In this document: positions 1 through 64,000 of the stretch, piece after piece
Position numbering within the stretch: the stretch's first letter is position 1
Layout: each line of letters starts with the position of its first letter
The notes under the pieces: model-generated
Databases searched by the model: none
What the model was told of the DNA's origin: nothing
What the model saw: only the letters and a program-made list of their open reading frames with translations
From: Labrys monachus
GTDB taxonomy: Bacteria; Pseudomonadota; Alphaproteobacteria; Rhizobiales; Labraceae
Assembly: GCF_030814655.1 (NCBI RefSeq)
Contig: NZ_JAUSVK010000001.1
Span: forward strand, 1,321,501-1,385,500
Length of the DNA: 64,000 bases
Reading direction: 5' to 3'
Program-made: the position numbers and the translations under genes

Positions 1-826
1 CCGCCCCTCGGGCCCGGCGTGCCGGTGGGTCGAGACACCGGAAGTAGCTTCAAATTTCGATTGGTCACCGCCCTTTGTCCAAAGGCTGCTCAGGTCTTTT
101 ATAGCTGGCTTCTATTGCACGAATGTCACCGAGGGGCGGCAAACCCCGGTTTTTTGACGTGAATAGCACAATCCTGGACTGAGTATTTATTGCTCTCCGG
201 CAGGCGCGTGGAGACTTTGTCAACACGCTGTATACAGAAATATGCTTGCGCTGCAGCAATCGGCATGGGGCTTCGAGAACAATTCGGCGACCCAGCCGGG
301 TTTTGGAATATCGTTGACAAAGATAAACATAATTTCCTGTAGAAAAGGCGCCCTATACTGTCTATAAGTGCTTACCGCGAGGTGGGGACGAGGGGTGTGA
401 TGTCGGCGAGGAGGCCATCCGTTCGGTGCGGCGATTGCCTGTATCTTCAATTCACAAGAGGCCGATGGCCGCGGCTTCCGAGCCGGGCCGCCATGGCATG
501 ACCCTGGTTTCGAATGGAGGGAGGCCCCCTCCGCAGCGCGTTCCGAGTGCCTTTGTGAGGGGGCATCGGGGCGTGCGGCAAAAGCCGCCGGTAGGGTACC
601 CCGTCGCGCGATCGTGGGGTGGGGGGCGTGCTGACCTCGAATCGGCGCCGCGAGCCGGGCCGGACGAGTGCGGGCATGTCCGGGGCCGTGCTGTCTCCGA
701 GATCCTTACTGGCCGGGCCGCGATGGTTCGTCCTTGCCAACGCGACGGGCCGAGCGCCCGACGCCTCCCGACAAATCGCTGTCGGCGCTCCGAGCGCGCC
801 GACCCTGAGAACCCAAGAGACCCGTC
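1..826. other. left-edge region with no recognised gene
   Basis: No open frame here looks like a conserved protein. The frames that exist on both strands have arginine- and proline-rich compositions typical of chance reading of GC-rich DNA. The first 400 bases are clearly less GC-rich than the rest, and about 470-800 is very GC-rich. Apart from a possible terminator near 128-155 nothing could be assigned. Confidence 0.5.
128..155 (+). terminator. possible intrinsic terminator
   Basis: ACC and GGGG pair with CCCC and GGT across a seven-base loop with a two-base bulge, followed directly by six T residues. It could end a gene lying left of the window. The bulge makes the stem modest. Confidence 0.3.
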
Positions 827-1048
827 ATGTTCGAGGAAAGCGCCTATCGCATCGTCGATATCTTCTGGACCCGCAACGTGCCGGCCGGGGAGCCCGTCCT
901 CACCGCTGCCATAGAGCTGCTGTTCGATGGTTCCGGCTGCCCCGATGCGGATTTTCGTGCGGGGCTGGCTCATGCGGTGGTCAAGGGATGGATCGAGGAA
1001 AACGCCTCGACCATCAGCCTGACCCAAGCCGGATATCAGCAATTCTAG
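827..1048 (+). CDS. small hypothetical protein (73 aa)
   Basis: This 73-residue, acidic, soluble protein starts with ATG and has codon use like its neighbours (G/C in third positions). It has no signal peptide, membrane segment or motif that I recognise. The compact alternation of helices (residues about 15-32 and 42-58) suggests a small helical or winged fold, but that is only an impression. It lies about 200 bp upstream of a Crp/Fnr regulator on the same strand. There is no evidence that they work together. Confidence 0.5.
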   Translation: MFEESAYRIVDIFWTRNVPAGEPVLTAAIELLFDGSGCPDADFRAGLAHAVVKGWIEENASTISLTQAGYQQF

Positions 1049-1252
1049 AGCCTTCTCCGAAACGGCCGACAGGCTTTTCGATCAAGAAAATGTATCGAAA
1101 CAGGGTGTTGGAGAAAATCTGCGATCCGATGCAATCGCAATGCTCCGGGGCGAGGCGTTTTTTGCGGATGCTTTTTGCTGCGACTCCGGGATGCCCGCCG
1201 CCGCCTGCGGAACCCGCGTGCCGTTCGTGACTTCTCTCCGGTGGAGAGGGCC

Positions 1253-2023
1253 ATGAACCATTTCGATCGCTTCGCCCTTCAAAGGCCTGAATTGACCGCG
1301 GCTCTCGTCCGCGGCGAGGAAAAGATCTGCGCCCTGATCGGGCGCAGTCTCAGGACGCTGCCGGCCGGCGAGGAACTCGTCTCGGCCGGAGAGGACCACA
1401 GATTCGTCTATCGCCTGCGCCGCGGCTGGGCCGGCCGCGTGCGCTTCCTGCCCGATGGACGCGCCCAGTTCATCCTGCTGTTCCTGCCCGGCGACATCTT
1501 CGCGGTGAAGAGCATGTTCGTCCGGGAGCATCCCGACGCTATCGAAGCGCTTTCGGACGTGGTGGTCGAGCAGATCGATCACGCCGCCCTCAGGGCGGCC
1601 TATGAGAAGGACAGCGATATCGCCATGCGCTGTACCTGGCAGGTCATCGACGAGGAGCGGCGCCTGCATAATTGGGTGGTCAGCCTCGGGCGCGGCGGTG
1701 TCAGCGAGAGGCTGGCCGTGCTGCTGCTCAACATGCGCGGCCGTCTCGCTCTTGCGGGGGCGATCGGATCGTCGACCTGGACGTTCGAAATCCCGATGAC
1801 GCAACAGCAATTGGCCGATTATCTCGGCCTCTCGCTGGTGCATGTGAACAAGAACCTGATGAAGCTCCGCGAGGCCGGGATGATTGCGGTCCGCGGGCGG
1901 GAATTCACCATCCTCGACGTGGACGCGCTGGCGAGAAAGGCGGAGCCGCTGCTCGATTCCTTCGAAGCCTCGCGCCCTGAATTCGTCGGGCAGCGCTACG
2001 CTGCGCGGAAGGTCGCTTCATGA
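1253..2023 (+). CDS. Crp/Fnr family transcriptional regulator
   Basis: A 256-residue cytoplasmic one-component regulator. Residues about 25-120 form a cyclic-nucleotide-binding-like beta barrel, including the LFLPGDIF turn near 76-83. A connecting helix (about 125-165) precedes a winged helix-turn-helix at 183-206 (MTQQQLADYLGLSLVHVNKN). No FNR-type N-terminal cysteine cluster is seen, so an iron-sulfur oxygen sensor is unlikely. The ATG at 1253 was preferred over an upstream in-frame start because GGAGAGG lies just before it and it gives the normal family length. Ligand and targets are unknown. Such proteins in Hyphomicrobiales often respond to stress or redox signals. Confidence 0.85.
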   Translation: MNHFDRFALQRPELTAALVRGEEKICALIGRSLRTLPAGEELVSAGEDHRFVYRLRRGWAGRVRFLPDGRAQFILLFLPGDIFAVKSMFVREHPDAIEALSDVVVEQIDHAALRAAYEKDSDIAMRCTWQVIDEERRLHNWVVSLGRGGVSERLAVLLLNMRGRLALAGAIGSSTWTFEIPMTQQQLADYLGLSLVHVNKNLMKLREAGMIAVRGREFTILDVDALARKAEPLLDSFEASRPEFVGQRYAARKVAS

Positions 2024-2149
2024 CGAGGCGGAGGATGTTCCGGGAGCCGTCCGCCTCACACGTGCGTTATCGGCATCTGGCAATCGAGAACGCGCCGATC
2101 GCCGCCGGGCAACCGGCAGGATCTTGATGGTGATGCCTCCCATAGGTCG

Positions 2150-2881
2150 CTATCGCTTCCTGTCCTGCCGCCATCTGGCGAAATCGATCTTCGTCTGCTC
2201 GGCCGTCGCCGGGTAGAGTCCCACGATCGAACGCCCCCCCAGTACCTCCTCGGTGACGAAGTCCTCGAACACCGTCATCTCCACCGCTTCGTCGGCGATC
2301 TCCTCCGCCAGATAGGCCGGCACAATGATCACGCCCTCGCGGTCGCCGACGACGACATCGCCCGGCCACACCGCCACGTCGCCGCAGCCGATCGGCACGT
2401 CGATGTCGATCGCCTGGTGATGGGTGAGGTTGGTCGGCGCCGAAGGCCGGTTGTGATAGGCGGGGATGGAAAGGGCGCCGATCTCGGGACTGTCGCGGAA
2501 GCCGCCGTCGGTGACGACGCCGGCGACGCCCCGGACCATCAGCCGCGAGACCAGGATCGAACCGGCCGAGGCCGCCCGCGCATCCTTGCGGCTGTCGATC
2601 ACCAGCACGGCGCCGGCCGGGCAGCGCTCCACGGCGGCGCGCTGGGGATGCGCTGGGTCCTGGAACACGGAGAGCGGATTCAGGTCTTCCCGCGCCGGGA
2701 TGTAGCGCAGGGTGAATGCCTGGCCGACCATGTTCTCCGGCTTCGGCGATACCGGCCTTACATCCTGGATGAACTGGTCGCGCAGGCCGCGCTTGAACAG
2801 GGCCGTCGCAAGCGTCGCGGTGCTGACGCCCTTGTATTTCAGGCGCGTCTCGTCGGAGAGAACATAGTTCTTCATCACCAT
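2150..2881 (-). CDS. RraA-like aldolase/decarboxylase family protein
   Basis: A protein of about 243 residues of the RraA/HMG-aldolase family. The name comes from the RNase E regulator, but catabolic members are metal-dependent aldolases or decarboxylases acting on 2-oxo acids. Visible family features are the VVTDGGFRD segment, whose Arg-Asp binds substrate and metal, and the late GDVVVGDREGVIIVP block. ATG at 2881 (or the second ATG at 2875) follows AGGA. The gene begins 13 bp after the stop of the arabinonate-type dehydratase, so the two form one transcript. A downstream cleavage step on the dehydratase product is plausible. An RNase-regulating role is unlikely in this context. Confidence 0.85.
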   Translation of the reverse strand: MVMKNYVLSDETRLKYKGVSTATLATALFKRGLRDQFIQDVRPVSPKPENMVGQAFTLRYIPAREDLNPLSVFQDPAHPQRAAVERCPAGAVLVIDSRKDARAASAGSILVSRLMVRGVAGVVTDGGFRDSPEIGALSIPAYHNRPSAPTNLTHHQAIDIDVPIGCGDVAVWPGDVVVGDREGVIIVPAYLAEEIADEAVEMTVFEDFVTEEVLGGRSIVGLYPATAEQTKIDFARWRQDRKR

Positions 2882-2894
2882 TCCATCCTGTCCG

Positions 2895-4616
<1,722 letters not shown>

Positions 4617-4625
<9 letters not shown>

Positions 4626-4652
4626 GGAAAAGGCCTTGGTCATGGAAAAGGC
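4617..4652 (-). repeat. 18-bp tandem duplication at dehydratase start
   Basis: Two exact head-to-tail copies of an 18-bp unit (4617-4634 and 4635-4652). In the dehydratase frame they encode the same six residues twice, AFSMTK AFSMTK, each carrying a candidate ATG. The sites differ by 18 bp, so either start keeps the frame. Confidence 0.9.
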
Positions 4653-4678
4653 GGCGAACCGTCGTCGGGCAGGCCGAC

Positions 4679-4689
4679 TTGTCATACAA
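4679..4689. promoter_or_regulatory. GntR/FCD-type operator-like site
   Basis: TTGTCATACAA is a near-palindrome (TTGT/ACAA arms) resembling FCD-subfamily GntR operators (TTGTATACAA type). It lies in the divergent gap between the dehydratase and the PrpD-family gene, and similar sites lie beside the local gntR gene and in front of the ABC operon. Confidence 0.5.
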
Positions 4690-4807
4690 TCTGCCCGAGG
4701 ACGGGTAAGTTCTCCAATGCCAAAATTGCACAAAATTGCAGCGCAATGGCGCAAATCTGGCCCGACATTTGCATGAACCGGACCGTGTCTTGTGCAATGG
4801 ATTTCCT

Positions 4808-6142
4808 ATGACCGCGTTTGAAACACTGGCGGACTTCATCCGGGCGACGAGCGGCGGCAGCGTCCCGCCCGGCACCCGCCACCAGGCGGGCATCGTGCTC
4901 GCCGATACGCTCGGCGCCATTCTGGCCGGGTGGCGGGAGCCGGAGGTGGCGGCGATCTGCGCCCGCTATGCCGATGCCGGTTCGGCCCGGGTCTTCGGGC
5001 TCGGCCGCCGGGCGGACGCCGCCAGCGCCGCCTTCCTCACCGGTTTTGCGGGAACGGCCGTCGAACTCGACGAGGGCAATTATGCGGCAGGCGGGCACCC
5101 CGCCATCCATGCCGTCGCCGCGGCACTGGCCGAATGGAGCACGCGTCCGGCCGTTTCCGGGGAGGAATTCCTCGACGCCGTGCTGGTCGGCTACGAGGCG
5201 GGCGCGCGCACGGGCATGGCGACAAGACTGCGGCCGGCCGTGCATCCGCACGGCACCTGGGGCGTGATCGGCGCGGCCGCTGCCGTCGCCAAGCTGCGCG
5301 GCTTCGACAGCCGCAAGACGCTGACGGCGCTCGAACTCGCCGCGAGCCTCAGCCTCGCCACCAGCGTGACGGCCAGCGTGAGGGGCAGCGCGATCCGCAA
5401 CATCTATGCCGGGGTCGCCGCCCAGAACGGGCTGCTCGCCTGCGATCTTGCGGAGGCGGGCATGAGCGGCGAGCCCGACGGCATCGCGGTGGTGTTCGGC
5501 GAGGTGACGGGCGCGCATTTCGACCGCGACAAACTCGTCGAGGATCTCGGACGGCGCTGGCTGATCGACGAGCCCTTCCTCAAGCTCTCCTCCTCCTGCC
5601 GCGAGACGCAGGGGGCGCTCGCGGTGCTGGAGGCTCTGCTGGCGGAGGGGCCGGTCGATCCGCGCGCGATCGAGGCCATCACCGTGACGACCTTCGCGCC
5701 GGCCGCCGCGCTCAAGGAGACCGGCCCCGTCACCGCCATCGGCGCGCGCTTCTCCATCCCCTTCGTGCTGGCTCTGCGTCTTTGCTATGGCAGCGTCTGG
5801 ATCGAGGCCTTCGCGCCCGAGCGCCTGCAGGACCCGGCGATCCGCGCCCTCGCTGCGCGCGTCCGCGTGGTGGAGGATCCGGCCATGACGGCGCTTCTGC
5901 CGGCCCAGCGGCCCTGCCGCCTCGATATCCGCCTCGCCGACGGGTCGGTGCGGACGGCGCAGGAGACGGATGCGCCCGGCGATCCCGTCCGGCCGCTGCC
6001 CGAATCAGCCCTCAGGGACAAGTTCCTGCGCATGACGGGGGAGGCGGGGCTGACCGGCGGCGCCGCCGCATGGGACGGCATGATGCAGCTCGCGAAAATC
6101 GCCGATTTCGGCGCGTTTTCGCGGCTATTCGCCCAGGGATGA
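4808..6142 (+). CDS. MmgE/PrpD family protein
   Basis: A 444-residue cytoplasmic protein of the family that includes 2-methylcitrate dehydratase and cis-aconitate decarboxylase. It has the all-helical N-terminal domain (roughly 1-260, with GNYAAGGHPAIHAVAAAL and the helix-rich VKLRGFDSRKTLTALELA-like block) followed by the smaller alpha/beta lid. The active-site-like segment HPHGTWGVIGAAAA is present. No methylcitrate-cycle genes are nearby. It is divergent from the sugar-acid dehydratase, so it probably dehydrates or isomerises an acid of that pathway. The ATG at 4808 gives the family length. Its 3' end overlaps the convergent GntR gene by 18 bp. Confidence 0.85.
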   Translation: MTAFETLADFIRATSGGSVPPGTRHQAGIVLADTLGAILAGWREPEVAAICARYADAGSARVFGLGRRADAASAAFLTGFAGTAVELDEGNYAAGGHPAIHAVAAALAEWSTRPAVSGEEFLDAVLVGYEAGARTGMATRLRPAVHPHGTWGVIGAAAAVAKLRGFDSRKTLTALELAASLSLATSVTASVRGSAIRNIYAGVAAQNGLLACDLAEAGMSGEPDGIAVVFGEVTGAHFDRDKLVEDLGRRWLIDEPFLKLSSSCRETQGALAVLEALLAEGPVDPRAIEAITVTTFAPAAALKETGPVTAIGARFSIPFVLALRLCYGSVWIEAFAPERLQDPAIRALAARVRVVEDPAMTALLPAQRPCRLDIRLADGSVRTAQETDAPGDPVRPLPESALRDKFLRMTGEAGLTGGAAAWDGMMQLAKIADFGAFSRLFAQG

Positions 6143-6790
6143 GACGATATGGTCGAGGTGGTGCGTCATCAGATGCACCGCCAGCGGGCCGTCCCCCGCC
6201 CTGAACGCCTCGACGATGGCGGGATGCTCGGCCGGCGAGCAATCGGTGTCGTCCCGCGTCGCATGGGTAGCGAGGGCGAGCGCGGTGCGCCAGACCAGGT
6301 CCTCGATGATGGCGGCGAGGACCGGATTGCCGGCGAGCTCGGCGACGAGGCGATGGAATTCGCCCGACAGGCGGATGACGGCGCCGGGCTGCTCGGCGCG
6401 GCGGGCCGCGGCTTCCTCCTCCAGATGCGCGTCGAGCCTGGCGAGCGCTTGGACGCGTTCCGGCTGGGGCAGGCCGGCGAGGAGGGAGGCGGTTTCGCTC
6501 TCGATGACGCGCCGCGCATGGAACAACGCGACGCTTTCGGCACGCCCGGGCTGGGCGACGAAGGCGCCGCGATTGGGCTCGAGCGCCACCAGGCCGCGCT
6601 GCGACAGCAGCAGCAGGACCTTGCGCACCCGGGCGCGGGTGACGCCGAAGATCTCGACCAGGCTCTCTTCCGTCAGCTTCGTCCCGGGCGGCAGCCGCCG
6701 CTCGGCGATGGCGCCGAGAATGCGCTCGAAGACCTCCCGCTCGGCCTGGAGGCCGATGCTGCGGGGGGGAGGAGGGGAGAGGTCGAGCAT
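6125..6790 (-). CDS. GntR family regulator, FCD subfamily
   Basis: A 221-residue DNA-binding regulator. A winged helix occupies about residues 15-80 (EESLVEIFGVTRARVRKVLLLLSQRGLVALEPNRGAFV). The all-helical FCD ligand domain follows, with the metal-binding acidic/histidine residues in GEFHRLVAELAGNPVL, ATHATRDD and HLMTHHLDHI. FCD regulators usually sense organic or sugar acids, matching the dehydratase/PrpD neighbours. It is probably the local repressor acting at the TTGT/ACAA sites. An in-frame GTG at 6817 is an alternative start. It overlaps the convergent PrpD-family gene. Confidence 0.9.
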   Translation of the reverse strand: MLDLSPPPPRSIGLQAEREVFERILGAIAERRLPPGTKLTEESLVEIFGVTRARVRKVLLLLSQRGLVALEPNRGAFVAQPGRAESVALFHARRVIESETASLLAGLPQPERVQALARLDAHLEEEAAARRAEQPGAVIRLSGEFHRLVAELAGNPVLAAIIEDLVWRTALALATHATRDDTDCSPAEHPAIVEAFRAGDGPLAVHLMTHHLDHIVSSLGE

Positions 6791-6844
6791 GGCCGCACCG
6801 GAACGTTCGCGATGCACTGAATCGTGCGAATATCCTGAGAGAAT

Positions 6845-6854
6845 TTGTATACGA
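6845..6854. promoter_or_regulatory. GntR/FCD-type operator-like site (autoregulatory)
   Basis: TTGTATACGA, one base from the perfect palindrome TTGTATACAA, lies about 55 bp upstream of the gntR start, where a repressor would block its own promoter. Confidence 0.5.
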
Positions 6855-7013
6855 TTTCAACCATGTTGTGGCGGCGCAGCGTGAACGTATTTTGGCCGCC
6901 TGTTGCTCAATTTAATTGCAGAGGTCCGTATATTATTTCGGCAAAGGCAGTAAGGCCTTTTCTATGCCGTTGAATATCCATCCGAATTCACTTGGCACGC
7001 GCCATGCATATGG

Positions 7014-7025
7014 ATTGTAGACAAT
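7014..7025. promoter_or_regulatory. GntR/FCD-type operator-like site before ABC operon
   Basis: ATTGTAGACAAT has perfect ATTGT/ACAAT arms around a two-base centre and ends 16 bp before the GTG start of the ABC transporter operon, next to its ribosome-binding site. It matches the sites at 4679 and 6845. Confidence 0.5.
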
Positions 7026-7041
7026 CACGGAGAGGCTGTTC

Positions 7042-8067
7042 GTGCCGGAAACCGCAGCTACCGCAGGCAAGGCCAAGGGCCTGATCGAGTTCGTTGCCGT
7101 AAGCAAGTCCTACGGCCATGCAATCGCCGTCGACGCGATCAATCTCAAGATCCCCGCGGCGACCTATTGCTGCCTCCTCGGCCCGTCGGGCTGCGGCAAG
7201 ACGACCTCCCTGCGCATGCTCGCAGGCCATGAGATCGCAACCTCCGGCGACATCCTGCTCGACAATGTCAACGTCACCGGCCTGCCGCCCGCCAAGCGCG
7301 GCACGGCGATGATGTTCCAGAACTATGCGCTGTTTCCCCACCTCTCGGTGGCCGAGAACGTCGCCTTCTCCCTGAAGATGAAGGGCGTCGCCAAGGCGGA
7401 GCGGCTGGAGAAGGCGCGCCGGATGCTCAAGCTGGTCGAACTCGAACCCTATGCCGACCGGTTGCCGGCACAGCTCTCCGGCGGGCAGCAGCAGCGCGTC
7501 GCCCTCGCCCGCGCGCTGATCACCGAACCGCATGCCCTGCTGCTCGACGAGCCGCTGTCGGCGCTCGACCCGTTCCTCCGCCTGCGCGTGCGCGGCGAGC
7601 TGAAACGCCTGCAGAAGAGCCTCGCGATTTCCTTCGTGCATGTCACCCACAGCCAGGACGAGGCGCTCGCCCTGGCCGACCTCGTGGTGCTGATGAATGC
7701 CGGCCGCATCGAGCAGCAGGGCACGGCCGCCGACGTCTTCTCCCGGCCCCGCACCGCCTTCGTCGCCCGCTTCGTCGGCAGCCACAACGTCATCGATCTC
7801 GGGGACAGGGCGGTCGCGGTGCGCACGGACCGCGTCAGCCTCGTGCATGGCGACACGGACGGGGCGAGCAGCCGCCAGGCCACGGTGACGGGCATCGAGT
7901 TCGCGGGCAACGGCTTCTCGGTGCAACTCGCCGACGATCGCGGCGGCGAGATGTCGGCGCTGGTGCCGGAGCCGGCCTTCCACGCGCAGCCTTACCAGGA
8001 AGGCGAGCGCGCAACCATTTCGTGGGCGCCGTCGGACGCCCATGTGCTCGAGGGCGGCGCGAACTGA
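7042..8067 (+). CDS. ABC transporter ATP-binding protein, PotA-like
   Basis: A 341-residue cytoplasmic ATPase powering the importer encoded by the next three genes. Walker A GPSGCGKT lies at 48-55, the Q-loop glutamine at 93, signature LSGGQQ at 145-150, Walker B LLLDEP at 166-171 and the H-loop histidine at about 203. A TOBE-like regulatory domain follows from about 265. The GTG start at 7042 has GGAGAGG six bases upstream. It is first gene of the operon and closely follows a GntR-type operator. The PotA/PotD family transports polyamines or related small charged solutes. Here the context suggests an acid or its derivative. Confidence 0.9.
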   Translation: MPETAATAGKAKGLIEFVAVSKSYGHAIAVDAINLKIPAATYCCLLGPSGCGKTTSLRMLAGHEIATSGDILLDNVNVTGLPPAKRGTAMMFQNYALFPHLSVAENVAFSLKMKGVAKAERLEKARRMLKLVELEPYADRLPAQLSGGQQQRVALARALITEPHALLLDEPLSALDPFLRLRVRGELKRLQKSLAISFVHVTHSQDEALALADLVVLMNAGRIEQQGTAADVFSRPRTAFVARFVGSHNVIDLGDRAVAVRTDRVSLVHGDTDGASSRQATVTGIEFAGNGFSVQLADDRGGEMSALVPEPAFHAQPYQEGERATISWAPSDAHVLEGGAN

Positions 8068-8112
8068 AGCGCCGGACCTCCCAATAGAGTCCGATCCAGA
8101 AGGGGATACGTC

Positions 8113-9393
8113 ATGACGAAGCATGGGAAGGGCGGGCTTTCCCGCCGCGAACTGTTGAAGGGCGGCGTGGCGCTGGCCGGTGCGGCGGCGGGCGTGAGCG
8201 TGTTGGCCGCGCCGGCGGTGCATGCGGCGGAACCGATCACGCTGCGCTATCTTTCGACCGCGACCAACCAGGCCCCCGCCATCGCGGATCAGGCCTTCAA
8301 GGACATCGGCGTCAAGATCCAATATGTGTCGGTCGATACCGACGACGTCACCAAGCGCATCATCACCCAGCCCAATTCCTTCGACCTCGTCGACACCGAA
8401 TATTTCAGCCTGAAGAAGCTGGTGCCGTCGGGCAATTTGATGGGCATGGACGCCAGGAAGATCAAGCTGGTCGACAAGCTCGCCACCGTGATCACCAAGG
8501 GCGAAGTGGACGGCAAGAAGATCGGCGACCAGGGCACGGCGCCCAAGAAGGTGTTCTATCTCGAAGGCCAGCATTCCAAGAAGTTTGCCGCCGAGCCGAC
8601 GGAATGGATCACCCTGATCCCGACCACCTACAACGCCGATACGCTGGGGATCCGCCCCGACCTGATCAAGCGTCCGATCTCGAGCTGGTCGGAACTGCTC
8701 AATCCGGAATTCAAGGGCAAGGCGGCCATCCTCAACATTCCCTCGATCGGCATCATGGATGCCGCCATGGTCGTCGAAGCCACCGGCAAGCACAAATATG
8801 CCGACAAGGGCAACATGACCAAGGACGAGATTGACCTGACGATGGCGACCTTGATCGAAGCCAAGAAAGCCGGCCAGTTCCGCGCCTTCTGGTCGGACTT
8901 CAACGAGAGCGTTAACCTGATGGCCTCGGGCGAGACCGTGATCCAGTCGATGTGGTCGCCGGCCGTCACCGCCGTGCGGCTCAAGGGCATTCCCTGCACG
9001 TTCCAGCCGCTGAAGGAAGGCTATCGCGCCTGGGCTTCCGGCTTCGCTTTGCCCAAGACGCTCAAGGGCAAGCAGCTCGACGCGGCCTATGAGTTCATCA
9101 ACTGGTTCCTCTCGGGCTGGGCCGGCGCCTATCTCAACCGCCAGGGCTACTACTCGGCCGTGCTGGAGACCGCCAAGGAGCACATGGAGCCCTATGAATG
9201 GGCCTACTGGATGGAAGGCAAGCCTGCCGAGAAGGACATCCACGGCCCGGACGGCGGCCTGCTCGAAAAGGCCGGCGCCACCCGCGACGGCGGCTCCTAT
9301 GCCGAGCGCATGGGCGCCGTGGCCTGCTGGAACGCGGTCATGGACGAGAACGAGTACATGGTCCGCAAGTGGAACGAGTTCATCGCGGCGTGA
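8113..9393 (+). CDS. ABC transporter substrate-binding protein, PotD-like (Tat exported)
   Basis: A 426-residue periplasmic binding protein. The N-terminus holds a twin-arginine motif (SRRELLKGG, residues about 10-18), a hydrophobic stretch and an AHA-A cleavage site near residue 37, so export as a folded protein through Tat is likely. The body resembles spermidine/putrescine-type binding proteins (bacterial extracellular solute-binding family), with conserved WSELLNPEFKGK and a long helical C-terminal lobe. It lies 45 bp after the ATPase gene. The ligand cannot be read from sequence. Confidence 0.9.
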   Translation: MTKHGKGGLSRRELLKGGVALAGAAAGVSVLAAPAVHAAEPITLRYLSTATNQAPAIADQAFKDIGVKIQYVSVDTDDVTKRIITQPNSFDLVDTEYFSLKKLVPSGNLMGMDARKIKLVDKLATVITKGEVDGKKIGDQGTAPKKVFYLEGQHSKKFAAEPTEWITLIPTTYNADTLGIRPDLIKRPISSWSELLNPEFKGKAAILNIPSIGIMDAAMVVEATGKHKYADKGNMTKDEIDLTMATLIEAKKAGQFRAFWSDFNESVNLMASGETVIQSMWSPAVTAVRLKGIPCTFQPLKEGYRAWASGFALPKTLKGKQLDAAYEFINWFLSGWAGAYLNRQGYYSAVLETAKEHMEPYEWAYWMEGKPAEKDIHGPDGGLLEKAGATRDGGSYAERMGAVACWNAVMDENEYMVRKWNEFIAA

Positions 9394-9399
9394 TCCAAC

Positions 9400-9500
9400 G
9401 GCCGGTCTTCGGACCGGCCTCTCTTTCGCACGCATGAGGGAACCGGTCTTCGGACCGGCCCCTCCCTTGGGCATATGAGGAATGCCGGTCCGTGACCGGC
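9400..9500 (+). repeat. three successive GGTC/GACC hairpins between binding-protein and permease genes
   Basis: Three strong stem-loops follow the binding-protein stop: 9400-9419 (8-bp stem, TTCG loop), 9443-9458 (6-bp stem, TTCG loop) and 9484-9500 (7-bp stem, CGT loop). The same CCGGTC/GACCGG core recurs with similar spacers ending in CATGAGG or ATATGAGG, so this is a degenerate tandem repeat. None is followed by a T run. Such hairpins commonly protect the upstream mRNA, raising binding protein over permease levels. Confidence 0.8.
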
Positions 9501-9526
9501 GCACCCTTTCACCGGGCAGGTTCTCC

Positions 9527-10468
9527 ATGGCGGCCAGCACAGCCACAGCGACAGCGACACTTCCCGCGACGGCGCCGGCCGGCGCGCCGCCCTCCGTCCG
9601 CTCGCGCTGGGCGCCCTATTGGCAGGCGGCGCCGCTCACCGCGGTCTTCCTGGTGTTCTTCATCCTGCCTTTGCTGGCGACCTTCATCGTCAGCTTCTGG
9701 AACTACACCGAATACTCGATAGAGCCTGACTTCAAGATCCAGAACTACATAGATGTGTTCGACAAATGCGTCTCCGGCCTGCCGGACCTGTGCACCACCT
9801 TCAAGACCTATATCTCGACGCTGAAATTCTGCCTCATCGTCTGGCTGTCGACGCTGGTGCTCGGCTTCACCGTCTCCTACTACATCGCCTTCGAGATCCG
9901 CAGGCCGACGACCCGGCTCATCCTGGCGCTGGTGTGCACCATCCCGTTCTGGACCTCGAACGTCATCCGCATGATCTCCTGGATTCCGCTGCTGGGACGC
10001 AACGGCCTGATCAACCAGATGCTGATCGGGCTCGGCATCGTGCGGGATCCGCAGGACTGGCTGCTCTACTCCGACTTTTCCGTGATCCTCGCCTTCGTGC
10101 ATCTCAACACGGTGTTCATGATCGTGCCGATCGTGAATTCGATGTCGCGTATCGACCGGTCGCTGATCGAGGCTGCCTACGACGTCGGCGCCACCGGCTG
10201 GCAGACCCTGACCAATGTCGTCATTCCCCTGTGCAAGACCGGCATCGCCATCGGCTCGATCTTCGTCATCACCGTGGTGATGGGTGATTTCATCACCATC
10301 GGGCTGATGGGCGGCCAGCAGATCGCCTCGATCGGCAAGACCATCAATGTCGAGATCAGCTATCTTCAGTTCCCCATCGCGGCCGCCAACGCGATCATCC
10401 TCCTGGCCGTCGTGATGATGATCATCGCGGCGATGGTCCGCTTCGTCGACATCCGCAAGGAGCTTTGA
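9527..10468 (+). CDS. ABC transporter permease, PotB-like
   Basis: A 313-residue inner-membrane permease with about six membrane helices after a 35-residue Ala/Thr-rich cytoplasmic N-terminus. The binding-protein-dependent transport signature (EAA loop) is EAAYDVGATGWQTLTNVVIPL near residue 220, which contacts the ATPase. ATG at 9527 follows GGGCAGG. It is followed by the second permease after 1 bp, so the two are translationally coupled as a heterodimer. Confidence 0.9.
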   Translation: MAASTATATATLPATAPAGAPPSVRSRWAPYWQAAPLTAVFLVFFILPLLATFIVSFWNYTEYSIEPDFKIQNYIDVFDKCVSGLPDLCTTFKTYISTLKFCLIVWLSTLVLGFTVSYYIAFEIRRPTTRLILALVCTIPFWTSNVIRMISWIPLLGRNGLINQMLIGLGIVRDPQDWLLYSDFSVILAFVHLNTVFMIVPIVNSMSRIDRSLIEAAYDVGATGWQTLTNVVIPLCKTGIAIGSIFVITVVMGDFITIGLMGGQQIASIGKTINVEISYLQFPIAAANAIILLAVVMMIIAAMVRFVDIRKEL

Positions 10469-10469
10469 G

Positions 10470-11372
10470 ATGCGCGAAGGCCGCAGCCTGACCTTTGTCG
10501 TCCTGACCGCGATCTTCGCGCTCTATGTGCTGTTCCTCTACGGGCCGACCATTACCATCCTCATCCTGTCCTTCCAGGGGCCCGACGGCGGCCTGACCTT
10601 CCCGATGAACGGGGTGTCGCTGCACTGGTTCTCCAATCTGTTCCAGGGCATCGGCGTCGCCTATGTCGGAGACGCCTTCCTGCGCTCGCTGGAGCTCGGC
10701 CTGCTCGTCGCGTTCCTGACCGTGGTGATCTCGGTGATGGCGGGGCTCGCCTTCCGCCGGCGCTTCCGCGGCGCCAACATCCTGTTCTATACCGCGATCG
10801 CCAGCCTGATCCTGCCTTCGATCATCGTCTCGCTCGGCATCGCCCTGGAGTTCCGCATCGTCGACGATGCCATCAAGGCCCTGGGCGACAATTACGGCAT
10901 CGAATGGATCCAGGACAATTTCCAGACCCTGGTGGGCGTGTTCACCTCCGGCCTCGGCGCCCATCTCACCTGGACGCTGCCCTTCGGCCTGCTGATCATG
11001 TTCGCCGTCTTCAACCGCTTCAACCCCTCCTATGAGGAGGCGGCGCGCGACCTCGGCGCCACGCCGTGGCAGACCTTCCGGCATGTCGTCCTGCCGATCA
11101 TCGCGCCCTCGCTCGTCGGCGTCGCCCTGTTCGGCTTCACCCTGTCCTGGGACGAGATCGCCCGTACCAGCCAGGCGATCGGGGCGGAGAACACACTGCC
11201 TCTGCAGCTGGAGGGCATGACCACGACGGTGACGACGCCGGTGATCTACGCGCTCGGCACGGTGACGACGGCAATCTCGATGGCGGTGATCCTCGGGGCC
11301 ATCGCCATCCTGATTCTGGTGCAGCGCCACCGCGCCCGGCGCGGCTCCGACGCCGGCAAGGGGCTGGTATAG
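10470..11372 (+). CDS. ABC transporter permease, PotC-like
   Basis: A 300-residue permease with six predicted helices, beginning with an uncleaved hydrophobic helix. The EAA loop is EEAARDLGATPWQTFRHVVLPI near residue 190. It is the last gene of the importer operon. About 190 bp of mostly unassigned, GC-rich sequence follows before the MarR palindrome. Confidence 0.9.
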   Translation: MREGRSLTFVVLTAIFALYVLFLYGPTITILILSFQGPDGGLTFPMNGVSLHWFSNLFQGIGVAYVGDAFLRSLELGLLVAFLTVVISVMAGLAFRRRFRGANILFYTAIASLILPSIIVSLGIALEFRIVDDAIKALGDNYGIEWIQDNFQTLVGVFTSGLGAHLTWTLPFGLLIMFAVFNRFNPSYEEAARDLGATPWQTFRHVVLPIIAPSLVGVALFGFTLSWDEIARTSQAIGAENTLPLQLEGMTTTVTTPVIYALGTVTTAISMAVILGAIAILILVQRHRARRGSDAGKGLV

Positions 11373-11525
11373 GCAGGCCTCTGGGCCCATACACGCTGGG
11401 ACGGGCTGTCCCGGCAACCCCGCCGAGCCGCCGGCCCTTGTTCTCGGGCCCGCTGGCTTCCCGACGCGGATCCCGTCCTTATTCGCGCATGCGCGGCCGT
11501 CCGACAGACGGTGTCCGTCGATTTG

Positions 11526-11569
11526 TAGTTGACAAGGAAACTTTCCGAATATAGTTTCCTTGTCAACTA
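11526..11569. promoter_or_regulatory. 17-bp perfect inverted repeat overlapping marR promoter
   Basis: Arms at 11526-11542 (TAGTTGACAAGGAAACT) and 11553-11569 are perfect inverted copies around a 10-bp centre. A good -35 box TTGACA (11529-11534) lies in the left arm, with TAGTTT (11552-11557) at 17-bp spacing as -10. MarR proteins bind such palindromes and repress their own promoters, so this is very likely the autoregulatory operator. Confidence 0.75.
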
Positions 11570-11589
11570 AGGAAGCCGGCGCGGTAGCG

Positions 11590-12042
11590 ATGCTTGAAGT
11601 CTCACATCTGACGTCCCACCTGGGTTACTGGCTCCGCTACGTATCCAATCATGTCTCCCGAGCCTTCGCCGCAAAGCTCGAAAGCCGGAACGTGACGGTT
11701 GCCGAATGGGTGGTGCTTCGGGAACTCTATGGAGAGGACGCGATGGCGCCGAGCCACCTGGCCGAACGGCTGGGGCTGACACGCGGTGCGATCAGCAAAC
11801 TGGCCGACCGGCTGATCGCCAAGGATTTCGTCCTTCGCGAGGACAGTCCGGATGATGGGCGTGCCCATACCTTGGCGCTGAGCCCGGCGGGCCAGGCCCT
11901 GGTGCCTGCGCTGTCGGCCCTCGCGGACCGGAACGATGCCGAATTCTTCGGGGATCTGACCGCCGGGGAGCGGGAGACGGTCGAGCGTATCCTGAAGGCC
12001 GTCGTCGAGCGACGCGGCCTGAAGGGTATCCCCGTCAGCTGA
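11590..12042 (+). CDS. MarR family transcriptional regulator
   Basis: A 150-residue regulator with the MarR layout: N-terminal dimer helix, winged helix at about 45-105 (SHLAERLGLTRGAISKLADRLIAKDFVLRE), the wing SPDDGRAHTLALSPAGQAL, and C-terminal dimer helices. The ATG at 11590 gives the usual length. A TTG at 11560 is in frame but lies inside the palindrome. The DUF1398 gene follows 68 bp later on the same strand and may be co-transcribed. The inducer is unknown. Confidence 0.9.
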   Translation: MLEVSHLTSHLGYWLRYVSNHVSRAFAAKLESRNVTVAEWVVLRELYGEDAMAPSHLAERLGLTRGAISKLADRLIAKDFVLREDSPDDGRAHTLALSPAGQALVPALSALADRNDAEFFGDLTAGERETVERILKAVVERRGLKGIPVS

Positions 12043-12110
12043 GCAGATGCGTTCAGGCAGCGCTCCAGGTGGCGGATTCCACACATCCATCGTCATGAAA
12101 GGAACGCGCC

Positions 12111-12518
12111 ATGGACGCGCAACAGGCAAGGCTTGCCCAACGATGCCTCGACGCCGCCGAGGGCAATACCATGACCTTCCCCCAGATCGTCGCCGCGCTG
12201 ATGGAAGGCGGCTTCGAGAGCTACGGCGTCGACCTGCGCCGTGCGGTCGCCACCTACTACCTGCCGAGCGGGGAGAGCGTCGAAGTGCCGACCGCCGATA
12301 CCGCCGCGGCGGTGAGCGAGCGCTTCGATGCCGCCGCCCTCGAAGCGGCCATTCGAGAGGCGCAGGCACTGGTTCCCGGCTACACCTACAGGGGCTTCTG
12401 CGTGAAGGCCAAGTCCGCGGGCTGTACGGGTTATATGGTGTCGTTCCTGGGCCGGCGGGCCGTCTATTTCAGCCGGACCGGCGAGGTCCATACCGAACAT
12501 TTTCCCTCGCAGCCCTGA
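12111..12518 (+). CDS. DUF1398 family protein (YbcV-like)
   Basis: A 135-residue soluble protein matching the DUF1398 pattern as I know it: TFPQIVAALMEGGFESYGVDLRR, the YYLPSGESVEVP strand, FDAAALEAAIREAQ, and the terminal GCTGYMVSFLGRRAVYFSRTGEVHTEHFP block. Members are small enzymes or binding proteins with no established function. It sits downstream of the MarR gene and converges on the TetR gene, 44 bp apart. Confidence 0.8.
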   Translation: MDAQQARLAQRCLDAAEGNTMTFPQIVAALMEGGFESYGVDLRRAVATYYLPSGESVEVPTADTAAAVSERFDAAALEAAIREAQALVPGYTYRGFCVKAKSAGCTGYMVSFLGRRAVYFSRTGEVHTEHFPSQP

Positions 12519-12562
12519 TGTCCGGCTGGCGGGGATGGCCGCCGGGCGCGCGGCCCAGGGGG

Positions 12563-13246
12563 TCACGCGCGGAGGAGGACTTTCTCTTCCACCGGTGCCG
12601 CATAGGCGCGCAGGAAGGTGCGCACCGCATCGCGTGAGGCCCGTTCGAGTTCATCGTCGGTCGGCATCCCGCCGAACAGAGTGGTCATCTGCAGGTCGGC
12701 GTTGACGAGGGCGAGGAATTGCCGGGCGGCGAGGTCGAAATCGTCGGCGTGCAGGGCGCCGGCATGGCCGAGCCGGCAGAACAGCGCCGCGAGCGCGGTG
12801 GCGAGCTTGCACGGGCCTTGTCGCCGCCACGTCTCGAAGAGGTGCGGGTAGCGCTCGCCCTCGGATTGTACGAGCCTGCGCAGGAATTTGCCGTCGTGAT
12901 TGCACAGGCAATTGCGGGCGAGCCGGACCGCGAAGGCCGTGAGATCGTCCTCCAGATTGTCCGGCCTGTCCGGAAAGGTCGCCAGCATCGCGAACAGCGC
13001 GGCATTGGCCCGTTCGACGACGTCCTCGACGACCGCGAGGAACAACGTCTCTTTTTCCCGATAATGGTTGTATATGGTCTGGCGGGACACGCAGGCTCCG
13101 GCGGCGATCTCATCGATGCTCGCGCCGGAAAAGCCCTCGCGGCAGAACACTTCGGCGGCTGCGTCGAGGATCGACACCCGCTTCGAGCATTGTCCGCGCT
13201 GGGTCGGGGCGGCCGCTTTTGCCGCAATGTGATCACGCCTTCGCAT
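12563..13246 (-). CDS. TetR/AcrR family transcriptional regulator
   Basis: A 227-residue repressor. The N-terminal helix-turn-helix is at about 27-70 (ILDAAAEVFCREGFSGASIDEIAAGACVSRQTIYNHYREKETLF). The C-terminal helical domain resembles the AefR-like TetR group. It is divergent from a Bcr-type MFS exporter with a 18-bp TetR-type palindrome in between, so it most likely represses the exporter and itself and is released by an exported drug or metabolite. Confidence 0.9.
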   Translation of the reverse strand: MRRRDHIAAKAAAPTQRGQCSKRVSILDAAAEVFCREGFSGASIDEIAAGACVSRQTIYNHYREKETLFLAVVEDVVERANAALFAMLATFPDRPDNLEDDLTAFAVRLARNCLCNHDGKFLRRLVQSEGERYPHLFETWRRQGPCKLATALAALFCRLGHAGALHADDFDLAARQFLALVNADLQMTTLFGGMPTDDELERASRDAVRTFLRAYAAPVEEKVLLRA

Positions 13247-13265
13247 TAAGGGAAGATAAGGCGTG

Positions 13266-13294
13266 TTGACGGGTTAGACAATACTGTCTAATTT
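13266..13294 (+). promoter_or_regulatory. TetR operator and exporter promoter
   Basis: TTAGACA-atac-TGTCTAA (13274-13291) is a perfect palindrome. It lies between a -35 box TTGACG (13266-13271) and a -10 box TAATTT (13289-13294) at 17-bp spacing reading towards the MFS gene. A bound TetR dimer would cover this promoter. Confidence 0.7.
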
Positions 13295-13439
13295 GACACG
13301 AACGTCCAAATTAATGGGCATCCGAGTCCAGCCCTCAGTCGCGGTGCTTCGAGCCCGCATGGAGGGCTGAATCGCTGCCGCAGGCCGAGAGGCGGGCGCA
13401 GCGAGGCCGGATTTCCGCCATTCTTGAAAGATTATTGCG

Positions 13440-14645
13440 ATGACGACGCCTTTCTTCCGCATTGCGCTCATCCTCGGCCTGCTTTCCGCCATCGGCCCCT
13501 TCGCGATCGACATGTATCTCCCGGCCCTGCCGTCGATCGGCAGCGACCTGCATGCCGACAACCGCCTCGTGCAGATGACGCTGCTGGCCTTCTTCATTCC
13601 CTTCGCGCTTTCCCAGCTCGTCTACGGCCCGCTCGCCGACATGCTCGGCCGCAAGGTGCCGCTCTATATCGGCATCGGCCTGTTCGCGGTGGCGAGCATC
13701 GGCTGTGCGACGGCCGGCTCCATCGAAACGCTGATCGCCTTCCGCTTCCTGCAGGGCATCGGCGGGGCGGCCGGCATGGTGATCCCGCGTGCCATCGTGC
13801 GGGACATGCACACCGGCGTGCAGGCGGCGCGGCTGATGTCTCTGCTGATGCTGGTCTTCAGCATCTCGCCGATCCTGGCGCCGCTGACGGGCAGCGCCGT
13901 CATCGCCTTCTATGGCTGGCGCGGCGTCTTCTTCGCCGTGACGATCGCCGCCTTCGTCGGGCTCATCCTGCTCGCGACGCAGCTCGACGAGACCCGTTCG
14001 AGGGAGGAGCGCTCCGAGAGCGGTTTCCGCAGCACCGTCGCCGCCTATCGCCTGCTGATGGGCGACCGCGACTTCCTCACCCTGACATTCATCGGCGGTC
14101 TCGGCATATCGGCCTTCCTCGTCTATCTCTCGAACTCCTCCTTCGTGCTGATCAACCATTATGGCCTGACGCCGACGCAATACAGCCTGGCCTTCTCGAT
14201 CAACGCGGTGTCGTTCTTCACCGTCTCGCAGCTGACCGGGCGGCTCGGCGCCCGCTTCGGCCTCGTCCGGGTGATGCGCCTGGCGCTGACCGCCTTTGCC
14301 GCCACCATGGCCACGATGATCGTCGTCATGGCCGCCGGCTTCAGCCAGCTGCCGGTGATGGCGACATTTCTCTTCGTCGGCTACGGCTTCCTCGGCCTGG
14401 TCATCCCGACGACCGCCGTGCTCGCCCTCGAAGACCACGGAGCGATCGCCGGCACGGCATCGGCGCTGATGGGCACGCTGCAATTCGTGACCGCGGCCAT
14501 CGCGATGGCGGTCGCCGGACTGTTCTTCGACGGCACGGCCGTGCCGATGGCGGCGGGCATCGCCCTCTGCGCGGTGGCGGCCTTCATCCTGATGCAGGCG
14601 ACGGTCGCCCGCCGCGTCGTCGGGGCGGAAGCAGCGGCGGAATAG
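13440..14645 (+). CDS. Bcr/CflA family MFS drug efflux transporter
   Basis: A 401-residue inner-membrane proton-coupled exporter with 12 predicted helices. The N-terminal FAIDMYLPALPSIGSDL and the PLADMLGRKVPLYIG loop between helices 2 and 3 are the signatures of the Bcr/CflA group (bicyclomycin, chloramphenicol and other drugs). The conserved RFLQGIGGAAGMVIPRAIVRD motif of helix 4 is present. It is controlled by the divergent TetR protein and is followed by a terminator. The true substrate is unknown. Confidence 0.9.
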   Translation: MTTPFFRIALILGLLSAIGPFAIDMYLPALPSIGSDLHADNRLVQMTLLAFFIPFALSQLVYGPLADMLGRKVPLYIGIGLFAVASIGCATAGSIETLIAFRFLQGIGGAAGMVIPRAIVRDMHTGVQAARLMSLLMLVFSISPILAPLTGSAVIAFYGWRGVFFAVTIAAFVGLILLATQLDETRSREERSESGFRSTVAAYRLLMGDRDFLTLTFIGGLGISAFLVYLSNSSFVLINHYGLTPTQYSLAFSINAVSFFTVSQLTGRLGARFGLVRVMRLALTAFAATMATMIVVMAAGFSQLPVMATFLFVGYGFLGLVIPTTAVLALEDHGAIAGTASALMGTLQFVTAAIAMAVAGLFFDGTAVPMAAGIALCAVAAFILMQATVARRVVGAEAAAE

Positions 14646-14730
14646 GCGAGGGGGCGGGCGGTCTCGGGCCGGTAGTCCAGGATTGTCCGTCTTGAAAAGC
14701 GACGCCGACGACGATGCTCGAGGCCAAGAA

Positions 14731-14763
14731 GGCCGGCCGGCGGATGCTGGCCGGCCCTTTTTT
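14731..14763 (+). terminator. intrinsic terminator after MFS gene
   Basis: GGCCGGCC at 14731-14738 pairs with GGCCGGCC at 14749-14756 around a 10-base loop, followed by C and six T residues (14758-14763). It lies 86 bp after the exporter stop. Confidence 0.75.
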
Positions 14764-14919
14764 CGAGGCGCTGTCGGCGTCGCCGGCGGGTGCGCCCGCG
14801 GGACGCGCCGGGAGAGGAAGGTCCGGTCGCCGCTGCCGATGGCGAATTGCGCGCCGTGAGGGAACGCAGGCCCTCGGCCGCGGTTTCCCCGCTATCGGCG
14901 GGAGTGCCCGGAGGTGTCC

Positions 14920-16899
14920 ATGCTCGACTATACCGATGCCCGACGGCAGATGGTCGAACGCCAGGTTGCGGGACGGGGCGTGCGCGACGAGCGCGTGCTG
15001 GCGGCGATGCGCGCGGTGCCGCGCGAGGCCTTCCTGGCGGGGGGAATGAGCGAGTTCGCCTATGAGGATGCCCCGCTGCCGATCGAAGCCGGCCAGACCA
15101 TCTCACAACCCTATATCGTCGCGCTGATGACGGAAGCGGCGGCGCTCGGGCCACAGGACCGCGTGCTCGAGATCGGCACCGGCTCGGGCTACGCGGCCGC
15201 CGTGCTCAGCCGCCTGTGCCGGCAGGTCTTCACCGTGGAGCGCCATGCCGAGCTCGCCGACCTTGCCCGTGACCGCCTGCACCGGCTGCATTGCGACAAT
15301 GTCGTGGTCCGCACCGGCGACGGCACGCGAGGATGGCCGGAGGAAGCCCCTTTCGACGCGATCATCGCCACCGCCGGCGGCCCCGCCATACCCGGCACGC
15401 TGCGCGCGCAGCTGGCCATTGGCGGCCGGCTGATCATGCCGATCGGCGAGGAGATGCGCCGCCAGCATCTCGTCAAGCTCGTTCGCCATGGGCAGGACGA
15501 CTATAGCGAGGAGGATCTCGGCGACGTCCTGTTCGTGCCGCTGATCGGCGAGCATGGCTGGCGCGACGATGCGGCTGCCCACCGTCCGGATCCGCCGGTC
15601 GCCCGCACGCTGCCGCAGCGGATCGCGCAGGCTGCCGAGCCGCTTCCGACGCCGGAGGATCCGGCCTTCGGTTCCGCTTTCGATCGCTTCCGGCATGCCA
15701 GGGTGGTCCTGCTCGGAGAGGCGAGCCACGGCACGAGCGAGTTCTACCGGGCGCGTGCCGCGATCACCCGCCGCCTCGTCGGGGAGCACGGCTTCACCAT
15801 CGTCGCGGCCGAAGCCGACTGGCCGGATGCCGCGACGATCGACCGCCATGTCCGCCTGAAGCCGTCCGATCCGGGCCAGAGGCCGCCGTTCCGCCGTTTC
15901 CCGACCTGGATGTGGCGCAATACCGACGTCGACGCCTTCACGCGCTGGCTGCGCCGCCACAACGCCGCCCTGCCGGCCGCGGCGCGCGCGGGTTTCTACG
16001 GGCTCGACCTCTACAATCTCTCGGCTTCGACCCGGGCGGTGATCGACTATCTCGACCGTGTCGACCCGGAGGCGGCGGCCGTCGCGCGCCGGCGCTATGG
16101 CTGCCTGACGCCGTGGCAGAACGACCCGCAGGCCTATGGCCGCATGGCGCTGAGCGAGGGATACGCGCCCTGCGAGGAGGCGGTGGTGCGCATGCTCGCC
16201 GAGATCTGCGCAAGGGAGCTGGACTTTGCGGCCGCCGATCCCGACAGCTTCCTCGATGCCTCCCAGAATGCACGCCTGGTGCGGGATGCCGAACGCTATT
16301 ACAGAGCGATGTTCTATGGCGCGGCGGAAAGCTGGAACCTGCGCGACCGCCACATGTTCGAGACGCTCTGCCACGTGCTCGACGCCAAGGGCCCGTCCGC
16401 CAAGGCCGTGGTGTGGGCCCACAACAGCCATATCGGCGATGCGCGCAAGACCGAGATGGGCCGCGTCAGGGGCGAACTCAATATCGGGCAGCTCTGCCGC
16501 GAGCGCTTCGGCGCCGACGCGGCGCTCATCGGTTTCGGAACCCATGCCGGGACCGTCGCCTGCGCCTCGGACTGGGATGAGCCGATGGAGGTGAAGCAGG
16601 TCAGCCCGTCGCGCTCCGACAGCTATGAGAGGCTGGCCCATGATACGGGCGTGCCGCGTTTCCTGCTCGATCTCGGGGCGGCTCCCGCCTTGCTGCGCGA
16701 GGCTCTCATGAAGGAGAGGCTCGAACGCTTCATCGGCGTGATCTACCGGCCGGAAAGCGAGCGCTGGAGCCACTATTCGGCCTGCACGCTGCCCGAGCAG
16801 TTCGACGCCTATGTCTGGTTCGACCAGACGTCGGCCGTCACGCCCATTCCCACCCCCGAGAGCGGCGGCGAGGAGGAGACCTACCCGTTCGGCCTGTGA
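14920..16899 (+). CDS. fusion of protein-L-isoaspartate O-methyltransferase and erythromycin-esterase domain
   Basis: A 659-residue two-domain protein. Residues 1-215 are a PCMT, which repairs isoaspartyl residues using S-adenosylmethionine: QTISQPYIVA (59-68), SAM motif LEIGTGSG (83-90) and the late GGRLIMPIG. Residues about 235-645 are an erythromycin-esterase-type domain (EreA/EreB, PF05139) with LGEASHGTSEFY at 265-276, AEADWP near 298 and VWAHNSHIGDA, the conserved Glu/His residues of this family. ATG at 14920 has GGAGG seven bases upstream. Chromosomal members are often not macrolide esterases, so resistance should not be assumed. It stands alone. Confidence 0.9.
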   Translation: MLDYTDARRQMVERQVAGRGVRDERVLAAMRAVPREAFLAGGMSEFAYEDAPLPIEAGQTISQPYIVALMTEAAALGPQDRVLEIGTGSGYAAAVLSRLCRQVFTVERHAELADLARDRLHRLHCDNVVVRTGDGTRGWPEEAPFDAIIATAGGPAIPGTLRAQLAIGGRLIMPIGEEMRRQHLVKLVRHGQDDYSEEDLGDVLFVPLIGEHGWRDDAAAHRPDPPVARTLPQRIAQAAEPLPTPEDPAFGSAFDRFRHARVVLLGEASHGTSEFYRARAAITRRLVGEHGFTIVAAEADWPDAATIDRHVRLKPSDPGQRPPFRRFPTWMWRNTDVDAFTRWLRRHNAALPAAARAGFYGLDLYNLSASTRAVIDYLDRVDPEAAAVARRRYGCLTPWQNDPQAYGRMALSEGYAPCEEAVVRMLAEICARELDFAAADPDSFLDASQNARLVRDAERYYRAMFYGAAESWNLRDRHMFETLCHVLDAKGPSAKAVVWAHNSHIGDARKTEMGRVRGELNIGQLCRERFGADAALIGFGTHAGTVACASDWDEPMEVKQVSPSRSDSYERLAHDTGVPRFLLDLGAAPALLREALMKERLERFIGVIYRPESERWSHYSACTLPEQFDAYVWFDQTSAVTPIPTPESGGEEETYPFGL

Positions 16900-16945
16900 G
16901 ACGGGGCCGGAGGGATGCTCAAGTGATGCGTTCAGATCGTGTCGA

Positions 16946-17054
16946 CCGTCATTCCGGGGCGCCCGAAGGGCGAGCCCGGAACCCATAAACGCGGTCTTGT
17001 GAAGGTTACGGTTCTGGGTTCCGGCCTTTCGCTTCACTCCAGCCGGAATGACGG
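16946..17054. repeat. REP/RIME-like intergenic inverted repeat
   Basis: CCGTCATTCCGG (16946-16957) is inverted at 17043-17054, and inside it GGAACCC (16978-16984) pairs with GGGTTCC (17016-17022). This layout, with outward CGTCATTCCGG ends, is the common intergenic palindromic element of Hyphomicrobiales. It occupies part of the 490-bp gap before the ProC-like gene. No gene was seen in that gap. Confidence 0.7.
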
Positions 17055-17164
17055 GCTCTGCGGTTCAACCTGAAACCATTACGTTCCGGCACAGTGCCGG
17101 GGCGAGCAGGCCTATGGCATCTTGCCTTTGGATGGCCCAGCGCCGCGGCCCTCACGGACCGGCC

Positions 17165-17195
17165 AAAAAAAGACGGCCGGGACGAGCCCGGCCGT
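17165..17195 (-). terminator. intrinsic terminator, minus strand
   Basis: Read on the minus strand, ACGGCCGGG/CCCGGCCGT forms a 9-bp stem with a five-base loop, followed by a run of seven T (A tract 17165-17171 on the plus strand). It lies about 200 bp beyond the ProC-like gene stop and would end the minus-strand operon. Confidence 0.7.
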
Positions 17196-17392
17196 TGCTT
17201 GGATCAAGTCCAAAAGTCACCATCCAGAGGGGAACGTCGAAGGGCGGCTCGCCACCGGGAGGGGATGGGCCGCGCCCTCGACAAGGTGGGATATAGGGAG
17301 GGAACGTTTTCATTACAATGCCGCGCCGCACATAACGGCATTGCGTGATGCGCATGCGCGCAGCAGGCCCGCAAAAGCATCGTCGGCATTGC

Positions 17393-18235
17393 CTATGTTC
17401 GTGCGTCTGCCTCTTTTCCGGTCATTTCATGTTCGTCGCTGCCGAGGCGCGGCAAGCCGGCCTTTTCGCCCGACAGGTGGCCCTCGACGATATCGAGCGC
17501 CGTGGCGACCTCGTCGAACCAGCCGGCCGAGGCGAGATGGGAGCGCACGCGCTCGTTGAGGCCGCCCTTCGTCTCGTGATGGGCCGGATCGAGCTGTTCG
17601 CCGCGATCGAGACCGTCCAGCCCGATCGCTGCCAGGCCCGCGAACATCGAGCGCACATAGCGGGTCGCCACATCGGGCGCCACGCTGCGCGAGGACAGCC
17701 AGTCGACCATGCGGTTCTGCATGGCGAAATGCGACGACATCATCGCGCTGGCGTTGGAGACGGCGGTGAGGTCGCTTTCCCTGTCCGCGACGATCAGGTC
17801 GCCGAGACCGCCGAAGAGATCTTCGACGAGGGCGTGGCCGGGATGGAGCACCACCGGCCCCCTTCGCAGGCGGATCCCGGGAAGCGGAATGGCCCGGCAC
17901 ACCGCGGCGGCCGGCCGCACCTTCTCCCGCACCAGCGCAAGCGGCACACCGGCGAGGAAGCTCACCACCACCTGGCCGTCACGGAAGGGCAGGGCGGCTA
18001 TGCCTTCGGCCAGCTGCTGGGGGCGCATGCCGAGAAAGACGATGTCGCTGCCCTCGACCACGGCCGCGCTGCTCGCCGCGCGCTCGACATTCGGATAGCG
18101 GGCGGCCAGGGCGCGCGAGGTCTCCTCCGACCGCGGCGAGACCAGGATCGTGCAGCGATCGCCGTGGGTCTCCTGCAGGCCGCCGATCACGGCCTGCGCC
18201 AGCGTGCCGGTACCGACGAAACCAAGACGCAACAT
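17393..18235 (-). CDS. pyrroline-5-carboxylate reductase-like NAD(P) oxidoreductase
   Basis: A 280-residue cytoplasmic protein of the ProC superfamily. It has an N-terminal Rossmann motif (GFVGTGTLAQAVIGGL), the FLGMRPQQLAEGIAAL segment, SFLAGVPL and VCRAIPLPGIRLRRGPVVLHPG, as in P5C reductases, and a C-terminal helical dimer domain with HHETKGGLNERV. ProC reduces pyrroline-5-carboxylate to proline. This copy is divergent from canonical ProC and lies downstream of a LysR and luciferase-like gene, so it may reduce another cyclic or open-chain imine made by this pathway. A terminator follows. Confidence 0.8.
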   Translation of the reverse strand: MLRLGFVGTGTLAQAVIGGLQETHGDRCTILVSPRSEETSRALAARYPNVERAASSAAVVEGSDIVFLGMRPQQLAEGIAALPFRDGQVVVSFLAGVPLALVREKVRPAAAVCRAIPLPGIRLRRGPVVLHPGHALVEDLFGGLGDLIVADRESDLTAVSNASAMMSSHFAMQNRMVDWLSSRSVAPDVATRYVRSMFAGLAAIGLDGLDRGEQLDPAHHETKGGLNERVRSHLASAGWFDEVATALDIVEGHLSGEKAGLPRLGSDEHEMTGKEADART

Positions 18236-18281
18236 GGCGCAACTCCTGATGGGGATGGAGGGGGAGGTGGGGCCGGGGCGC

Positions 18282-19274
18282 TCAGGCGCTTTCGCGGCCT
18301 TCGAGGGAGATCCAGCGCCGGAATTCGGCGACGGCGGGCTTTTCGGAAAAGTCCGGGCTGGTCAGGACATGGAAGCCGGCGCCGGTCTCGACCTCGAGGT
18401 CGAAGGGGCGCACCAGCCGGCCGGCCTTGAGATCGCTCTCGGCCAGCAGGCGGCTCGCCAGGGCGACGCCCTGGCCCTGCACCGCCGCGTCCAGCATCAG
18501 GCCGGCATCGTTGAAGTACAGCGTCTCCTCGAAGGCCATGCCGCCGGCGCCCGCCGCACCGAACCAGGCGCCCCAGAAGCTGCCGTTGACGACCTGGAGC
18601 AGCGTATGGCGGCTGATGTCGCTGGGCACGAGGAGCGGCGGCCCCTCCCGCAGCAGCGCCGGGCTGCATACGGGGAAGAGGCGGTCGGGCGCCAGCAATT
18701 CGATCCGTGCGTTGGGCCAGTTGCCCTGGCCCCAGCGTATGGCGACGTCGATATCCTGACGGTCGAAATCGACGGGATCGTTGGAGGCGAGCAGCGTCAC
18801 CTTGAATTGCGGATTGAGCTGCATGAAGCGCTTCAGCCGAGGCACCAGCCAGCGCGAGGCGATGGAGGGCGGGGCGTTGACGCACAGGATCACCGGCGCC
18901 TTCGGGTCGGCGATGCGCTCGCAGGCGCGCAGCAGCAGCGCCATCGATTCGCCCACCGCGCTGGCGAGCGCGGTGCCTTCGCGCGTGAGCTCCACCCGCC
19001 GCGGCATGCGCCGGAACAGCCGCACCTCCAGAAGCTCCTCGAGCTGGCGGATCTGCTGGCTGACCGCCGACTGGGTCACGCAGAGCTCTTCGGCGGCGGT
19101 GGTGAAGTTGCCGTGCCGCGCGGCGGCGTCGAACACGCGGAAGAGGTTGAGCGGCGGCAGCCTGGCGGCGCGCCGGCCCGCGCGCAGATCGTGCGATGTC
19201 CCGAGCGCCGGCGCATCGGCGACTATCGTCCCGTTTGCAATGGCGAAGATGCGCTCCTCCGGCTTCTTGTCCAT
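18282..19274 (-). CDS. LysR family regulator, GcvA-like
   Basis: A protein of about 330 residues. The helix-turn-helix is at about 42-90 (LNLFRVFDAAARHGNFTTAAEELCVTQSAVSQQIRQLE), followed by a periplasmic-binding-like effector domain (VILCVNAPPSIASRWLVPRL, DIDVAIRWGQG). The N-terminal extension of about 40 residues before the HTH is unusual, so the real start may be later. ATG at 19274 follows the stop of the flavin monooxygenase gene by one base, so it is translationally coupled. It probably controls the divergent promoters at 20.35-20.66 kb. Confidence 0.85.
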   Translation of the reverse strand: MDKKPEERIFAIANGTIVADAPALGTSHDLRAGRRAARLPPLNLFRVFDAAARHGNFTTAAEELCVTQSAVSQQIRQLEELLEVRLFRRMPRRVELTREGTALASAVGESMALLLRACERIADPKAPVILCVNAPPSIASRWLVPRLKRFMQLNPQFKVTLLASNDPVDFDRQDIDVAIRWGQGNWPNARIELLAPDRLFPVCSPALLREGPPLLVPSDISRHTLLQVVNGSFWGAWFGAAGAGGMAFEETLYFNDAGLMLDAAVQGQGVALASRLLAESDLKAGRLVRPFDLEVETGAGFHVLTSPDFSEKPAVAEFRRWISLEGRESA

Positions 19275-19275
19275 C

Positions 19276-20349
19276 TCAGGCGGCATCCCGGAGACTTGCA
19301 TCCCGCAATTCGAGGCGGTCGTCGAGCTGGGGGATGACATCGCAGCCGAAGCGCTCGATCGAGGCCAGCGTCTCGCGGCGGCCGATGCCCGCAAATCCCA
19401 TGAAGCAGGACAGGTGCGTCGGCCGCAGCGCCTCCAGTTCCTCGGCCAGCTTGTCGGCGCAATAGTCTGCCGGCCCGATCACCGCATTGTCGAGGAAATC
19501 GTCGAGCGGCGGTTCGTCGTTGAGCGGCATCAGCCGCAGGAACGGGCCGTCCTTGCTCGGGCGCGCGGTGGACAGGGGCAGGGCCGCGCGGGCGAGGTCG
19601 CGCACGCATTGCGCCGCATGGCGCGCTTCCTCCGGATCGTCGGTGACGTAGACATAGCGCTGCACCGCGAGTGGCATGGCGCTGGCCTGCCCGCCGGCCG
19701 CCTGCCAGCGCTCGGCGATCATGTCGCGGAACGCCCGCGCCGCGGCGAGGCCGCGATGGCCGAAGCTCATGAACGGGGTGTGGCCGCGCGTCGCCATCCG
19801 TCCCACCAGGTCGGGATGGCTGCTCGCGACGAAGAGTTCCGGCATCGCCAGGCCGAAAGGCCGCATCGACAGTTCCGTGCGCGGAATGGCGTGGAAGCGC
19901 CCGGCATATTCGACCACGCCGCTGGTGAGGCCCTGCTCCAGGATGTCCCAGGCCTCCAGCATGCGCTGGTAGCGGTCGGCCGGGTCGACATGGAATCGAT
20001 CGAACTCATAGGGCTGGTAGCCGCAGCCGAGACCGAGGGCGAGGCGCCCATGCGTCAGCAGATCCGCGAAGGCGGCCTCCTGCACCAGGCGCAGCGGATC
20101 GTAGAAGGGCAGGGCGAGCACGGCGGGGCCGAGGCGGATCTGGGTCGTCTCCGCGGCGCAATGGGCCACCATCAGCAGCGAGGACGGGCAGATCGAATGG
20201 TTGGTGAAATGATGCTCGGCGAACCAGGCGACGTCGAAGCCGAAGTCCTCCGCCATCTTCACCATATCGATCGTCGTCTTCAGGACCGACGCCGGGGATG
20301 TGTTGCGGTCATACAGGCCCATGAGATTGAAGAGGCCGAGTCTCGTCAT
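19276..20349 (-). CDS. LLM-class (luciferase-like) flavin-dependent monooxygenase
   Basis: A 357-residue TIM-barrel enzyme using reduced flavin supplied by a separate reductase. Family marks are LGLFNLMGLYDRN at the start, GFDVAWFAEHHFT (about 37-49), TQIRLGPAVLALPFYDPLRLVQE, GRLALGLGCGYQPYEFDRF and the SFGHRG region. It is a clear paralogue of the divergent gene at 21426. It shares an operon with LysR and the ProC-like gene. A flavin reductase gene lies at 28189. Members oxidise or cleave C-N, C-S or N-O bonds. The substrate is unknown. Confidence 0.9.
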   Translation of the reverse strand: MTRLGLFNLMGLYDRNTSPASVLKTTIDMVKMAEDFGFDVAWFAEHHFTNHSICPSSLLMVAHCAAETTQIRLGPAVLALPFYDPLRLVQEAAFADLLTHGRLALGLGCGYQPYEFDRFHVDPADRYQRMLEAWDILEQGLTSGVVEYAGRFHAIPRTELSMRPFGLAMPELFVASSHPDLVGRMATRGHTPFMSFGHRGLAAARAFRDMIAERWQAAGGQASAMPLAVQRYVYVTDDPEEARHAAQCVRDLARAALPLSTARPSKDGPFLRLMPLNDEPPLDDFLDNAVIGPADYCADKLAEELEALRPTHLSCFMGFAGIGRRETLASIERFGCDVIPQLDDRLELRDASLRDAA

Positions 20350-20543
20350 GGCGGTCCTCTCGTCGCGGCCGGCGCGGCTCCCGCCCGTTCCGCGGGAGCG
20401 AATGTCACGTCAGGCGCGATGCTCCTTTGCAGCATGCGCCCTCTCTTTGCCCGGGAGCATAGGAAGCGCGGGGAAGTTCGGCAAATTAGCTGTTCTTATG
20501 CTTGGCCAAGCCCCGCTTGCGGAGACGGGAGAAGGGCGATTTT

Positions 20544-20559
20544 CCTTATCGCTCCATAA
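20544..20559. promoter_or_regulatory. LysR-type box in divergent promoter region
   Basis: CTTAT-N6-ATAAG is an inverted repeat containing T-N11-A, the LysR-box pattern, in the 311-bp gap between the two divergent monooxygenase operons. It could be the binding site of the LysR protein encoded at 18282. The remainder of the gap holds no gene. Confidence 0.4.
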
Positions 20560-20660
20560 GAATTCATCGTTTGCCATGGGGGCCTGCGCTCTGGGACAGT
20601 CGCTTCAACGGCACCGGGATGTGCCGGCAACAGCCTACGTCTTCCGGAATCGGAGCCTCC

Positions 20661-21392
20661 ATGCAGGGTCAAGCCATTATCGTCACCGGTGGAGGCAGCG
20701 GTCTCGGCCGGGCCATCTGCCTCGGCCTCGCGGCGGCGGGCGCCGAGGTCGCCATCATCGAGCTCAACGCCGAGAGCGCGGCGGCGACCGTCGACGCGAT
20801 CAAGGCCGGAGGCGGGCGCGCCTTCTCGGTGATCGGCGACATCACCACGCGCGAGAGCGCCAAGGCCCTGGTCGATGCCGCGGTGGCGCGGGCGGGCCGG
20901 GTCGATGGCCTCGTCAACTGCGCCGGCGTCTATCCGCGCCGCCCCATCCTCGAGATCACCGACGCCGACTGGGATTTCAGCTTCTCCGTCAATGTGCGCG
21001 GCCTCTACAACGTCTCGGTGGCGGCGATCGCCCACATGCAGGCGCAGGGCGGCGGACGCATCGTCAACATCGCCTCGATCGACGCCCTGAAGGCCCATCC
21101 GAAGAATGCCCACTACGCCGCGATGAAGGCGGCGGTGGTCAGCCTGACCAAGAGCATGGGCCTGGCCTGCGCGCCCGACAACATCCTGATCAACGGCGTG
21201 GCGCCGGCCGGCATCGCGACCGAGAAGGCCCGCGCCGCCGGTTTCCTCGGCGAACTCGCGGCGCAGACCGCGCTCGGCCGCGCTGCGGAGCCCGAGGATA
21301 TCGCCGACGTCGTGATCTTCCTGATTTCCGAAAAGAACAGATACATGGTCGGCGAGACCGTCGCGATCAGCGGCGGCTATTTCATTCCATGA
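20661..21392 (+). CDS. SDR family oxidoreductase
   Basis: A 243-residue short-chain dehydrogenase. The nucleotide-binding motif TGGGSGLG is at 9-16, NCAG at about 86-89, and the catalytic Ser139, Tyr152 and Lys156 (SI...HYAAMKA) are present, so it should be active on an alcohol or keto group. ATG at 20661 follows GGAG and gives the family length. An upstream in-frame ATG would add 53 arginine-rich residues lacking family similarity. It is first gene of the plus-strand operon, 33 bp before a luciferase-like monooxygenase. Confidence 0.9.
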   Translation: MQGQAIIVTGGGSGLGRAICLGLAAAGAEVAIIELNAESAAATVDAIKAGGGRAFSVIGDITTRESAKALVDAAVARAGRVDGLVNCAGVYPRRPILEITDADWDFSFSVNVRGLYNVSVAAIAHMQAQGGGRIVNIASIDALKAHPKNAHYAAMKAAVVSLTKSMGLACAPDNILINGVAPAGIATEKARAAGFLGELAAQTALGRAAEPEDIADVVIFLISEKNRYMVGETVAISGGYFIP

Positions 21393-21425
21393 TCAAGTCA
21401 TAACCATTCAAGATCCGAGTATAAG

Positions 21426-22508
21426 ATGCATTTCGGCATATTCAATCTCATGGGCCTGCGCGACAATCCCGGCGGGATCGCGGGGGTCATCGACGATACA
21501 CGCAGCATGGTGAAGCTGGCCGAGGATATCGGCTTCGACATCGCCTGGTTCGCCGAGCACCACTTCACCAACTACTCGATCAGCATGTCGCCCCTGATGG
21601 TCGCCGCCCATATGGCGGGCCATACCAGCCGCATCCGGCTCGGCGCCGGCGTCGTCGTGCTGCCGCTCTACCAGCCGATGCGCGTCGCGCAGGAGATCGG
21701 GCTGCTGGACCAGCTCAGCGGCGGGCGGGCGGTGCTGGGCGTCGGGACCGGCTACCAGGCCTATGAGTTCGAGCGCTATGGCGCCGACGTCGCCCTGAAG
21801 ACGGAGATCTTCCTCGAATATTGGGCCGTGGTCGAGCAGGTGCTGACGCAGGGCCGGGCCGCTTTCCAGGGCAAGCACGTCACGCTGCCGGAATCCGTGG
21901 TCACCATGCGTCCGGTGCAGGCGCCGATGCCGCCCGTCTACTGCACCTCGCCGCATCCGCCGATCCTCAAGGCCCTCGCGAAATGGGGCGGCGTTCCCTT
22001 CGTCACCGCCGGCTGGCGCGGCTCGGAAGCGCTGTTCGGCATCACCGAGCAGGTCCGCTCCGCCTGGGTCCAGGCCGGGCTCGACGGCGCCCGCATGCCG
22101 GTGGCGCTGCAGCAATATATCCACGTCACCGACAGCGCGTCCGAGGCGCTCGAAGCGGCCGAGCGCGCCCGCTATGTCGGGCGCATGGTGCATGGCCTGC
22201 GCAGCAATGTGCTGACGCTGAACGGCTCCTTCGTCGAAGCTGCGCCGCTCCCCGACGAGCCTGCCCTCGAAACCTTCCGCGATAACCTCCTGATCGGCGA
22301 CGCGCACTATGTCGCCGAACGGCTGGTCGCGGAAATCCGCCGGCTCAACCCGGTCCACTACAATTGCTTCTTCCAGTTCGGCGACATGCCGGTCGCCCGG
22401 GCCCGGCGCGCGCTGGAGCGCTTCGGCGCCGAGGTGCTGCCGCTGGTCGAGCGGGAAGTGGGGCCGCTCGCGGCCATCGGATCGCCGGTAGCGGCCGCGG
22501 CTGAGTGA
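21426..22508 (+). CDS. LLM-class (luciferase-like) flavin-dependent monooxygenase, paralogue
   Basis: A 360-residue monooxygenase with the same landmarks as the gene at 19276: GIFNLMGLRDN, GFDIAWFAEHHFTNYS, SRIRLGAGVVVLPLYQPMRVAQE, GRAVLGVGTGYQAYEFERYG. Similarity runs end to end, so the two arose by duplication. They could act as two subunits, as in bacterial luciferase alpha and beta, or on successive intermediates. It precedes the Liv-type importer by 98 bp, including a GC-rich 7-bp hairpin (22566-22586). Confidence 0.9.
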   Translation: MHFGIFNLMGLRDNPGGIAGVIDDTRSMVKLAEDIGFDIAWFAEHHFTNYSISMSPLMVAAHMAGHTSRIRLGAGVVVLPLYQPMRVAQEIGLLDQLSGGRAVLGVGTGYQAYEFERYGADVALKTEIFLEYWAVVEQVLTQGRAAFQGKHVTLPESVVTMRPVQAPMPPVYCTSPHPPILKALAKWGGVPFVTAGWRGSEALFGITEQVRSAWVQAGLDGARMPVALQQYIHVTDSASEALEAAERARYVGRMVHGLRSNVLTLNGSFVEAAPLPDEPALETFRDNLLIGDAHYVAERLVAEIRRLNPVHYNCFFQFGDMPVARARRALERFGAEVLPLVEREVGPLAAIGSPVAAAAE

Positions 22509-22606
22509 CGGCGGGACGGGCCGGCCGGTGAGGCGGGCCCGGGCCGCATCCGATCTTTCGAACGACGCGGCCGCGAAAAGGCCGCGCGCCAACCAGAGGA
22601 TGGACG

Positions 22607-23845
22607 ATGTTGAAGAGGATATTCGTTTCCGCGGCGACGCTCGCCGCGGTGTTTCTCGCCGCAGCCGGCAGCCGGGCCGAGACGCTCGGCCCCGTCACCG
22701 ACGCGCTCGGCGTGGTCAAGATCGCCAAGGGGCAGCCGATCGTCATCGGCGGCTATGCCTCGCAGTCCGGTGGCGATACCAACCAGGGCATCGACGAGTT
22801 GCGCGGGGCCGAGGTGGCGATCAAGGATGCCGGCGGCAAGGTGCTGGATTTTCCCGTCAAGCTGATCGAGGAGGATGCGCAGTGCACCGCCGAGGCCGGC
22901 CAGACGGCGGCGACCAAGCTGGCTGGCAACAAACAGATCCTCGCCGTGCTCGGACCGAGCTGCTCCAGCGGCGCGCGGGCCGGCGCACCGATCCTGTGGA
23001 AGCTCGGCGTTCCCAGCGTCGGCATCGGCGCCACCGCGCCGGCGCTCACCGCCGCCGACCGGCCGGAAGGCTTCCAGGGCTTTCTGCGCGTCGTGCCGAA
23101 CGACCTCAAGAGCGCGGCCTTCACCGCCGACTATGTCTGGGACAAGCTCGGTCTGAAGAGCGCCGCCACCATCCATGACGGCAGCCCCTATACCGAGCAG
23201 CTCGTCCGCGCCTTCGAGAAGGATTTCATCGCCAAGGGCGGCACTGTCCTCGCCAGCGAGGCGGTCTCGCCCACCGACACCGACCTGCGCCCGGTGCTCA
23301 CCCGCATCGCCACCAAGAAGCCGGCCCTGATCTTCACGCCGGTCTTCACCTCCACCATCGGCTTCCTGATGCGGCAGAAGGACGAGGTGCCCGGCCTTTC
23401 CGACACCAAGGTGATCGGAGGCGAAGGTGTGTTCAGCGCCAATGTGATCGAGGCGGTCGGCCCGAAGATCGTCGGCTTTAACATCGTCGGGCCCTCGACC
23501 GACCTGTTCTCCCCGCGCTTTCCCGCCTTCGTGAAGACCTTCACGGCCGATTACGGCGAAGCGCCGATCGGCGGCTTCAGCGCCTATGGCTATGATGCGG
23601 CGCTGCTGACGATGACGGCGATCAAGGCGGTGGCCCAGACCGACGCGGACGGCAACCTCTATGTCGGCCGCAAGGCGCTGTACGACGCCATGATGGCCTC
23701 CAAGGACCTGCCGGGTCTGACGGGTACGCTGAGCTGCGACGCCCATGGCGACTGCGCCGCCGCCACCTATGCGATCTGGGAGTTCACCAGCGACGACACG
23801 GCCTCGTTCGCGCCCGGCACCAATCCGAAGCGGATCTATCCATGA
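22607..23845 (+). CDS. branched-chain-type ABC transporter substrate-binding protein
   Basis: A 412-residue periplasmic binding protein with a Sec signal peptide (hydrophobic core residues 8-20, cleavage after SRA near 24). The Leu/Ile/Val-binding fold is visible in GGYASQSGGDTNQGIDELRGAEVAIKDAGG, AVLGPSCSSGARAGAPILWKLGVPSVGIGATAP and the ADYVWDKLGLKSAATIHDGSPYTEQL segment. This family also binds amides, urea, aromatic acids and other amino compounds. It heads the five-gene Liv importer and overlaps the permease by ATGA. Confidence 0.9.
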   Translation: MLKRIFVSAATLAAVFLAAAGSRAETLGPVTDALGVVKIAKGQPIVIGGYASQSGGDTNQGIDELRGAEVAIKDAGGKVLDFPVKLIEEDAQCTAEAGQTAATKLAGNKQILAVLGPSCSSGARAGAPILWKLGVPSVGIGATAPALTAADRPEGFQGFLRVVPNDLKSAAFTADYVWDKLGLKSAATIHDGSPYTEQLVRAFEKDFIAKGGTVLASEAVSPTDTDLRPVLTRIATKKPALIFTPVFTSTIGFLMRQKDEVPGLSDTKVIGGEGVFSANVIEAVGPKIVGFNIVGPSTDLFSPRFPAFVKTFTADYGEAPIGGFSAYGYDAALLTMTAIKAVAQTDADGNLYVGRKALYDAMMASKDLPGLTGTLSCDAHGDCAAATYAIWEFTSDDTASFAPGTNPKRIYP

Positions 23846-24939
23846 GCGAGGCCATGCATGCCGGCCGGGAGCCGGGAGCATTCGCCGAATGGCGGCGCCG
23901 GTCGACCTGGGTCGACCACGTGCTGCTCGCCATCCGGGCCGGCGTCGCGGTCCTCCTCCTCACGGGGCTTGCCGGCGGTCTCACCGCCGGCACCTATTCC
24001 CTCGCCGACTTCGTGTCCTTCGCGGTGTTCGGCCTCACCATGGGCAGCCTCTATGCCCTGATCGCCCTCGGCTACACCATGGTCTACGGCATCCTGCGCA
24101 TGATCAATTTCGCGCATGGCGACGTGATGATGGTCGGCTCCTTCGCCGGTCTGTTCGCGGCGGGCGGCCTGAACGATCTCGGGCTCCTGCGGGCGGCGCC
24201 GCTGCTGGCGCTGCCGCTGGTGCTCGCCGCAGGCATGGCCGCCGGGGCCGCCGTCTCCCTCGGCATCGAGCGGGTGGCCTATCGGCCGTTCCTGCATGTG
24301 CGCTCGCTGGCGCCGCTCATCTGCGCCATCGGCCTCTCCTTCGTGCTCCAATATACCGCGCGCGGCCTGTTCGGCACGCGCAACCGGGCCTATCCGGGCT
24401 TCGGCTGGATGGAAGGCACGCTCGACCTGTTCGGCCTGCCGGTGCCGATCCCCCAGCTCGTCGCCTTCGGCGCGGCGCTCGTGGTGCTGGCCGGCCTGCT
24501 CGCCGTGGTCCGGCTGAGCCCGCTCGGCAAGGCGATGCGGGCGGTGGCCGAGGACCGCGACGCCGCCGCCCTGGTCGGCATCGACGTCGGCCGGGTCATC
24601 GTCGCCACCTTCGCCATCGGCGGCGCCATGGCGGGCGTCGCCGGCGTGCTCTATGCCGTGGTGTTCAAGCAGATCACCGTGTTCATGGGGTTTTCCCTGG
24701 GCATCAAGGGCTTCGCCGCCGCCATTCTCGGCGGCATCGGCAATCTGGGCGGCGCCCTTCTCGGCGGACTGGTGCTCGGCGTCGCCGAGGCGCTCGGGCC
24801 GGCCCTGGTCCTCGAGGGGTTCCACATTCCCGCGCCCTACCAGCTCAAGGACGTGATCGGCTACGGCATGCTCGTCATGATCCTGATCTTCCGCCCCCAG
24901 GGTCTGCTCGGCGAGCGACTCGCCTCGAAACGGGCTTGA
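23842..24939 (+). CDS. branched-chain-type ABC transporter permease, LivH-like
   Basis: A 365-residue inner-membrane permease. The family blocks are GLTMGSLYALIALGYTMVYGILRMINFAHGDVMMVG and GKAMRAVAEDRDAAALVGIDV, with GIKGFAAAILGGIGNLGGALLGG near the C-terminus. An extra hydrophobic helix and about 55 residues precede the usual LivH start, making it longer than typical members (about 290-300). The start overlaps the binding-protein stop (ATGA). Confidence 0.9.
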   Translation: MSEAMHAGREPGAFAEWRRRSTWVDHVLLAIRAGVAVLLLTGLAGGLTAGTYSLADFVSFAVFGLTMGSLYALIALGYTMVYGILRMINFAHGDVMMVGSFAGLFAAGGLNDLGLLRAAPLLALPLVLAAGMAAGAAVSLGIERVAYRPFLHVRSLAPLICAIGLSFVLQYTARGLFGTRNRAYPGFGWMEGTLDLFGLPVPIPQLVAFGAALVVLAGLLAVVRLSPLGKAMRAVAEDRDAAALVGIDVGRVIVATFAIGGAMAGVAGVLYAVVFKQITVFMGFSLGIKGFAAAILGGIGNLGGALLGGLVLGVAEALGPALVLEGFHIPAPYQLKDVIGYGMLVMILIFRPQGLLGERLASKRA

Positions 24940-24943
24940 CGCC

Positions 24944-26623
24944 ATGTCCTTCGAAGTCGTCACCAGTTCCTTCAGGGTCTCGCGCCGTCGCGGCGTTCCG
25001 CTGGTCGAGACGCTGCGCATCGGCGGTCTCGCCGGCCTCGCGGCGGCGGCCTTCGCGCTGATCGGCGCCTATGTCGCCATGGACAAGCGCCATGTCATCG
25101 AGAATTCGCTGACGCTGTCGCAGATCGCCTTCGCGCTGATCGCCATCGCCGCCGGCCAGGTGGCCGGACGGGCCGGCGAGGGCGGACGGACCAGGCCGCC
25201 TCTCGCGACCGCGCTCTTCCATGGCGGCCTTGCCGGCCTCGCCGGCGGCGCCGTCGTGGCGGCGCTCCTGCTGCTGCTCGCCTCCTTCAACCTGCGCACG
25301 ACGCTGGTCGCCGCGAGCCCGATGCTGGCGAAGGCGTTGAGCTTCGGCGCGCCGATCGCCTCGCCGCAGGCCCTCGCCCAGCTCGCCGCGCTCGGCGCCG
25401 CCTGCGGCTTCGTCGGCGGCCTCGTCGCGGCATTGCCGGCTCCCGTCCGGCGCGCGGTGACCGGCGGCTTCTGGGCCGTGCTGGTCGCCGGCCTGTTCCG
25501 CGACGTCTTCGTCAGCATCTTCGACAATCTGCCGGCCCTGCCCGGGCTGGAAGGCATGGTGTTCGGCTCGGGCGGCATCGAGCCGGGCGGCGCCGTGGTG
25601 CTGTTCGCCCTCGTCTCCGGCCTCGTCCTCGCCAAGGACCGGCTGGCCGGCGCGCGCAAGGCGGCGGGCGGCGGCGCAGCCTCGAAATGGCGGGTCGGCC
25701 TGCTGCTCGCCGGGCTGTGCGTCCTGCCCCTGGTCACCGACGATTTCGTGGCGCAGGTGGCGATGCTGGTCGCCCTCTACATGCTGATGGGAATGGGTCT
25801 CAATATCGAGCTCGGCCTCGCCGGCCTCGTCGATCTCGGCTTCGTCGCCTTCTTCGCGGTCGGCGCCTATACCGTGGCGCTGTTGTGCTCCTCGGGGCCG
25901 CTGGCGGTCGCCGACGTGTCGTTCTGGGTGGCGCTCCCCGTCGCCGTCGTGCTCGCGGCCGGCGCCGGCATGCTGTTCGGCCTGCCGGTGCTGCGGGTGC
26001 GGGGCGATTACCTGGCGATGGCGACGTTGGCGCTCGGCGAGATTATCCGCCTGCTCGTCCTTTCCGATGCGCTGGCGCCCTATCTCGGCGGCTCGCAGGG
26101 CATCATCGAGATCGATCCGCCGAGCCTGTTCGGCCTGTCGCTGAAATCGCCGGCCTCGCTCTACTACCTGGCTCTGGCGCTCGCCGGCGTCGTCGCCTTC
26201 ATCTCCTGGCGGCTCCAGCATGCGCGCATCGGACGGGCCTGGCTCGCCATGCGCGAGGACGAGGACGTCGCGCAGGCGCTGGGCATCGATCCGGTGGCCT
26301 CCAAGCTCCTCGCCTACACGATTGGCGCGGCCTTCGCCGGCGCCGCCGGTGCGGTGTTCGCCGCGCTGATCGGCTCGGTCTATCCGCATTCCTTCCAGCT
26401 GCTGGTCTCGATCAACGTGCTGGCCATCCTGGTGATCGGCGGCCTCGGCAGCCTGCCCGGCGTGCTGGTCGGCGCCATCGTGCTGATCGGCCTGCCCGAG
26501 CTGCTGCGTGAATTCGGCGAGTTCCGCTATCTCTTCTACGGCATCGCCCTGGTGGCGATGATGCATAAGCGCGCCGACGGCCTGTGGCCGGCGAGCCGCG
26601 TCGGAGGAGACGCCGATGCCTGA
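24944..26623 (+). CDS. branched-chain-type ABC transporter permease, LivM-like, with long N-terminal membrane extension
   Basis: A 559-residue permease. The LivM core begins at about residue 250 (LLLAGLCVLPLVTDDFVAQVAMLVALYMLMGMGLNIELGLAGLVDLGFVAFFAVGAY) and includes RGDYLAMATLALGEIIRLL and MREDEDVAQALGIDP, the ATPase-contact loop. The first 250 residues hold several further membrane helices (about 25-42, 55-70, 90-112, 135-160, 170-190, 210-230). Known long LivM proteins (as in some proteobacteria) have extra N-terminal helices, but this one is at the long end. The 3' end overlaps livG by 8 bp. Confidence 0.9.
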   Translation: MSFEVVTSSFRVSRRRGVPLVETLRIGGLAGLAAAAFALIGAYVAMDKRHVIENSLTLSQIAFALIAIAAGQVAGRAGEGGRTRPPLATALFHGGLAGLAGGAVVAALLLLLASFNLRTTLVAASPMLAKALSFGAPIASPQALAQLAALGAACGFVGGLVAALPAPVRRAVTGGFWAVLVAGLFRDVFVSIFDNLPALPGLEGMVFGSGGIEPGGAVVLFALVSGLVLAKDRLAGARKAAGGGAASKWRVGLLLAGLCVLPLVTDDFVAQVAMLVALYMLMGMGLNIELGLAGLVDLGFVAFFAVGAYTVALLCSSGPLAVADVSFWVALPVAVVLAAGAGMLFGLPVLRVRGDYLAMATLALGEIIRLLVLSDALAPYLGGSQGIIEIDPPSLFGLSLKSPASLYYLALALAGVVAFISWRLQHARIGRAWLAMREDEDVAQALGIDPVASKLLAYTIGAAFAGAAGAVFAALIGSVYPHSFQLLVSINVLAILVIGGLGSLPGVLVGAIVLIGLPELLREFGEFRYLFYGIALVAMMHKRADGLWPASRVGGDADA

Positions 26624-27476
26624 CATGCGTCCGCAGGGCGAGACCCGCGCCCCGCTTCTCCAGGTCCGCGGCCTCAAGAAGGCCTTCGGCGGCATGGTAG
26701 CCATCGACAACATCGACCTCGACGTCCTCGAAGGCAGCGTGCATGCGATCATCGGTCCGAACGGGGCCGGCAAGACCACCGCCTTCAACTGCATCACCGC
26801 CTTCGTGCCGCCGACCGCCGGCAGGATCTTCCTCGGCGGCGCGCGCATCGACGGCCTGCCGGCTCATGTGGTGGCGCGGCACGGCGTCGCCCGCACCTAC
26901 CAGAACGTCCGGCTGTTCCCCAATATGAGCGTGCTCGACAATGTGCTGGTCGGCCAGCACCGGCGGCTGCGCGCCACCTTCTGGGAGGCGATCGCCGGCA
27001 CCGGCCGTTTCCGCCGCGAGGAGGCCGAGGCCCGCGAGCGCGCACGCGAATATCTGGCCTTCGTCGGCATTCCGCATCGCGCCGGCGAGATCGCCCGGCA
27101 CATGCCCTATGGCGACCAGCGCCGGCTCGAGATCGCCCGGGCGCTGGTCGCCGGTCCGCGCATCCTGATGCTCGACGAGCCGGCCGCCGGCATGAACCCG
27201 GCGGAGGGCAGGGCGCTCGTCGACCTGATCGAGCGCATCCGCGGCGAGCTCGCCGTCACGGTCGTGCTGATCGAGCACCATATGCGCGTGGTGATGGCGG
27301 TGGCCGAGCGCATCACCGTGTTCAACCGCGGCGCCATCCTGACCGAAGGCACCCCCGCCGAGATCCAGGCGGACGAGCGGGTGATCGAGGCCTATCTCGG
27401 CCGCCGCAGCGGCCAGGTCCACACGCCGGCCGCCATGACCGGCCAGCCTCAGCCGGAGGGAGCGCGGAGCGCATGA
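26616..27476 (+). CDS. branched-chain-type ABC transporter ATP-binding protein, LivG-like
   Basis: A 286-residue ATPase. Walker A GPNGAGKT is near residues 46-53, followed by the LivG-specific VARTYQNVRLFPNMSVLDNVLVGQH. Instead of LSGGQ the signature reads MPYGDQRRLEIARAL, as is normal in LivG, and Walker B is ILMLDEPAAGMNP. A C-terminal extension of about 25 residues follows the usual end. It is overlapped by livF (ATGA). Confidence 0.9.
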   Translation: MPDMRPQGETRAPLLQVRGLKKAFGGMVAIDNIDLDVLEGSVHAIIGPNGAGKTTAFNCITAFVPPTAGRIFLGGARIDGLPAHVVARHGVARTYQNVRLFPNMSVLDNVLVGQHRRLRATFWEAIAGTGRFRREEAEARERAREYLAFVGIPHRAGEIARHMPYGDQRRLEIARALVAGPRILMLDEPAAGMNPAEGRALVDLIERIRGELAVTVVLIEHHMRVVMAVAERITVFNRGAILTEGTPAEIQADERVIEAYLGRRSGQVHTPAAMTGQPQPEGARSA

Positions 27477-28192
27477 GCAAGACGCTGCAGGTGTCCGGCC
27501 TCACCGTCGCCTATGGCGAGATCGCGGCCGTGCGGGAGGCGAGCTTCACGGTCGAGGCCGGCGAGATCGCCACCATCGTCGGCGCCAACGGCGCCGGCAA
27601 GACCACGATCCTGAACGCGCTGTGCGGCCTGCGCGACGTGCGCCGGGGAAGCATCGTGCTCGGCGGGGAGGACATCACGGCGCTGCCCCCGCATGAGCGC
27701 GTCCGCCGCGGGCTGTCGCAGGTGCCGGAGGGCAGGCGGCTGTTCGGCCGCATGACCGTCGCCGAGAATCTCGAGATCGGCGGCTATGCACGCACCGACC
27801 ACGCGGCGCGGAAACGCGATCTCGATCATGTGCTCGAACTCTTTCCGCGCCTGCGCGAGCGCAGCCGCCAGGTCGCCGGCACCCTGTCCGGCGGCGAGCA
27901 GCAGATGGTCGCCATGGGCCGTGCCCTGATGGCGGCGCCGAAGGTGCTGCTGCTCGACGAGCCGACCATGGGCCTGGCGCCGCAGGTCGTCGACCTCGTG
28001 ATCGACGCCGTGCGCCGGGTGAACAGCGAAGGCGTTACCGTGCTCCTCGTCGAGCAGAACGCCTATGGCGCGCTGGAGATCGCCGACCGCGCCTTCGTGC
28101 TCGAGTCCGGCGACATCACACTCACCGGTCGCGGCCTCGAACTCATCAGCCATCCGCGCGTGCGCAGCGCCTATCTCGGATATGACGCATGA
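27473..28192 (+). CDS. branched-chain-type ABC transporter ATP-binding protein, LivF-like
   Basis: A 239-residue ATPase with Walker A GANGAGKT near 38-45, LivF-type SQVPEGRRLFGRMTVAENLEIG, signature TLSGGEQQMVAMGRAL and Walker B VLLLDEPTMGLAP. It partners LivG. The next gene, a flavin reductase, overlaps by ATGA, which ties the transporter and the monooxygenase chemistry into one transcript. Confidence 0.9.
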   Translation: MSKTLQVSGLTVAYGEIAAVREASFTVEAGEIATIVGANGAGKTTILNALCGLRDVRRGSIVLGGEDITALPPHERVRRGLSQVPEGRRLFGRMTVAENLEIGGYARTDHAARKRDLDHVLELFPRLRERSRQVAGTLSGGEQQMVAMGRALMAAPKVLLLDEPTMGLAPQVVDLVIDAVRRVNSEGVTVLLVEQNAYGALEIADRAFVLESGDITLTGRGLELISHPRVRSAYLGYDA

Positions 28193-28695
28193 CGATCGCC
28201 CCCGCAGCGCCCTCCCTCGTCGACGCCTCGGACTTCCGCGCCGCGATGCGGGAACTCGCCGCCGGGGTGACCATCGTCACCGCGGGGCGCGAGGGGGATC
28301 GGCGCGGCCTGACGGCGACCGCCGTCTGCTCGGTGTCCGCCGATCCGCCGACGCTCCTCGTCTGCGTCAACCGCGATGCGGAGGGCCATGCCGCCATCCT
28401 GGCGAGCGGTGCCTTCTGCGTGAACGTCGCTGCCGCCGAGCATCGCGGGCTCGCCGAGCGCTTCGCCGGCCGGGGCGGCGCCCGCGGGGCGGAGCGCTTC
28501 GAGGTCGGCGACTGGCGTTCGCTGTCGACCGGCGCGCCTGCGCTCGCCGACGCCGTCGCCGTCTTCGACTGCCGGGTCATCAAGGCGATCGACTGGGGCA
28601 CGCACACCGTCTTCCTCGGCGCCGTCGCCGCGACGACGATATCGCCGGAGCGGGCGGCGCTGCTCTATCGGGCCGGCGCGTTCGCGGCGGGCTGA
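28189..28695 (+). CDS. flavin reductase domain protein
   Basis: A 168-residue NAD(P)H:flavin oxidoreductase of the HpaC/FMN-binding split-barrel family. Family blocks are FRAAMRELAAGVTIVTAG, GLTATAVCSVSADPPTLLVCVN, SGAFCVNVAA and the GTHTVFLGAV segment near the end. It would supply reduced FMN to the two luciferase-like monooxygenases of the locus. It overlaps livF by four bases. Confidence 0.9.
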   Translation: MTIAPAAPSLVDASDFRAAMRELAAGVTIVTAGREGDRRGLTATAVCSVSADPPTLLVCVNRDAEGHAAILASGAFCVNVAAAEHRGLAERFAGRGGARGAERFEVGDWRSLSTGAPALADAVAVFDCRVIKAIDWGTHTVFLGAVAATTISPERAALLYRAGAFAAG

Positions 28696-28736
28696 TCGGC
28701 CGCGGGCAGCCGGCGGGCAAACGGGACAGGACCGGG

Positions 28737-29090
28737 ATGACCATCAAGAAATTGCAGAACGTCTATGTGAAGGCAACCGATATCCGGGCCAGCCGGCACT
28801 TCTATGAGGCCGTGCTCGGCTTGGTGCCGAAATTCGCCGATGGGGAACGCTGGGTCCAATATGATGCGGGCGGCGCCAATTTCGCGCTCGCCTCCGATGG
28901 CGAATATCCGGAAGGCGCGGCCGGCGCCGTGGCCGTATTCGAAGTCACGGATCTCGATACCCGCATCGAGCGGCTCGCGGACGCCGGCATCGCGATCGCC
29001 GCATCGGCCGACATGGGCAGCCATGGCCGTACCGTCACCCTCGTCGATCCGGCGGGCCAGTATCTTCAGCTCTTCCAGCGCAACGCGTGA
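28737..29090 (+). CDS. VOC (glyoxalase/dioxygenase) family protein
   Basis: A 117-residue single vicinal-oxygen-chelate module: VYVKATDIRASRHFYEAVLGLV (8-30), a central FEVTDLDTRIERLADAGI, and VTLVDPAGQYLQLFQ at the end. Its VYVKATD start lacks the usual metal-binding histidine, so it may bind a ligand or antibiotic rather than catalyse, though partner-chain residues could complete a site. The ATG at 28737 follows ACAGGA. It lies 41 bp after the flavin reductase and probably closes this operon. Confidence 0.85.
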   Translation: MTIKKLQNVYVKATDIRASRHFYEAVLGLVPKFADGERWVQYDAGGANFALASDGEYPEGAAGAVAVFEVTDLDTRIERLADAGIAIAASADMGSHGRTVTLVDPAGQYLQLFQRNA

Positions 29091-29284
29091 AAGAGCGCGG
29101 GGGCGCCTGGGACCGGCCTCCTTCCCAAGGGGTCGGAGGATCAGGCGAAGCTAAAGCGTAGCACTTTTCTATCCCACATCTAGGAATTCGGAAAAGAGCA
29201 TCAGCATATCGGTTCCGTGCTCCATGAAAAAATAGTTTCCATGGATCGAGAGGCGTCCGAAGTGAATATAGCGGGAGGCGATCC

Positions 29285-29309
29285 GGAACTTATTATCTTC
29301 TCATGCGTC
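29285..29309 (+). promoter_or_regulatory. possible EcfG-type general stress promoter
   Basis: GGAAC (29285-29289) with 16-bp spacing to CGTC (29306-29309) is one base off the GGAAC-N16/17-CGTT pattern of alphaproteobacterial EcfG promoters. It points at the small secreted protein 170 bp downstream. The rest of the 391-bp gap is AT-richer than its surroundings and holds no gene I recognise. Confidence 0.3.
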
Positions 29310-29481
29310 GGATAGGAGCGCAGGGCGTTTGCTCTAGACCAAAGCGACAGCGCCTGGCGAGGAGAATTACGACGCCCCGAGACTCTCGCATGGTTGCGAT
29401 CAGTCTTAACCACGAGCCGGACGCATCGCGCATCCGTCTCGATGGCTTGCTTTTCTCTCATTCTCGTATGGAGGTTTCGTC

Positions 29482-29778
29482 ATGGTAAACAATATTCTCA
29501 AATATGGTGCGGTCCTGGTCATGCTTGCGGCGCCCGCCAGCGCTTTCGCTCAGGCGACCGGTGGCGCCGGCGGGACGACTGGTACCGGCACGACGAATGG
29601 AGCGGGTGCGAATGGCGGCTCGGTCAGCGGTGCCACCAGCAACGGCGCTCCCAATGCGGCCGGCGGCGATCAGACCGGTACGACCAGCAGCACGCCGAAG
29701 ACGGGCACGTCGGAGAGCGGCGGCGGCAACGGCACCGCCTCCGGCACCTGCGGCACGGAGGGCAATCCGCCCTGCTGA
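29482..29778 (+). CDS. small secreted Gly/Thr/Ala-rich protein
   Basis: A 98-residue protein with a Sec signal peptide (MVNNILKYGAVLVMLAAPASAFA, cleavage near residue 23). The mature part is almost wholly Gly, Thr, Ala, Ser and Asn with no repeats of fixed length, and ends with GTCGTEGNPPC, two cysteines ten residues apart that could form a disulfide. Low-complexity exported proteins like this occur in rhizobial genomes without known function. GGAGG lies upstream of the ATG and a strong terminator follows, so it is a single-gene unit. Confidence 0.75.
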   Translation: MVNNILKYGAVLVMLAAPASAFAQATGGAGGTTGTGTTNGAGANGGSVSGATSNGAPNAAGGDQTGTTSSTPKTGTSESGGGNGTASGTCGTEGNPPC

Positions 29779-29807
29779 CCGGGCGGTCCGGCACATCGGT
29801 GAAGAGC

Positions 29808-29840
29808 GGAGCGCGCAGGCCATGCGCGCTCCTTTCGTTT
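29808..29840 (+). terminator. intrinsic terminator after small secreted protein
   Basis: GGAGCGCGCA (29808-29817) pairs perfectly with TGCGCGCTCC (29823-29832) around GGCCA, followed by TTTCGTTT. It lies 30 bp after the stop. Confidence 0.75.
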
Positions 29841-29912
29841 GGAGCGCCGTCAATGTTGGGCGCCGCAGCGCCGCGTTGACCACGATCAAAGCGGAGTAGT
29901 TGGGGCTTCAAT

Positions 29913-29947
29913 CCCCAGAGCATTTCCTCCGGAAATGCGGAGTCCCC
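29913..29947 (-). repeat. dispersed hairpin repeat, copy 1
   Basis: GCATTTCC (29920-29927) pairs with GGAAATGC (29931-29938). On the minus strand it reads GGGGACTCC, the hairpin, then TCTGGGGAT. A second copy in the opposite orientation lies at 32932-32970. It sits just past the end of the kdgD gene. Confidence 0.65.
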
Positions 29948-29954
29948 GAATGCC

Positions 29955-30881
29955 TCAGCCTGCTACGGGCATGCCGCACCGTTCCATCAGGGCGGCAAGC
30001 TCGTGCTCCTCTTCGCGCGTGAGGTCGAGGAGCGGCGTGCGCACCGGGCCGCAGGGAATGCCGGCGATGCGCGCCCCCGCCTTGACGATCGACACCGCGT
30101 AGCCCGCCCGGCGGTTGCGGATGGCGAGGTAGGGCAGGAAGAAGCTGCGCATGAGATCGTCGATCTCGGCCTTGCGTCCGGCATGCAGGGCGTCGAAGAA
30201 CTGCAGCGCGGTCTGCGGGGCGAAGTTGTAGATGGCGGAGGAATAGGTGTTCATGCCGATGGCGAGCGCGGCGGCGGCATGGACTTCGGCCGTCGGCATG
30301 CCCCCGATGAACACCAGCCGGTCGTCGAGGCGGTAGCGCAGCGCATTGAGCAGCTCGACATTGCCGACGCCGTCCTTGAGTCCGATGAGGTTGGGGCATT
30401 CCTCCGCGACGCGGGCGACGGTATCCGGCGCCATGACCGCATTGTCACGGTTGTAGGCGATGACGCCGATGGAAACCGAATTGCAGATCGCGGCGAGGTG
30501 TCGGCGCAGGCCTTCCTGCTCCGAATGGACGAGATAGGGCGGCAGGACGAGCAGGCCGTCGGCGCCGTTCGCCTCGGCCGCCTTGGCGAACTCCACCGCC
30601 ATATGGGTGCCGTAGCCGACGCCGGCGAGCAGCGGCAGGCTCTCGGGAACCTCCTCGGAGGCCGCGCGCACCACGCGCTTGTAGTCGTCGAGGGTCAGCG
30701 AGAAGAACTCCCCGGTGCCGCCCGCGGCGAACAGGCCGCCCGCGCCGGCCACGCCCTGGCGGGCGACGTGGGCGCGATAGCCCGCCTCGTCGAAGGCGCC
30801 GTCGTCGTCGAAGAAGGTGACGGGAAAGGAAAGCAGGCCTTGGCCAACGGCCTTGGCGAGGTCGGTGGGGGAGAAGGTCAA
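29955..30881 (-). CDS. kdgD: 5-dehydro-4-deoxyglucarate dehydratase
   Basis: A 308-residue DHDPS/NAL-superfamily TIM barrel. KdgD removes water and carbon dioxide from 5-dehydro-4-deoxy-D-glucarate to give 2,5-dioxopentanoate (EC 4.2.1.41) in the glucarate/galactarate pathway. GLLSFPVTFF, GLFAAGGTGEFFSLT (49-63), the catalytic Tyr143 in IAYNRDN and Schiff-base Lys169 in LIGLKDGVGN match KdgD rather than DapA. It is last gene of a minus-strand operon, 91 bp after a sugar ABC ATPase, so the importer probably brings in a hexarate, uronate or related sugar. No glucarate dehydratase is in the window. Confidence 0.9.
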   Translation of the reverse strand: MTFSPTDLAKAVGQGLLSFPVTFFDDDGAFDEAGYRAHVARQGVAGAGGLFAAGGTGEFFSLTLDDYKRVVRAASEEVPESLPLLAGVGYGTHMAVEFAKAAEANGADGLLVLPPYLVHSEQEGLRRHLAAICNSVSIGVIAYNRDNAVMAPDTVARVAEECPNLIGLKDGVGNVELLNALRYRLDDRLVFIGGMPTAEVHAAAALAIGMNTYSSAIYNFAPQTALQFFDALHAGRKAEIDDLMRSFFLPYLAIRNRRAGYAVSIVKAGARIAGIPCGPVRTPLLDLTREEEHELAALMERCGMPVAG

Positions 30882-30972
30882 GACGGGTACTCCATATTGG
30901 GCCGCGATCGGGCCGTGCGGCCGCAGGGCCGCGTGTTGACGAAACCGGACGAGGCCCGGAAGACGTGGCGGG

Positions 30973-31775
<803 letters not shown>

Positions 31776-31779
<4 letters not shown>

Positions 31780-32849
31780 TTGCGCCTCCGGGTGCGGAGC
31801 CTGTCGATCTGGACGTTGAGCACCATGGCGCCCACGATGGCGGCGCCGAGATAGATGTCGGAGACGGTCGCCTGCGCGCCGACCATGACGAGGCCGTTGT
31901 TGAGGGTGGCGACCATGAAGGCGCCGATCAGCGCGCCGACGACCGTGCCGGAGCCGCCGAGCAGCGAGGTGCCGCCGATGACGGCGGCGGCGATCGCCTG
32001 CAGCGTCAGGAAGGGGCTGCCCGCCTGCGGATCGGCGGAGGCGAACTGGGCGGTGTTGACGATGCCGGCGAAGGCGGCACAGCCGCCGGCGATCATGAAA
32101 TTGTAGATCTTGATGCGGTCGGTCCGGATGCCGATCTCCCGCGCCCCGACGATGTTGCTGCCGGTGGCGATGGTGTGGAGGCCGAAGGTGGTGCGGTTCA
32201 GCACTAGCGCCAGCCCGGCGACGATCAGGGCGGCCCACAGGAAGGGCGTGAACGCCGTCACGCCGTGCCAGGACAGCAGCGCATCGGCGGGATCGTAGAG
32301 GCTCTCGCCGAAGATGGCGTTGAACGGCTCTTCCACCGGCGGGACGATCACCTGGCTGTTGTAGAGCGAGACGGTGATGCCCTGCAGGAAGAACAGCGTG
32401 CCGACGGTGGTGATCAGCGAAGGCACCTTGAAGCGCACGGTGATGAAGCCGTTGACGAAGCCGACGAGTACGCCGAGCAGCACGCCGATGACGGCGCCGA
32501 CCGGAAGGGGCACGCCCCAGCCGATCGACAGCAGCGCCATGATGTAGGGCGACAGCGAGAAGGTGCCGCTGACGGACAGGTCGATCTCGCCGGTGATCAT
32601 CAGCATGACCTCGGCGACCGCGATCAAGCCGAGGCGGCCGGTCTCGCGCAGCACGACGCTCATGAATTGCGGGGACAGGAAGGTCCCGTCGCTGCCGACC
32701 TGGAAATAGACGACGAGCGCCACGGCGACGACGGCGATGCTGGCCTCGCGGTAGCGGGAGAGGAGGACGACGAGCCTTTCCAGCATCGTGTCGGGGATCC
32801 CGGCGCCCAGCCTGCGCGCCGCTCCCGGGCTTCGTTCGAGTGTCGGCAC
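31776..32849 (-). CDS. sugar ABC transporter permease, RbsC/FrcC-like
   Basis: A 357-residue membrane protein with about ten helices. The family hallmark is GRLGLIAVAEVMLMITGEIDLSVSGTFSLSPYIMA in the first half and AIAAAVIGGTSLLGGSGTVVGALIGAF near the end. It has a 20-residue cytoplasmic leader. It is separated from its binding protein by a 341-bp gap that carries hairpin repeats and no gene. Confidence 0.9.
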
Positions 32850-32931
32850 TGCCTGTGCTTTCCTGGGTTGGTTGTGGAAGGGGTCACCGACCCGCAGCCG
32901 AAGAATATGAATTGGCTGCCTTCTCCCGGGT

Positions 32932-32970
32932 CGGGACTCCGCGTTTCCTCTGGAAATGCTTGGGGTCCCG
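32932..32970 (+). repeat. dispersed hairpin repeat, copy 2
   Basis: An outer CGGGAC/GTCCCG stem (32932-32937, 32965-32970) and an inner GCGTTTCC/GGAAATGC hairpin (32941-32948, 32952-32959). It shares GGGACTCCGC, TTTCC and GGAAATGCT with the copy at 29913-29947. It lies in the 341-bp gap between the binding-protein and permease genes. Confidence 0.65.
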
Positions 32971-33058
32971 GAAGGGGGATGAGGGACTGACTTTCAACGA
33001 GAAAAAGCGAAGCGCTCATGTCGTCGAAGGTCAGACCCTCATCCGGCGCTACGCGCCA

Positions 33059-33080
33059 CCTTCTCCCGCCTGGGAGAAGG
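33059..33080. repeat. CCTTCTCCC hairpin of a rhizobial intergenic repeat
   Basis: CCTTCTCCC (33059-33067) pairs with GGGAGAAGG (33072-33080), preceded by CCTCATCCGGCGCTACGCGC. This CCTCATCCGGC...CCTTCTCCC arrangement is a familiar intergenic element of Hyphomicrobiales. A related hairpin is at 56284. Here it separates binding-protein and permease genes and may stabilise the binding-protein message. Confidence 0.65.
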
Positions 33081-33190
33081 AAGATCGCGCCTTTCCAGCA
33101 AAGTTGGTGTCTGCGGGTCGCCGAGCCGCCTTCTTCGTTCCTGCGAATTGTCGGACGATGTCGATCGGTGATCGACACTCCGAAATGCGC

Positions 33191-34264
33191 TTACGTCGGT
33201 TCGGCGTCGGTGCGGCCTTCGAAGCGGGTGTTGCCGAGATAGGCGTCGACATTGTCCCTGGTGACGTAGGCCTGGCTGGTATCGCTGTTCGCCGGGCCGA
33301 CGAGGCCGCCCGAGAGCTTGTAGAGATACATCTGCTGCACCGGCAGGAAGCCCTGTAGATAAGCCTGCTGGTCGGTGGTGAAGGTCATGTCGCCGCTCTT
33401 GATGAAGCCGAGCGTCTGCGGGAAGAGGTCGAACCCGGCGACCACCGCGCCCTTCTTGGCGAGGCCGTATTTGTTGGATACGAAGCCGCAGGCATAGCTG
33501 TCCGACCCGCCGGTGCCGAACAGGCCGACGACGTTCTTGTGGCTGAGATAATAGCTCTCGACACGCGAGATCTCCGTGGCCGGATCCGGCCCGGTATTGA
33601 CGACGTCATAGGTGACGTCGCTGCGGTGATCCTTGATCGCCTGGATATAGCCGTCGAGGCGGGGCTGGGTGTTGAGCGAGCCGGGCACGCCGATCGACAG
33701 CATGACGTGGCCGCTCTTCGGGATCTGCGCCAGCCATTTCAGCGCGACATTGTAGCCGGCGGTGTAGAGCGGCTGGCCGACATAGGACAGGCGCTTGTTG
33801 GGGCTGCCCGTGGGCACGTCGGCATTGAAGGCGATGACGGGAATGCCGGCCGCGGTGGCCATCGCCGTCGCTTGGTCGAAGGCCTTGGGGTCGACGAGGC
33901 AGACCGCGATGCCGTCCGCCTTCTGGGCGATGGCGGTCTGCATGGCGTTGACCATCTCGGACACGACGTTCTTCTGCGATCCCGTCCACTGATAGGTACA
34001 GCCGAAGGCGGCGCAGGCGTCCTTGATGCCGTAGATCGTCGGCGTGAAGAACTGGTCCAGCGTGACGTGGCACACGAAGAAGAATTTGTAATTCTTCTTC
34101 GGCAGGCCGCCGGCGGTGGTGTCGGCCAGGGCCTTGCCCGAGCCCAGCCCGCCGGCGAGGCCGGCTGCGCCGGCGCCGAGCGCCGCCGCCGTCATGAACG
34201 CCTTGCGCCGGTTCATGCCGCCGGCGATCGCCGGCATCTCAGCGTTGTCCCTGATGTCGTCCAT
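33191..34264 (-). CDS. sugar ABC transporter substrate-binding protein, RbsB-like (Tat signal)
   Basis: A 357-residue periplasmic binding protein. A twin-arginine motif NRRKAFM begins at residue 18 after an unusually long N-terminal segment, followed by a Gly/Ala-rich hydrophobic stretch and a LAD cleavage region near 48. The type-1 periplasmic-binding fold is seen in NVVSEMVNAMQTAIAQKADGIAVCLVDPKAF and AGIPVIAFNADVP. GGGAGG six bases before ATG 34264 supports the long start. First gene of the kdgD operon. Confidence 0.9.
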   Translation of the reverse strand: MDDIRDNAEMPAIAGGMNRRKAFMTAAALGAGAAGLAGGLGSGKALADTTAGGLPKKNYKFFFVCHVTLDQFFTPTIYGIKDACAAFGCTYQWTGSQKNVVSEMVNAMQTAIAQKADGIAVCLVDPKAFDQATAMATAAGIPVIAFNADVPTGSPNKRLSYVGQPLYTAGYNVALKWLAQIPKSGHVMLSIGVPGSLNTQPRLDGYIQAIKDHRSDVTYDVVNTGPDPATEISRVESYYLSHKNVVGLFGTGGSDSYACGFVSNKYGLAKKGAVVAGFDLFPQTLGFIKSGDMTFTTDQQAYLQGFLPVQQMYLYKLSGGLVGPANSDTSQAYVTRDNVDAYLGNTRFEGRTDAEPT

Positions 34265-34365
34265 GCTGTCCTCCCTCGCAAATTTCTTATGGACCGGGCT
34301 CGCGCCGACCCTCGGCGCCTCGACATCGCCACCCGGAAATCACCTGCCGATGTCATCCTGTTATA

Positions 34366-34379
34366 TTGTTATATGACAA
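34366..34379. promoter_or_regulatory. possible operator between binding-protein and aldo/keto reductase genes
   Basis: TTGT-TATATG-ACAA has inverted TTGT/ACAA ends in an AT-rich patch inside the 203-bp divergent gap. A flanking TGTCAT/ATGACA pair (34351-34356, 34373-34378) overlaps it. AT-rich -10-like sequences are nearby. No regulator gene is adjacent, so the binder is unknown. Confidence 0.35.
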
Positions 34380-34467
34380 ATTTTGTGTCAAACGTTTTTC
34401 GAAAGCCGCGGCGCCGACGCCGAACCGGACGGGCCGCGGTACGGGATGGAACGGCAAAGGAGCGGAC

Positions 34468-35502
34468 ATGCCAGACATCGAATTCAGGGCGGTGACGGAC
34501 AGCCTGAAGGTGACCACCATGGGGCTCGGGGGCACCGGCCTCGGCAACATGTATCGCGCCGTCGATCCGGGCGATGCGATCGCGACGGTCTCGGCCGCCT
34601 ACGACCGGGGCATCCGCTATTTCGACACCGCCCCGGTCTACGGCTTCGGACTGAGCGAGACCCGGCTCGGGCAGGCGATCAAGGCGCTCCCCCGCAAGGA
34701 CATCGTGATCTCCTCCAAGGTCGGCTACGATCTCGTGCCGATCCCTGCCGGCGAGCTGAAGCCCGCGCTGTGGGACGACCCGCCGGCGATGCGCGCCGAT
34801 TTCGACTATTCCCGCGATGCCGTGATGCGCTCGCTGGAAGGCACGCTGAGGCGCCTCGACACCGACTATGTCGACATGGTCGCCATCCACGATCCCGACG
34901 AGGCGATCCATTTCGGCCCCGGCGAGGATCCCTATGCCCGCAGCCGCTTCAGGGAGGCGATGGACGGCGCCTATCCGGCTCTTGACGATTTGCGCTCGCA
35001 GGGCGTGATCAAGGCGATCGGCGTCGGCATCAACCAGTGGCAGATGCTGTCGGACTTCGTGGTCGCCGGCCGCTTCGACTATTTCCTGCTCGCCGGGCGC
35101 TACACGCTGCTCGAGCAGGAGCCGCTGGAAACGCTGCTGCCGCTGTGCGAGCAGCGCGGCACCAGGCTGGTGATCGGCGGGCCCTACAATTCCGGTATCC
35201 TGGCGACCGGCGCCGTGGCGGGCGCCACCTTCAACACGCGCCTCGCGCCGGAACCGGTGCTGGCGCGCGTGCGCCGCATCGAGGAGGCCTGCGCCCGGCA
35301 CAACGTGCCGCTCCCCGCCGCCGCCCTGCAGTTCCCTCTCGGCCACCCCATTGCGGTCAGCGTCATTCCCGGCGCCCGCTCGGTGGCCGAACTCGACCAG
35401 AACTTGGCTTATCTCAGGCACGCCATTCCCGCCGCGCTGTGGTCGGACCTGAAGGAAGAGGGGCTGATCGACCCGAAGGCCCCGGTGCCGGCGGGCGGTT
35501 GA
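34468..35502 (+). CDS. aldo/keto reductase, aldose dehydrogenase type
   Basis: A 344-residue TIM-barrel NAD(P) oxidoreductase. The catalytic tetrad is visible as Asp53 and Tyr58 (RYFDTAPVYGFGLSE), Lys84 (ISSKVGY) and His141 (VAIHDPD). GLGGTGLGNMYR and the overall pattern resemble D-threo-aldose/L-fucose dehydrogenases and pyridoxal 4-dehydrogenase, which oxidise a hemiacetal to a lactone. AAAGGAG lies five bases before ATG 34468. It is divergent from the sugar importer with kdgD, so it probably performs the first oxidation of the imported sugar. Confidence 0.85.
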   Translation: MPDIEFRAVTDSLKVTTMGLGGTGLGNMYRAVDPGDAIATVSAAYDRGIRYFDTAPVYGFGLSETRLGQAIKALPRKDIVISSKVGYDLVPIPAGELKPALWDDPPAMRADFDYSRDAVMRSLEGTLRRLDTDYVDMVAIHDPDEAIHFGPGEDPYARSRFREAMDGAYPALDDLRSQGVIKAIGVGINQWQMLSDFVVAGRFDYFLLAGRYTLLEQEPLETLLPLCEQRGTRLVIGGPYNSGILATGAVAGATFNTRLAPEPVLARVRRIEEACARHNVPLPAAALQFPLGHPIAVSVIPGARSVAELDQNLAYLRHAIPAALWSDLKEEGLIDPKAPVPAGG

Positions 35503-36030
35503 GAAACGGCTGCGCCCGCCGCTTCGATTCTGTTCGTCCCCTACGCGCCCGAAGCCGGAATGAACGGCGTCGGGCGCGCTTGCTTGCCCGCCCGAACTTC
35601 CTTTCCTCGCCGAAAGAACCGGCGCCCGCCTGCAGCCATTCTTGTTCCGACACCGGTATGAGCATCAAGATTCATAGCGGCACGGCAGCGGCGCCCTCCG
35701 GCATGTCGCGCCTCGCGACGGCCGGCAGACGGCCCGACCGAAGGGAAATATCGCGCCGATGAAATGCCCGTGGGCAAGATCACGGCTACGTTCGCGGCGC
35801 TGCGTCGGATCAATCTCGAAATGAAAATTTCAATATCGGACCCCATTTTCAAATCAATTCGGCTGTATAGTCTCGGGCTATCACCATATCTTTCCGTAAA
35901 TTAGAAGATATTCAGAATAAACGCCGCGTGGGATAAGCATATGTGATCCATGGATTCGTTTTCCCCGTATCGGGGTCGTAGCTGATTGATGCGGCGATCG
36001 ATGCCTGCATCCTCACCAGGGAAACGAAAC
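35503..36030. other. 528-bp intergenic region, no gene seen
   Basis: The sequence becomes AT-rich towards 35820-35960, as expected of a promoter region for the fasciclin gene, but no clear -35/-10 pair, palindrome or small gene could be fixed. Confidence 0.5.
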
Positions 36031-36603
36031 ATGATCCGCAAATCCGTTCTGACCATGCTGGCCGTCGTCGGCGTTTCCGCCCTTGGCTCGGTCGCGACGC
36101 TGTCCGGCGCGTCGGCCGAGATGTCCGTCCGCGTGGGCGGCGCGCCGATGTACGCGTCCAGGACCATCATCGAGAATGCGGTCAATTCGAAGGACCACAC
36201 CACGCTGGTCGCGGCCGTCAAGGCGGCGGGTCTCGTCGACACGCTCGAAGGTCCCGGGCCCTTCACCGTCTTCGCGCCCACCAACAAGGCCTTCGCCAAA
36301 CTGCCTGCCGGCACCGTCGATACGCTGCTGAAGCCGGAAAACAAGGCGACGCTGACCGCCGTGCTGACCTATCACGTGGTTGCCGGGAAGATGTCGGGGG
36401 CCGACCTCATGGCGGCCGTGAAGGCGGGAGGCGGCAAGGCCACGCTCAAGACCGTCGAGGGTGGATCGCTCACCGTCGAGAAGAAGCACGGCAAGCTGGA
36501 ACTGATCGACGCCAAGGGCGATCATGCGATCATCACCGTCGCGGACGTCCACCAGAGCAACGGCGTCATCCACGTGATCGACACCGTCCTCCTGCCGCAG
36601 TAG
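36031..36603 (+). CDS. secreted fasciclin (FAS1) domain protein
   Basis: A 190-residue exported protein. The signal peptide covers about residues 1-33 (hydrophobic VLTMLAVVGVSALG, cleavage near GASA-E). The mature part is one FAS1 domain: DHTTLVAAVKAAGLVDTLEGPGPFTVFAPTNKAFAKLP (H1 region), VLTYHVVAGKM (YH motif) and the C-terminal VIHVIDTVLLPQ. FAS1 proteins mediate adhesion or protein contacts in the periplasm or outside the cell; some rhizobial members matter in symbiosis. AGGGA precedes ATG 36031. It appears to be a single-gene unit. Confidence 0.9.
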   Translation: MIRKSVLTMLAVVGVSALGSVATLSGASAEMSVRVGGAPMYASRTIIENAVNSKDHTTLVAAVKAAGLVDTLEGPGPFTVFAPTNKAFAKLPAGTVDTLLKPENKATLTAVLTYHVVAGKMSGADLMAAVKAGGGKATLKTVEGGSLTVEKKHGKLELIDAKGDHAIITVADVHQSNGVIHVIDTVLLPQ

Positions 36604-36623
36604 CGCCGGCTTCGGCGATGAAG

Positions 36624-36645
36624 GGCGCGCCGTCGACGGCGCGCC
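36624..36645. repeat. 22-bp perfect palindrome
   Basis: GGCGCGCCGTC (36624-36634) is followed directly by its reverse complement (36635-36645), centred on a SalI-like GTCGAC. It lies 20 bp after the fasciclin stop. No T run follows, so it is either a Rho-dependent end, an mRNA-stabilising hairpin or a protein site. Apart from it, nothing was seen in the 374-bp gap before the LysR gene. Confidence 0.7.
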
Positions 36646-36977
36646 GACACGCGGCCGAAGACGCGTCAGGGCTGGGTTGGCCCGGGGGCCGTCGGCCGGA
36701 AACGGGCACGATTTGCCGGCTATTTTTCTGCGGCGGTGAGCGCGATCTCCATTTCCGGAAAAACGCCGAGAGGGTCGCATGCCGGCGGCCGGAAGGCATC
36801 TGTTCGAAATTCCGCACCGTCAGGCGGCGACCTTCCTGCGCCATGCGGCGGATATGAGGTCGGAGCTCAAGCAGACCTCATTCAAACATGGTTCCCAGCA
36901 GGCCGCGAGAACTGTCGGATACGGCGAAACACGGCTGTGCTAGAATTTCCCGACATCGTCTTCTTGCGGGGCAAAGC

Positions 36978-37874
36978 GTGCAATTTCGCCAACTCAAGAC
37001 ATTCACCGCAGTTGCAGCGACCCTCAACTTCACGCGCGCCGCGGAACAGGTCCATCTTTCCCAATCGAGTGTGACGGAACAGATTCAGGCTCTGGAGGCC
37101 GATCTTGGTGTGAAGCTCTTCAACCGCTCGCACAAGGGGCTGACGCTCACGCCGGCGGGCGAGCGCCTGCTCGGCTATGCGGGCGAACTGATCAACCTTG
37201 CTGACGAAGTCTATGCCGCCGTTGCGAGTACCTCCGCTACCCTGTCGGGAAAGCTCGTCATCGGCGGCCTTGAAACGCTTTGCTCAACCCGATTGCCGGA
37301 ATTGGTCGCCGAGTTCAGCCGCCGATATCCTGCCGTCGAGATAACGCTGAAAACGGCAGACAGTGGCGGGCTGCGCAATGGAATCAGAAATGGCGATCTC
37401 GATGTGAGCTTCTTCTTCGGTGAAGCGTCGGCAGCGGCAGGTGTTCGAAGCGAAGCCGTGGTCGAAGAGGAGCTTTTGATCATCGTGCCGCCAAACCATC
37501 GGTTGGCCGGGCGGGAGTCGATCAAGCCTGAGGACCTCGTCGACGAGGCCTTTCTGGTCACCCCGCCCGGTTGCATCTACCGGAAGATGTTCGACGAGGT
37601 TTTCGCGGCGACGCTGCCAGGACGTCCGAAGCGCGCCGGCGAATTTGCAAGCATCGGTTCGATACGAGGCCTTGTCGAGGCAGGTCTCGGTTGCGCCCTG
37701 GTTCCTCGATTGGCTCTCGCTGCGCAGCCCGCCCATATCGGCGTTCCCTTGTCGGGGTCGAGCCTGACAGCGCCGATCACGATGATGTGGCGGCAGCGGC
37801 GTGTTCAATCCCCGGCGACGGACGCATTCCTCTCCACCGCCAGGGAACACCTCCGCCGTCAGACCAGACGTTGA
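36978..37874 (+). CDS. LysR family transcriptional regulator
   Basis: A 298-residue regulator. HTH at about 3-60 (FRQLKTFTAVAATLNFTRAAEQVHLSQSSVTEQIQALEADLG), then an effector domain from about 90 (GKLVIGGLETLCSTRLPELVAEF). The GTG at 36978 gives the standard start right before FRQLKTF. Codons are noticeably less GC-rich than in neighbours, suggesting recent acquisition. Its 3' end overlaps the convergent SDR gene by 16 bp, which is unusual since LysR genes normally diverge from their targets. Confidence 0.85.
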   Translation: MQFRQLKTFTAVAATLNFTRAAEQVHLSQSSVTEQIQALEADLGVKLFNRSHKGLTLTPAGERLLGYAGELINLADEVYAAVASTSATLSGKLVIGGLETLCSTRLPELVAEFSRRYPAVEITLKTADSGGLRNGIRNGDLDVSFFFGEASAAAGVRSEAVVEEELLIIVPPNHRLAGRESIKPEDLVDEAFLVTPPGCIYRKMFDEVFAATLPGRPKRAGEFASIGSIRGLVEAGLGCALVPRLALAAQPAHIGVPLSGSSLTAPITMMWRQRRVQSPATDAFLSTAREHLRRQTRR

Positions 37875-38593
37875 CCGCCGTCGACGTGGACCACCGTCCC
37901 GGAGATGAAGCCATTGCGCATGACCGATTCAAGGGCCTGCGCGATGTCGCGCGCCTGTCCGATCCGGCCGACCGGGAGGCGCCTGGCCATGGCTTCGAGT
38001 GCGGCGGTCTTCCCTTCGCCGGCGACCGAGTCCCAGATCGGCGTATCGACCCATCCGGGTGAAATGGCGTTCACACGTATGGGTGCGAGCTCGACGGCAA
38101 GCGCGTAGACGAGCGATTCGATCGCGCCATTGACGGCGGCCACGACCGACCCTTTTGGCGCAGGGCGATAGGCGGCGATCCCAGACGTTAAGGTGATCGA
38201 TCCGGCGGCGGCAAGGCGCGGAGCGCCATGCTTGGCCAGCAGAAGTGGCGCGACCACCTTGGAATCGATAGCTCGGCGCGCCGTCGCAACGTTCATGTCG
38301 GCCAGCGGCACGTAGACACCACTCACGTCGGCGGCGGTCGAGACGATGTGGTGCAACGTGCCGACCGATCCGAACAGGCGCTCGACATCTTCTTCGTTCG
38401 TGGCGTCTGCCGTAACCGCTTGCAGGCTCGGTGCATTGCCGAGCTTTTCGCGGGCCTGAGCAAGTCGTTCCGGCGATCTACCGACAATCGTGACTGCGAT
38501 ACCCGCTGCGAGCAGTCTTTCGGCAAGGGCAAATCCCATGCCGGAGCTGCCGCCGACGACAAGAACATGCTCGCCAGCTTTCCCCTTTGACAA
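37859..38593 (-). CDS. SDR family oxidoreductase without YxxxK
   Basis: A 244-residue Rossmann protein: [10 protein letters not shown] (11-20), an NADP-type Arg39 in [23 protein letters not shown] and [16 protein letters not shown]. The catalytic Tyr-x3-Lys is absent; the segment reads [12 protein letters not shown]. Such SDRs form a known group whose chemistry is unclear. TTG at 38593 is the start: AAGGAG sits six bases upstream, and no in-frame ATG occurs before the Rossmann motif. A long hairpin precedes the ribosome-binding site. Confidence 0.85.
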
Positions 38594-38609
38594 TGACGGT
38601 CTCCTTCAT

Positions 38610-38648
38610 CCTGCCGTCGGAGCACAAAAGAGCCGCTCCGACGGCAGG
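38610..38648. repeat. 14-bp-stem hairpin upstream of SDR
   Basis: CCTGCCGTCGGAGC (38610-38623) pairs perfectly with 38635-38648 around an 11-base loop. On the minus strand it ends four bases before the AAGGAG of the TTG-start SDR, so it would be in the 5' leader or act as an operator. No T run follows on either side. Confidence 0.75.
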
Positions 38649-39074
38649 AGGCCTATCAGGCGACGAATATCTGAGGGAAACGGGAAGATACGATTATGTC
38701 GATCGGAGAATCCGATGACGATTTTCGGAACGAGCGCCATCGCCACGGCGTCGAGGGCGAGGTCTGGCGAGCCGATATGGAGCCGGCGGCAAATCGCATC
38801 GGGATGGCCGACGGCCGGCCGACGCCATAGCTGCCCGGTATCGGTTCCTCCCCCGGAAAGCAGCCCTGCGGCTTTCGCGCTCCGCTGCGATGTCGTCGGT
38901 TGCAAACTCGAACGGAACCGCCTAGAAAACGCCCGACATCAAGAGTTGGGCAACGCCCGACGCCAACCTGCTTCCCGAGCAAGGTGGCGCTCCCGCAAGG
39001 AGGATGTGGCCGAACCGGCAACGAAACGGGTCTCGCCACTGTCGGTCCCGCCCGCGAACCGCTGGACAGAACCG
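38649..39074 (+). promoter_or_regulatory. metA upstream region with structured leader
   Basis: No gene is recognised in these 426 bp. Close to metA, GCCA-CCT-GCT (38962-38972) pairs with AGC-AGG-TGGC (38978-38988) with one bulged A on each side, and CTCC (38990-38993) pairs with GGAG (38999-39002). The CCAACC...AAGGTGGC pattern faintly recalls S-adenosylmethionine riboswitch cores. I could not match it to SAM-II, the usual class before alphaproteobacterial metA. Treat it as a candidate leader only. Confidence 0.3.
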
Positions 39075-40088
39075 ATGCCGATCAAGATTCCGGACAACCT
39101 GCCCGCCCGCTCCATCCTCGACGCGGAAGGGGTGATGGTGATGCGCGAGACGGATGCGGTGCGCCAGGACATCAGGCCGCTGCGCATCGGCCTGCTGAAC
39201 CTGATGCCCGACAAGGTCAGGACCGAGACACAGTTCGCCAGGCTCCTCGGTGCCTCGCCGCTTCAGGTGGAGCTGACGCTGGTCAAGATCACCAGCCATG
39301 TCCCGCGCCATACGTCCAGCGATCACATCATCTCGTTCTATCGCAGCTGGGAGGACGTCCGGGACGAGCGCTTCGACGGCTTCATCATCACCGGCGCGCC
39401 TGTGGAGACAATGCCGTTCGAGGGGGTGACCTATTGGGACGAGCTGCGCCGCATCTTCGACTGGACGCAGACCCATGTGCACGGGTGTTTCAACGTCTGC
39501 TGGGGCGCCCAGGCCGCCGTCCATCACTTCCACGGCATGGCCAAGCACCCGCTGCCCCGCAAGATGTTCGGCGTGCATCGCCACCGTGTGCTGGAGCCGG
39601 CGTCGGCCTATCTGCGCGGTTTCTCCGACGATTTCTCGATTCCGGTCTCGCGCTGGACGGAGGTTCGGCGCGAGGAGATCCCCGCGGCAAGCGGGATGAA
39701 GGTCCTGATGGATTCGGACGAGGCGGGTCTGTGCCTGCTTCACGACCCGGCGCACCGGTCGCTCCATATGTTCAACCATGTCGAATACGACACGAATTCG
39801 CTCGCCGACGAGTATTTCCGTGATCTCGCCGCGGGCAAGCCCATCGGCCTTCCGCACGGCTATTTCCCGCAGGACGATCCCGGTCGGCCGCCGCTGAACC
39901 AATGGCGCAGCCACGCCCATCTGCTGTTCGGCAACTGGATCAACGAGCTCTACCAGACGACGCCCTTCGACCTCGCCGGCATCGGAAGCGCGAACGGCGC
40001 GCGCGGTCCCGCCCGCCCGGCCGCGGGACCCGATCTGTCCTACATGCCCGGCACCATCCGCCCGAGCACCCTGTCCTTCAGCACGTAA
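39075..40088 (+). CDS. metA: homoserine O-acyltransferase (predicted acetyl-CoA type)
   Basis: A 337-residue cytosolic enzyme of the first committed step of methionine synthesis. The residues align by number with E. coli MetA: Lys47, Cys142 (FNVCWG), His235 and Glu237 (FNHVEYD). Residue 111 is Glu (GAPVET), not the Gly of succinyltransferases. Published work on this family found that Glu111 favours acetyl-CoA, so the product is probably O-acetylhomoserine although such genes are often named succinyltransferase. ATG 39075 gives the standard MPIKIP start. The C-terminal 25 residues are a Gly/Pro-rich tail overlapping the cytochrome gene. Confidence 0.92.
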
Positions 40089-40609
40089 TGATGCCCCAGC
40101 GCCGCCGCGGCATGGAGGGCGGCGATGCCGATGATCGTCCATGCCGTGTAGTCGTGCAGCGTGCCGATGAGGTGGCGCAGGCTCGGGTCGATGTCGATGA
40201 GGCGCGGCACCGAGAACAGCCCGAAGAAGGCGAAGGGCTCGTTCTGGGCCCAGCGGAACAGGAAGCCGAGGGCGACCTGTCCCACCAGCAGCACATAGAG
40301 CAGCAGGTGGATCGCCTTGGAGGCGAGGTGCTGGAGGCCGGTCGCCGCCGGCGGCAGGTCGTCCGCACGGGCGAGACGCCAGACGATGCGCAGGAGGATC
40401 ACGGCGGCGAGCAGCAGGCCCATGGAGATATGGAGCGATTGCAGGCCCTTGCGCAGCCAGGTTCCGCGTTCCAGCTCGTCCCAGATCAGCGCGCTCCCGA
40501 AGAGGCAGACGACGAGGATCGCCGTCAGCCAATGCAGCAGGATCGTCACGCCGTCATAGCGGGAAGCCGCCGGCTGCATGGCGGAAGGGGCGGTGGTCTG
40601 GTCAATCAT
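40040..40609 (-). CDS. cytochrome b561 family protein
   Basis: A 189-residue membrane protein with four helices and heme-ligand histidines in helices 1 (TILLHWLTA), 2 ([12 protein letters not shown]), 3 ([12 protein letters not shown]) and 4 ([27 protein letters not shown]). This family moves electrons from quinol in the bacterial inner membrane, in some cases to superoxide. It is not in an operon with a YceI gene as is often the case. Its 3' end overlaps metA by 49 bp tail to tail. Confidence 0.9.
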
Positions 40610-40809
40610 GACGGGGAAATCCGGAAAGAGGAGGACGGACGGCAAACACGCCGGGCCCGCATTCTATTCGGGCCCGCCAGTGTCACGGCGCCGAGGGTAC
40701 AAGCCGCAGCATTATGAGGAATGTGTGGACGTTTTGTGGACGGCGCGCGGAATGCCTGCGGCCCGCCTCGTCGCGCCATGCCTCGTCGCGCCATGCCGCC
40801 CGGCGCCGA

Positions 40810-41793
40810 TCAGGGGCGGGCAGGCTCATGCCCGGCGGCGAGGCCGGGAGATTTTCGCACGGCGCGGGCCTCCTCGATCGCCCAGGCGCGGAAGGCTTGC
40901 ACGGACGGGTCGTCGAGGCGCGCCTCGTGGATGAGAAGGTAATATTCGCCCGCGCTCGCGATGTCGGCGGCGAGGGGAACGACGAGGCCGCGCATGCCCT
41001 CTTCATGGGCCAGGATGATATCCGGCACGAGGGCGATGCCGCGCCCTTGGCGGGCGGCGTCGAGCGACATGAAGAAATGCCCGAACTGCAGGCTCGGCAC
41101 CTCGTCGGCGGCATGGCGGATGCCATGGGCACGCAGCCAGTCGGGCCACGCGTAACGGCGTGTCGAGGTATGGATGAGCGGATAGAGGGCCAGGTCCTCG
41201 GCCGTAACCGGCGAGTGCCGGATCAGGCCGGGCGCGCAGACCGGGCGGAGCCTGTCGGGGAAGAGCTCGTCCGCGTGGATGCCGTCCCAGCGCGTGACCA
41301 TGGACAATTCGATGCGCGGCTGCGTCCGTTCATAGTGGCGCCCGGGCAGCCGGCCGACCCTGATGGCGATGTCGGTGGCGAGGAGATCGGCCGGCTCGAT
41401 CGACGAGACGATCCTGACCTCGATATCGGGATTGCGGCTGGTGAACAGATGCAGGCGCGGCATCAGCCAGACCGTCGCGATCGTCGGCAGCGCCGTGATC
41501 GTCAGTTTCTTCTTGGCGTCGCGCCGTCCGAACCGGTTGGCGGCCCGTTCGAGATCGTCGAGCATCGCCTCGACGACGCGGAAAAGCTGCTCGCCCTCCG
41601 GCGTGAGCTCGATCCGGCGGGTCATGCGCCGGAACAGGGGCTCGCCGCAATAGGCTTCCAGTTCCTGGACCTGCCGGCTCACCGCGCCCTGGGTGAGGCT
41701 GAGTTCCTCCGCCGCCTTGGTGAAGGACAAATGCCTGGCCGAGGCCTCGAAGCCGCGCAGGGCGTTCAAGGGCGGCAGACGCCTTTTTCGCAT
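40810..41793 (-). CDS. LysR family regulator, GcvA-like
   Basis: A 327-residue regulator: HTH at about 8-60 (LNALRGFEASARHLSFTKAAEELSLTQGAVSRQVQELEAYCG), then GcvA-type effector domain (LTITALPTIATVWLMPRLHLF, DIAIRVGRLPG). It is divergent from the nine-gene ABC operon beginning at 41973, with a palindromic LysR-like site 14 bp before its start, so it is the likely activator of that operon. Confidence 0.9.
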   Translation of the reverse strand: MRKRRLPPLNALRGFEASARHLSFTKAAEELSLTQGAVSRQVQELEAYCGEPLFRRMTRRIELTPEGEQLFRVVEAMLDDLERAANRFGRRDAKKKLTITALPTIATVWLMPRLHLFTSRNPDIEVRIVSSIEPADLLATDIAIRVGRLPGRHYERTQPRIELSMVTRWDGIHADELFPDRLRPVCAPGLIRHSPVTAEDLALYPLIHTSTRRYAWPDWLRAHGIRHAADEVPSLQFGHFFMSLDAARQGRGIALVPDIILAHEEGMRGLVVPLAADIASAGEYYLLIHEARLDDPSVQAFRAWAIEEARAVRKSPGLAAGHEPARP

Positions 41794-41806
41794 CCGGTCT
41801 CTCCTT

Positions 41807-41831
41807 CATGCATGAGGCTAGCTCATGCATG
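41807..41831. promoter_or_regulatory. 10-bp-arm palindrome, likely LysR operator
   Basis: CATGCATGAG (41807-41816) and CTCATGCATG (41822-41831) are perfect inverted copies around GCTAG. It lies immediately before the LysR gene and 140 bp before the ABC operon, the expected place for a divergent LysR site. Each arm itself contains the self-complementary CATGCATG. Confidence 0.7.
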
Positions 41832-41972
41832 AGCGCGAAACAATTCGTTTGTGAAAAGGGGGGGAGGGTTCCATCGTCCGGACACAGGGCGATGCGCGAA
41901 ACGGGAAACCCGGCGCGCGGAGCCTGCAACCCCGGTCGGCTCGCATCGCTGCTTCCCGGGAGGGAGGTGTCG

Positions 41973-43478
41973 ATGCAAGCACTGGTTGACGACGTCCTGA
42001 GCGCCACGGACATCGAGAAGCACTATGGCGCGACCTGCGCCTTGCGCAGCGCCACCCTGCGGCTCAGGCCCGGCCGGGTGCATGCCCTGCTCGGCGAGAA
42101 CGGCGCGGGCAAGAGCACCCTCGTCAAGATCATCGTCGGCGCAGTGCGTCCGGATGGCGGGACCGTGGCGATCCAGGGCCGGTCCGCCTCGTTCCAATCC
42201 GTCGCCCAGGCGATCGCCGCCGGCATCGTGCCGATCTACCAGCATCTGAGCCTCTTCCCCGAACTCTCCGTGCTCGAAAACCTTTCGGCCTTCTCCCTGG
42301 CGGCGGGGGGCACGCATCTGGCGCGGTCGGCGCTCGTGCCGCGGCCGGACGCCGCGCGCTGGCTCGAACAGGTGGGTCTGGCCCTCGATCTCGACATGCC
42401 CGTCGCGGCGCTTTCCCTCGGCGAGCGCCAGCTCCTGGAGATCGCCCGCGGCCTCGGCCGGAACTGCCGCGTGCTCGTGCTCGACGAACCCACCGCGGCC
42501 CTCAACGGCGACGAGACCGAGAGGCTGTTCGGCGTCGTCCGGCGCCTGTGCGCCGAGGGCACGGCGATCCTCTTCATCTCCCATAAGTTCGACGAGATCG
42601 AGACGCTCGCCGACGATGTCACCGTCCTGCGCGACGGCCGCACTGTCATCGAGGGCGCGGCGATCGCCTCCCATTCGCGCGAGGATCTCGTCCGCGCGAT
42701 GCTCGGCGCCGTCGTCCCCGCCGGCCACCGCGGCGTCCGTCTGCAGGGGGAGCCGGTACTGTCGGCCAGCGGGCTGCGCCTGGGACCGGGACGGCCGCCG
42801 CTGACCCTCGGCATCCGGGCCGGCGAGATCGTCGGCATGGCTGGCCTCGTCGGCTCGGGCGCCCTCCGGCTCGCCGCCTGCATGGCCGGCGCGGTGCCGG
42901 CAGACGGGCTGATCCGGGTAGGGACGCGGCATTTCCGGGCCGGGGATCGCAAGGCCGCAGTGAAGCTCGGTGTCGGCTACGTCCCCGGGGACCGCCATGC
43001 CGAGGGCCTGTTCCTCTCCATGAGCGCCGTCGGCAATGGTTCCTCGAGCGCGCTGGCGCGGTTCTCGCGGGCGGGAATCCTGAGGCGGCGAGCCGAGGCG
43101 AGCGCGCTCGATCCGCTGCTGCGCCGGCTGAAGCTGCATCCCTACGCCCCGCAGGCCGAGGCCGCCACCTTCAGCGGCGGCAACCAGCAGAAGCTGCTGA
43201 TCGCGCGCTGCCTCGCCATTCCCGGGCTGGCCGCCCTCGTCCTGCTGGAGCCGACGCGCGGCGTCGACGTCGCGGCGCGTGCGGTCATCCACGGCGCCAT
43301 CGCGGAGGCGGCGTCACGCGGCGTCGCGGTGCTCATCGCCTCGAGCGACCTGGACGAGCTGAAGGCGCTCGCCGATCGCTACCTCGTCGTCCGCGACGGT
43401 GACATCGCGGCCGAATTCGCCGCCGATGCCGCTGCGTCGGATCTCATGGCCGCGCTGGCCGGGCGGGCCGCGGCATGA
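41973..43478 (+). CDS. sugar ABC transporter ATP-binding protein, RbsA-like (two modules)
   Basis: A 501-residue duplicated ATPase. Module 1: Walker A GENGAGKS (41-48), signature LSLGERQ (148-154), Walker B VLVLDEPT (168-175). Module 2 has the usual RbsA-type degenerate Walker A (GLVGSGALRL) and signature FSGGNQQKLLIAR. ATG 41973 has GGGAGG five bases upstream. First gene of the operon; the permease start overlaps its stop (ATGA). Confidence 0.9.
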   Translation: MQALVDDVLSATDIEKHYGATCALRSATLRLRPGRVHALLGENGAGKSTLVKIIVGAVRPDGGTVAIQGRSASFQSVAQAIAAGIVPIYQHLSLFPELSVLENLSAFSLAAGGTHLARSALVPRPDAARWLEQVGLALDLDMPVAALSLGERQLLEIARGLGRNCRVLVLDEPTAALNGDETERLFGVVRRLCAEGTAILFISHKFDEIETLADDVTVLRDGRTVIEGAAIASHSREDLVRAMLGAVVPAGHRGVRLQGEPVLSASGLRLGPGRPPLTLGIRAGEIVGMAGLVGSGALRLAACMAGAVPADGLIRVGTRHFRAGDRKAAVKLGVGYVPGDRHAEGLFLSMSAVGNGSSSALARFSRAGILRRRAEASALDPLLRRLKLHPYAPQAEAATFSGGNQQKLLIARCLAIPGLAALVLLEPTRGVDVAARAVIHGAIAEAASRGVAVLIASSDLDELKALADRYLVVRDGDIAAEFAADAAASDLMAALAGRAAA

Positions 43479-44458
43479 ACCCGTCCTTGTCCCGCGGCCC
43501 GCTCCTGCCGGCCCGCATGCGCCCGCCGGCGATCCTGTGGATCGCAGCCGCCATCTTCGTCCTGTTCCTCCTGCTGGTGCCGCGCTTCGGCACCGCCGGC
43601 AATATCGAGAACGTCCTGCGCATCGCCGCCATCCTGGGCATCGTTTCCTGCGGACAGGCGATCGTCATCATCCTCGGCGGCATCGAATTCTCGTTCGGCG
43701 CCTCCGCCGCCCTCGCCAGCGTGCTGATCGTGATGGTGCCGCCCGAAGCCGGCGTTCCCGCCGCCTTCGCGGCCGGCGCCCTCGGCGTCGTCGCCATCGG
43801 CATGGCGAACGGTCTCGCCGTGGCGAGGTTCGGCATCCCGCCGGTCATCGTCACTTTGGGCATGCTGATGATGGCCTCGGGCATAGCGGCCTGGCTCGCC
43901 GGCGGCATGCCGATCGACGCTCCCATGTCCGACCTGTTCGCATGGCCCTCGCGCGGCCGCGTCGCCGGCGTGCCCGTGCCGATCCTCGCCGCCATCCTCG
44001 CCTTCGCCGTGCTGCACGTGCTGCTGGCCCACAGCCGCCTCGGCCGCCTCTGGTATCTCGTCGGCGCCAATCCGGTGGCCGCGCGCCTCGCCGGCCTTGC
44101 CGTGACGCGGATCGTGTTCGCCGGCTATGCCGTCGCCGGGCTTTTCTGCGCGGTCGGCGCCGTCATCCTGACCAGCCGCGTCGGCTCGGGACAGCCTTCG
44201 CTCGCCCCCAACCTCGCCTTCGAGACGATCGCGGCCTGCGCCATCGGCGGCCTGCCGCTGACCGGCGGGCGCGGGCGCGTCTCGCAGGTCGTCTGCGGCG
44301 TGCTGCTCGTCGCCATGCTCGACAACGCCGTCGTCCTCCTCAACCTGCCCGCCGCCGACCAGCTCATCGTCATGGGGCTGCTGGTGGTCGGTGCCGTCGC
44401 CCTGCAGCGCGACTGGAAGCGGCTCGCTTGTCTCCTGCCGAACCGGAGGCGTCCATGA
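43475..44458 (+). CDS. sugar ABC transporter permease (RbsC-like) 1
   Basis: A 327-residue membrane protein of the ribose-type permease family, about nine helices. The family block IVSCGQAIVIILGGIEFSFGASAALASVLIVM lies in the first third. AACAIGGLPLTGGRGRVSQVV stands where AVIGGTSLxGG is usual. It is followed by a second, different permease with ATGA overlap, so the importer uses a heterodimer, as in AI-2 and rhamnose systems. Confidence 0.9.
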   Translation: MNPSLSRGPLLPARMRPPAILWIAAAIFVLFLLLVPRFGTAGNIENVLRIAAILGIVSCGQAIVIILGGIEFSFGASAALASVLIVMVPPEAGVPAAFAAGALGVVAIGMANGLAVARFGIPPVIVTLGMLMMASGIAAWLAGGMPIDAPMSDLFAWPSRGRVAGVPVPILAAILAFAVLHVLLAHSRLGRLWYLVGANPVAARLAGLAVTRIVFAGYAVAGLFCAVGAVILTSRVGSGQPSLAPNLAFETIAACAIGGLPLTGGRGRVSQVVCGVLLVAMLDNAVVLLNLPAADQLIVMGLLVVGAVALQRDWKRLACLLPNRRRP

Positions 44459-45486
44459 TCAGGGCATCGCTCGGCCGCATCCTCGTCGCGCCGCTCTGCA
44501 TCGCGGTGGCGGTGGCGGTCTTCGCCGCGGCGGCGCCGGATTTCGTCTCCGGCGGCAATCTGGCCAATGTCGCCGGCCAGATGTGGGTGCTCGTGCTGCT
44601 GGCGGTCGGCCAGATGTTCGCGATCGCCTCGCGCGGGTTCGACATCTCCGTCGGGGTCGTCGCCGCGCTCGCCGGCACGGTGGCCGCCATCGCCGCCAAC
44701 CAGTTCGGCTTCTGGGCGCTCGCCGCCGCGCCGCTCGTCGGCATCGCCTGCGGCACGCTCAATGGCTGGCTGATCGGGCGCCTCGGCCTCCAGCCGATCG
44801 TCGCCACCCTCGGCATGCTGATCGCTGCGAAGGGCGTCGCGCTGCTGATCAGCGCCGACGGCCAGGCGGTCCCGCTATCGGATGCCGCCCTGTCGGCGCA
44901 TCTGGCCTTCGACGCGGTGCTCGGCCTGCCGCCCCTCGGCTGGCTCGCGCTCGCCGGCGTCGTCGCCGCCCATGGGCTGCTGCGCCACGCCGCCATCGGC
45001 CGGCGCATCCTGATGCTGGGCTCGAACCCCGACGCGATCGGCCTCGTCGGCGCCGATGCCGGCGCGCTGCAGATCCGCGCCTACCAGCTCTGCGGCCTGT
45101 TCGCCGGGCTCGCCGGCGCTCTGATGACGGCGCGGGCCGGCGCCGGCCTGCCGACCGAAGGCTCGGGCATGGAATTGCAGTCGATCGCGGCGGCGGTCAT
45201 CGGCGGCACCGCGCTGTCGGGCGGCGCCGCCACCGTCTGGACCGTCGTCGCCGGCGCGGCCTTCATCCAGGTCGTGCTGACCGGCCTCAACCTCACCGGC
45301 GTCTCGCCCTTCCTCGCCCAGGTCGCGGTCGGCGCGGTGATCGTCGGCTCCGGCCTCATCGATGCCGGCCTGCGTTCGCTCCTCTCCAGCGTCCGGAGAT
45401 CCGTGTCCACATCACCCAAGCCTAGTCCTGCCAACCCCACCATAACCACATCCACCATCCAGAAAACCAAGGGAACCCTGCCATGA
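44455..45486 (+). CDS. sugar ABC transporter permease (RbsC-like) 2
   Basis: A 343-residue permease: VLLAVGQMFAIASRGFDISVGVVAALAGTV in the first half and SIAAAVIGGTALSGGAATVWTVVAGAAF in the second. It carries a Ser/Thr/Pro-rich C-terminal tail of about 30 residues that ends inside the ATGA overlap with the binding-protein gene. That tail lacks family similarity and may just bridge the gap between genes. Confidence 0.9.
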   Translation: MIRASLGRILVAPLCIAVAVAVFAAAAPDFVSGGNLANVAGQMWVLVLLAVGQMFAIASRGFDISVGVVAALAGTVAAIAANQFGFWALAAAPLVGIACGTLNGWLIGRLGLQPIVATLGMLIAAKGVALLISADGQAVPLSDAALSAHLAFDAVLGLPPLGWLALAGVVAAHGLLRHAAIGRRILMLGSNPDAIGLVGADAGALQIRAYQLCGLFAGLAGALMTARAGAGLPTEGSGMELQSIAAAVIGGTALSGGAATVWTVVAGAAFIQVVLTGLNLTGVSPFLAQVAVGAVIVGSGLIDAGLRSLLSSVRRSVSTSPKPSPANPTITTSTIQKTKGTLP

Positions 45487-46442
45487 AAACCTTCCGCCGC
45501 GCCGCCATCCTCGCCGCCGCCCTGCTGTCCGCCACCGCCATGAGCCGCGCCGCCTCGGCCGGGGAGACGACGATCGGCATCGCCGTGCCCAATCTCGCCT
45601 CGTCCTTCTGGATCTCCGCCGTCTACGGCATGGAAGCGGAGGCGAAGACCGCCCATGTCACCATCATCAAGCTCAATGCCGGGGGCGATGCGAACACCAG
45701 CCAGCAGATCTCCCAGATCCAGGACCTGATCCAGCGCAAGGTCGACGCCATCGTCGTCGGCGCCACCAATGGCGACGGCGTCAAGGCGATCGTCGAGCGT
45801 GCCATCGCCGCCGGCATTCCCGTCGTCGGCATCTCCTCGCCGCCCAACACGCCCAAGCTCGCCTCGGTCGTCAGCGCCGACCATTACGGCATGGGCAAGC
45901 TCCAGGCCCAGTGCCTGGCCAAGGCGATCGGCGGCAAGGGCAATGTCGCGATGATGGCCGGCCCGTCGGGACAGGCCTGGTCGGACCGGCGCGCCCTGGG
46001 CTTCAAGGAGACGCTGGCCGCCGAGGCGCCCGCGGTGAAGATCGTGGCGGAATCCCGCCTGGCGGACAACCGCAACGCCGCCCTGAGCACGGCCGAGGAC
46101 TGGACGCAGCGCTTCCCCGACCTCGCCGGGGTCTATGCCGCGACCGACGACATGGCGGCCGGCATCGTCTCCGCCTTCAAGGAAGCGGGCACGCCGGTGC
46201 ATGTCTCCGCCTCCAATTTCAGCCCGACGGCGCAGCAGATGCTGAAGGACGGCGACATCGCCTGCACCTCGATCCAGGAGGTCGTCGTCCAGGGCCGCGA
46301 CGCCCTCCAGCAGGCCGTCAACGCCGCCACCAAGAAGCAGGTCGAGCCGCAGGTGGTGACGCCGGCCCTCCTGGTGACCCGCGACAACATGGCGACCGTC
46401 GACCTGAGTTCGGCGGTCGCCCCGGCCGACTATCGTCCCTGA
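45483..46442 (+). CDS. sugar ABC transporter substrate-binding protein, RbsB-like
   Basis: A 319-residue periplasmic protein with a Sec signal peptide (cleavage near RAASA-GE, residue 28). The fold is seen in TIGIAVPNLASSFWISAVYGMEAEAK, SQIQDLIQRKVDAIVVGATNGDG, AAGIPVVGISSPPN and VYAATDDMAAGIVSAF. Its ligand is probably the starting compound for the enzymes that follow in the operon. Confidence 0.9.
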   Translation: MKTFRRAAILAAALLSATAMSRAASAGETTIGIAVPNLASSFWISAVYGMEAEAKTAHVTIIKLNAGGDANTSQQISQIQDLIQRKVDAIVVGATNGDGVKAIVERAIAAGIPVVGISSPPNTPKLASVVSADHYGMGKLQAQCLAKAIGGKGNVAMMAGPSGQAWSDRRALGFKETLAAEAPAVKIVAESRLADNRNAALSTAEDWTQRFPDLAGVYAATDDMAAGIVSAFKEAGTPVHVSASNFSPTAQQMLKDGDIACTSIQEVVVQGRDALQQAVNAATKKQVEPQVVTPALLVTRDNMATVDLSSAVAPADYRP

Positions 46443-46465
46443 CCCCACTGGCACGGAGCATCTCG

Positions 46466-47365
46466 ATGCTGCCTTCACACGACAGGTTCCCCTATTCGCC
46501 CATCGTCGGCCGGCCGGATTTCGCCTGGCCCGGCGGAAAGAGACTGGCCGTCTATGTCGCGCTGTGCGCCGAGCATTTCGCGTATGGCTCGGGGCTCGGC
46601 CTGCCCTATTCGCCCGGCCTCAGCCACCCCAACAGCTATAATTGGGGCTGGCGGGAATATGGCAACCGCGTCGGCGGGTGGAGGCTGATCGAGCTGTTCG
46701 ACGAATACCGGCTGCCGCTTTCGGTGCTGCTCAACACCGAATGCTACGACCATTGCCCCGATCTCGTCGCCGCCCATCGTCGGCGCGGCGACGAGATCGT
46801 CGCCCATGGCCGGACCAATTCGGAGCACCAGAACGGCATGGACCAGGACGCCGAGCGCCGCCTCATCGCGGAGGCGACGGCGGCGATCCGGGTGAACGAG
46901 GGGGTGCAGCCGGGCGGCTGGATGAGTCCGGGCGCCCATCCCAGCGCCAATACCGAGGACCTGCTCGCCGAGGCCGGCTACACCTACACGCTGGACTGGC
47001 CGATCGACGACCAGCCGGTCTGGATGCGCACCCGCCACGGGCCGCTGCTGAGCATTCCCTATCCGCACGAGGTCAACGACGTGCCGATGATCGTGCTGCA
47101 TGACGGCACGGCGAGCGCCTTCGCCGACATGGCGATCGACAACCTGGAGGAGATGCTTCTCCAGTCCGAGCGCCAGCCGCTCGTCTACGGGCTGACGATC
47201 CATACCTTCATCGTCGGCCAGCCCTTCCGCATCCGCCAGTTCCGCCGCGTTCTCGACTGCCTCAACCGGCACCAGGACAAGATCTGGTTCACCACGCCGG
47301 GCGCCTGCGCCCGGCATTATGCGGGGCTGTTCCCTGCATCCCAAGCTTTCAACGACAAGGTCTGA
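46466..47365 (+). CDS. polysaccharide deacetylase family protein (PuuE-like)
   Basis: A 299-residue NodB-homology barrel protein. PuuE-type marks are LNTECYDHCPDLVAAHRRRGDEIVAHGRTNSEHQ and WMSPGAHPSANTEDLLAEAGYTYTLDWPIDDQPVWM. The canonical NodB metal motif TxDD is replaced by NTECYD, as in PuuE allantoinases and other amidohydrolytic members. In this context hydrolysis of a cyclic amide or N-acyl bond is more likely than chitin deacetylation. No signal peptide, so it is cytoplasmic. It follows the binding protein by 23 bp. Confidence 0.8.
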   Translation: MLPSHDRFPYSPIVGRPDFAWPGGKRLAVYVALCAEHFAYGSGLGLPYSPGLSHPNSYNWGWREYGNRVGGWRLIELFDEYRLPLSVLLNTECYDHCPDLVAAHRRRGDEIVAHGRTNSEHQNGMDQDAERRLIAEATAAIRVNEGVQPGGWMSPGAHPSANTEDLLAEAGYTYTLDWPIDDQPVWMRTRHGPLLSIPYPHEVNDVPMIVLHDGTASAFADMAIDNLEEMLLQSERQPLVYGLTIHTFIVGQPFRIRQFRRVLDCLNRHQDKIWFTTPGACARHYAGLFPASQAFNDKV

Positions 47366-47370
47366 CCGTG

Positions 47371-48213
47371 ATGACAACCAGTGCTCTCAACGCCGGGACC
47401 GGCCATCGGCCTCTTCGGCGCGTGGCCATAGCCGGCCTCGGCGCCGTGGGCCTGCGGGTGGCCGAGGCCCTCGACGAGGGGGTGCCGGGCTGCGAGCTCA
47501 CCGCCGTCTCGGCGCAGGACCGCGACAGGGCGCGCGAACGCCTCGCGCATCTGTCCCGCCCGGTGCCGGTGGTTCCCATCGAGGAGCTGGAAGGCCTGGC
47601 CGACATCGTCGTCGAGTGCATGCCGGCCGCCCTGCTGCCGGACCTGGCCGAGCCCTTCCTGAGGGCGGGCAAGACGGTCATCGTGCTGAGCGCCGGCGCC
47701 ATCCTCTCCCATGAGGAGCTGATCGAGCTGGCGCGTGCCCATGGCGGCCAGATCGTGGTGCCGACCGGCGCCATTCTCGGCCTCGACGCGGTCACCGCGG
47801 CGGCGGAAGGGACGATCAGGTCGGTCAGGATGATCACCCGCAAGCCGGTGAGGGGGCTCGTCGGCGCGCCCTACCTCGTCAGCAACAACATCGCGATCGA
47901 GGACATCACCGAGCCGGTCCGCATCTTCAGCGGCACGCCGCGCGAGGCGGCGATCGGCTTTCCCGCCAATCTCAACGTCTCCGTCGCCCTGGCGCTCGCC
48001 GGCATCGGCCCGGACCGGACGGCGCTGGAGATCTGGGCCGATCCGGCTCTCACCCGCAACACCCACAGGATCGAGGTGGAAGCGGATTCGGCGAGCTTCT
48101 CGGTGTCCATCGAGAACATCCCGAGCGAGAACCCGAAGACCGGGCGCATCACCGCGCTCTCGGTCATCGCCTATCTGCGGAAGCTGAGCGCCCCGCTGCG
48201 CGTCGGCTCCTGA
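47371..48213 (+). CDS. aspartate dehydrogenase-like NAD(P) oxidoreductase
   Basis: A 280-residue protein with an N-terminal Rossmann motif ([17 protein letters not shown], about 18-34) and a C-terminal DUF108-type domain ([48 protein letters not shown]). The family interconverts L-aspartate and iminoaspartate/oxaloacetate. Here a catabolic neighbour set (amidase, RraA-like aldolase, SDR) suggests deamination of an amino acid released in this pathway, possibly not aspartate. ATG 47371 is five bases after the previous stop; a GTG at 47368 is an alternative. Confidence 0.8.
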
Positions 48214-48340
48214 GCAAACCGATCGACCCGGACACGCATCGCGAAGCGGTGCTGCGCAGGTGCGGGGCGACATCACACCAAGCGCATCCTTCTCGGGATG
48301 GAAATCAGCCCGCCGCTCGGCGGCCGCAGGGAATATCGAC

Positions 48341-49126
48341 ATGGATCTTGGACTTCGTGGGCGCACCGCGCTCGTGCTCGGGGCCGGCGGCGGCCTCGGC
48401 CGCGCCATCGCCCGCACTTTCGCTGAGGAGGGCGCCGCCGTCGCCCTCGCCGACATCGATCCCGCCGCCCTCGCCGCGGCGGAGGTCGATGTCAGGCAGG
48501 CCGGGGCGAGGAGCCTCGCCTGCGCCTGGAACATCGCCAAGCTGGAGGACGCCGCCGAGCAGGTCGCCCTGATCGAGCGCACGCTCGGCCCGATCGACAT
48601 CCTCGTCAACAACACCGGCGGCCCGCCGCCCAGCCAGGCGGCCGGCGTGGCGCCGCAGACATGGGTGGCCCAGTTCCAGGCGATGGTGCTGTCCGTGATC
48701 GCCCTGACCGACCTCGTCCTGCCCGGCATGCGCGAGCGCGGCTGGGGGCGGATCATCACCAGCACGTCCTCCGGCGTCGTCGCGCCGATCCCGAGCCTCG
48801 CGATCTCGAACACGCTGCGCCTGTCGCTTCTCGGCTGGTCGAAGACGCTGGCGCGCGAAGTCGCGCCCCATGGCATCACCGCCAACATCATCCTGCCCGG
48901 CCGCATCGCCACCGACCGCATCCGCTATCTCGACGAGCAGAAGGCCAGGCGCGAAGGCAGACCCCTGGAAGAGGTGGTGGCGGAAAGCACCGGCTCGATC
49001 CCGCTCGGGCGCTACGGCACGCCGCAGGAATATGCCGATGCGGTCGTCTTCCTCGCCAGCACGCGCGCCGGCTACATCACCGGATCGACGATCCGGGTCG
49101 ACGGCGGCTACCTCCAGAACATCTGA
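48341..49126 (+). CDS. SDR family oxidoreductase (FabG-like, no YxxxK)
   Basis: A 261-residue Rossmann protein with [10 protein letters not shown] (11-20), NNTGGPPP (90-97) and a C-terminal [14 protein letters not shown]. The usual catalytic Tyr-x3-Lys is replaced by Ser-x3-Arg in LAISNTLR (154-161) after STSSG. This [12 protein letters not shown] pattern marks a known FabG-like subgroup of uncertain activity. ATG 48341 gives the family start; 127 bp separate it from the preceding gene. Confidence 0.85.
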
Positions 49127-49146
49127 CCCTGAAAGGATCCACCACC

Positions 49147-49839
49147 ATGAGCGACAAGGCCCCCCTCGATGCGGCCGGGCGCGAGGCGATACGCCAGCGC
49201 TATCTCGCCGTCGACACCTCCAACGTCGCCGACGTGCTCGACGCGCTCGGCCTGCCTGACCAGGGCCTCGCCCCGAGCTTCGGCCCCTATCCCGCCCATG
49301 TCGACCGGCTGGCGGGCTGGGCCTATACGATCCGCGGCCAGATGACGCCGTTTCCGCTCGGCGGCGACGCGGAGAAGATGAAGGCCTGCCAGGGCGTCTC
49401 GCCCGGGGAGGTCACGGTGTGGAGCGGCGACGGGGAGGGCATCTGCTATTTCGGCGAGCTCATCGCCATCGGCATGAAGGAGAGGGGATGCGTCGGCGCC
49501 CTCGTCGACGGCGGCATCCGGGACATAAGCTGGATCGGCGAGCAGAAATTCCCGGTGTTCGCCCGCTATCGCACGCCGGTGCAGTCGATCGGACGCTGGA
49601 AGGTCAATGCCTGCCAGGTGCCCGTTCTGATGCGCGGCGCGACGGCGCGCCATGTCGAGGTCAAGCCCGGCGATTTCATCCTGGCCGACGAGGACGGGGC
49701 AATCGTCATTCCCGCCGATCTCGTCGAGAAGGTGCTGGTGGAGGCCGAGCGGCTCACGGCGACGGAGGTGCTGATCCGCAAGGAGCTGTCGCAGGGGCTC
49801 TCCCTCGCCGAGGCGCTGGCGAAATACGGACATGTGTGA
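49147..49839 (+). CDS. RraA-like aldolase family protein
   Basis: A 230-residue protein of the RraA/HMG-aldolase family with the substrate/metal motif GALVDGGIRDI, the GEGICYFGELIA helix and the final GDFILADEDGAIVIP block. It probably cleaves or decarboxylates a 2-oxo acid made upstream. A second, distinct family member lies at 2150 in another catabolic locus. It starts 20 bp after the SDR stop. Confidence 0.85.
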   Translation: MSDKAPLDAAGREAIRQRYLAVDTSNVADVLDALGLPDQGLAPSFGPYPAHVDRLAGWAYTIRGQMTPFPLGGDAEKMKACQGVSPGEVTVWSGDGEGICYFGELIAIGMKERGCVGALVDGGIRDISWIGEQKFPVFARYRTPVQSIGRWKVNACQVPVLMRGATARHVEVKPGDFILADEDGAIVIPADLVEKVLVEAERLTATEVLIRKELSQGLSLAEALAKYGHV

Positions 49840-49937
49840 GGGCGCTTGTTGCCGATCCGGCTCTGCCGGCGCATGCGGAGACGTCCGCGCCCGCCGGTGA
49901 GGCGGCAGGATCGAGCTTCAGTCTGAACGAGGGCGCC

Positions 49938-51386
49938 ATGGATCCGGTCGCGGTCGAAAACGGGTTGCGCAGGCAGTCGGTGGCGGTGAGCGCCGCCGAG
50001 GCGGCGTCGGTGGCGGACGACCTCGCGCGGCTGCGGGCAGCGATGACGGCGACCGTCGCCGCCTGGAGCGGCCTGCCGGATGCGCCGGACCTTGCCGAGC
50101 TCCTCGCCCGGCCTGCCGCGCCGCCGCCGGGCCATGACCCCGACGAGGACGGCATGGCGGCGCGCGTGCCGGTCGATCGCGGCCGGCTGATGCAATGCCA
50201 GCGGGCCACCAACGCGTTCATCGACATCTTCGAGGCCGCCGATCCTTCCGCCGGACCTCCGGGCGTCCTGAGCGGCCTGTCCTTCGCCTATAAGGACGTC
50301 TTCGTCGCTCCCGGCCGGTTTCCGACCTGCGGCGTGGGCGACGGCCACGCCTGGCACGGGCCGCGCAGCCGGATCCTCGCTACGCTGGCGCGGCAGGGCG
50401 CCGTCGCCGTCGGCGCGACCAATCTCGATCCTCACTGCTATGCCGCACTCGGCCTCAACCGCGATTTCGGCCGGGTGCTGAACCCCCATGGCGCCGGCTT
50501 CGCCGTGGGCGGATCGTCGAGCGGCTCGGCCGCCGCGGTGGCGACGGGGGCCGTCGCCTTCGCGCTGGGGACCGATACCGGCGGATCGGTGCGGATTCCA
50601 GCGGCGCTGTGCGGCGTCCTCGGCCTGATGCCGACGCATGGCGTGCTCGCCGATGCCGGCATGGCGCCGCTGGCGCCCTCGCACGACACCGCCGGCATCC
50701 TCGCGGCGGACCTGCCGGTCCTGAAGCGGGTGTACCGGACACTCTCCGGCCGCCCCGGCGCTCGCGAGGACGACGAGGGCCGGCCGCTGCGCATCGGCAT
50801 CGACGCGGCATTCTTCGCGGGGGCGGACGAGACCGTGGAGGCGGCCTTGCAGGAGGGCTTGCGCCGGCTGTCTGCGCTCGGAGCCGGCATCGTTGAGGTC
50901 GAACTGCCGTCCGTCGACCGCCTCAACCTGCTCGCCTCGGCCGTCACCGGCTTCGAGGCGGCGGGCCTCCACCGCCGGGGCCTCGCGATGCACCCCCGGC
51001 ATTATCCGGCTTCGGTGCGCAGGCGCCTGCTTACGGCCCTGCTGGTCGAGCGGGCGGCGTATGACACGGCCCTGGGCCTGCGGCCGCGCCTGCTGCAGGC
51101 CATACTGAACGGCCCGTTCGCGAAGGCCGATCTCCTCCTCTGTCCTACCCTGCGGAGAGAGGCGGCGCGGGTGGATGCCATCGGCGAGGACGACGAGGCC
51201 GCGATCGGAGCCCTCAGCCTCGAGCATCTCCGGCTCAACCGGCCGATGAACTATCTCGGCCTTCCCGCTCTTTGCGTTCCGGGCGGGCACGACCGCAACG
51301 GCATTCCGATCGGGCTCCAGCTCGTCGCGCCGCCGAACGGAGAGGAGATCCTCTTCGCGGCCGCGGCCATGCTCGGGCGGGCCTGA
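49938..51386 (+). CDS. amidase (amidase signature family)
   Basis: A 482-residue serine amidase. The Ser-Ser-Lys triad is visible: Lys in FAYKDVF, Ser in the Gly/Ser-rich GGSSSGSAAAVATGAV and the nucleophile Ser in DTGGSVRIPAALCG. It hydrolyses an amide to acid and ammonia. ATG 49938 is used; a GTG at 49836 overlapping the RraA stop would add 34 residues and couple the genes. It is the last gene of the LysR-controlled operon, consistent with an amide-containing substrate. Confidence 0.9.
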   Translation: MDPVAVENGLRRQSVAVSAAEAASVADDLARLRAAMTATVAAWSGLPDAPDLAELLARPAAPPPGHDPDEDGMAARVPVDRGRLMQCQRATNAFIDIFEAADPSAGPPGVLSGLSFAYKDVFVAPGRFPTCGVGDGHAWHGPRSRILATLARQGAVAVGATNLDPHCYAALGLNRDFGRVLNPHGAGFAVGGSSSGSAAAVATGAVAFALGTDTGGSVRIPAALCGVLGLMPTHGVLADAGMAPLAPSHDTAGILAADLPVLKRVYRTLSGRPGAREDDEGRPLRIGIDAAFFAGADETVEAALQEGLRRLSALGAGIVEVELPSVDRLNLLASAVTGFEAAGLHRRGLAMHPRHYPASVRRRLLTALLVERAAYDTALGLRPRLLQAILNGPFAKADLLLCPTLRREAARVDAIGEDDEAAIGALSLEHLRLNRPMNYLGLPALCVPGGHDRNGIPIGLQLVAPPNGEEILFAAAAMLGRA

Positions 51387-51401
51387 CGGGGCTTGCCCCG
51401 T
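51386..51401 (+). terminator. hairpin at end of amidase gene
   Basis: ACGGGG/CCCCGT, a 6-bp stem with a CTTG loop starting at the last base of the stop codon. No T run follows, so termination here would be weak or Rho-assisted. The next 250 bp hold no gene. Confidence 0.35.
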
Positions 51402-51654
51402 GCCATCCCAGGCTGAGCCGCCGCCGATCATGTCCGCGTCGATGAAGTTCGGCGGGAACGTGCAAGTCTGCCGGCCGAGGGTGCAAGACAGCCGACACTA
51501 TCATCGTCCCGGTCGGCACCATCGCCTGGAATAAAATCTCGCGGGGAGAACCGGAGACCGTAGGGAATGCGGGATTCTCGTATATAGTCTTGGGCGTAAG
51601 CCCGTTCCGGCCGCATTCCTGCCCTGCCTGGAGATTTTCGCTGCGGAGGCTGTC

Positions 51655-51990
51655 ATGTCCGAGATGTCCATTTTCGTATTCGCATGCTTCGGCGGCCTCC
51701 TGGCCGAAATCGTCAAATGGTATCGTCTGCGTGAATCCGTCAATTTCCCGGACTATGCCAAAGGTCCGGCCTATTGGATCATCACTTTCGCCACGATCCT
51801 CGCGGGCGGCGTGCTCGCCTATGCCTATGGCGTGCAGGTCGTGACGTCGAAAATTCTTGCGATCAACATCGGTGCGTCCGCGCCCCTCATCATCCAGACG
51901 CTGTTCAGCGCCGTGCCGCACAACCTGCCGCGGGGCTTTGCCGCCGACCAGCCCGATGCGACGATCCTGAACTTCCTCGCCGGCCGGTAA
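51655..51990 (+). CDS. small two-helix membrane protein
   Basis: A 111-residue protein of unknown function. Hydrophobic helices lie at about 5-20 (IFVFACFGGLLAEIV) and 40-60 (AYWIITFATILAGGVLAYAYG), with a third weaker amphipathic stretch at 63-88. It has no cysteine pair or known motif. It ends 42 bp before a HEXXH protein on the same strand, so the two are probably co-transcribed and might form a membrane-linked pair. Confidence 0.7.
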   Translation: MSEMSIFVFACFGGLLAEIVKWYRLRESVNFPDYAKGPAYWIITFATILAGGVLAYAYGVQVVTSKILAINIGASAPLIIQTLFSAVPHNLPRGFAADQPDATILNFLAGR

Positions 51991-52032
51991 GGAGGGGGCG
52001 GCGGCCGCGCCGCGAAGCCGAGGGGCTCTGCG

Positions 52033-53103
52033 ATGTGGCTGACGCGATTTCGACGCTTTCGCATCTCGGACATGGAGTATCTCTCCCGCAAATACCTCGC
52101 CTTGCTGCGCAAGCGCTACGGCGTGGGGCCGGACGCGGTGAGCGACGCACCGCCCCTGGAGATCTGGCCCGAGCTCGGCGGGATCGCCGAGCCCGCCGAA
52201 ATCCCCGCGGTCATCGCCTCGCAATCCGCCTCCTCGCCGCGCCTGCTCAATCACTATTGGAACCTGCTGCTGGGCCATCTGATGGAAGAGGTCGACCCGG
52301 CGTTCGCCGCCCGCGTCGCCATCTTCATCGGCGAGGTTCCGGACAGCCGCTTCAACGCGCTGACGACGGGCGGCGGCGGACGCCACCTCATCCTGGTCCA
52401 GCGCGGGCTGGAGCTCTTTCTCTACCGCATGGCCTTCGTCATCGTCGGTTCGATGCGGTGGCGCTTCGATGATCCGGACGGGAGCCGGACCGTCGTTGAA
52501 CCCGACATCGACATGGCCGCCGCCATCGCGGAGATGCGCGCCAACCTCGCTTTGCTGCGGGCGGGACGGCACCGTATGCCGATCGCGCTTTCCTCGCCCG
52601 CCATGCTCCGCATCGCGCCGTTTCTGGCCTATGCGATGCAGCAATTCGTCATCGCGCACGAAATCGGGCATATCGCGCAGGCCGTCTGGCGCCGGCACCC
52701 GCCGCAGAGCGCCCGCGAGCAGGCGATGCCGGCGCGGGCGAGGGACCTGCCCTGGCCCGCCTGGCGGGAGGAGGCGGTCTGCGACATGTTCGCGGCCGAT
52801 CTGTGCGAAAAGCTGGTGGTCCGGAACGCGCCGCGCTTCGGGCTCGAGGGCAGGCTGGCCAGGCGCCTGCTCGCCGAGGCGCCCCATGTCGTGTTCCTGT
52901 TCATGCAGGTCCTCGAACATGCGGGGAGCGCGCCCGGCCGCGGATATCCCTCCCATCCTCCCGCGGCGATGCGTTCGACCATCCTGATCGAGCACCAATC
53001 TGCCCACGACCTCCTGGCCGAGGAGCGCGACCTCGTGGCCGAGTGCTGCCGGCATGTGGCGACGCTCGCGGGCCTCGTCCCCTCAGGCCATACACCAAAT
53101 TAG
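52033..53103 (+). CDS. predicted zinc metalloprotease-like protein (HEXXH)
   Basis: A 356-residue soluble protein I cannot place in a named family. It carries HEIGH at 209-213 inside a helix (QQFVIAHEIGHIAQAV) and, 33-38 residues later, REEAVCDMFAADLCEKL (245-261), with Glu246/247 and Asp251 able to be the third zinc ligand. The ExxCDxFAADL arrangement resembles ImmA/IrrE-type gluzincins, but the rest does not. No signal peptide. It follows the two-helix membrane protein. A catalytic role is inferred from the motif alone. Confidence 0.65.
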   Translation: MWLTRFRRFRISDMEYLSRKYLALLRKRYGVGPDAVSDAPPLEIWPELGGIAEPAEIPAVIASQSASSPRLLNHYWNLLLGHLMEEVDPAFAARVAIFIGEVPDSRFNALTTGGGGRHLILVQRGLELFLYRMAFVIVGSMRWRFDDPDGSRTVVEPDIDMAAAIAEMRANLALLRAGRHRMPIALSSPAMLRIAPFLAYAMQQFVIAHEIGHIAQAVWRRHPPQSAREQAMPARARDLPWPAWREEAVCDMFAADLCEKLVVRNAPRFGLEGRLARRLLAEAPHVVFLFMQVLEHAGSAPGRGYPSHPPAAMRSTILIEHQSAHDLLAEERDLVAECCRHVATLAGLVPSGHTPN

Positions 53104-53114
53104 AGGGGAAAATC

Positions 53115-53128
53115 GATCAAAAGTGATC
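53115..53128. promoter_or_regulatory. DeoR-type operator-like site 1
   Basis: GATCAAAAGTGATC, with GATCA/TGATC inverted ends. A nearly identical copy lies 102 bp downstream, over the start of the regulator gene. Confidence 0.6.
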
Positions 53129-53216
53129 ATATGCTCATAACGACGCGCATCGATCGATTCTCGATTGACCAATCCGGGTTCAGGTGGTGTATTGACGACG
53201 ATTCCAAGGGAATAAT

Positions 53217-53230
53217 GATCAAAAATGATC
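53217..53230. promoter_or_regulatory. DeoR-type operator-like site 2, over start codon
   Basis: GATCAAAAATGATC differs from site 1 by one base and contains the regulator's ATG (53225). Binding here would block transcription or initiation, and the 102-bp spacing would allow looping between sites. Autoregulation is the simplest reading. Confidence 0.6.
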
Positions 53231-54961
53231 GCTATCGAACGTGAAGAAGCCATTCTGGGTCTGCTCAAAGAGAAGGGCACGGCCTCGCTCCGCGTCCTCC
53301 AGCAGAAATGCCCTGACGCTTCGGCCGTGACGTTGCGGCGCGATCTGGCGCGGCTGGAAAGCCAGGGCAGGCTTCGGCGCATCCATGGCGGCGCCGTCCG
53401 CATCGCAGCGGCGGACATGCCGGAACCGGCGGACAGGAGCGGGCCTGAAGACGGCCAGCATGCGTTCGACGGTCTCATCCTGCCGCCGGTGGGCGGGCGC
53501 TGGGCGCATACGCTGCGCCAGCAGGCGATGCGGCGCGGCATGCCGTTCCTGGCGGAATCGGCGCCGCAGGCCGGCGGCATCTATCTCGGTCCGGCGAACC
53601 GGCAGGAATCCCACCGCCTCGGCCTTTACGCCGGCCAACGTCACGGGCACCGGGCGAAGACGGCCGAAGTGCTCCTCGTCACCCTCGAGGCGCTGCCCAA
53701 TGCGCGCGAGCGCGTCGAGGGCTTCATGGCGGGGTTCGCCGAGGCCTTTCCCGGCGACGTCGTCTTCCATCGCGTCCATGGCCAGGGCCTGTTCAAGGAA
53801 GCGATGCGCCGTGCCACCGACGCCTTCAGGGCCCATCCGGACATCGACGTCATCTTCGGCGCCAACGATCATACGACGCTCGGCGCCATCGAGGCGGCGA
53901 AGAGGCTGGGCAAGCCCGTCGTCGGCTATTCGGTCGGCGGGGAGGGCGGCACGCTGTTCGACGAACTCGCCCGCGGCGGCGTGCTGCAGGCGGTGCTGGT
54001 GCTGTTTCCGGAGGTCGTCGGCCTGCTCGCCATCGATACGATCTGCCGGCAGTTCGCCGGCGAGGAGGTCGGCGAAGCCGTGATCACCCCGGCCGAAGTG
54101 ATCACGCCGCAGACGCTAGGCGATTTCTACCAGCGCGACGACAATCAGTGGCGCCTGCGCCCGGAGGTGCTGGCGCGCATGGTGGCGGGGCGCACCTATG
54201 CCGGCCCGCCGATCGCCGGCCGTTCGATCGGCTTCATGCTGCATTACCCCTCGCATGAGTGGTATCGCAGCCTCGCCGCCGCCATGCGCCGCCGGTCGGC
54301 CGAGGTCGGCGCCGTGTTCGTCGCCCGCAACGCCGAGGACGAGGTCGCCGAGCAGATCCATGCCATCAAGCGCATGATCGGCGCGACCGCCGCGACCGAG
54401 GTCCGGCCGAAGGAGACGCTGCTGATCGACGGCGGCGAGTGCTCGCGCTATTTCGCCGAGGCGCTGCGCGCCTCCGGCCAGCAGGCCACGGTCTACACCA
54501 ATGCGCTCGCCATCCTGGAAATCCTGGCCGACGCGCCGGGCATCAAGCTGTTCCTGACCGCCGGCGAATACCAGCCGGCGACGCGCAGCCTGGTCGGCCC
54601 GAGCGTCGGCGCCCTCCTGGAGACCATCCGCGTCGACAAGGCGATCGTCTCGCCCGACGGCGTCGCCACCGGCTTTGGCCTGTCCTTCGAGGACGAGCGC
54701 GCCGCCCTGGTCTGCCGCCGCTTCTGCGATTCGGCCCGCGAGGTCGTCATCCTCGCCGACCACAGCGTGGTCGGCCTGGAATCCCGCGTGCAGGCGGCCC
54801 GTCTCAGCCGGCCCCATACCATTTTTACCGATGCGGGCACCCTGCCGGCGCACCGTCTGGATCTGTCGACGGCAGGGCTGCGCGTGATCATAGCCGACGA
54901 GGACGGGGACGAGGAAGCCCCCCTCTGGCCTGTGCCCCAGGTGAAGAAGGCCCATCGATAA
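53225..54961 (+). CDS. DeoR-type regulator with inserted sugar-binding (periplasmic-binding-like) domain
   Basis: A 578-residue regulator. Residues 1-60 are a DeoR HTH ending in RRIHGGAV. Residues 80-302 look like a type-1 periplasmic-binding domain from its third strand onward (FDGLILPPVGGRW, RRGMPFLAES, ARERVEGFMAGF, HPDIDVIFGANDHTTLGAIEAAK). Residues 331-387 (GRSIGFMLHYPSHEWYRSLAAAMRRRSAEVGAVFVARN) resemble the missing first two strands of that fold. Residues 396-560 are the DeoR C-terminal sugar-phosphate domain (LLIDGG, YTNALAILEIL, RSLVGPS, EVVILADHS). It heads the sugar-importer operon by 22 bp and probably senses that substrate. Confidence 0.8.
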   Translation: MIAIEREEAILGLLKEKGTASLRVLQQKCPDASAVTLRRDLARLESQGRLRRIHGGAVRIAAADMPEPADRSGPEDGQHAFDGLILPPVGGRWAHTLRQQAMRRGMPFLAESAPQAGGIYLGPANRQESHRLGLYAGQRHGHRAKTAEVLLVTLEALPNARERVEGFMAGFAEAFPGDVVFHRVHGQGLFKEAMRRATDAFRAHPDIDVIFGANDHTTLGAIEAAKRLGKPVVGYSVGGEGGTLFDELARGGVLQAVLVLFPEVVGLLAIDTICRQFAGEEVGEAVITPAEVITPQTLGDFYQRDDNQWRLRPEVLARMVAGRTYAGPPIAGRSIGFMLHYPSHEWYRSLAAAMRRRSAEVGAVFVARNAEDEVAEQIHAIKRMIGATAATEVRPKETLLIDGGECSRYFAEALRASGQQATVYTNALAILEILADAPGIKLFLTAGEYQPATRSLVGPSVGALLETIRVDKAIVSPDGVATGFGLSFEDERAALVCRRFCDSAREVVILADHSVVGLESRVQAARLSRPHTIFTDAGTLPAHRLDLSTAGLRVIIADEDGDEEAPLWPVPQVKKAHR

Positions 54962-54983
54962 ACAACAAAACGGGAGGAAATAC

Positions 54984-56213
54984 ATGCTGAAGGGTTTGAT
55001 GAAGTCGACCGCTGCGGCGGCGATGGGACTGTGGTTCCTGTCGGGCGCGGCCCATGCCGACCCCGTCGTCCTCAAATTCTGGGACAACCAGCAGACCGAA
55101 TCCGGCCTGTCGGTGTTCCAGCAGGAGGCGGTCAAGCGTTTCGAGGCCGAGAACCCCGACATCAAGGTCGAGGTCACGACCATTCCCTATCCGGAATATC
55201 AGCAGCGGCTGCTGACGGCCGTCCAGGCCGGCAACGGCCCCGACGTCTCCACCGTCGACCAGATCTGGAACGCCGCCTTCGCCCAGGCCGGCGCCATCGT
55301 CCAGCTCGACGATCTCGCCTCGAAGGCGGGCGTCAAGGCCGCCGGTTTCTTTCCCGGCGCCTGGGAGTCGGCGAACTACAAAGGCGGGCTCTGGGGCATT
55401 CCCTTCAATGTCGACGTCTGGTTCTTCGCCTTCGTCAACAAGAAGCTGTTCTCGGACGCCGGCGTCGATCCCGCCTCGGCCGTGACCTGGCAGGGCCTCG
55501 AGGCCGCCGCCAAGAAGCTCACCGACAAGTCCAAGGGCCATTTCGCCATCGGCCTCACCGGCAGCAAGAGCGAATATCCGGTGGTGATGACCGATTCCTT
55601 CATCTACTCGAATGGCGGCGCCGTGCTGGGTGACGACGGCAAATGCGCGCTGACCAGCCCGCAGGCGGTCGAGGCGCTCGAATTCTACAAGAAGATGGCG
55701 GATTACGCGCCGGCCGGCATCCTCAATGCCGGGGACGAGCCGATGCGCGAACTGTTCCTCAACGGCACGCTCGCCATCGAGCTCTGGCCGGCCCTGGAGC
55801 AGCCCACGCTCGACAAGTCGAAGATCGACTGGGATCTGATCGCCGGCTTCGCGCCCGAGGGCAAGAAGGCCGTCGGCACCTTCGGCGGCTGGAATCTGGT
55901 GCTCTACAAGCAGTCGGCGCACCAGGAGGCGGCCTGGAAGTTCATCCAGTTCATGACGCGCCAGGACGTCAACGGCGCGGTGGTCGACCTCATCCCCGCC
56001 AATGTCGCGGCGGCCAAGGACTTCCTGCAGAAGAGCCGGCGCCATCCGGATGTCATCCTCGAGCACCTCAACAACGCCAAGCCGCGGCCGCTGTCGCCGC
56101 GCTATCTCGAGGTCTCCGACATCCAGCAGACGATGGTGCAGAAACTGCTGTCGGGCACCCCGGCCGCGGATGCGGCCAAGGAAGCCTGCCAGGCGATCGA
56201 CGCCCTGCAATAG
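54984..56213 (+). CDS. ABC transporter substrate-binding protein, UgpB/MalE-like
   Basis: A 409-residue periplasmic protein of the carbohydrate uptake family 1. The Sec signal ends near AHA-D (residue 26). Landmarks are VVLKFWDNQQTESG, DVSTVDQIWNAAFAQAGAIVQLDDLASKAG, LWGIPFNVDVWFFAFVNKKLFSDAG and the GGWNLVLYKQSAHQEAAWKFIQFMT segment. GGAGG precedes the ATG. It follows the DeoR-like regulator and precedes two permeases across a hairpin gap, so it is the dedicated receptor of this importer. Confidence 0.9.
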   Translation: MLKGLMKSTAAAAMGLWFLSGAAHADPVVLKFWDNQQTESGLSVFQQEAVKRFEAENPDIKVEVTTIPYPEYQQRLLTAVQAGNGPDVSTVDQIWNAAFAQAGAIVQLDDLASKAGVKAAGFFPGAWESANYKGGLWGIPFNVDVWFFAFVNKKLFSDAGVDPASAVTWQGLEAAAKKLTDKSKGHFAIGLTGSKSEYPVVMTDSFIYSNGGAVLGDDGKCALTSPQAVEALEFYKKMADYAPAGILNAGDEPMRELFLNGTLAIELWPALEQPTLDKSKIDWDLIAGFAPEGKKAVGTFGGWNLVLYKQSAHQEAAWKFIQFMTRQDVNGAVVDLIPANVAAAKDFLQKSRRHPDVILEHLNNAKPRPLSPRYLEVSDIQQTMVQKLLSGTPAADAAKEACQAIDALQ

Positions 56214-56283
56214 ACCTAGGTGTCGCGAAAAGGGCGGGTCGGCGATCCCGAAGCGCTCCATTCGCAGGAAATGACGCGACCTG

Positions 56284-56304
56284 CCTTCTCCCAAGGGGAG
56301 AAGG
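56284..56304. repeat. CCTTCTCCC hairpin between binding protein and permease
   Basis: CCTTCTCCC (56284-56292) pairs with GGGAGAAGG (56296-56304) across a three-base loop. The same stem occurs at 33059-33080, also between a binding-protein and a permease gene. It is probably a fragment of the same intergenic repeat family. Confidence 0.65.
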
Positions 56305-56380
56305 CGGCTGATCTGCTTTCCTCGTGCTCAAGGGTCTGAATACCTGCCCATGGGAAATCGTACCTTCCGGATCTCACGAC

Positions 56381-57277
56381 ATGGCAACCGCACATAAGGG
56401 GCGAAGAAGCGATCGCTGGATGGCCTACGGCTTCATGATGCCGGCGGCGCTGCTCGTCGGCCTGTTCATGTACTGGCCGATGATCGATACCTTCCGCGAG
56501 AGCCTGTATTCGACCTCCTTCATCAACCCGGTGCCGTCCTTCGTCGGCCTTGCGACCTATCGGAAGATCTTCGCCGACAGGGAATTCTGGCAGGTCGTCG
56601 TCAATTCGATCGTGTGGACGGCCGGCGTCGTCTTCCTGCAGAATGTCGGCGGCTTCCTCATCGCGCTGCTGCTCAATCTCAGGCTGCCGGGGCAGGGGCT
56701 GCTGCGCTCGCTGATCCTGCTGCCCTGGGTGCTGCCCGGCGTCGTCGCCGCCATCCTCTGGCGCTTCATGTACGACCCGCAGCTCGGCCTCATCAATTCC
56801 TTCCTGATCCGCACCGGCCTCAGCGACCACGGGGTCGGCTGGCTGGCCGACCCCGGCACCGCCATGGCGGCGGTGATCTTCGTCGCCTTCTGGAAGGGCT
56901 TTCCGTTCTCGACCGTCGTCTTCCTCGCCGCCCTGCAGAATGTCGACCAGGAGCAGGTCGAGGCGGCGAAGATCGACGGCGCCGGCGCGACGCGCCGCCT
57001 GTTCGACATCGTGCTGCCGGCGATCCTGCCCGTCGTCGCCGTGAACATGCTGCTGACGACGATCCTGACCTTCAATTATTTCGACGTCATCTATGTCCTG
57101 ACGCGCGGCGGCCCGCTCAACGCCACCGCGATCTTCCCCACCCGCATCTACGAGGTCGGCTTCGGACAGTTCCGCTTCGGCGAGGCGGCTGCCTATGGCT
57201 CGCTCGCCGTCCTCGTCCTCGTTCTCTTCGTCGGCCTGCTGCTCGTCGCCCAGCGCATGCAGGCCAGAGCGGTTTGA
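56381..57277 (+). CDS. sugar ABC transporter permease, UgpA/MalF-like
   Basis: A 298-residue six-helix permease. The EAA loop is EAAKIDGAGATRRLFDIVLPAILPV near residue 200 and the end has FNYFDVIYVLTRGGPLNATAIFPTRIYEVGF, typical of this family. ATG 56381 gives the standard length; an in-frame start 57 bp upstream adds residues without similarity. It is 15 bp before the second permease. Confidence 0.9.
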   Translation: MATAHKGRRSDRWMAYGFMMPAALLVGLFMYWPMIDTFRESLYSTSFINPVPSFVGLATYRKIFADREFWQVVVNSIVWTAGVVFLQNVGGFLIALLLNLRLPGQGLLRSLILLPWVLPGVVAAILWRFMYDPQLGLINSFLIRTGLSDHGVGWLADPGTAMAAVIFVAFWKGFPFSTVVFLAALQNVDQEQVEAAKIDGAGATRRLFDIVLPAILPVVAVNMLLTTILTFNYFDVIYVLTRGGPLNATAIFPTRIYEVGFGQFRFGEAAAYGSLAVLVLVLFVGLLLVAQRMQARAV

Positions 57278-57292
57278 AAAGGACAGGCTGAC

Positions 57293-58126
57293 ATGGCGAG
57301 GCGTTCCACCTTCACCCGCAAGATGCCGCTGGTCGCGCTGCAGCTCGCGGTCGCCTGCCTCGTGCTCTTCCCGTTCTTCTGGATGGTCAGCGTCTCGCTG
57401 AAGCCGGCGACCGAGCCCTTCGCGATTCCCGCCCGGCTCTGGCCGGACCATCCGACGCTGGAAAACTACGTGCTCGCCTTCCGGCCGGAATTCCGGCGCT
57501 ATTTCCTCAACAGCACCATCGTCTCGGGCGCGACCGTGCTGATCACGGTGCCGCTGGCGCTGCTCGCCGCCTACAGCCTCACCCGCTACCAGTTCCGGGT
57601 GCTGTCGGCGTTCCTGGCCGCGGTGATCCTGGCGCAGTTCTTCCCGGCCGGCGCGATGATCATCCCGATCTATAAGATGGTGAAGGCGGCCAACCTGCTC
57701 GACACTTACGCCTCGCTGATCATTGCCTACATCACCATCACCCTGCCGGTCTCGATCTGGATGCTGCGCGGCTTCCTCGCGCGCGTGCCGAAGACGCTGG
57801 AGGAGGCGGCGGCGATCGACGGGGCGAGCCCGCTGCGCGCCTTCTTCGACATCGTCGTGCCGCTGGCCCGGCCGGGCATCATCGCCACCACCGTGTTCAT
57901 CCTCATCGTGACCTGGCAGGAATTCTTGTTCGCGCTCGCCTTCACCTCGACCAAGGAGATGCGGACGCTGCCGGTCGGCATGAACGACTATATCGGCCAG
58001 TACGGCATCCGCTACGGCGAGCTGATGGCGAGTTCCGTCCTCGTCTCCGTCCCGGTGATCGCCATCTTCTTCTTCCTGCAGCGCTATTTCATCGCCGGCC
58101 TCACCGCCGGGGCCGTCAAGGGATGA
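57293..58126 (+). CDS. sugar ABC transporter permease, UgpE/MalG-like
   Basis: A 277-residue six-helix permease: MVSVSLKPATEPF after the first helix, YSLTRYQFR, QFFPAGAMIIPIYKM, the EAA loop EEAAAIDGASPLRAFFDIVVPLARPGI and the C-terminal LQRYFIAGLTAGAVKG, all standard for this family. The crotonase gene overlaps its stop (ATGA), linking transport and acyl-CoA chemistry. Confidence 0.9.
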   Translation: MARRSTFTRKMPLVALQLAVACLVLFPFFWMVSVSLKPATEPFAIPARLWPDHPTLENYVLAFRPEFRRYFLNSTIVSGATVLITVPLALLAAYSLTRYQFRVLSAFLAAVILAQFFPAGAMIIPIYKMVKAANLLDTYASLIIAYITITLPVSIWMLRGFLARVPKTLEEAAAIDGASPLRAFFDIVVPLARPGIIATTVFILIVTWQEFLFALAFTSTKEMRTLPVGMNDYIGQYGIRYGELMASSVLVSVPVIAIFFFLQRYFIAGLTAGAVKG

Positions 58127-58929
58127 CCCGCGCCATGACTGAAAATCCAGCTTCTCTCGTCATCCTCGAAAAGCCGGAGCCCGGGATCGGCGTGCTCACG
58201 CTGAACCGGCCGGAGAAGTTGAACGCGCTGTCGACCGGCCTGCTCGCCGCCTTCGCCGCCGCGCTCGACGAGGCGGAGCGCGATGCCGGCATCCGCGTCC
58301 TCATCCTCACCGGGGCGGGCGAGAAGGCGTTCGCGGCCGGCGCCGACATCGCCGAATATCAGGGCCGCAAGGAAAAGGCCTTCATGGATTTCCAGTTCGG
58401 CGGCAGGCGCCTGAACGACCGCCTGGAAGCGCTCACCAAGCCGACGATCGCCGCCGTCAACGGCTATGCGCTGGGCGGCGGCTTCGAGATCGTGCTGTGC
58501 TGCGACGTCATCGTGGTGTCGACCAGCGCCAGGCTCGGCCTGCCGGAAGGCCTGCTCGGCCTGTCGCCCGGCGGCGGGGGCACGCAGCGCCTGATCCGTT
58601 CGCTGGGACGGCATGTCACCGCGGACCTGCTCCTCACCGCCGGACGCCTCAAGGGCGAGCGGGCCTTCCAGCTCGGCCTCGCGGCGGCGCTCTGCGAACC
58701 CGAAAATCTGCTGCGGACGGCGCTGGAAAAGGCGCGCGCGATGCTCAAGCTCGGCCCGCTCGCCCTCGGCGAGATGAAGCGCCTCGTCCGGCTCGGCGCG
58801 GATGCGGCGCTGCCGACGGCACTCGCCTTCGAGCAGGAAGTCCTGTTCCGGCTCTACTGCTCCGGCGACGGGCAGGAAGGCATCGATGCCTTCCTCGAAA
58901 AGCGTTCTCCGACCTTCAAGGGTATATGA
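58123..58929 (+). CDS. enoyl-CoA hydratase/isomerase (crotonase) family protein
   Basis: A 268-residue crotonase-fold enzyme. The oxyanion-hole segment AFAAGADIAEY is at about 69-79, and both hydratase glutamates are present, Glu122 in GGGFEIVLCCD and Glu142 in LGLPEGLLGLSPGGGGTQRL, spaced 20 as in true hydratases. It should add water to a 2-enoyl-CoA. Together with the CoA-transferase at 62193 it implies that the imported compound or a breakdown product is processed as a CoA thioester. A second ATG 12 bp in is an alternative start. Confidence 0.9.
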   Translation: MTRAMTENPASLVILEKPEPGIGVLTLNRPEKLNALSTGLLAAFAAALDEAERDAGIRVLILTGAGEKAFAAGADIAEYQGRKEKAFMDFQFGGRRLNDRLEALTKPTIAAVNGYALGGGFEIVLCCDVIVVSTSARLGLPEGLLGLSPGGGGTQRLIRSLGRHVTADLLLTAGRLKGERAFQLGLAAALCEPENLLRTALEKARAMLKLGPLALGEMKRLVRLGADAALPTALAFEQEVLFRLYCSGDGQEGIDAFLEKRSPTFKGI

Positions 58930-58930
58930 C

Positions 58931-59701
58931 ATGCCAGACCTCGATCAACGCGTCGCCATCGTCACGGGAGCCGCCATGGGCATCGGGCGCGCCAGCGCGC
59001 TGGCGCTCGCCCGTGCCGGCGCGGCCGTCCTGGTCGCCGATGTCGACGAGGAAGCGGGTGCGCAGGCGCGGGCGGACATCGAAGCCGAAGGCGGCAGGGC
59101 GATCTTCCTGCGCACGGATGTGCGCTCCTTCGCCGATGCCGAAGCGTGCACGGCTGCGGCGATCGAAGCCTGGGGAAAGGTCGACATCCTCGTCAACAAT
59201 GCGGCCAGGGCGATCGGCGGTGTCGTCGACGAGATCGACGAGGCGAGCTGGAACGAGGTGCTGTCGACCAATCTCACCTCGGTGTGGCGCTTCATCCGAT
59301 GCGTCGCTCCGCATATGCGCCGCCAGGGCGGCGGCTCGATCGTCAACATCAGCTCGGTGCAGGCGCTGCGGGGCTTCCATGGCTGGGCGGCCTATGCGGC
59401 GGCCAAGGGCGGGATCAACGCGCTGACGCAGCAGGCGGCCGTCGACCTCGCTCCGGCCAGGATCCGCGTCAACGCCGTGGCGCCGGGCACGATCATGACG
59501 CCGCTCAACGAGAAGGTGTTCCGCGAGGCCGCCGATCCGCAGGAACTGATCGACCGCTGGAACGCCGCCCATCCGCTCGGCCGGTTCGGCGAGGCGGAAG
59601 AGGTGGCGGAGACGGTGCTCTTCCTCGCCAGCGACCGCTCGTCCTTCATCACCGGCGAGATCATCCGCGTGGATGGCGGCCTCGCCATCAAGGGCGACTG
59701 A
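58931..59701 (+). CDS. SDR family oxidoreductase
   Basis: A 256-residue short-chain dehydrogenase with VTGAAMGIG (11-19), Asp37 in VADVDEE (NAD preference), NNAAR (89-93) and catalytic Ser141/142, Tyr155, Lys159 (YAAAKGG). It ends IIRVDGGLAIKGD. Starts one base after the crotonase stop. A 3-hydroxyacyl or polyol dehydrogenase role fits the operon. A 206-bp gap without a gene follows. Confidence 0.9.
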   Translation: MPDLDQRVAIVTGAAMGIGRASALALARAGAAVLVADVDEEAGAQARADIEAEGGRAIFLRTDVRSFADAEACTAAAIEAWGKVDILVNNAARAIGGVVDEIDEASWNEVLSTNLTSVWRFIRCVAPHMRRQGGGSIVNISSVQALRGFHGWAAYAAAKGGINALTQQAAVDLAPARIRVNAVAPGTIMTPLNEKVFREAADPQELIDRWNAAHPLGRFGEAEEVAETVLFLASDRSSFITGEIIRVDGGLAIKGD

Positions 59702-59907
59702 GATGAGGGCGATTGAAACGAGGGCTGCCGAGATGACCACGGGCGCAGGATTGGAGCGTCGATCACCGATCGACCTCTTCCTTGGCTGCAACCTCCGTAT
59801 TTCCAAGATGGGCGATCTGATGATCGCCCCTCCATCGTCGCGCCCTTCCCCGGCAAGGTCAGCGCTTGTTGGCGACGTGGCGCCGTTCGACAACGCCGGA
59901 GGAGCCG

Positions 59908-61007
<1,100 letters not shown>

Positions 61008-61011
<4 letters not shown>

Positions 61012-62180
61012 CACGTCTGCTTCGCGGCATCACCTGGGACCATCCGCGCGGATACGACCCCCTCGCCAAGGGCGCAGCGGCCTTTGCCGCGCTCCATCCC
61101 GGCATCGAGGTCGAGTGGAGCCGGCGCAGCCTGCGCGATTTCGGCGTCCAGCCGGTCGAAGTGCTGGCCGAGCAGTTCGACCTCCTCGTCATCGACCACC
61201 CGTTTTCCGGCCGGGCCCGCACCAGCGGCTGCCTGCGGGACCTGCGCACGCTCCTTCCCGCCGACTTCCTCGCGATGCTGGAGCGGGAGAGCGTCGGCCC
61301 CTCGACGCGCTCCTATGATTTCGGCGGGCTGTGGGCGCTGCCGACCGATGCGGCCGCGCAGGTGGCAAGCTATCGGCCCGACCTCGTCGCCGCGCTCGGC
61401 TTCGACGGGCCGCCGCGCCGTTTCGAGGAGGTGATCGCTCTCGGCGAGACGGCGCGCCGGAGCGGCAAATGGCTCGCTTTGCCGTCCTGCCAGAGCGACG
61501 CCGCCTGCCTCGTCGCCTCGCTGTCGGCCAATCTCGGCGTGCCCATCGCGCCCGGGCGCGAGGATCTCCTGCCGCCCGAGGTGTTCGAGACGGTGCTCGG
61601 CCTCCTCGAACGCCTGATCGCCCTCAGTCATCCGGAGTCCACGAGCTGGAATCCGATCCGGACCTATGACGCGATGACCGCCGGCGACGACATCGTCTAC
61701 GTGCCCTTCGGCTTCGGCTATAGCAATTATTCGCGTGCGGGGGGCGCCCGGCCGCTGCGGTTCACAACCGTCGCCGGACCCGGCGCGGACCCGGCGGCCG
61801 GCGCCATCCTCGGCGGTGCGGGCTGCGCGGTCTCGGCGCGATGCGCAGACATCGAGGCGGCGGCGGCCTACCTCACCTGGCTGCACCAGCCGGCCTACCA
61901 GGCCGGCGATTATTTCCGCAATGGCGGCCAGCCGGGCCTGCGCACCGCATGGACCGATCCGCAGATCGACCGCGAGGCGGGCTCCTTCTTCTCGGGCACG
62001 CTCGAAACGCTCGACAAGGCCTTTCTGCGCCCCCGTTTCGACGGCTTCATCCACGCCTTCGAGCATATGGGCCTTCTCGTCCATCGCTGGCTCGCCGAAG
62101 GCGGCGACCGAGCCGCCGTCATCCGTTCATCCAACGATGCCTATGCGCGTGCGCAGGACGCCGCCCCGGCATCAGCCTAG
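61008..62180 (+). CDS. solute-binding-protein-like protein without signal peptide
   Basis: A 390-residue protein resembling family 1 extracellular solute-binding proteins (GITWDHPRGYDPLAKGAAAFAALHPGIEVEW at the start, FDLLVIDHPF, YDFGGLWALPTDAAAQVASYRPDLVAALGFDG, and a helical C-terminal lobe), but it begins directly at the first beta strand with no signal peptide or lipobox. The start is fixed by the ATGA overlap with the ATPase gene. It is therefore probably cytoplasmic, alongside a normal exported binding protein in the same operon. It may sense or carry the substrate inside the cell. Confidence 0.8.
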
Positions 62181-62192
62181 AGGGTCGATACC

Positions 62193-63392
62193 ATGCCGAA
62201 AGCGCTGCAGGACGTCACCGTCCTCGATTTCACCCATCTGCTCCAGGGCCCCTTCGCCACCCAGCTCCTGGGCGACATGGGCGCCGACATCATCAAGGTC
62301 GAGCGGCCCGGCCAGGGCGACCTCTTCCGCACCATGACTTTCAAGAACCGTTGGGTCGGGGGAACGGAAAGCCCGAATTTCCTGGCCTGGAACCGCAACA
62401 AGCGCTCGCTCGCCATCGACCTCAAGGCGCCGGAGGCCAAGGAGATCCTCTACAGGATCGCCGAGAAGGCCGACGTCGTCATCCAGAACTTCCGCCCGGG
62501 CGTGCTCGCCAAGCTCGGCTTCGGCTATGAGGACTTCAAGGCGGTCAATCCACGCATCATCTATTGCTCGGGCTCCGGCTATGGCGACAGCGGCCCCTAT
62601 GTCGCCCGGCCGGGCCAGGACATGCTGATCCAGGGCCTGACCGGCCTCGCCGCGGCGACCGGCCGTGGCGACGGCGCCCCGACGCCGGTGGGCTCGGGCT
62701 TCGCCGACCAGATCGGCGCCATGAACATGGTCTACGGCATCCTCAGCGCGCTCTACTGGCGCGAGCGCTCCGGCGAGGGACAGGAGGTCAAGGTCGACCT
62801 GATGTCCGGCCTGCTGCAGCACCAGCACCAGGAAATGCTGTGGGTGATGAATTTCGAGGAGAACCTGGAGCGTCCCCATTCCTCGATCGGCCATCCCGGC
62901 ATGGACGCGCCCTTCGGCGTCTACCCGACCTCGGATGGATGGGTGACCATCGCGATGAGCCCCTACAAGAAGCTGATCGGCGTCCTCGATCGGCCGGATC
63001 TGCTCGTCTATGACGAGCCGCAGCTGCTTTTCGACAAGCGCGACGAGATCTGGGCGAAGATCGCCGAGGAGACGCGAAAATGGACGGCAGCGGACCTCCT
63101 CGACGCCATGCTTGCCGTCGACATCTGGTGCGGCGAGATCAAGCGCCATCTCGACGTGGTCGACGACCCGCAGGTCCGGCACAACGGCCTGATCACGACC
63201 TACGAACATGCCAGGGCCGGGACGGTCAAGGTCGTCGGGCCGGTGGTCCGCATGAGCGCCACGCCGCCGGCGATCGACCGGCCCGCGCCGATGGTCGGCC
63301 AGCATACCGAGGAGATCCTGCGCGAGTTCGGCATCGGCGAGGACGCCATCGGCGACCTCGAAGCCCGCAAGGTCGTGGCGCAGGCGGAGTAG
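62193..63392 (+). CDS. family III CoA-transferase (CaiB/BaiF)
   Basis: A 399-residue enzyme moving CoA between carboxylic acids. Family marks are VLDFTHLLQGPFATQLLGDMGADIIKVERPGQGD, NRNKRSLAIDLK, PGVLAKLGFGY and the catalytic Asp143 in RPGQDMLIQGLTG. It starts 12 bp after the solute-binding-like gene. With the crotonase and SDR it suggests activation of an organic acid to its CoA ester. The acid is unknown. Confidence 0.9.
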   Translation: MPKALQDVTVLDFTHLLQGPFATQLLGDMGADIIKVERPGQGDLFRTMTFKNRWVGGTESPNFLAWNRNKRSLAIDLKAPEAKEILYRIAEKADVVIQNFRPGVLAKLGFGYEDFKAVNPRIIYCSGSGYGDSGPYVARPGQDMLIQGLTGLAAATGRGDGAPTPVGSGFADQIGAMNMVYGILSALYWRERSGEGQEVKVDLMSGLLQHQHQEMLWVMNFEENLERPHSSIGHPGMDAPFGVYPTSDGWVTIAMSPYKKLIGVLDRPDLLVYDEPQLLFDKRDEIWAKIAEETRKWTAADLLDAMLAVDIWCGEIKRHLDVVDDPQVRHNGLITTYEHARAGTVKVVGPVVRMSATPPAIDRPAPMVGQHTEEILREFGIGEDAIGDLEARKVVAQAE

Positions 63393-63518
63393 GGCCTCCC
63401 GGGAGCGCGGACATCCTGTCCGCTGTTTTCCTCTGCGAATTTTGGTAGGGGGCCGGCTCAATGTTCGGGAAGAGGCGGAAAAGACGTCCGCGATCCCAGG
63501 AAGCATATACAGGACGAC

Positions 63519-64000
63519 ATGAACGATCTTCCCGACAAGCGCCCGCACATCGTCTGCTCGGGCGCCGCATCCTTCGATTCGATCTTCCGGATGGAGAAGC
63601 TGCCGACCGGCCCAGGCAAGGTCCTGCCCCTCGACGCCATCGAGGTCGCCCACGGCATGGCGGCGAGCGCGGCGGCCGCCATCGCCCGGCTGGGCGGACG
63701 GAGCACGCTGTTCTCGCGCGTCGGCGAGGACGGCGTCGGCGCCAGGATCATCGCCGATCTCACCGAGGCCGGCATCGATTGCGCCCATGTCCGCCGCGTG
63801 CCCGGCGTGCGCTCGCCGATCTGCACGGTGCTCGTCGATGCGACCGGCGAGCGGCTGGTGGTGCCCTTTTACGATCCGGCGCTGGGCCGGGACCCGTCCT
63901 GGCTGCCGCTCGGGCTCGTGGCCGGTGCCGATGCGGTCCTCGTCGACGTGCGCTGGCCCGAAGGCGCGGCGCTCGTCCTGAAGACGGCGCGGGAGGCCGG
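63519..64000 (+). CDS. PfkB family carbohydrate kinase (partial, cut by window edge)
   Basis: The first 160 codons of a ribokinase/PfkB-type kinase. The N-terminal beta sheet and first signature are readable: VCSGAASFDSIFRMEKLPTGPGKV, then HGMAASAAAAIARLGGRSTLFSRVGEDGVGARIIADLTEAGID. AGGA lies four to five bases before ATG 63519. The second signature with the catalytic Asp lies beyond the window. It follows the CoA-transferase by 126 bp and would phosphorylate a sugar or its derivative, supporting a carbohydrate substrate for the operon. Confidence 0.85.
   Translation, partial: MNDLPDKRPHIVCSGAASFDSIFRMEKLPTGPGKVLPLDAIEVAHGMAASAAAAIARLGGRSTLFSRVGEDGVGARIIADLTEAGIDCAHVRRVPGVRSPICTVLVDATGERLVVPFYDPALGRDPSWLPLGLVAGADAVLVDVRWPEGAALVLKTAREA

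Follow-up and report, generated by a model that had tools for sequence, protein, structure and literature searches.

A conserved DeoR-type regulator with an apparently circularly permuted RbsB-type binding domain between its DNA-binding and sensor domains

Introduction

Repressors of the DeoR/GlpR family, including AgaR, GlpR, UlaR and the LacR of Lactococcus, are proteins of about 250 residues in which an N-terminal helix-turn-helix (HTH_DeoR) is followed directly by a C-terminal sensor domain (DeoRC), and they head catabolic gene clusters. The regulator described here shares both end domains and a position at the head of such a cluster, but is 578 residues long, about 310 residues of binding domain separating its HTH from DeoRC. 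It also differs at the effector site, where a lysine and a loop threonine characteristic of these repressors are absent from all 13 of the permuted regulators.

RbsB-type domains serve as sensors in the LacI/GalR regulators, such as RbsR, and in AraR of Bacillus, which joins the same type of sensor to a GntR-type HTH. Our regulator is likely to resemble these in using an RbsB-type domain as a cytoplasmic sensor of free sugar, but is distinguished from them by its DeoR HTH, its internal, permuted binding domain and its additional DeoRC domain. It falls outside the LacI/GalR family, since its HTH is matched by HTH_DeoR and its sensor is not in the canonical order.

Natural circular permutation of a sugar-binding protein has been described for TpMglB-2 (Tp0684, 'Type Ic') of Treponema pallidum, in which the opening strands are C-terminal, as they are, by sequence, in the regulator. 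As characterised in PMC4990184, however, TpMglB-2 is an exported lipoprotein rather than a regulator, and three strands have moved, compared with two in the regulator, where the cut falls before β3. The crystallographic account in that paper nevertheless supplies a precedent, since a similar permutation with a different cut folds and binds sugar. Binding domains have also been joined to DNA-binding domains in synthetic regulators, which, in the designs presented in PMC6079105, embody the same idea but are engineered. The closest relatives that we found for both parts of the binding domain are RbsB-like proteins from an Rbs-type gene set (L043-L045, L085-L089), here called donors; these have six of nine pocket positions in common with the regulator and are encoded with the same pathway genes, but are exported, have the canonical order and form part of a transporter.

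Among the matches listed in searches of the open PMC literature for this architecture and for permuted binding proteins, no characterised regulator combined a DeoR HTH, a permuted binding domain and a DeoRC domain; this is weak evidence of absence, as subscription journals lie mostly outside that collection. The comparisons that follow indicate that the permuted DeoR regulator is real, conserved and unusual.

Results and Discussion

Domain architecture of the regulator

The regulator gene lies in a 64,000-nucleotide stretch of the Labrys monachus genome, which we call the window. Its parts are as follows, the strand names of the opening piece being assigned by analogy with RbsB.

53225..54961, + strand: regulator, 578 residues, HTH_DeoR, permuted Peripla_BP_4 and DeoRC (open reading frame, Pfam and family alignment)
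53225..53404, + strand: DeoR-type helix-turn-helix, residues 1-60 (Pfam HTH_DeoR, 6-60)
53462..54184, + strand: binding domain, main piece, β3 to the C-terminal tail, residues 80-320 (Pfam profile 56-257; hhalign to donor 103-349)
54221..54388, + strand: binding domain, opening piece, β1-α1-β2-α2, residues 333-388 (Pfam profile 1-54; hhalign to donor 49-104)
54389..54895, + strand: DeoRC domain, residues 389-557, without the canonical effector Lys and loop Thr (Pfam and motif comparison)

The open reading frame and the Pfam matches confirm the proposal of an earlier note that this 578-residue protein carries a sugar-binding domain between a DeoR HTH and a DeoR sensor. When the whole regulator is searched, HTH_DeoR matches residues 6-60 (E 5e-11) and DeoRC residues 380-536 (E 2.6e-30), the latter stretch beginning inside the last part of the opening piece. 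Peripla_BP_4 (2.8e-16 for the whole protein) is found in two stretches, the better one aligning residues 81-280 with profile positions 56-257 of 258, and the sensor matches both Peripla_BP_1 and Peripla_BP_4. Alignment with hhalign carries the domain's own C-terminal tail to about residue 320, so that the tail of the donors is present too, and a linker of about 12 residues (321-332) leads to the opening piece. The borders are thus only slightly shifted from those first suggested (80-302 and 331-387), to 80-320 and 333-388.

AlphaFold2 returned poor models, both for the regulator alone (mean pLDDT 39.7, pTM 0.26) and with an eight-row alignment built from the window and the L021 and L022 pieces (pLDDT 47.9, pTM 0.32). 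Viral contigs were scanned for relatives of the regulator fit for structure prediction, and none was found.

The binding domain is permuted

Separate profile searches of the two pieces gave complementary coverage in swapped order. Residues 81-280 match Peripla_BP_4 positions 56-257 (E 1.3e-12) and residues 335-387 match positions 1-54, the latter weakly when scanned alone (E 0.0016, 18.5 bits against a curated cut-off of 35.1), such that the profile is tiled once, end to end.

The same conclusion is reached from whole genomes. Segment 328-393, searched alone against 60 genomes, found its best matches outside the family in G019 (4e-7), G054 (2.2e-5) and G004 (1.2e-4), the next best being 0.009; these lie at G019:C10:211603-211761, G054:C2:158899-159051 and G004:C20:86162-86320. 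In a whole-protein search, residues 80-309 match the DNA immediately downstream in the same three genes. Each of these binding-protein genes therefore contains both pieces, in canonical order. With hhalign, residues 79-320 align to donor residues 103-349 (probability 99.9, E 1.6e-31) and residues 333-388 align without gaps to donor residues 49-104 (probability 97, E 6.5e-11). Against donor L005 the permuted form gives two separate matches (89 and 47 bits), whereas re-ordering the pieces canonically yields a single alignment over donor residues 49-349, with 309 columns, 29% identity and 125 bits.

A circular permutation of the RbsB-type domain is thus strongly supported by these alignments, and the permuted order that had been suspected is borne out by the separate Pfam scans, the shared donor genes and the un-permuted alignment together. 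We rejected the possibility of two unrelated pieces, as both have the same genes as their closest relatives; an assembly artefact, as the 13 members stand in separate records; and insertion of a binding domain in canonical order, as the order is swapped.

Distribution and conservation

Besides the regulator of the window, twelve full-length relatives were found. Searching 397 genomes of the same order gave a match at 1e-60 in 11, own genome included; ten are full length, and the match in G135 is interrupted by a contig end. Coverage of at least 80% of the regulator, at 40-41% identity, was also reached in three of 72,556 plasmid records, those of Sinorhizobium chiapasense, Shinella sp. HZN7 and S. 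mexicanum. At 1e-40 only the own genome matched in the class sample (1/289) and in the phylum sample (1/398), and none of the four same-genus genomes (G001-G004) gave a full-length match. A pattern-based scan of genome contigs, which reaches close relatives only, returned two remote binding proteins and no member of the architecture. The Shinella sp. HZN7 protein, WP_064333067.1, is annotated 'substrate-binding domain-containing protein', an example of how such an annotation can conceal a regulator.

The architecture is kept in all 13 aligned full-length members, although four of these are close relatives from one genus (L031-L034) and three are close Rhizobiaceae (P0002-P0004), so that independent lineages are fewer. 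Across the 13, invariant positions make up 14/60 of the HTH (23%), 47/241 of the main piece of the binding domain (20%), 16% of the opening piece and 36/169 of DeoRC (21%); no position is invariant in the linkers (61-79 and 321-332).

The gene cluster

The regulator is the first gene of a cluster in which all the genes below follow it on the same strand.

54984..56213, + strand: SBP1, MalE-type solute-binding protein (SBP_bac_1) with a signal-peptide-like N-terminus
56324..57277, + strand: ABC permease A
57293..58126, + strand: ABC permease B
58123..58929, + strand: enoyl-CoA hydratase/isomerase family protein
58931..59701, + strand: short-chain dehydrogenase
59908..61011, + strand: ABC ATPase
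61008..62180, + strand: SBP2, SBP_bac_1-type, without an evident signal peptide
62193..63392, + strand: CoA-transferase family III (CaiB/BaiF type)
63519..64000, + strand: PfkB-type kinase, cut by the window end

At an E-value of 1e-15, the CoA transferase (CaiB) and the short-chain dehydrogenase are present at all 12 further regulator loci, with just the start of the CoA transferase falling inside the stretch compared for L023-L025. SBP1 and both permeases are found at 11 of the 12 (not L051), as is the enoyl-CoA hydratase (not L049), with the ATPase at eight and SBP2 at seven. A PfkB kinase is encoded nearby in G260, together with a KDPG/KHG-type aldolase. The cluster enzymes point to a compound degraded through CoA thioesters; a literature search on the pathway found no paper.

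Several other features of the window and its relatives were seen. Most copies of SBP2 (window 61008-62180; L043-L048, L051, L085-L089, L023-L025) have a WDHPRG- or WDHRRCWGPLD-like motif at the N-terminus. An open reading frame of 356 residues just upstream of the regulator (52033-53100) is not matched by any Pfam profile at E 0.001. The window also encodes two more RbsB-like binding proteins, at 45483-46439 and 33194-34264, the second with a twin-arginine-like N-terminus.

Two versions of one gene set

Of 297 genomes of the order, eight encode a donor-type binding protein (1e-50), and the regulator is absent from all eight; a tblastn search of plasmids with donor L005 at 1e-40 gave no match. 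At every one of the eight loci the binding protein is accompanied by SBP2, an IclR-type regulator, an RbsA-type ATPase, a permease, a dehydrogenase and a CoA transferase, Pfam checks covering L043 and L045. The enoyl-CoA hydratase is present at seven of the eight, and the CaiB proteins are 62-65% identical to that of the window. By these comparisons there is one gene set in two versions, one with an Rbs-type transporter and an IclR regulator and the other with a MalE-type transporter and the permuted regulator. SBP2 occurs in both versions. The genus g78 contains both: G131 and G224 have the Rbs-type version, and G243, G320, G370, G382 and G393 have the permuted regulator and the MalE-type version. 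The two versions were not seen together in any genome, G000 being the one regulator-bearing genome identified in the sample searched for donors.

From this we infer that the binding domain may have been captured from the Rbs-type version of the gene set; a common third source for the domain and the donor proteins, or another direction of transfer, is possible. More tentatively, in a scenario that we would put forward with some reserve, the old binding protein was retained when a MalE-type transporter replaced the Rbs-type one, and was captured, permuted, inside a DeoR regulator, where it took over sensing, while the sugar-phosphate sensor was re-specialised for another molecule of the pathway, giving a natural two-input switch by nested domain insertion.

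The ligand pocket

Nine residues of Escherichia coli RbsB that are listed in PMC3676853 as ligand contacts were mapped onto the alignments. At the equivalent positions the 13 members have H, W, Y, S, A/S, R, N, E and L/F; the three donors compared have H, W, Y, G, N, R, N, E and M. Seven of the nine positions on this list are invariant in all 13 members, and six of the nine (H344, W346, Y347, R163, N214 and E240) are common to regulators and donors in 13/13. The overall identity between regulators and donors is 22-30%, compared with this six of nine (binomial 0.005-0.026 per pair, the pairs not being independent). The remaining three listed positions, S112, A113 or S113, and L260 or F260, are unlike the donors in every member. 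The ligand of the regulator is probably the same as, or similar to, that of the donor binding proteins.

The DeoRC effector site

In LacR, Asp210 and Lys213, and in UlaR, Asp206 and Lys209, are reported in PMC10991401 as needed for inducers that bear a phosphate. The Asp of this Asp-x-x-Lys motif is present in 32/32 canonical DeoRs and 13/13 family members, near-duplicate rows being included in both sets. In contrast, both the effector Lys (position 515) and a loop Thr (position 406) are found in 32/32 canonical DeoRs and 0/13 family members, the 32 having been chosen from a much longer match list before motifs were counted. The DeoRC fold, and the docking named in PMC10991401, suggest that this Thr would touch the effector. 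Five DeoRC residues, E448, Y449, Q450, P459 and S460, are invariant and specific to the family (13/13). The effector site thus appears altered rather than decayed, and the conservation of DeoRC, with E448, Y449 and Q450 invariant, speaks against a purely structural role; a second, different effector is possible.

In the form first proposed, the idea that the regulator reads a phosphorylated intermediate alongside a free substrate is not supported. The absence of both Lys and Thr from every member instead favours an exchange, in which one type of sensor has probably been given up for another.

Putative operators

Two paired GATC boxes lie close to the start of the regulator gene.

53115..53128, + strand: putative operator, GATC-N6-GATC
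53217..53230, + strand: second putative operator, GATC-N6-GATC, overlapping the start codon

A GATC-N5/6-GATC pair occurs within 260 bases upstream of all 14 genes considered (the 13 full-length members and L036). When these regions were shuffled, preserving base content only, a mean of 0.087 of 14 had a pair, with a maximum of 2 in 1000 trials, though close relatives do not contribute independent upstream regions. The background frequency is 81 in 304,130 bases, family regions included, and no other spacing between 2 and 15 is commoner than 14, which occurs in 4/14 regions. We infer that the regulator may bind such paired boxes. Donor locus L043 also has such a pair, but it sits inside the IclR-type gene and we do not count it as an operator.

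Four sites in the own genome fit the pattern of the second window site with at most one mismatch, and two of these are at the regulator gene. A third (L074, about 1939-1954; G000:C1:6165938), with one mismatch, lies where a GMC oxidoreductase gene begins, a gene that is divergent from a Mannitol_dh (mannitol-dehydrogenase-type) gene; this site is a possible further member of the regulon.

A model for signal recognition

How might such a protein work? The reading that we think probable is of a cytoplasmic regulator in which a permuted RbsB-type sensor of free substrate is nested in a DeoR HTH-DeoRC framework, with DeoRC either mainly holding the oligomer together or re-specialised; its most likely mode of action is that of a LacI-type sensor of free sugar. 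A complete RbsB-type domain, permuted between α2 and β3, would lie between HTH and DeoRC, and the permuted cut would set its two ends side by side, making possible a single pop-out insertion in the HTH-DeoRC linker. The domain would close around free substrate imported for the neighbouring CoA-linked pathway; this substrate is probably identical or closely related to the ligand of the Rbs-type transporter with the most similar binding protein. Closure could be relayed to the oligomer and the HTH through α2, which is seemingly continuous with the first DeoRC helix, and would alter binding to the paired GATC boxes ahead of the regulator's own cluster, most likely relieving repression. DeoRC would mainly keep the oligomer together, or would bind a new, non-phosphate effector.

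Three other readings have to be set against this. The regulator could be a two-input gate, with the permuted domain reading free substrate and DeoRC a second pathway molecule, whether phosphorylated or else non-phosphorylated or CoA-linked. The similar conservation of the binding domain and DeoRC (47/241 and 36/169 invariant) fits such a gate, as do the PfkB-type kinase gene downstream in the window and the presence of CoA transferases in the same fold superfamily as DeoRC, as noted in PMC10991401; we nevertheless regard it as rather unlikely, given that the canonical Lys and Thr are missing from every member and present in all the canonical DeoRs compared. It is also conceivable that residues 333-388 are exchanged between subunits, each opening piece filling out its neighbour's binding domain. 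The sequence order is compatible with such a swap, and DeoR regulators act as oligomers. However, the crystal structure of TpMglB-2 has a bilobed fold with permuted topology, and by the account in PMC4990184 roughly 12 residues separate an additional crossing of the hinge (284-288) from the first relocated strand (starting at 300), a spacing like that of the 12-residue linker of the regulator, so that exchange between subunits seems improbable.

Least probable of all is that the binding domain has ceased to be a sensor and serves just for oligomerisation or docking. The cluster does have its own transporter with SBP1, but the strict conservation of seven of the nine listed pocket positions, six of them donor-like against an overall identity of 22-30%, tells against it.

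If the nested sensor of free substrate is correct, the regulator would be a natural counterpart of what engineers have made by hand, a permuted binding domain put into a regulator as a switch. It also suggests a testable route by which a regulator may switch from sensing a sugar phosphate to sensing a free substrate, the donor-like transporters being still visible in related genomes.
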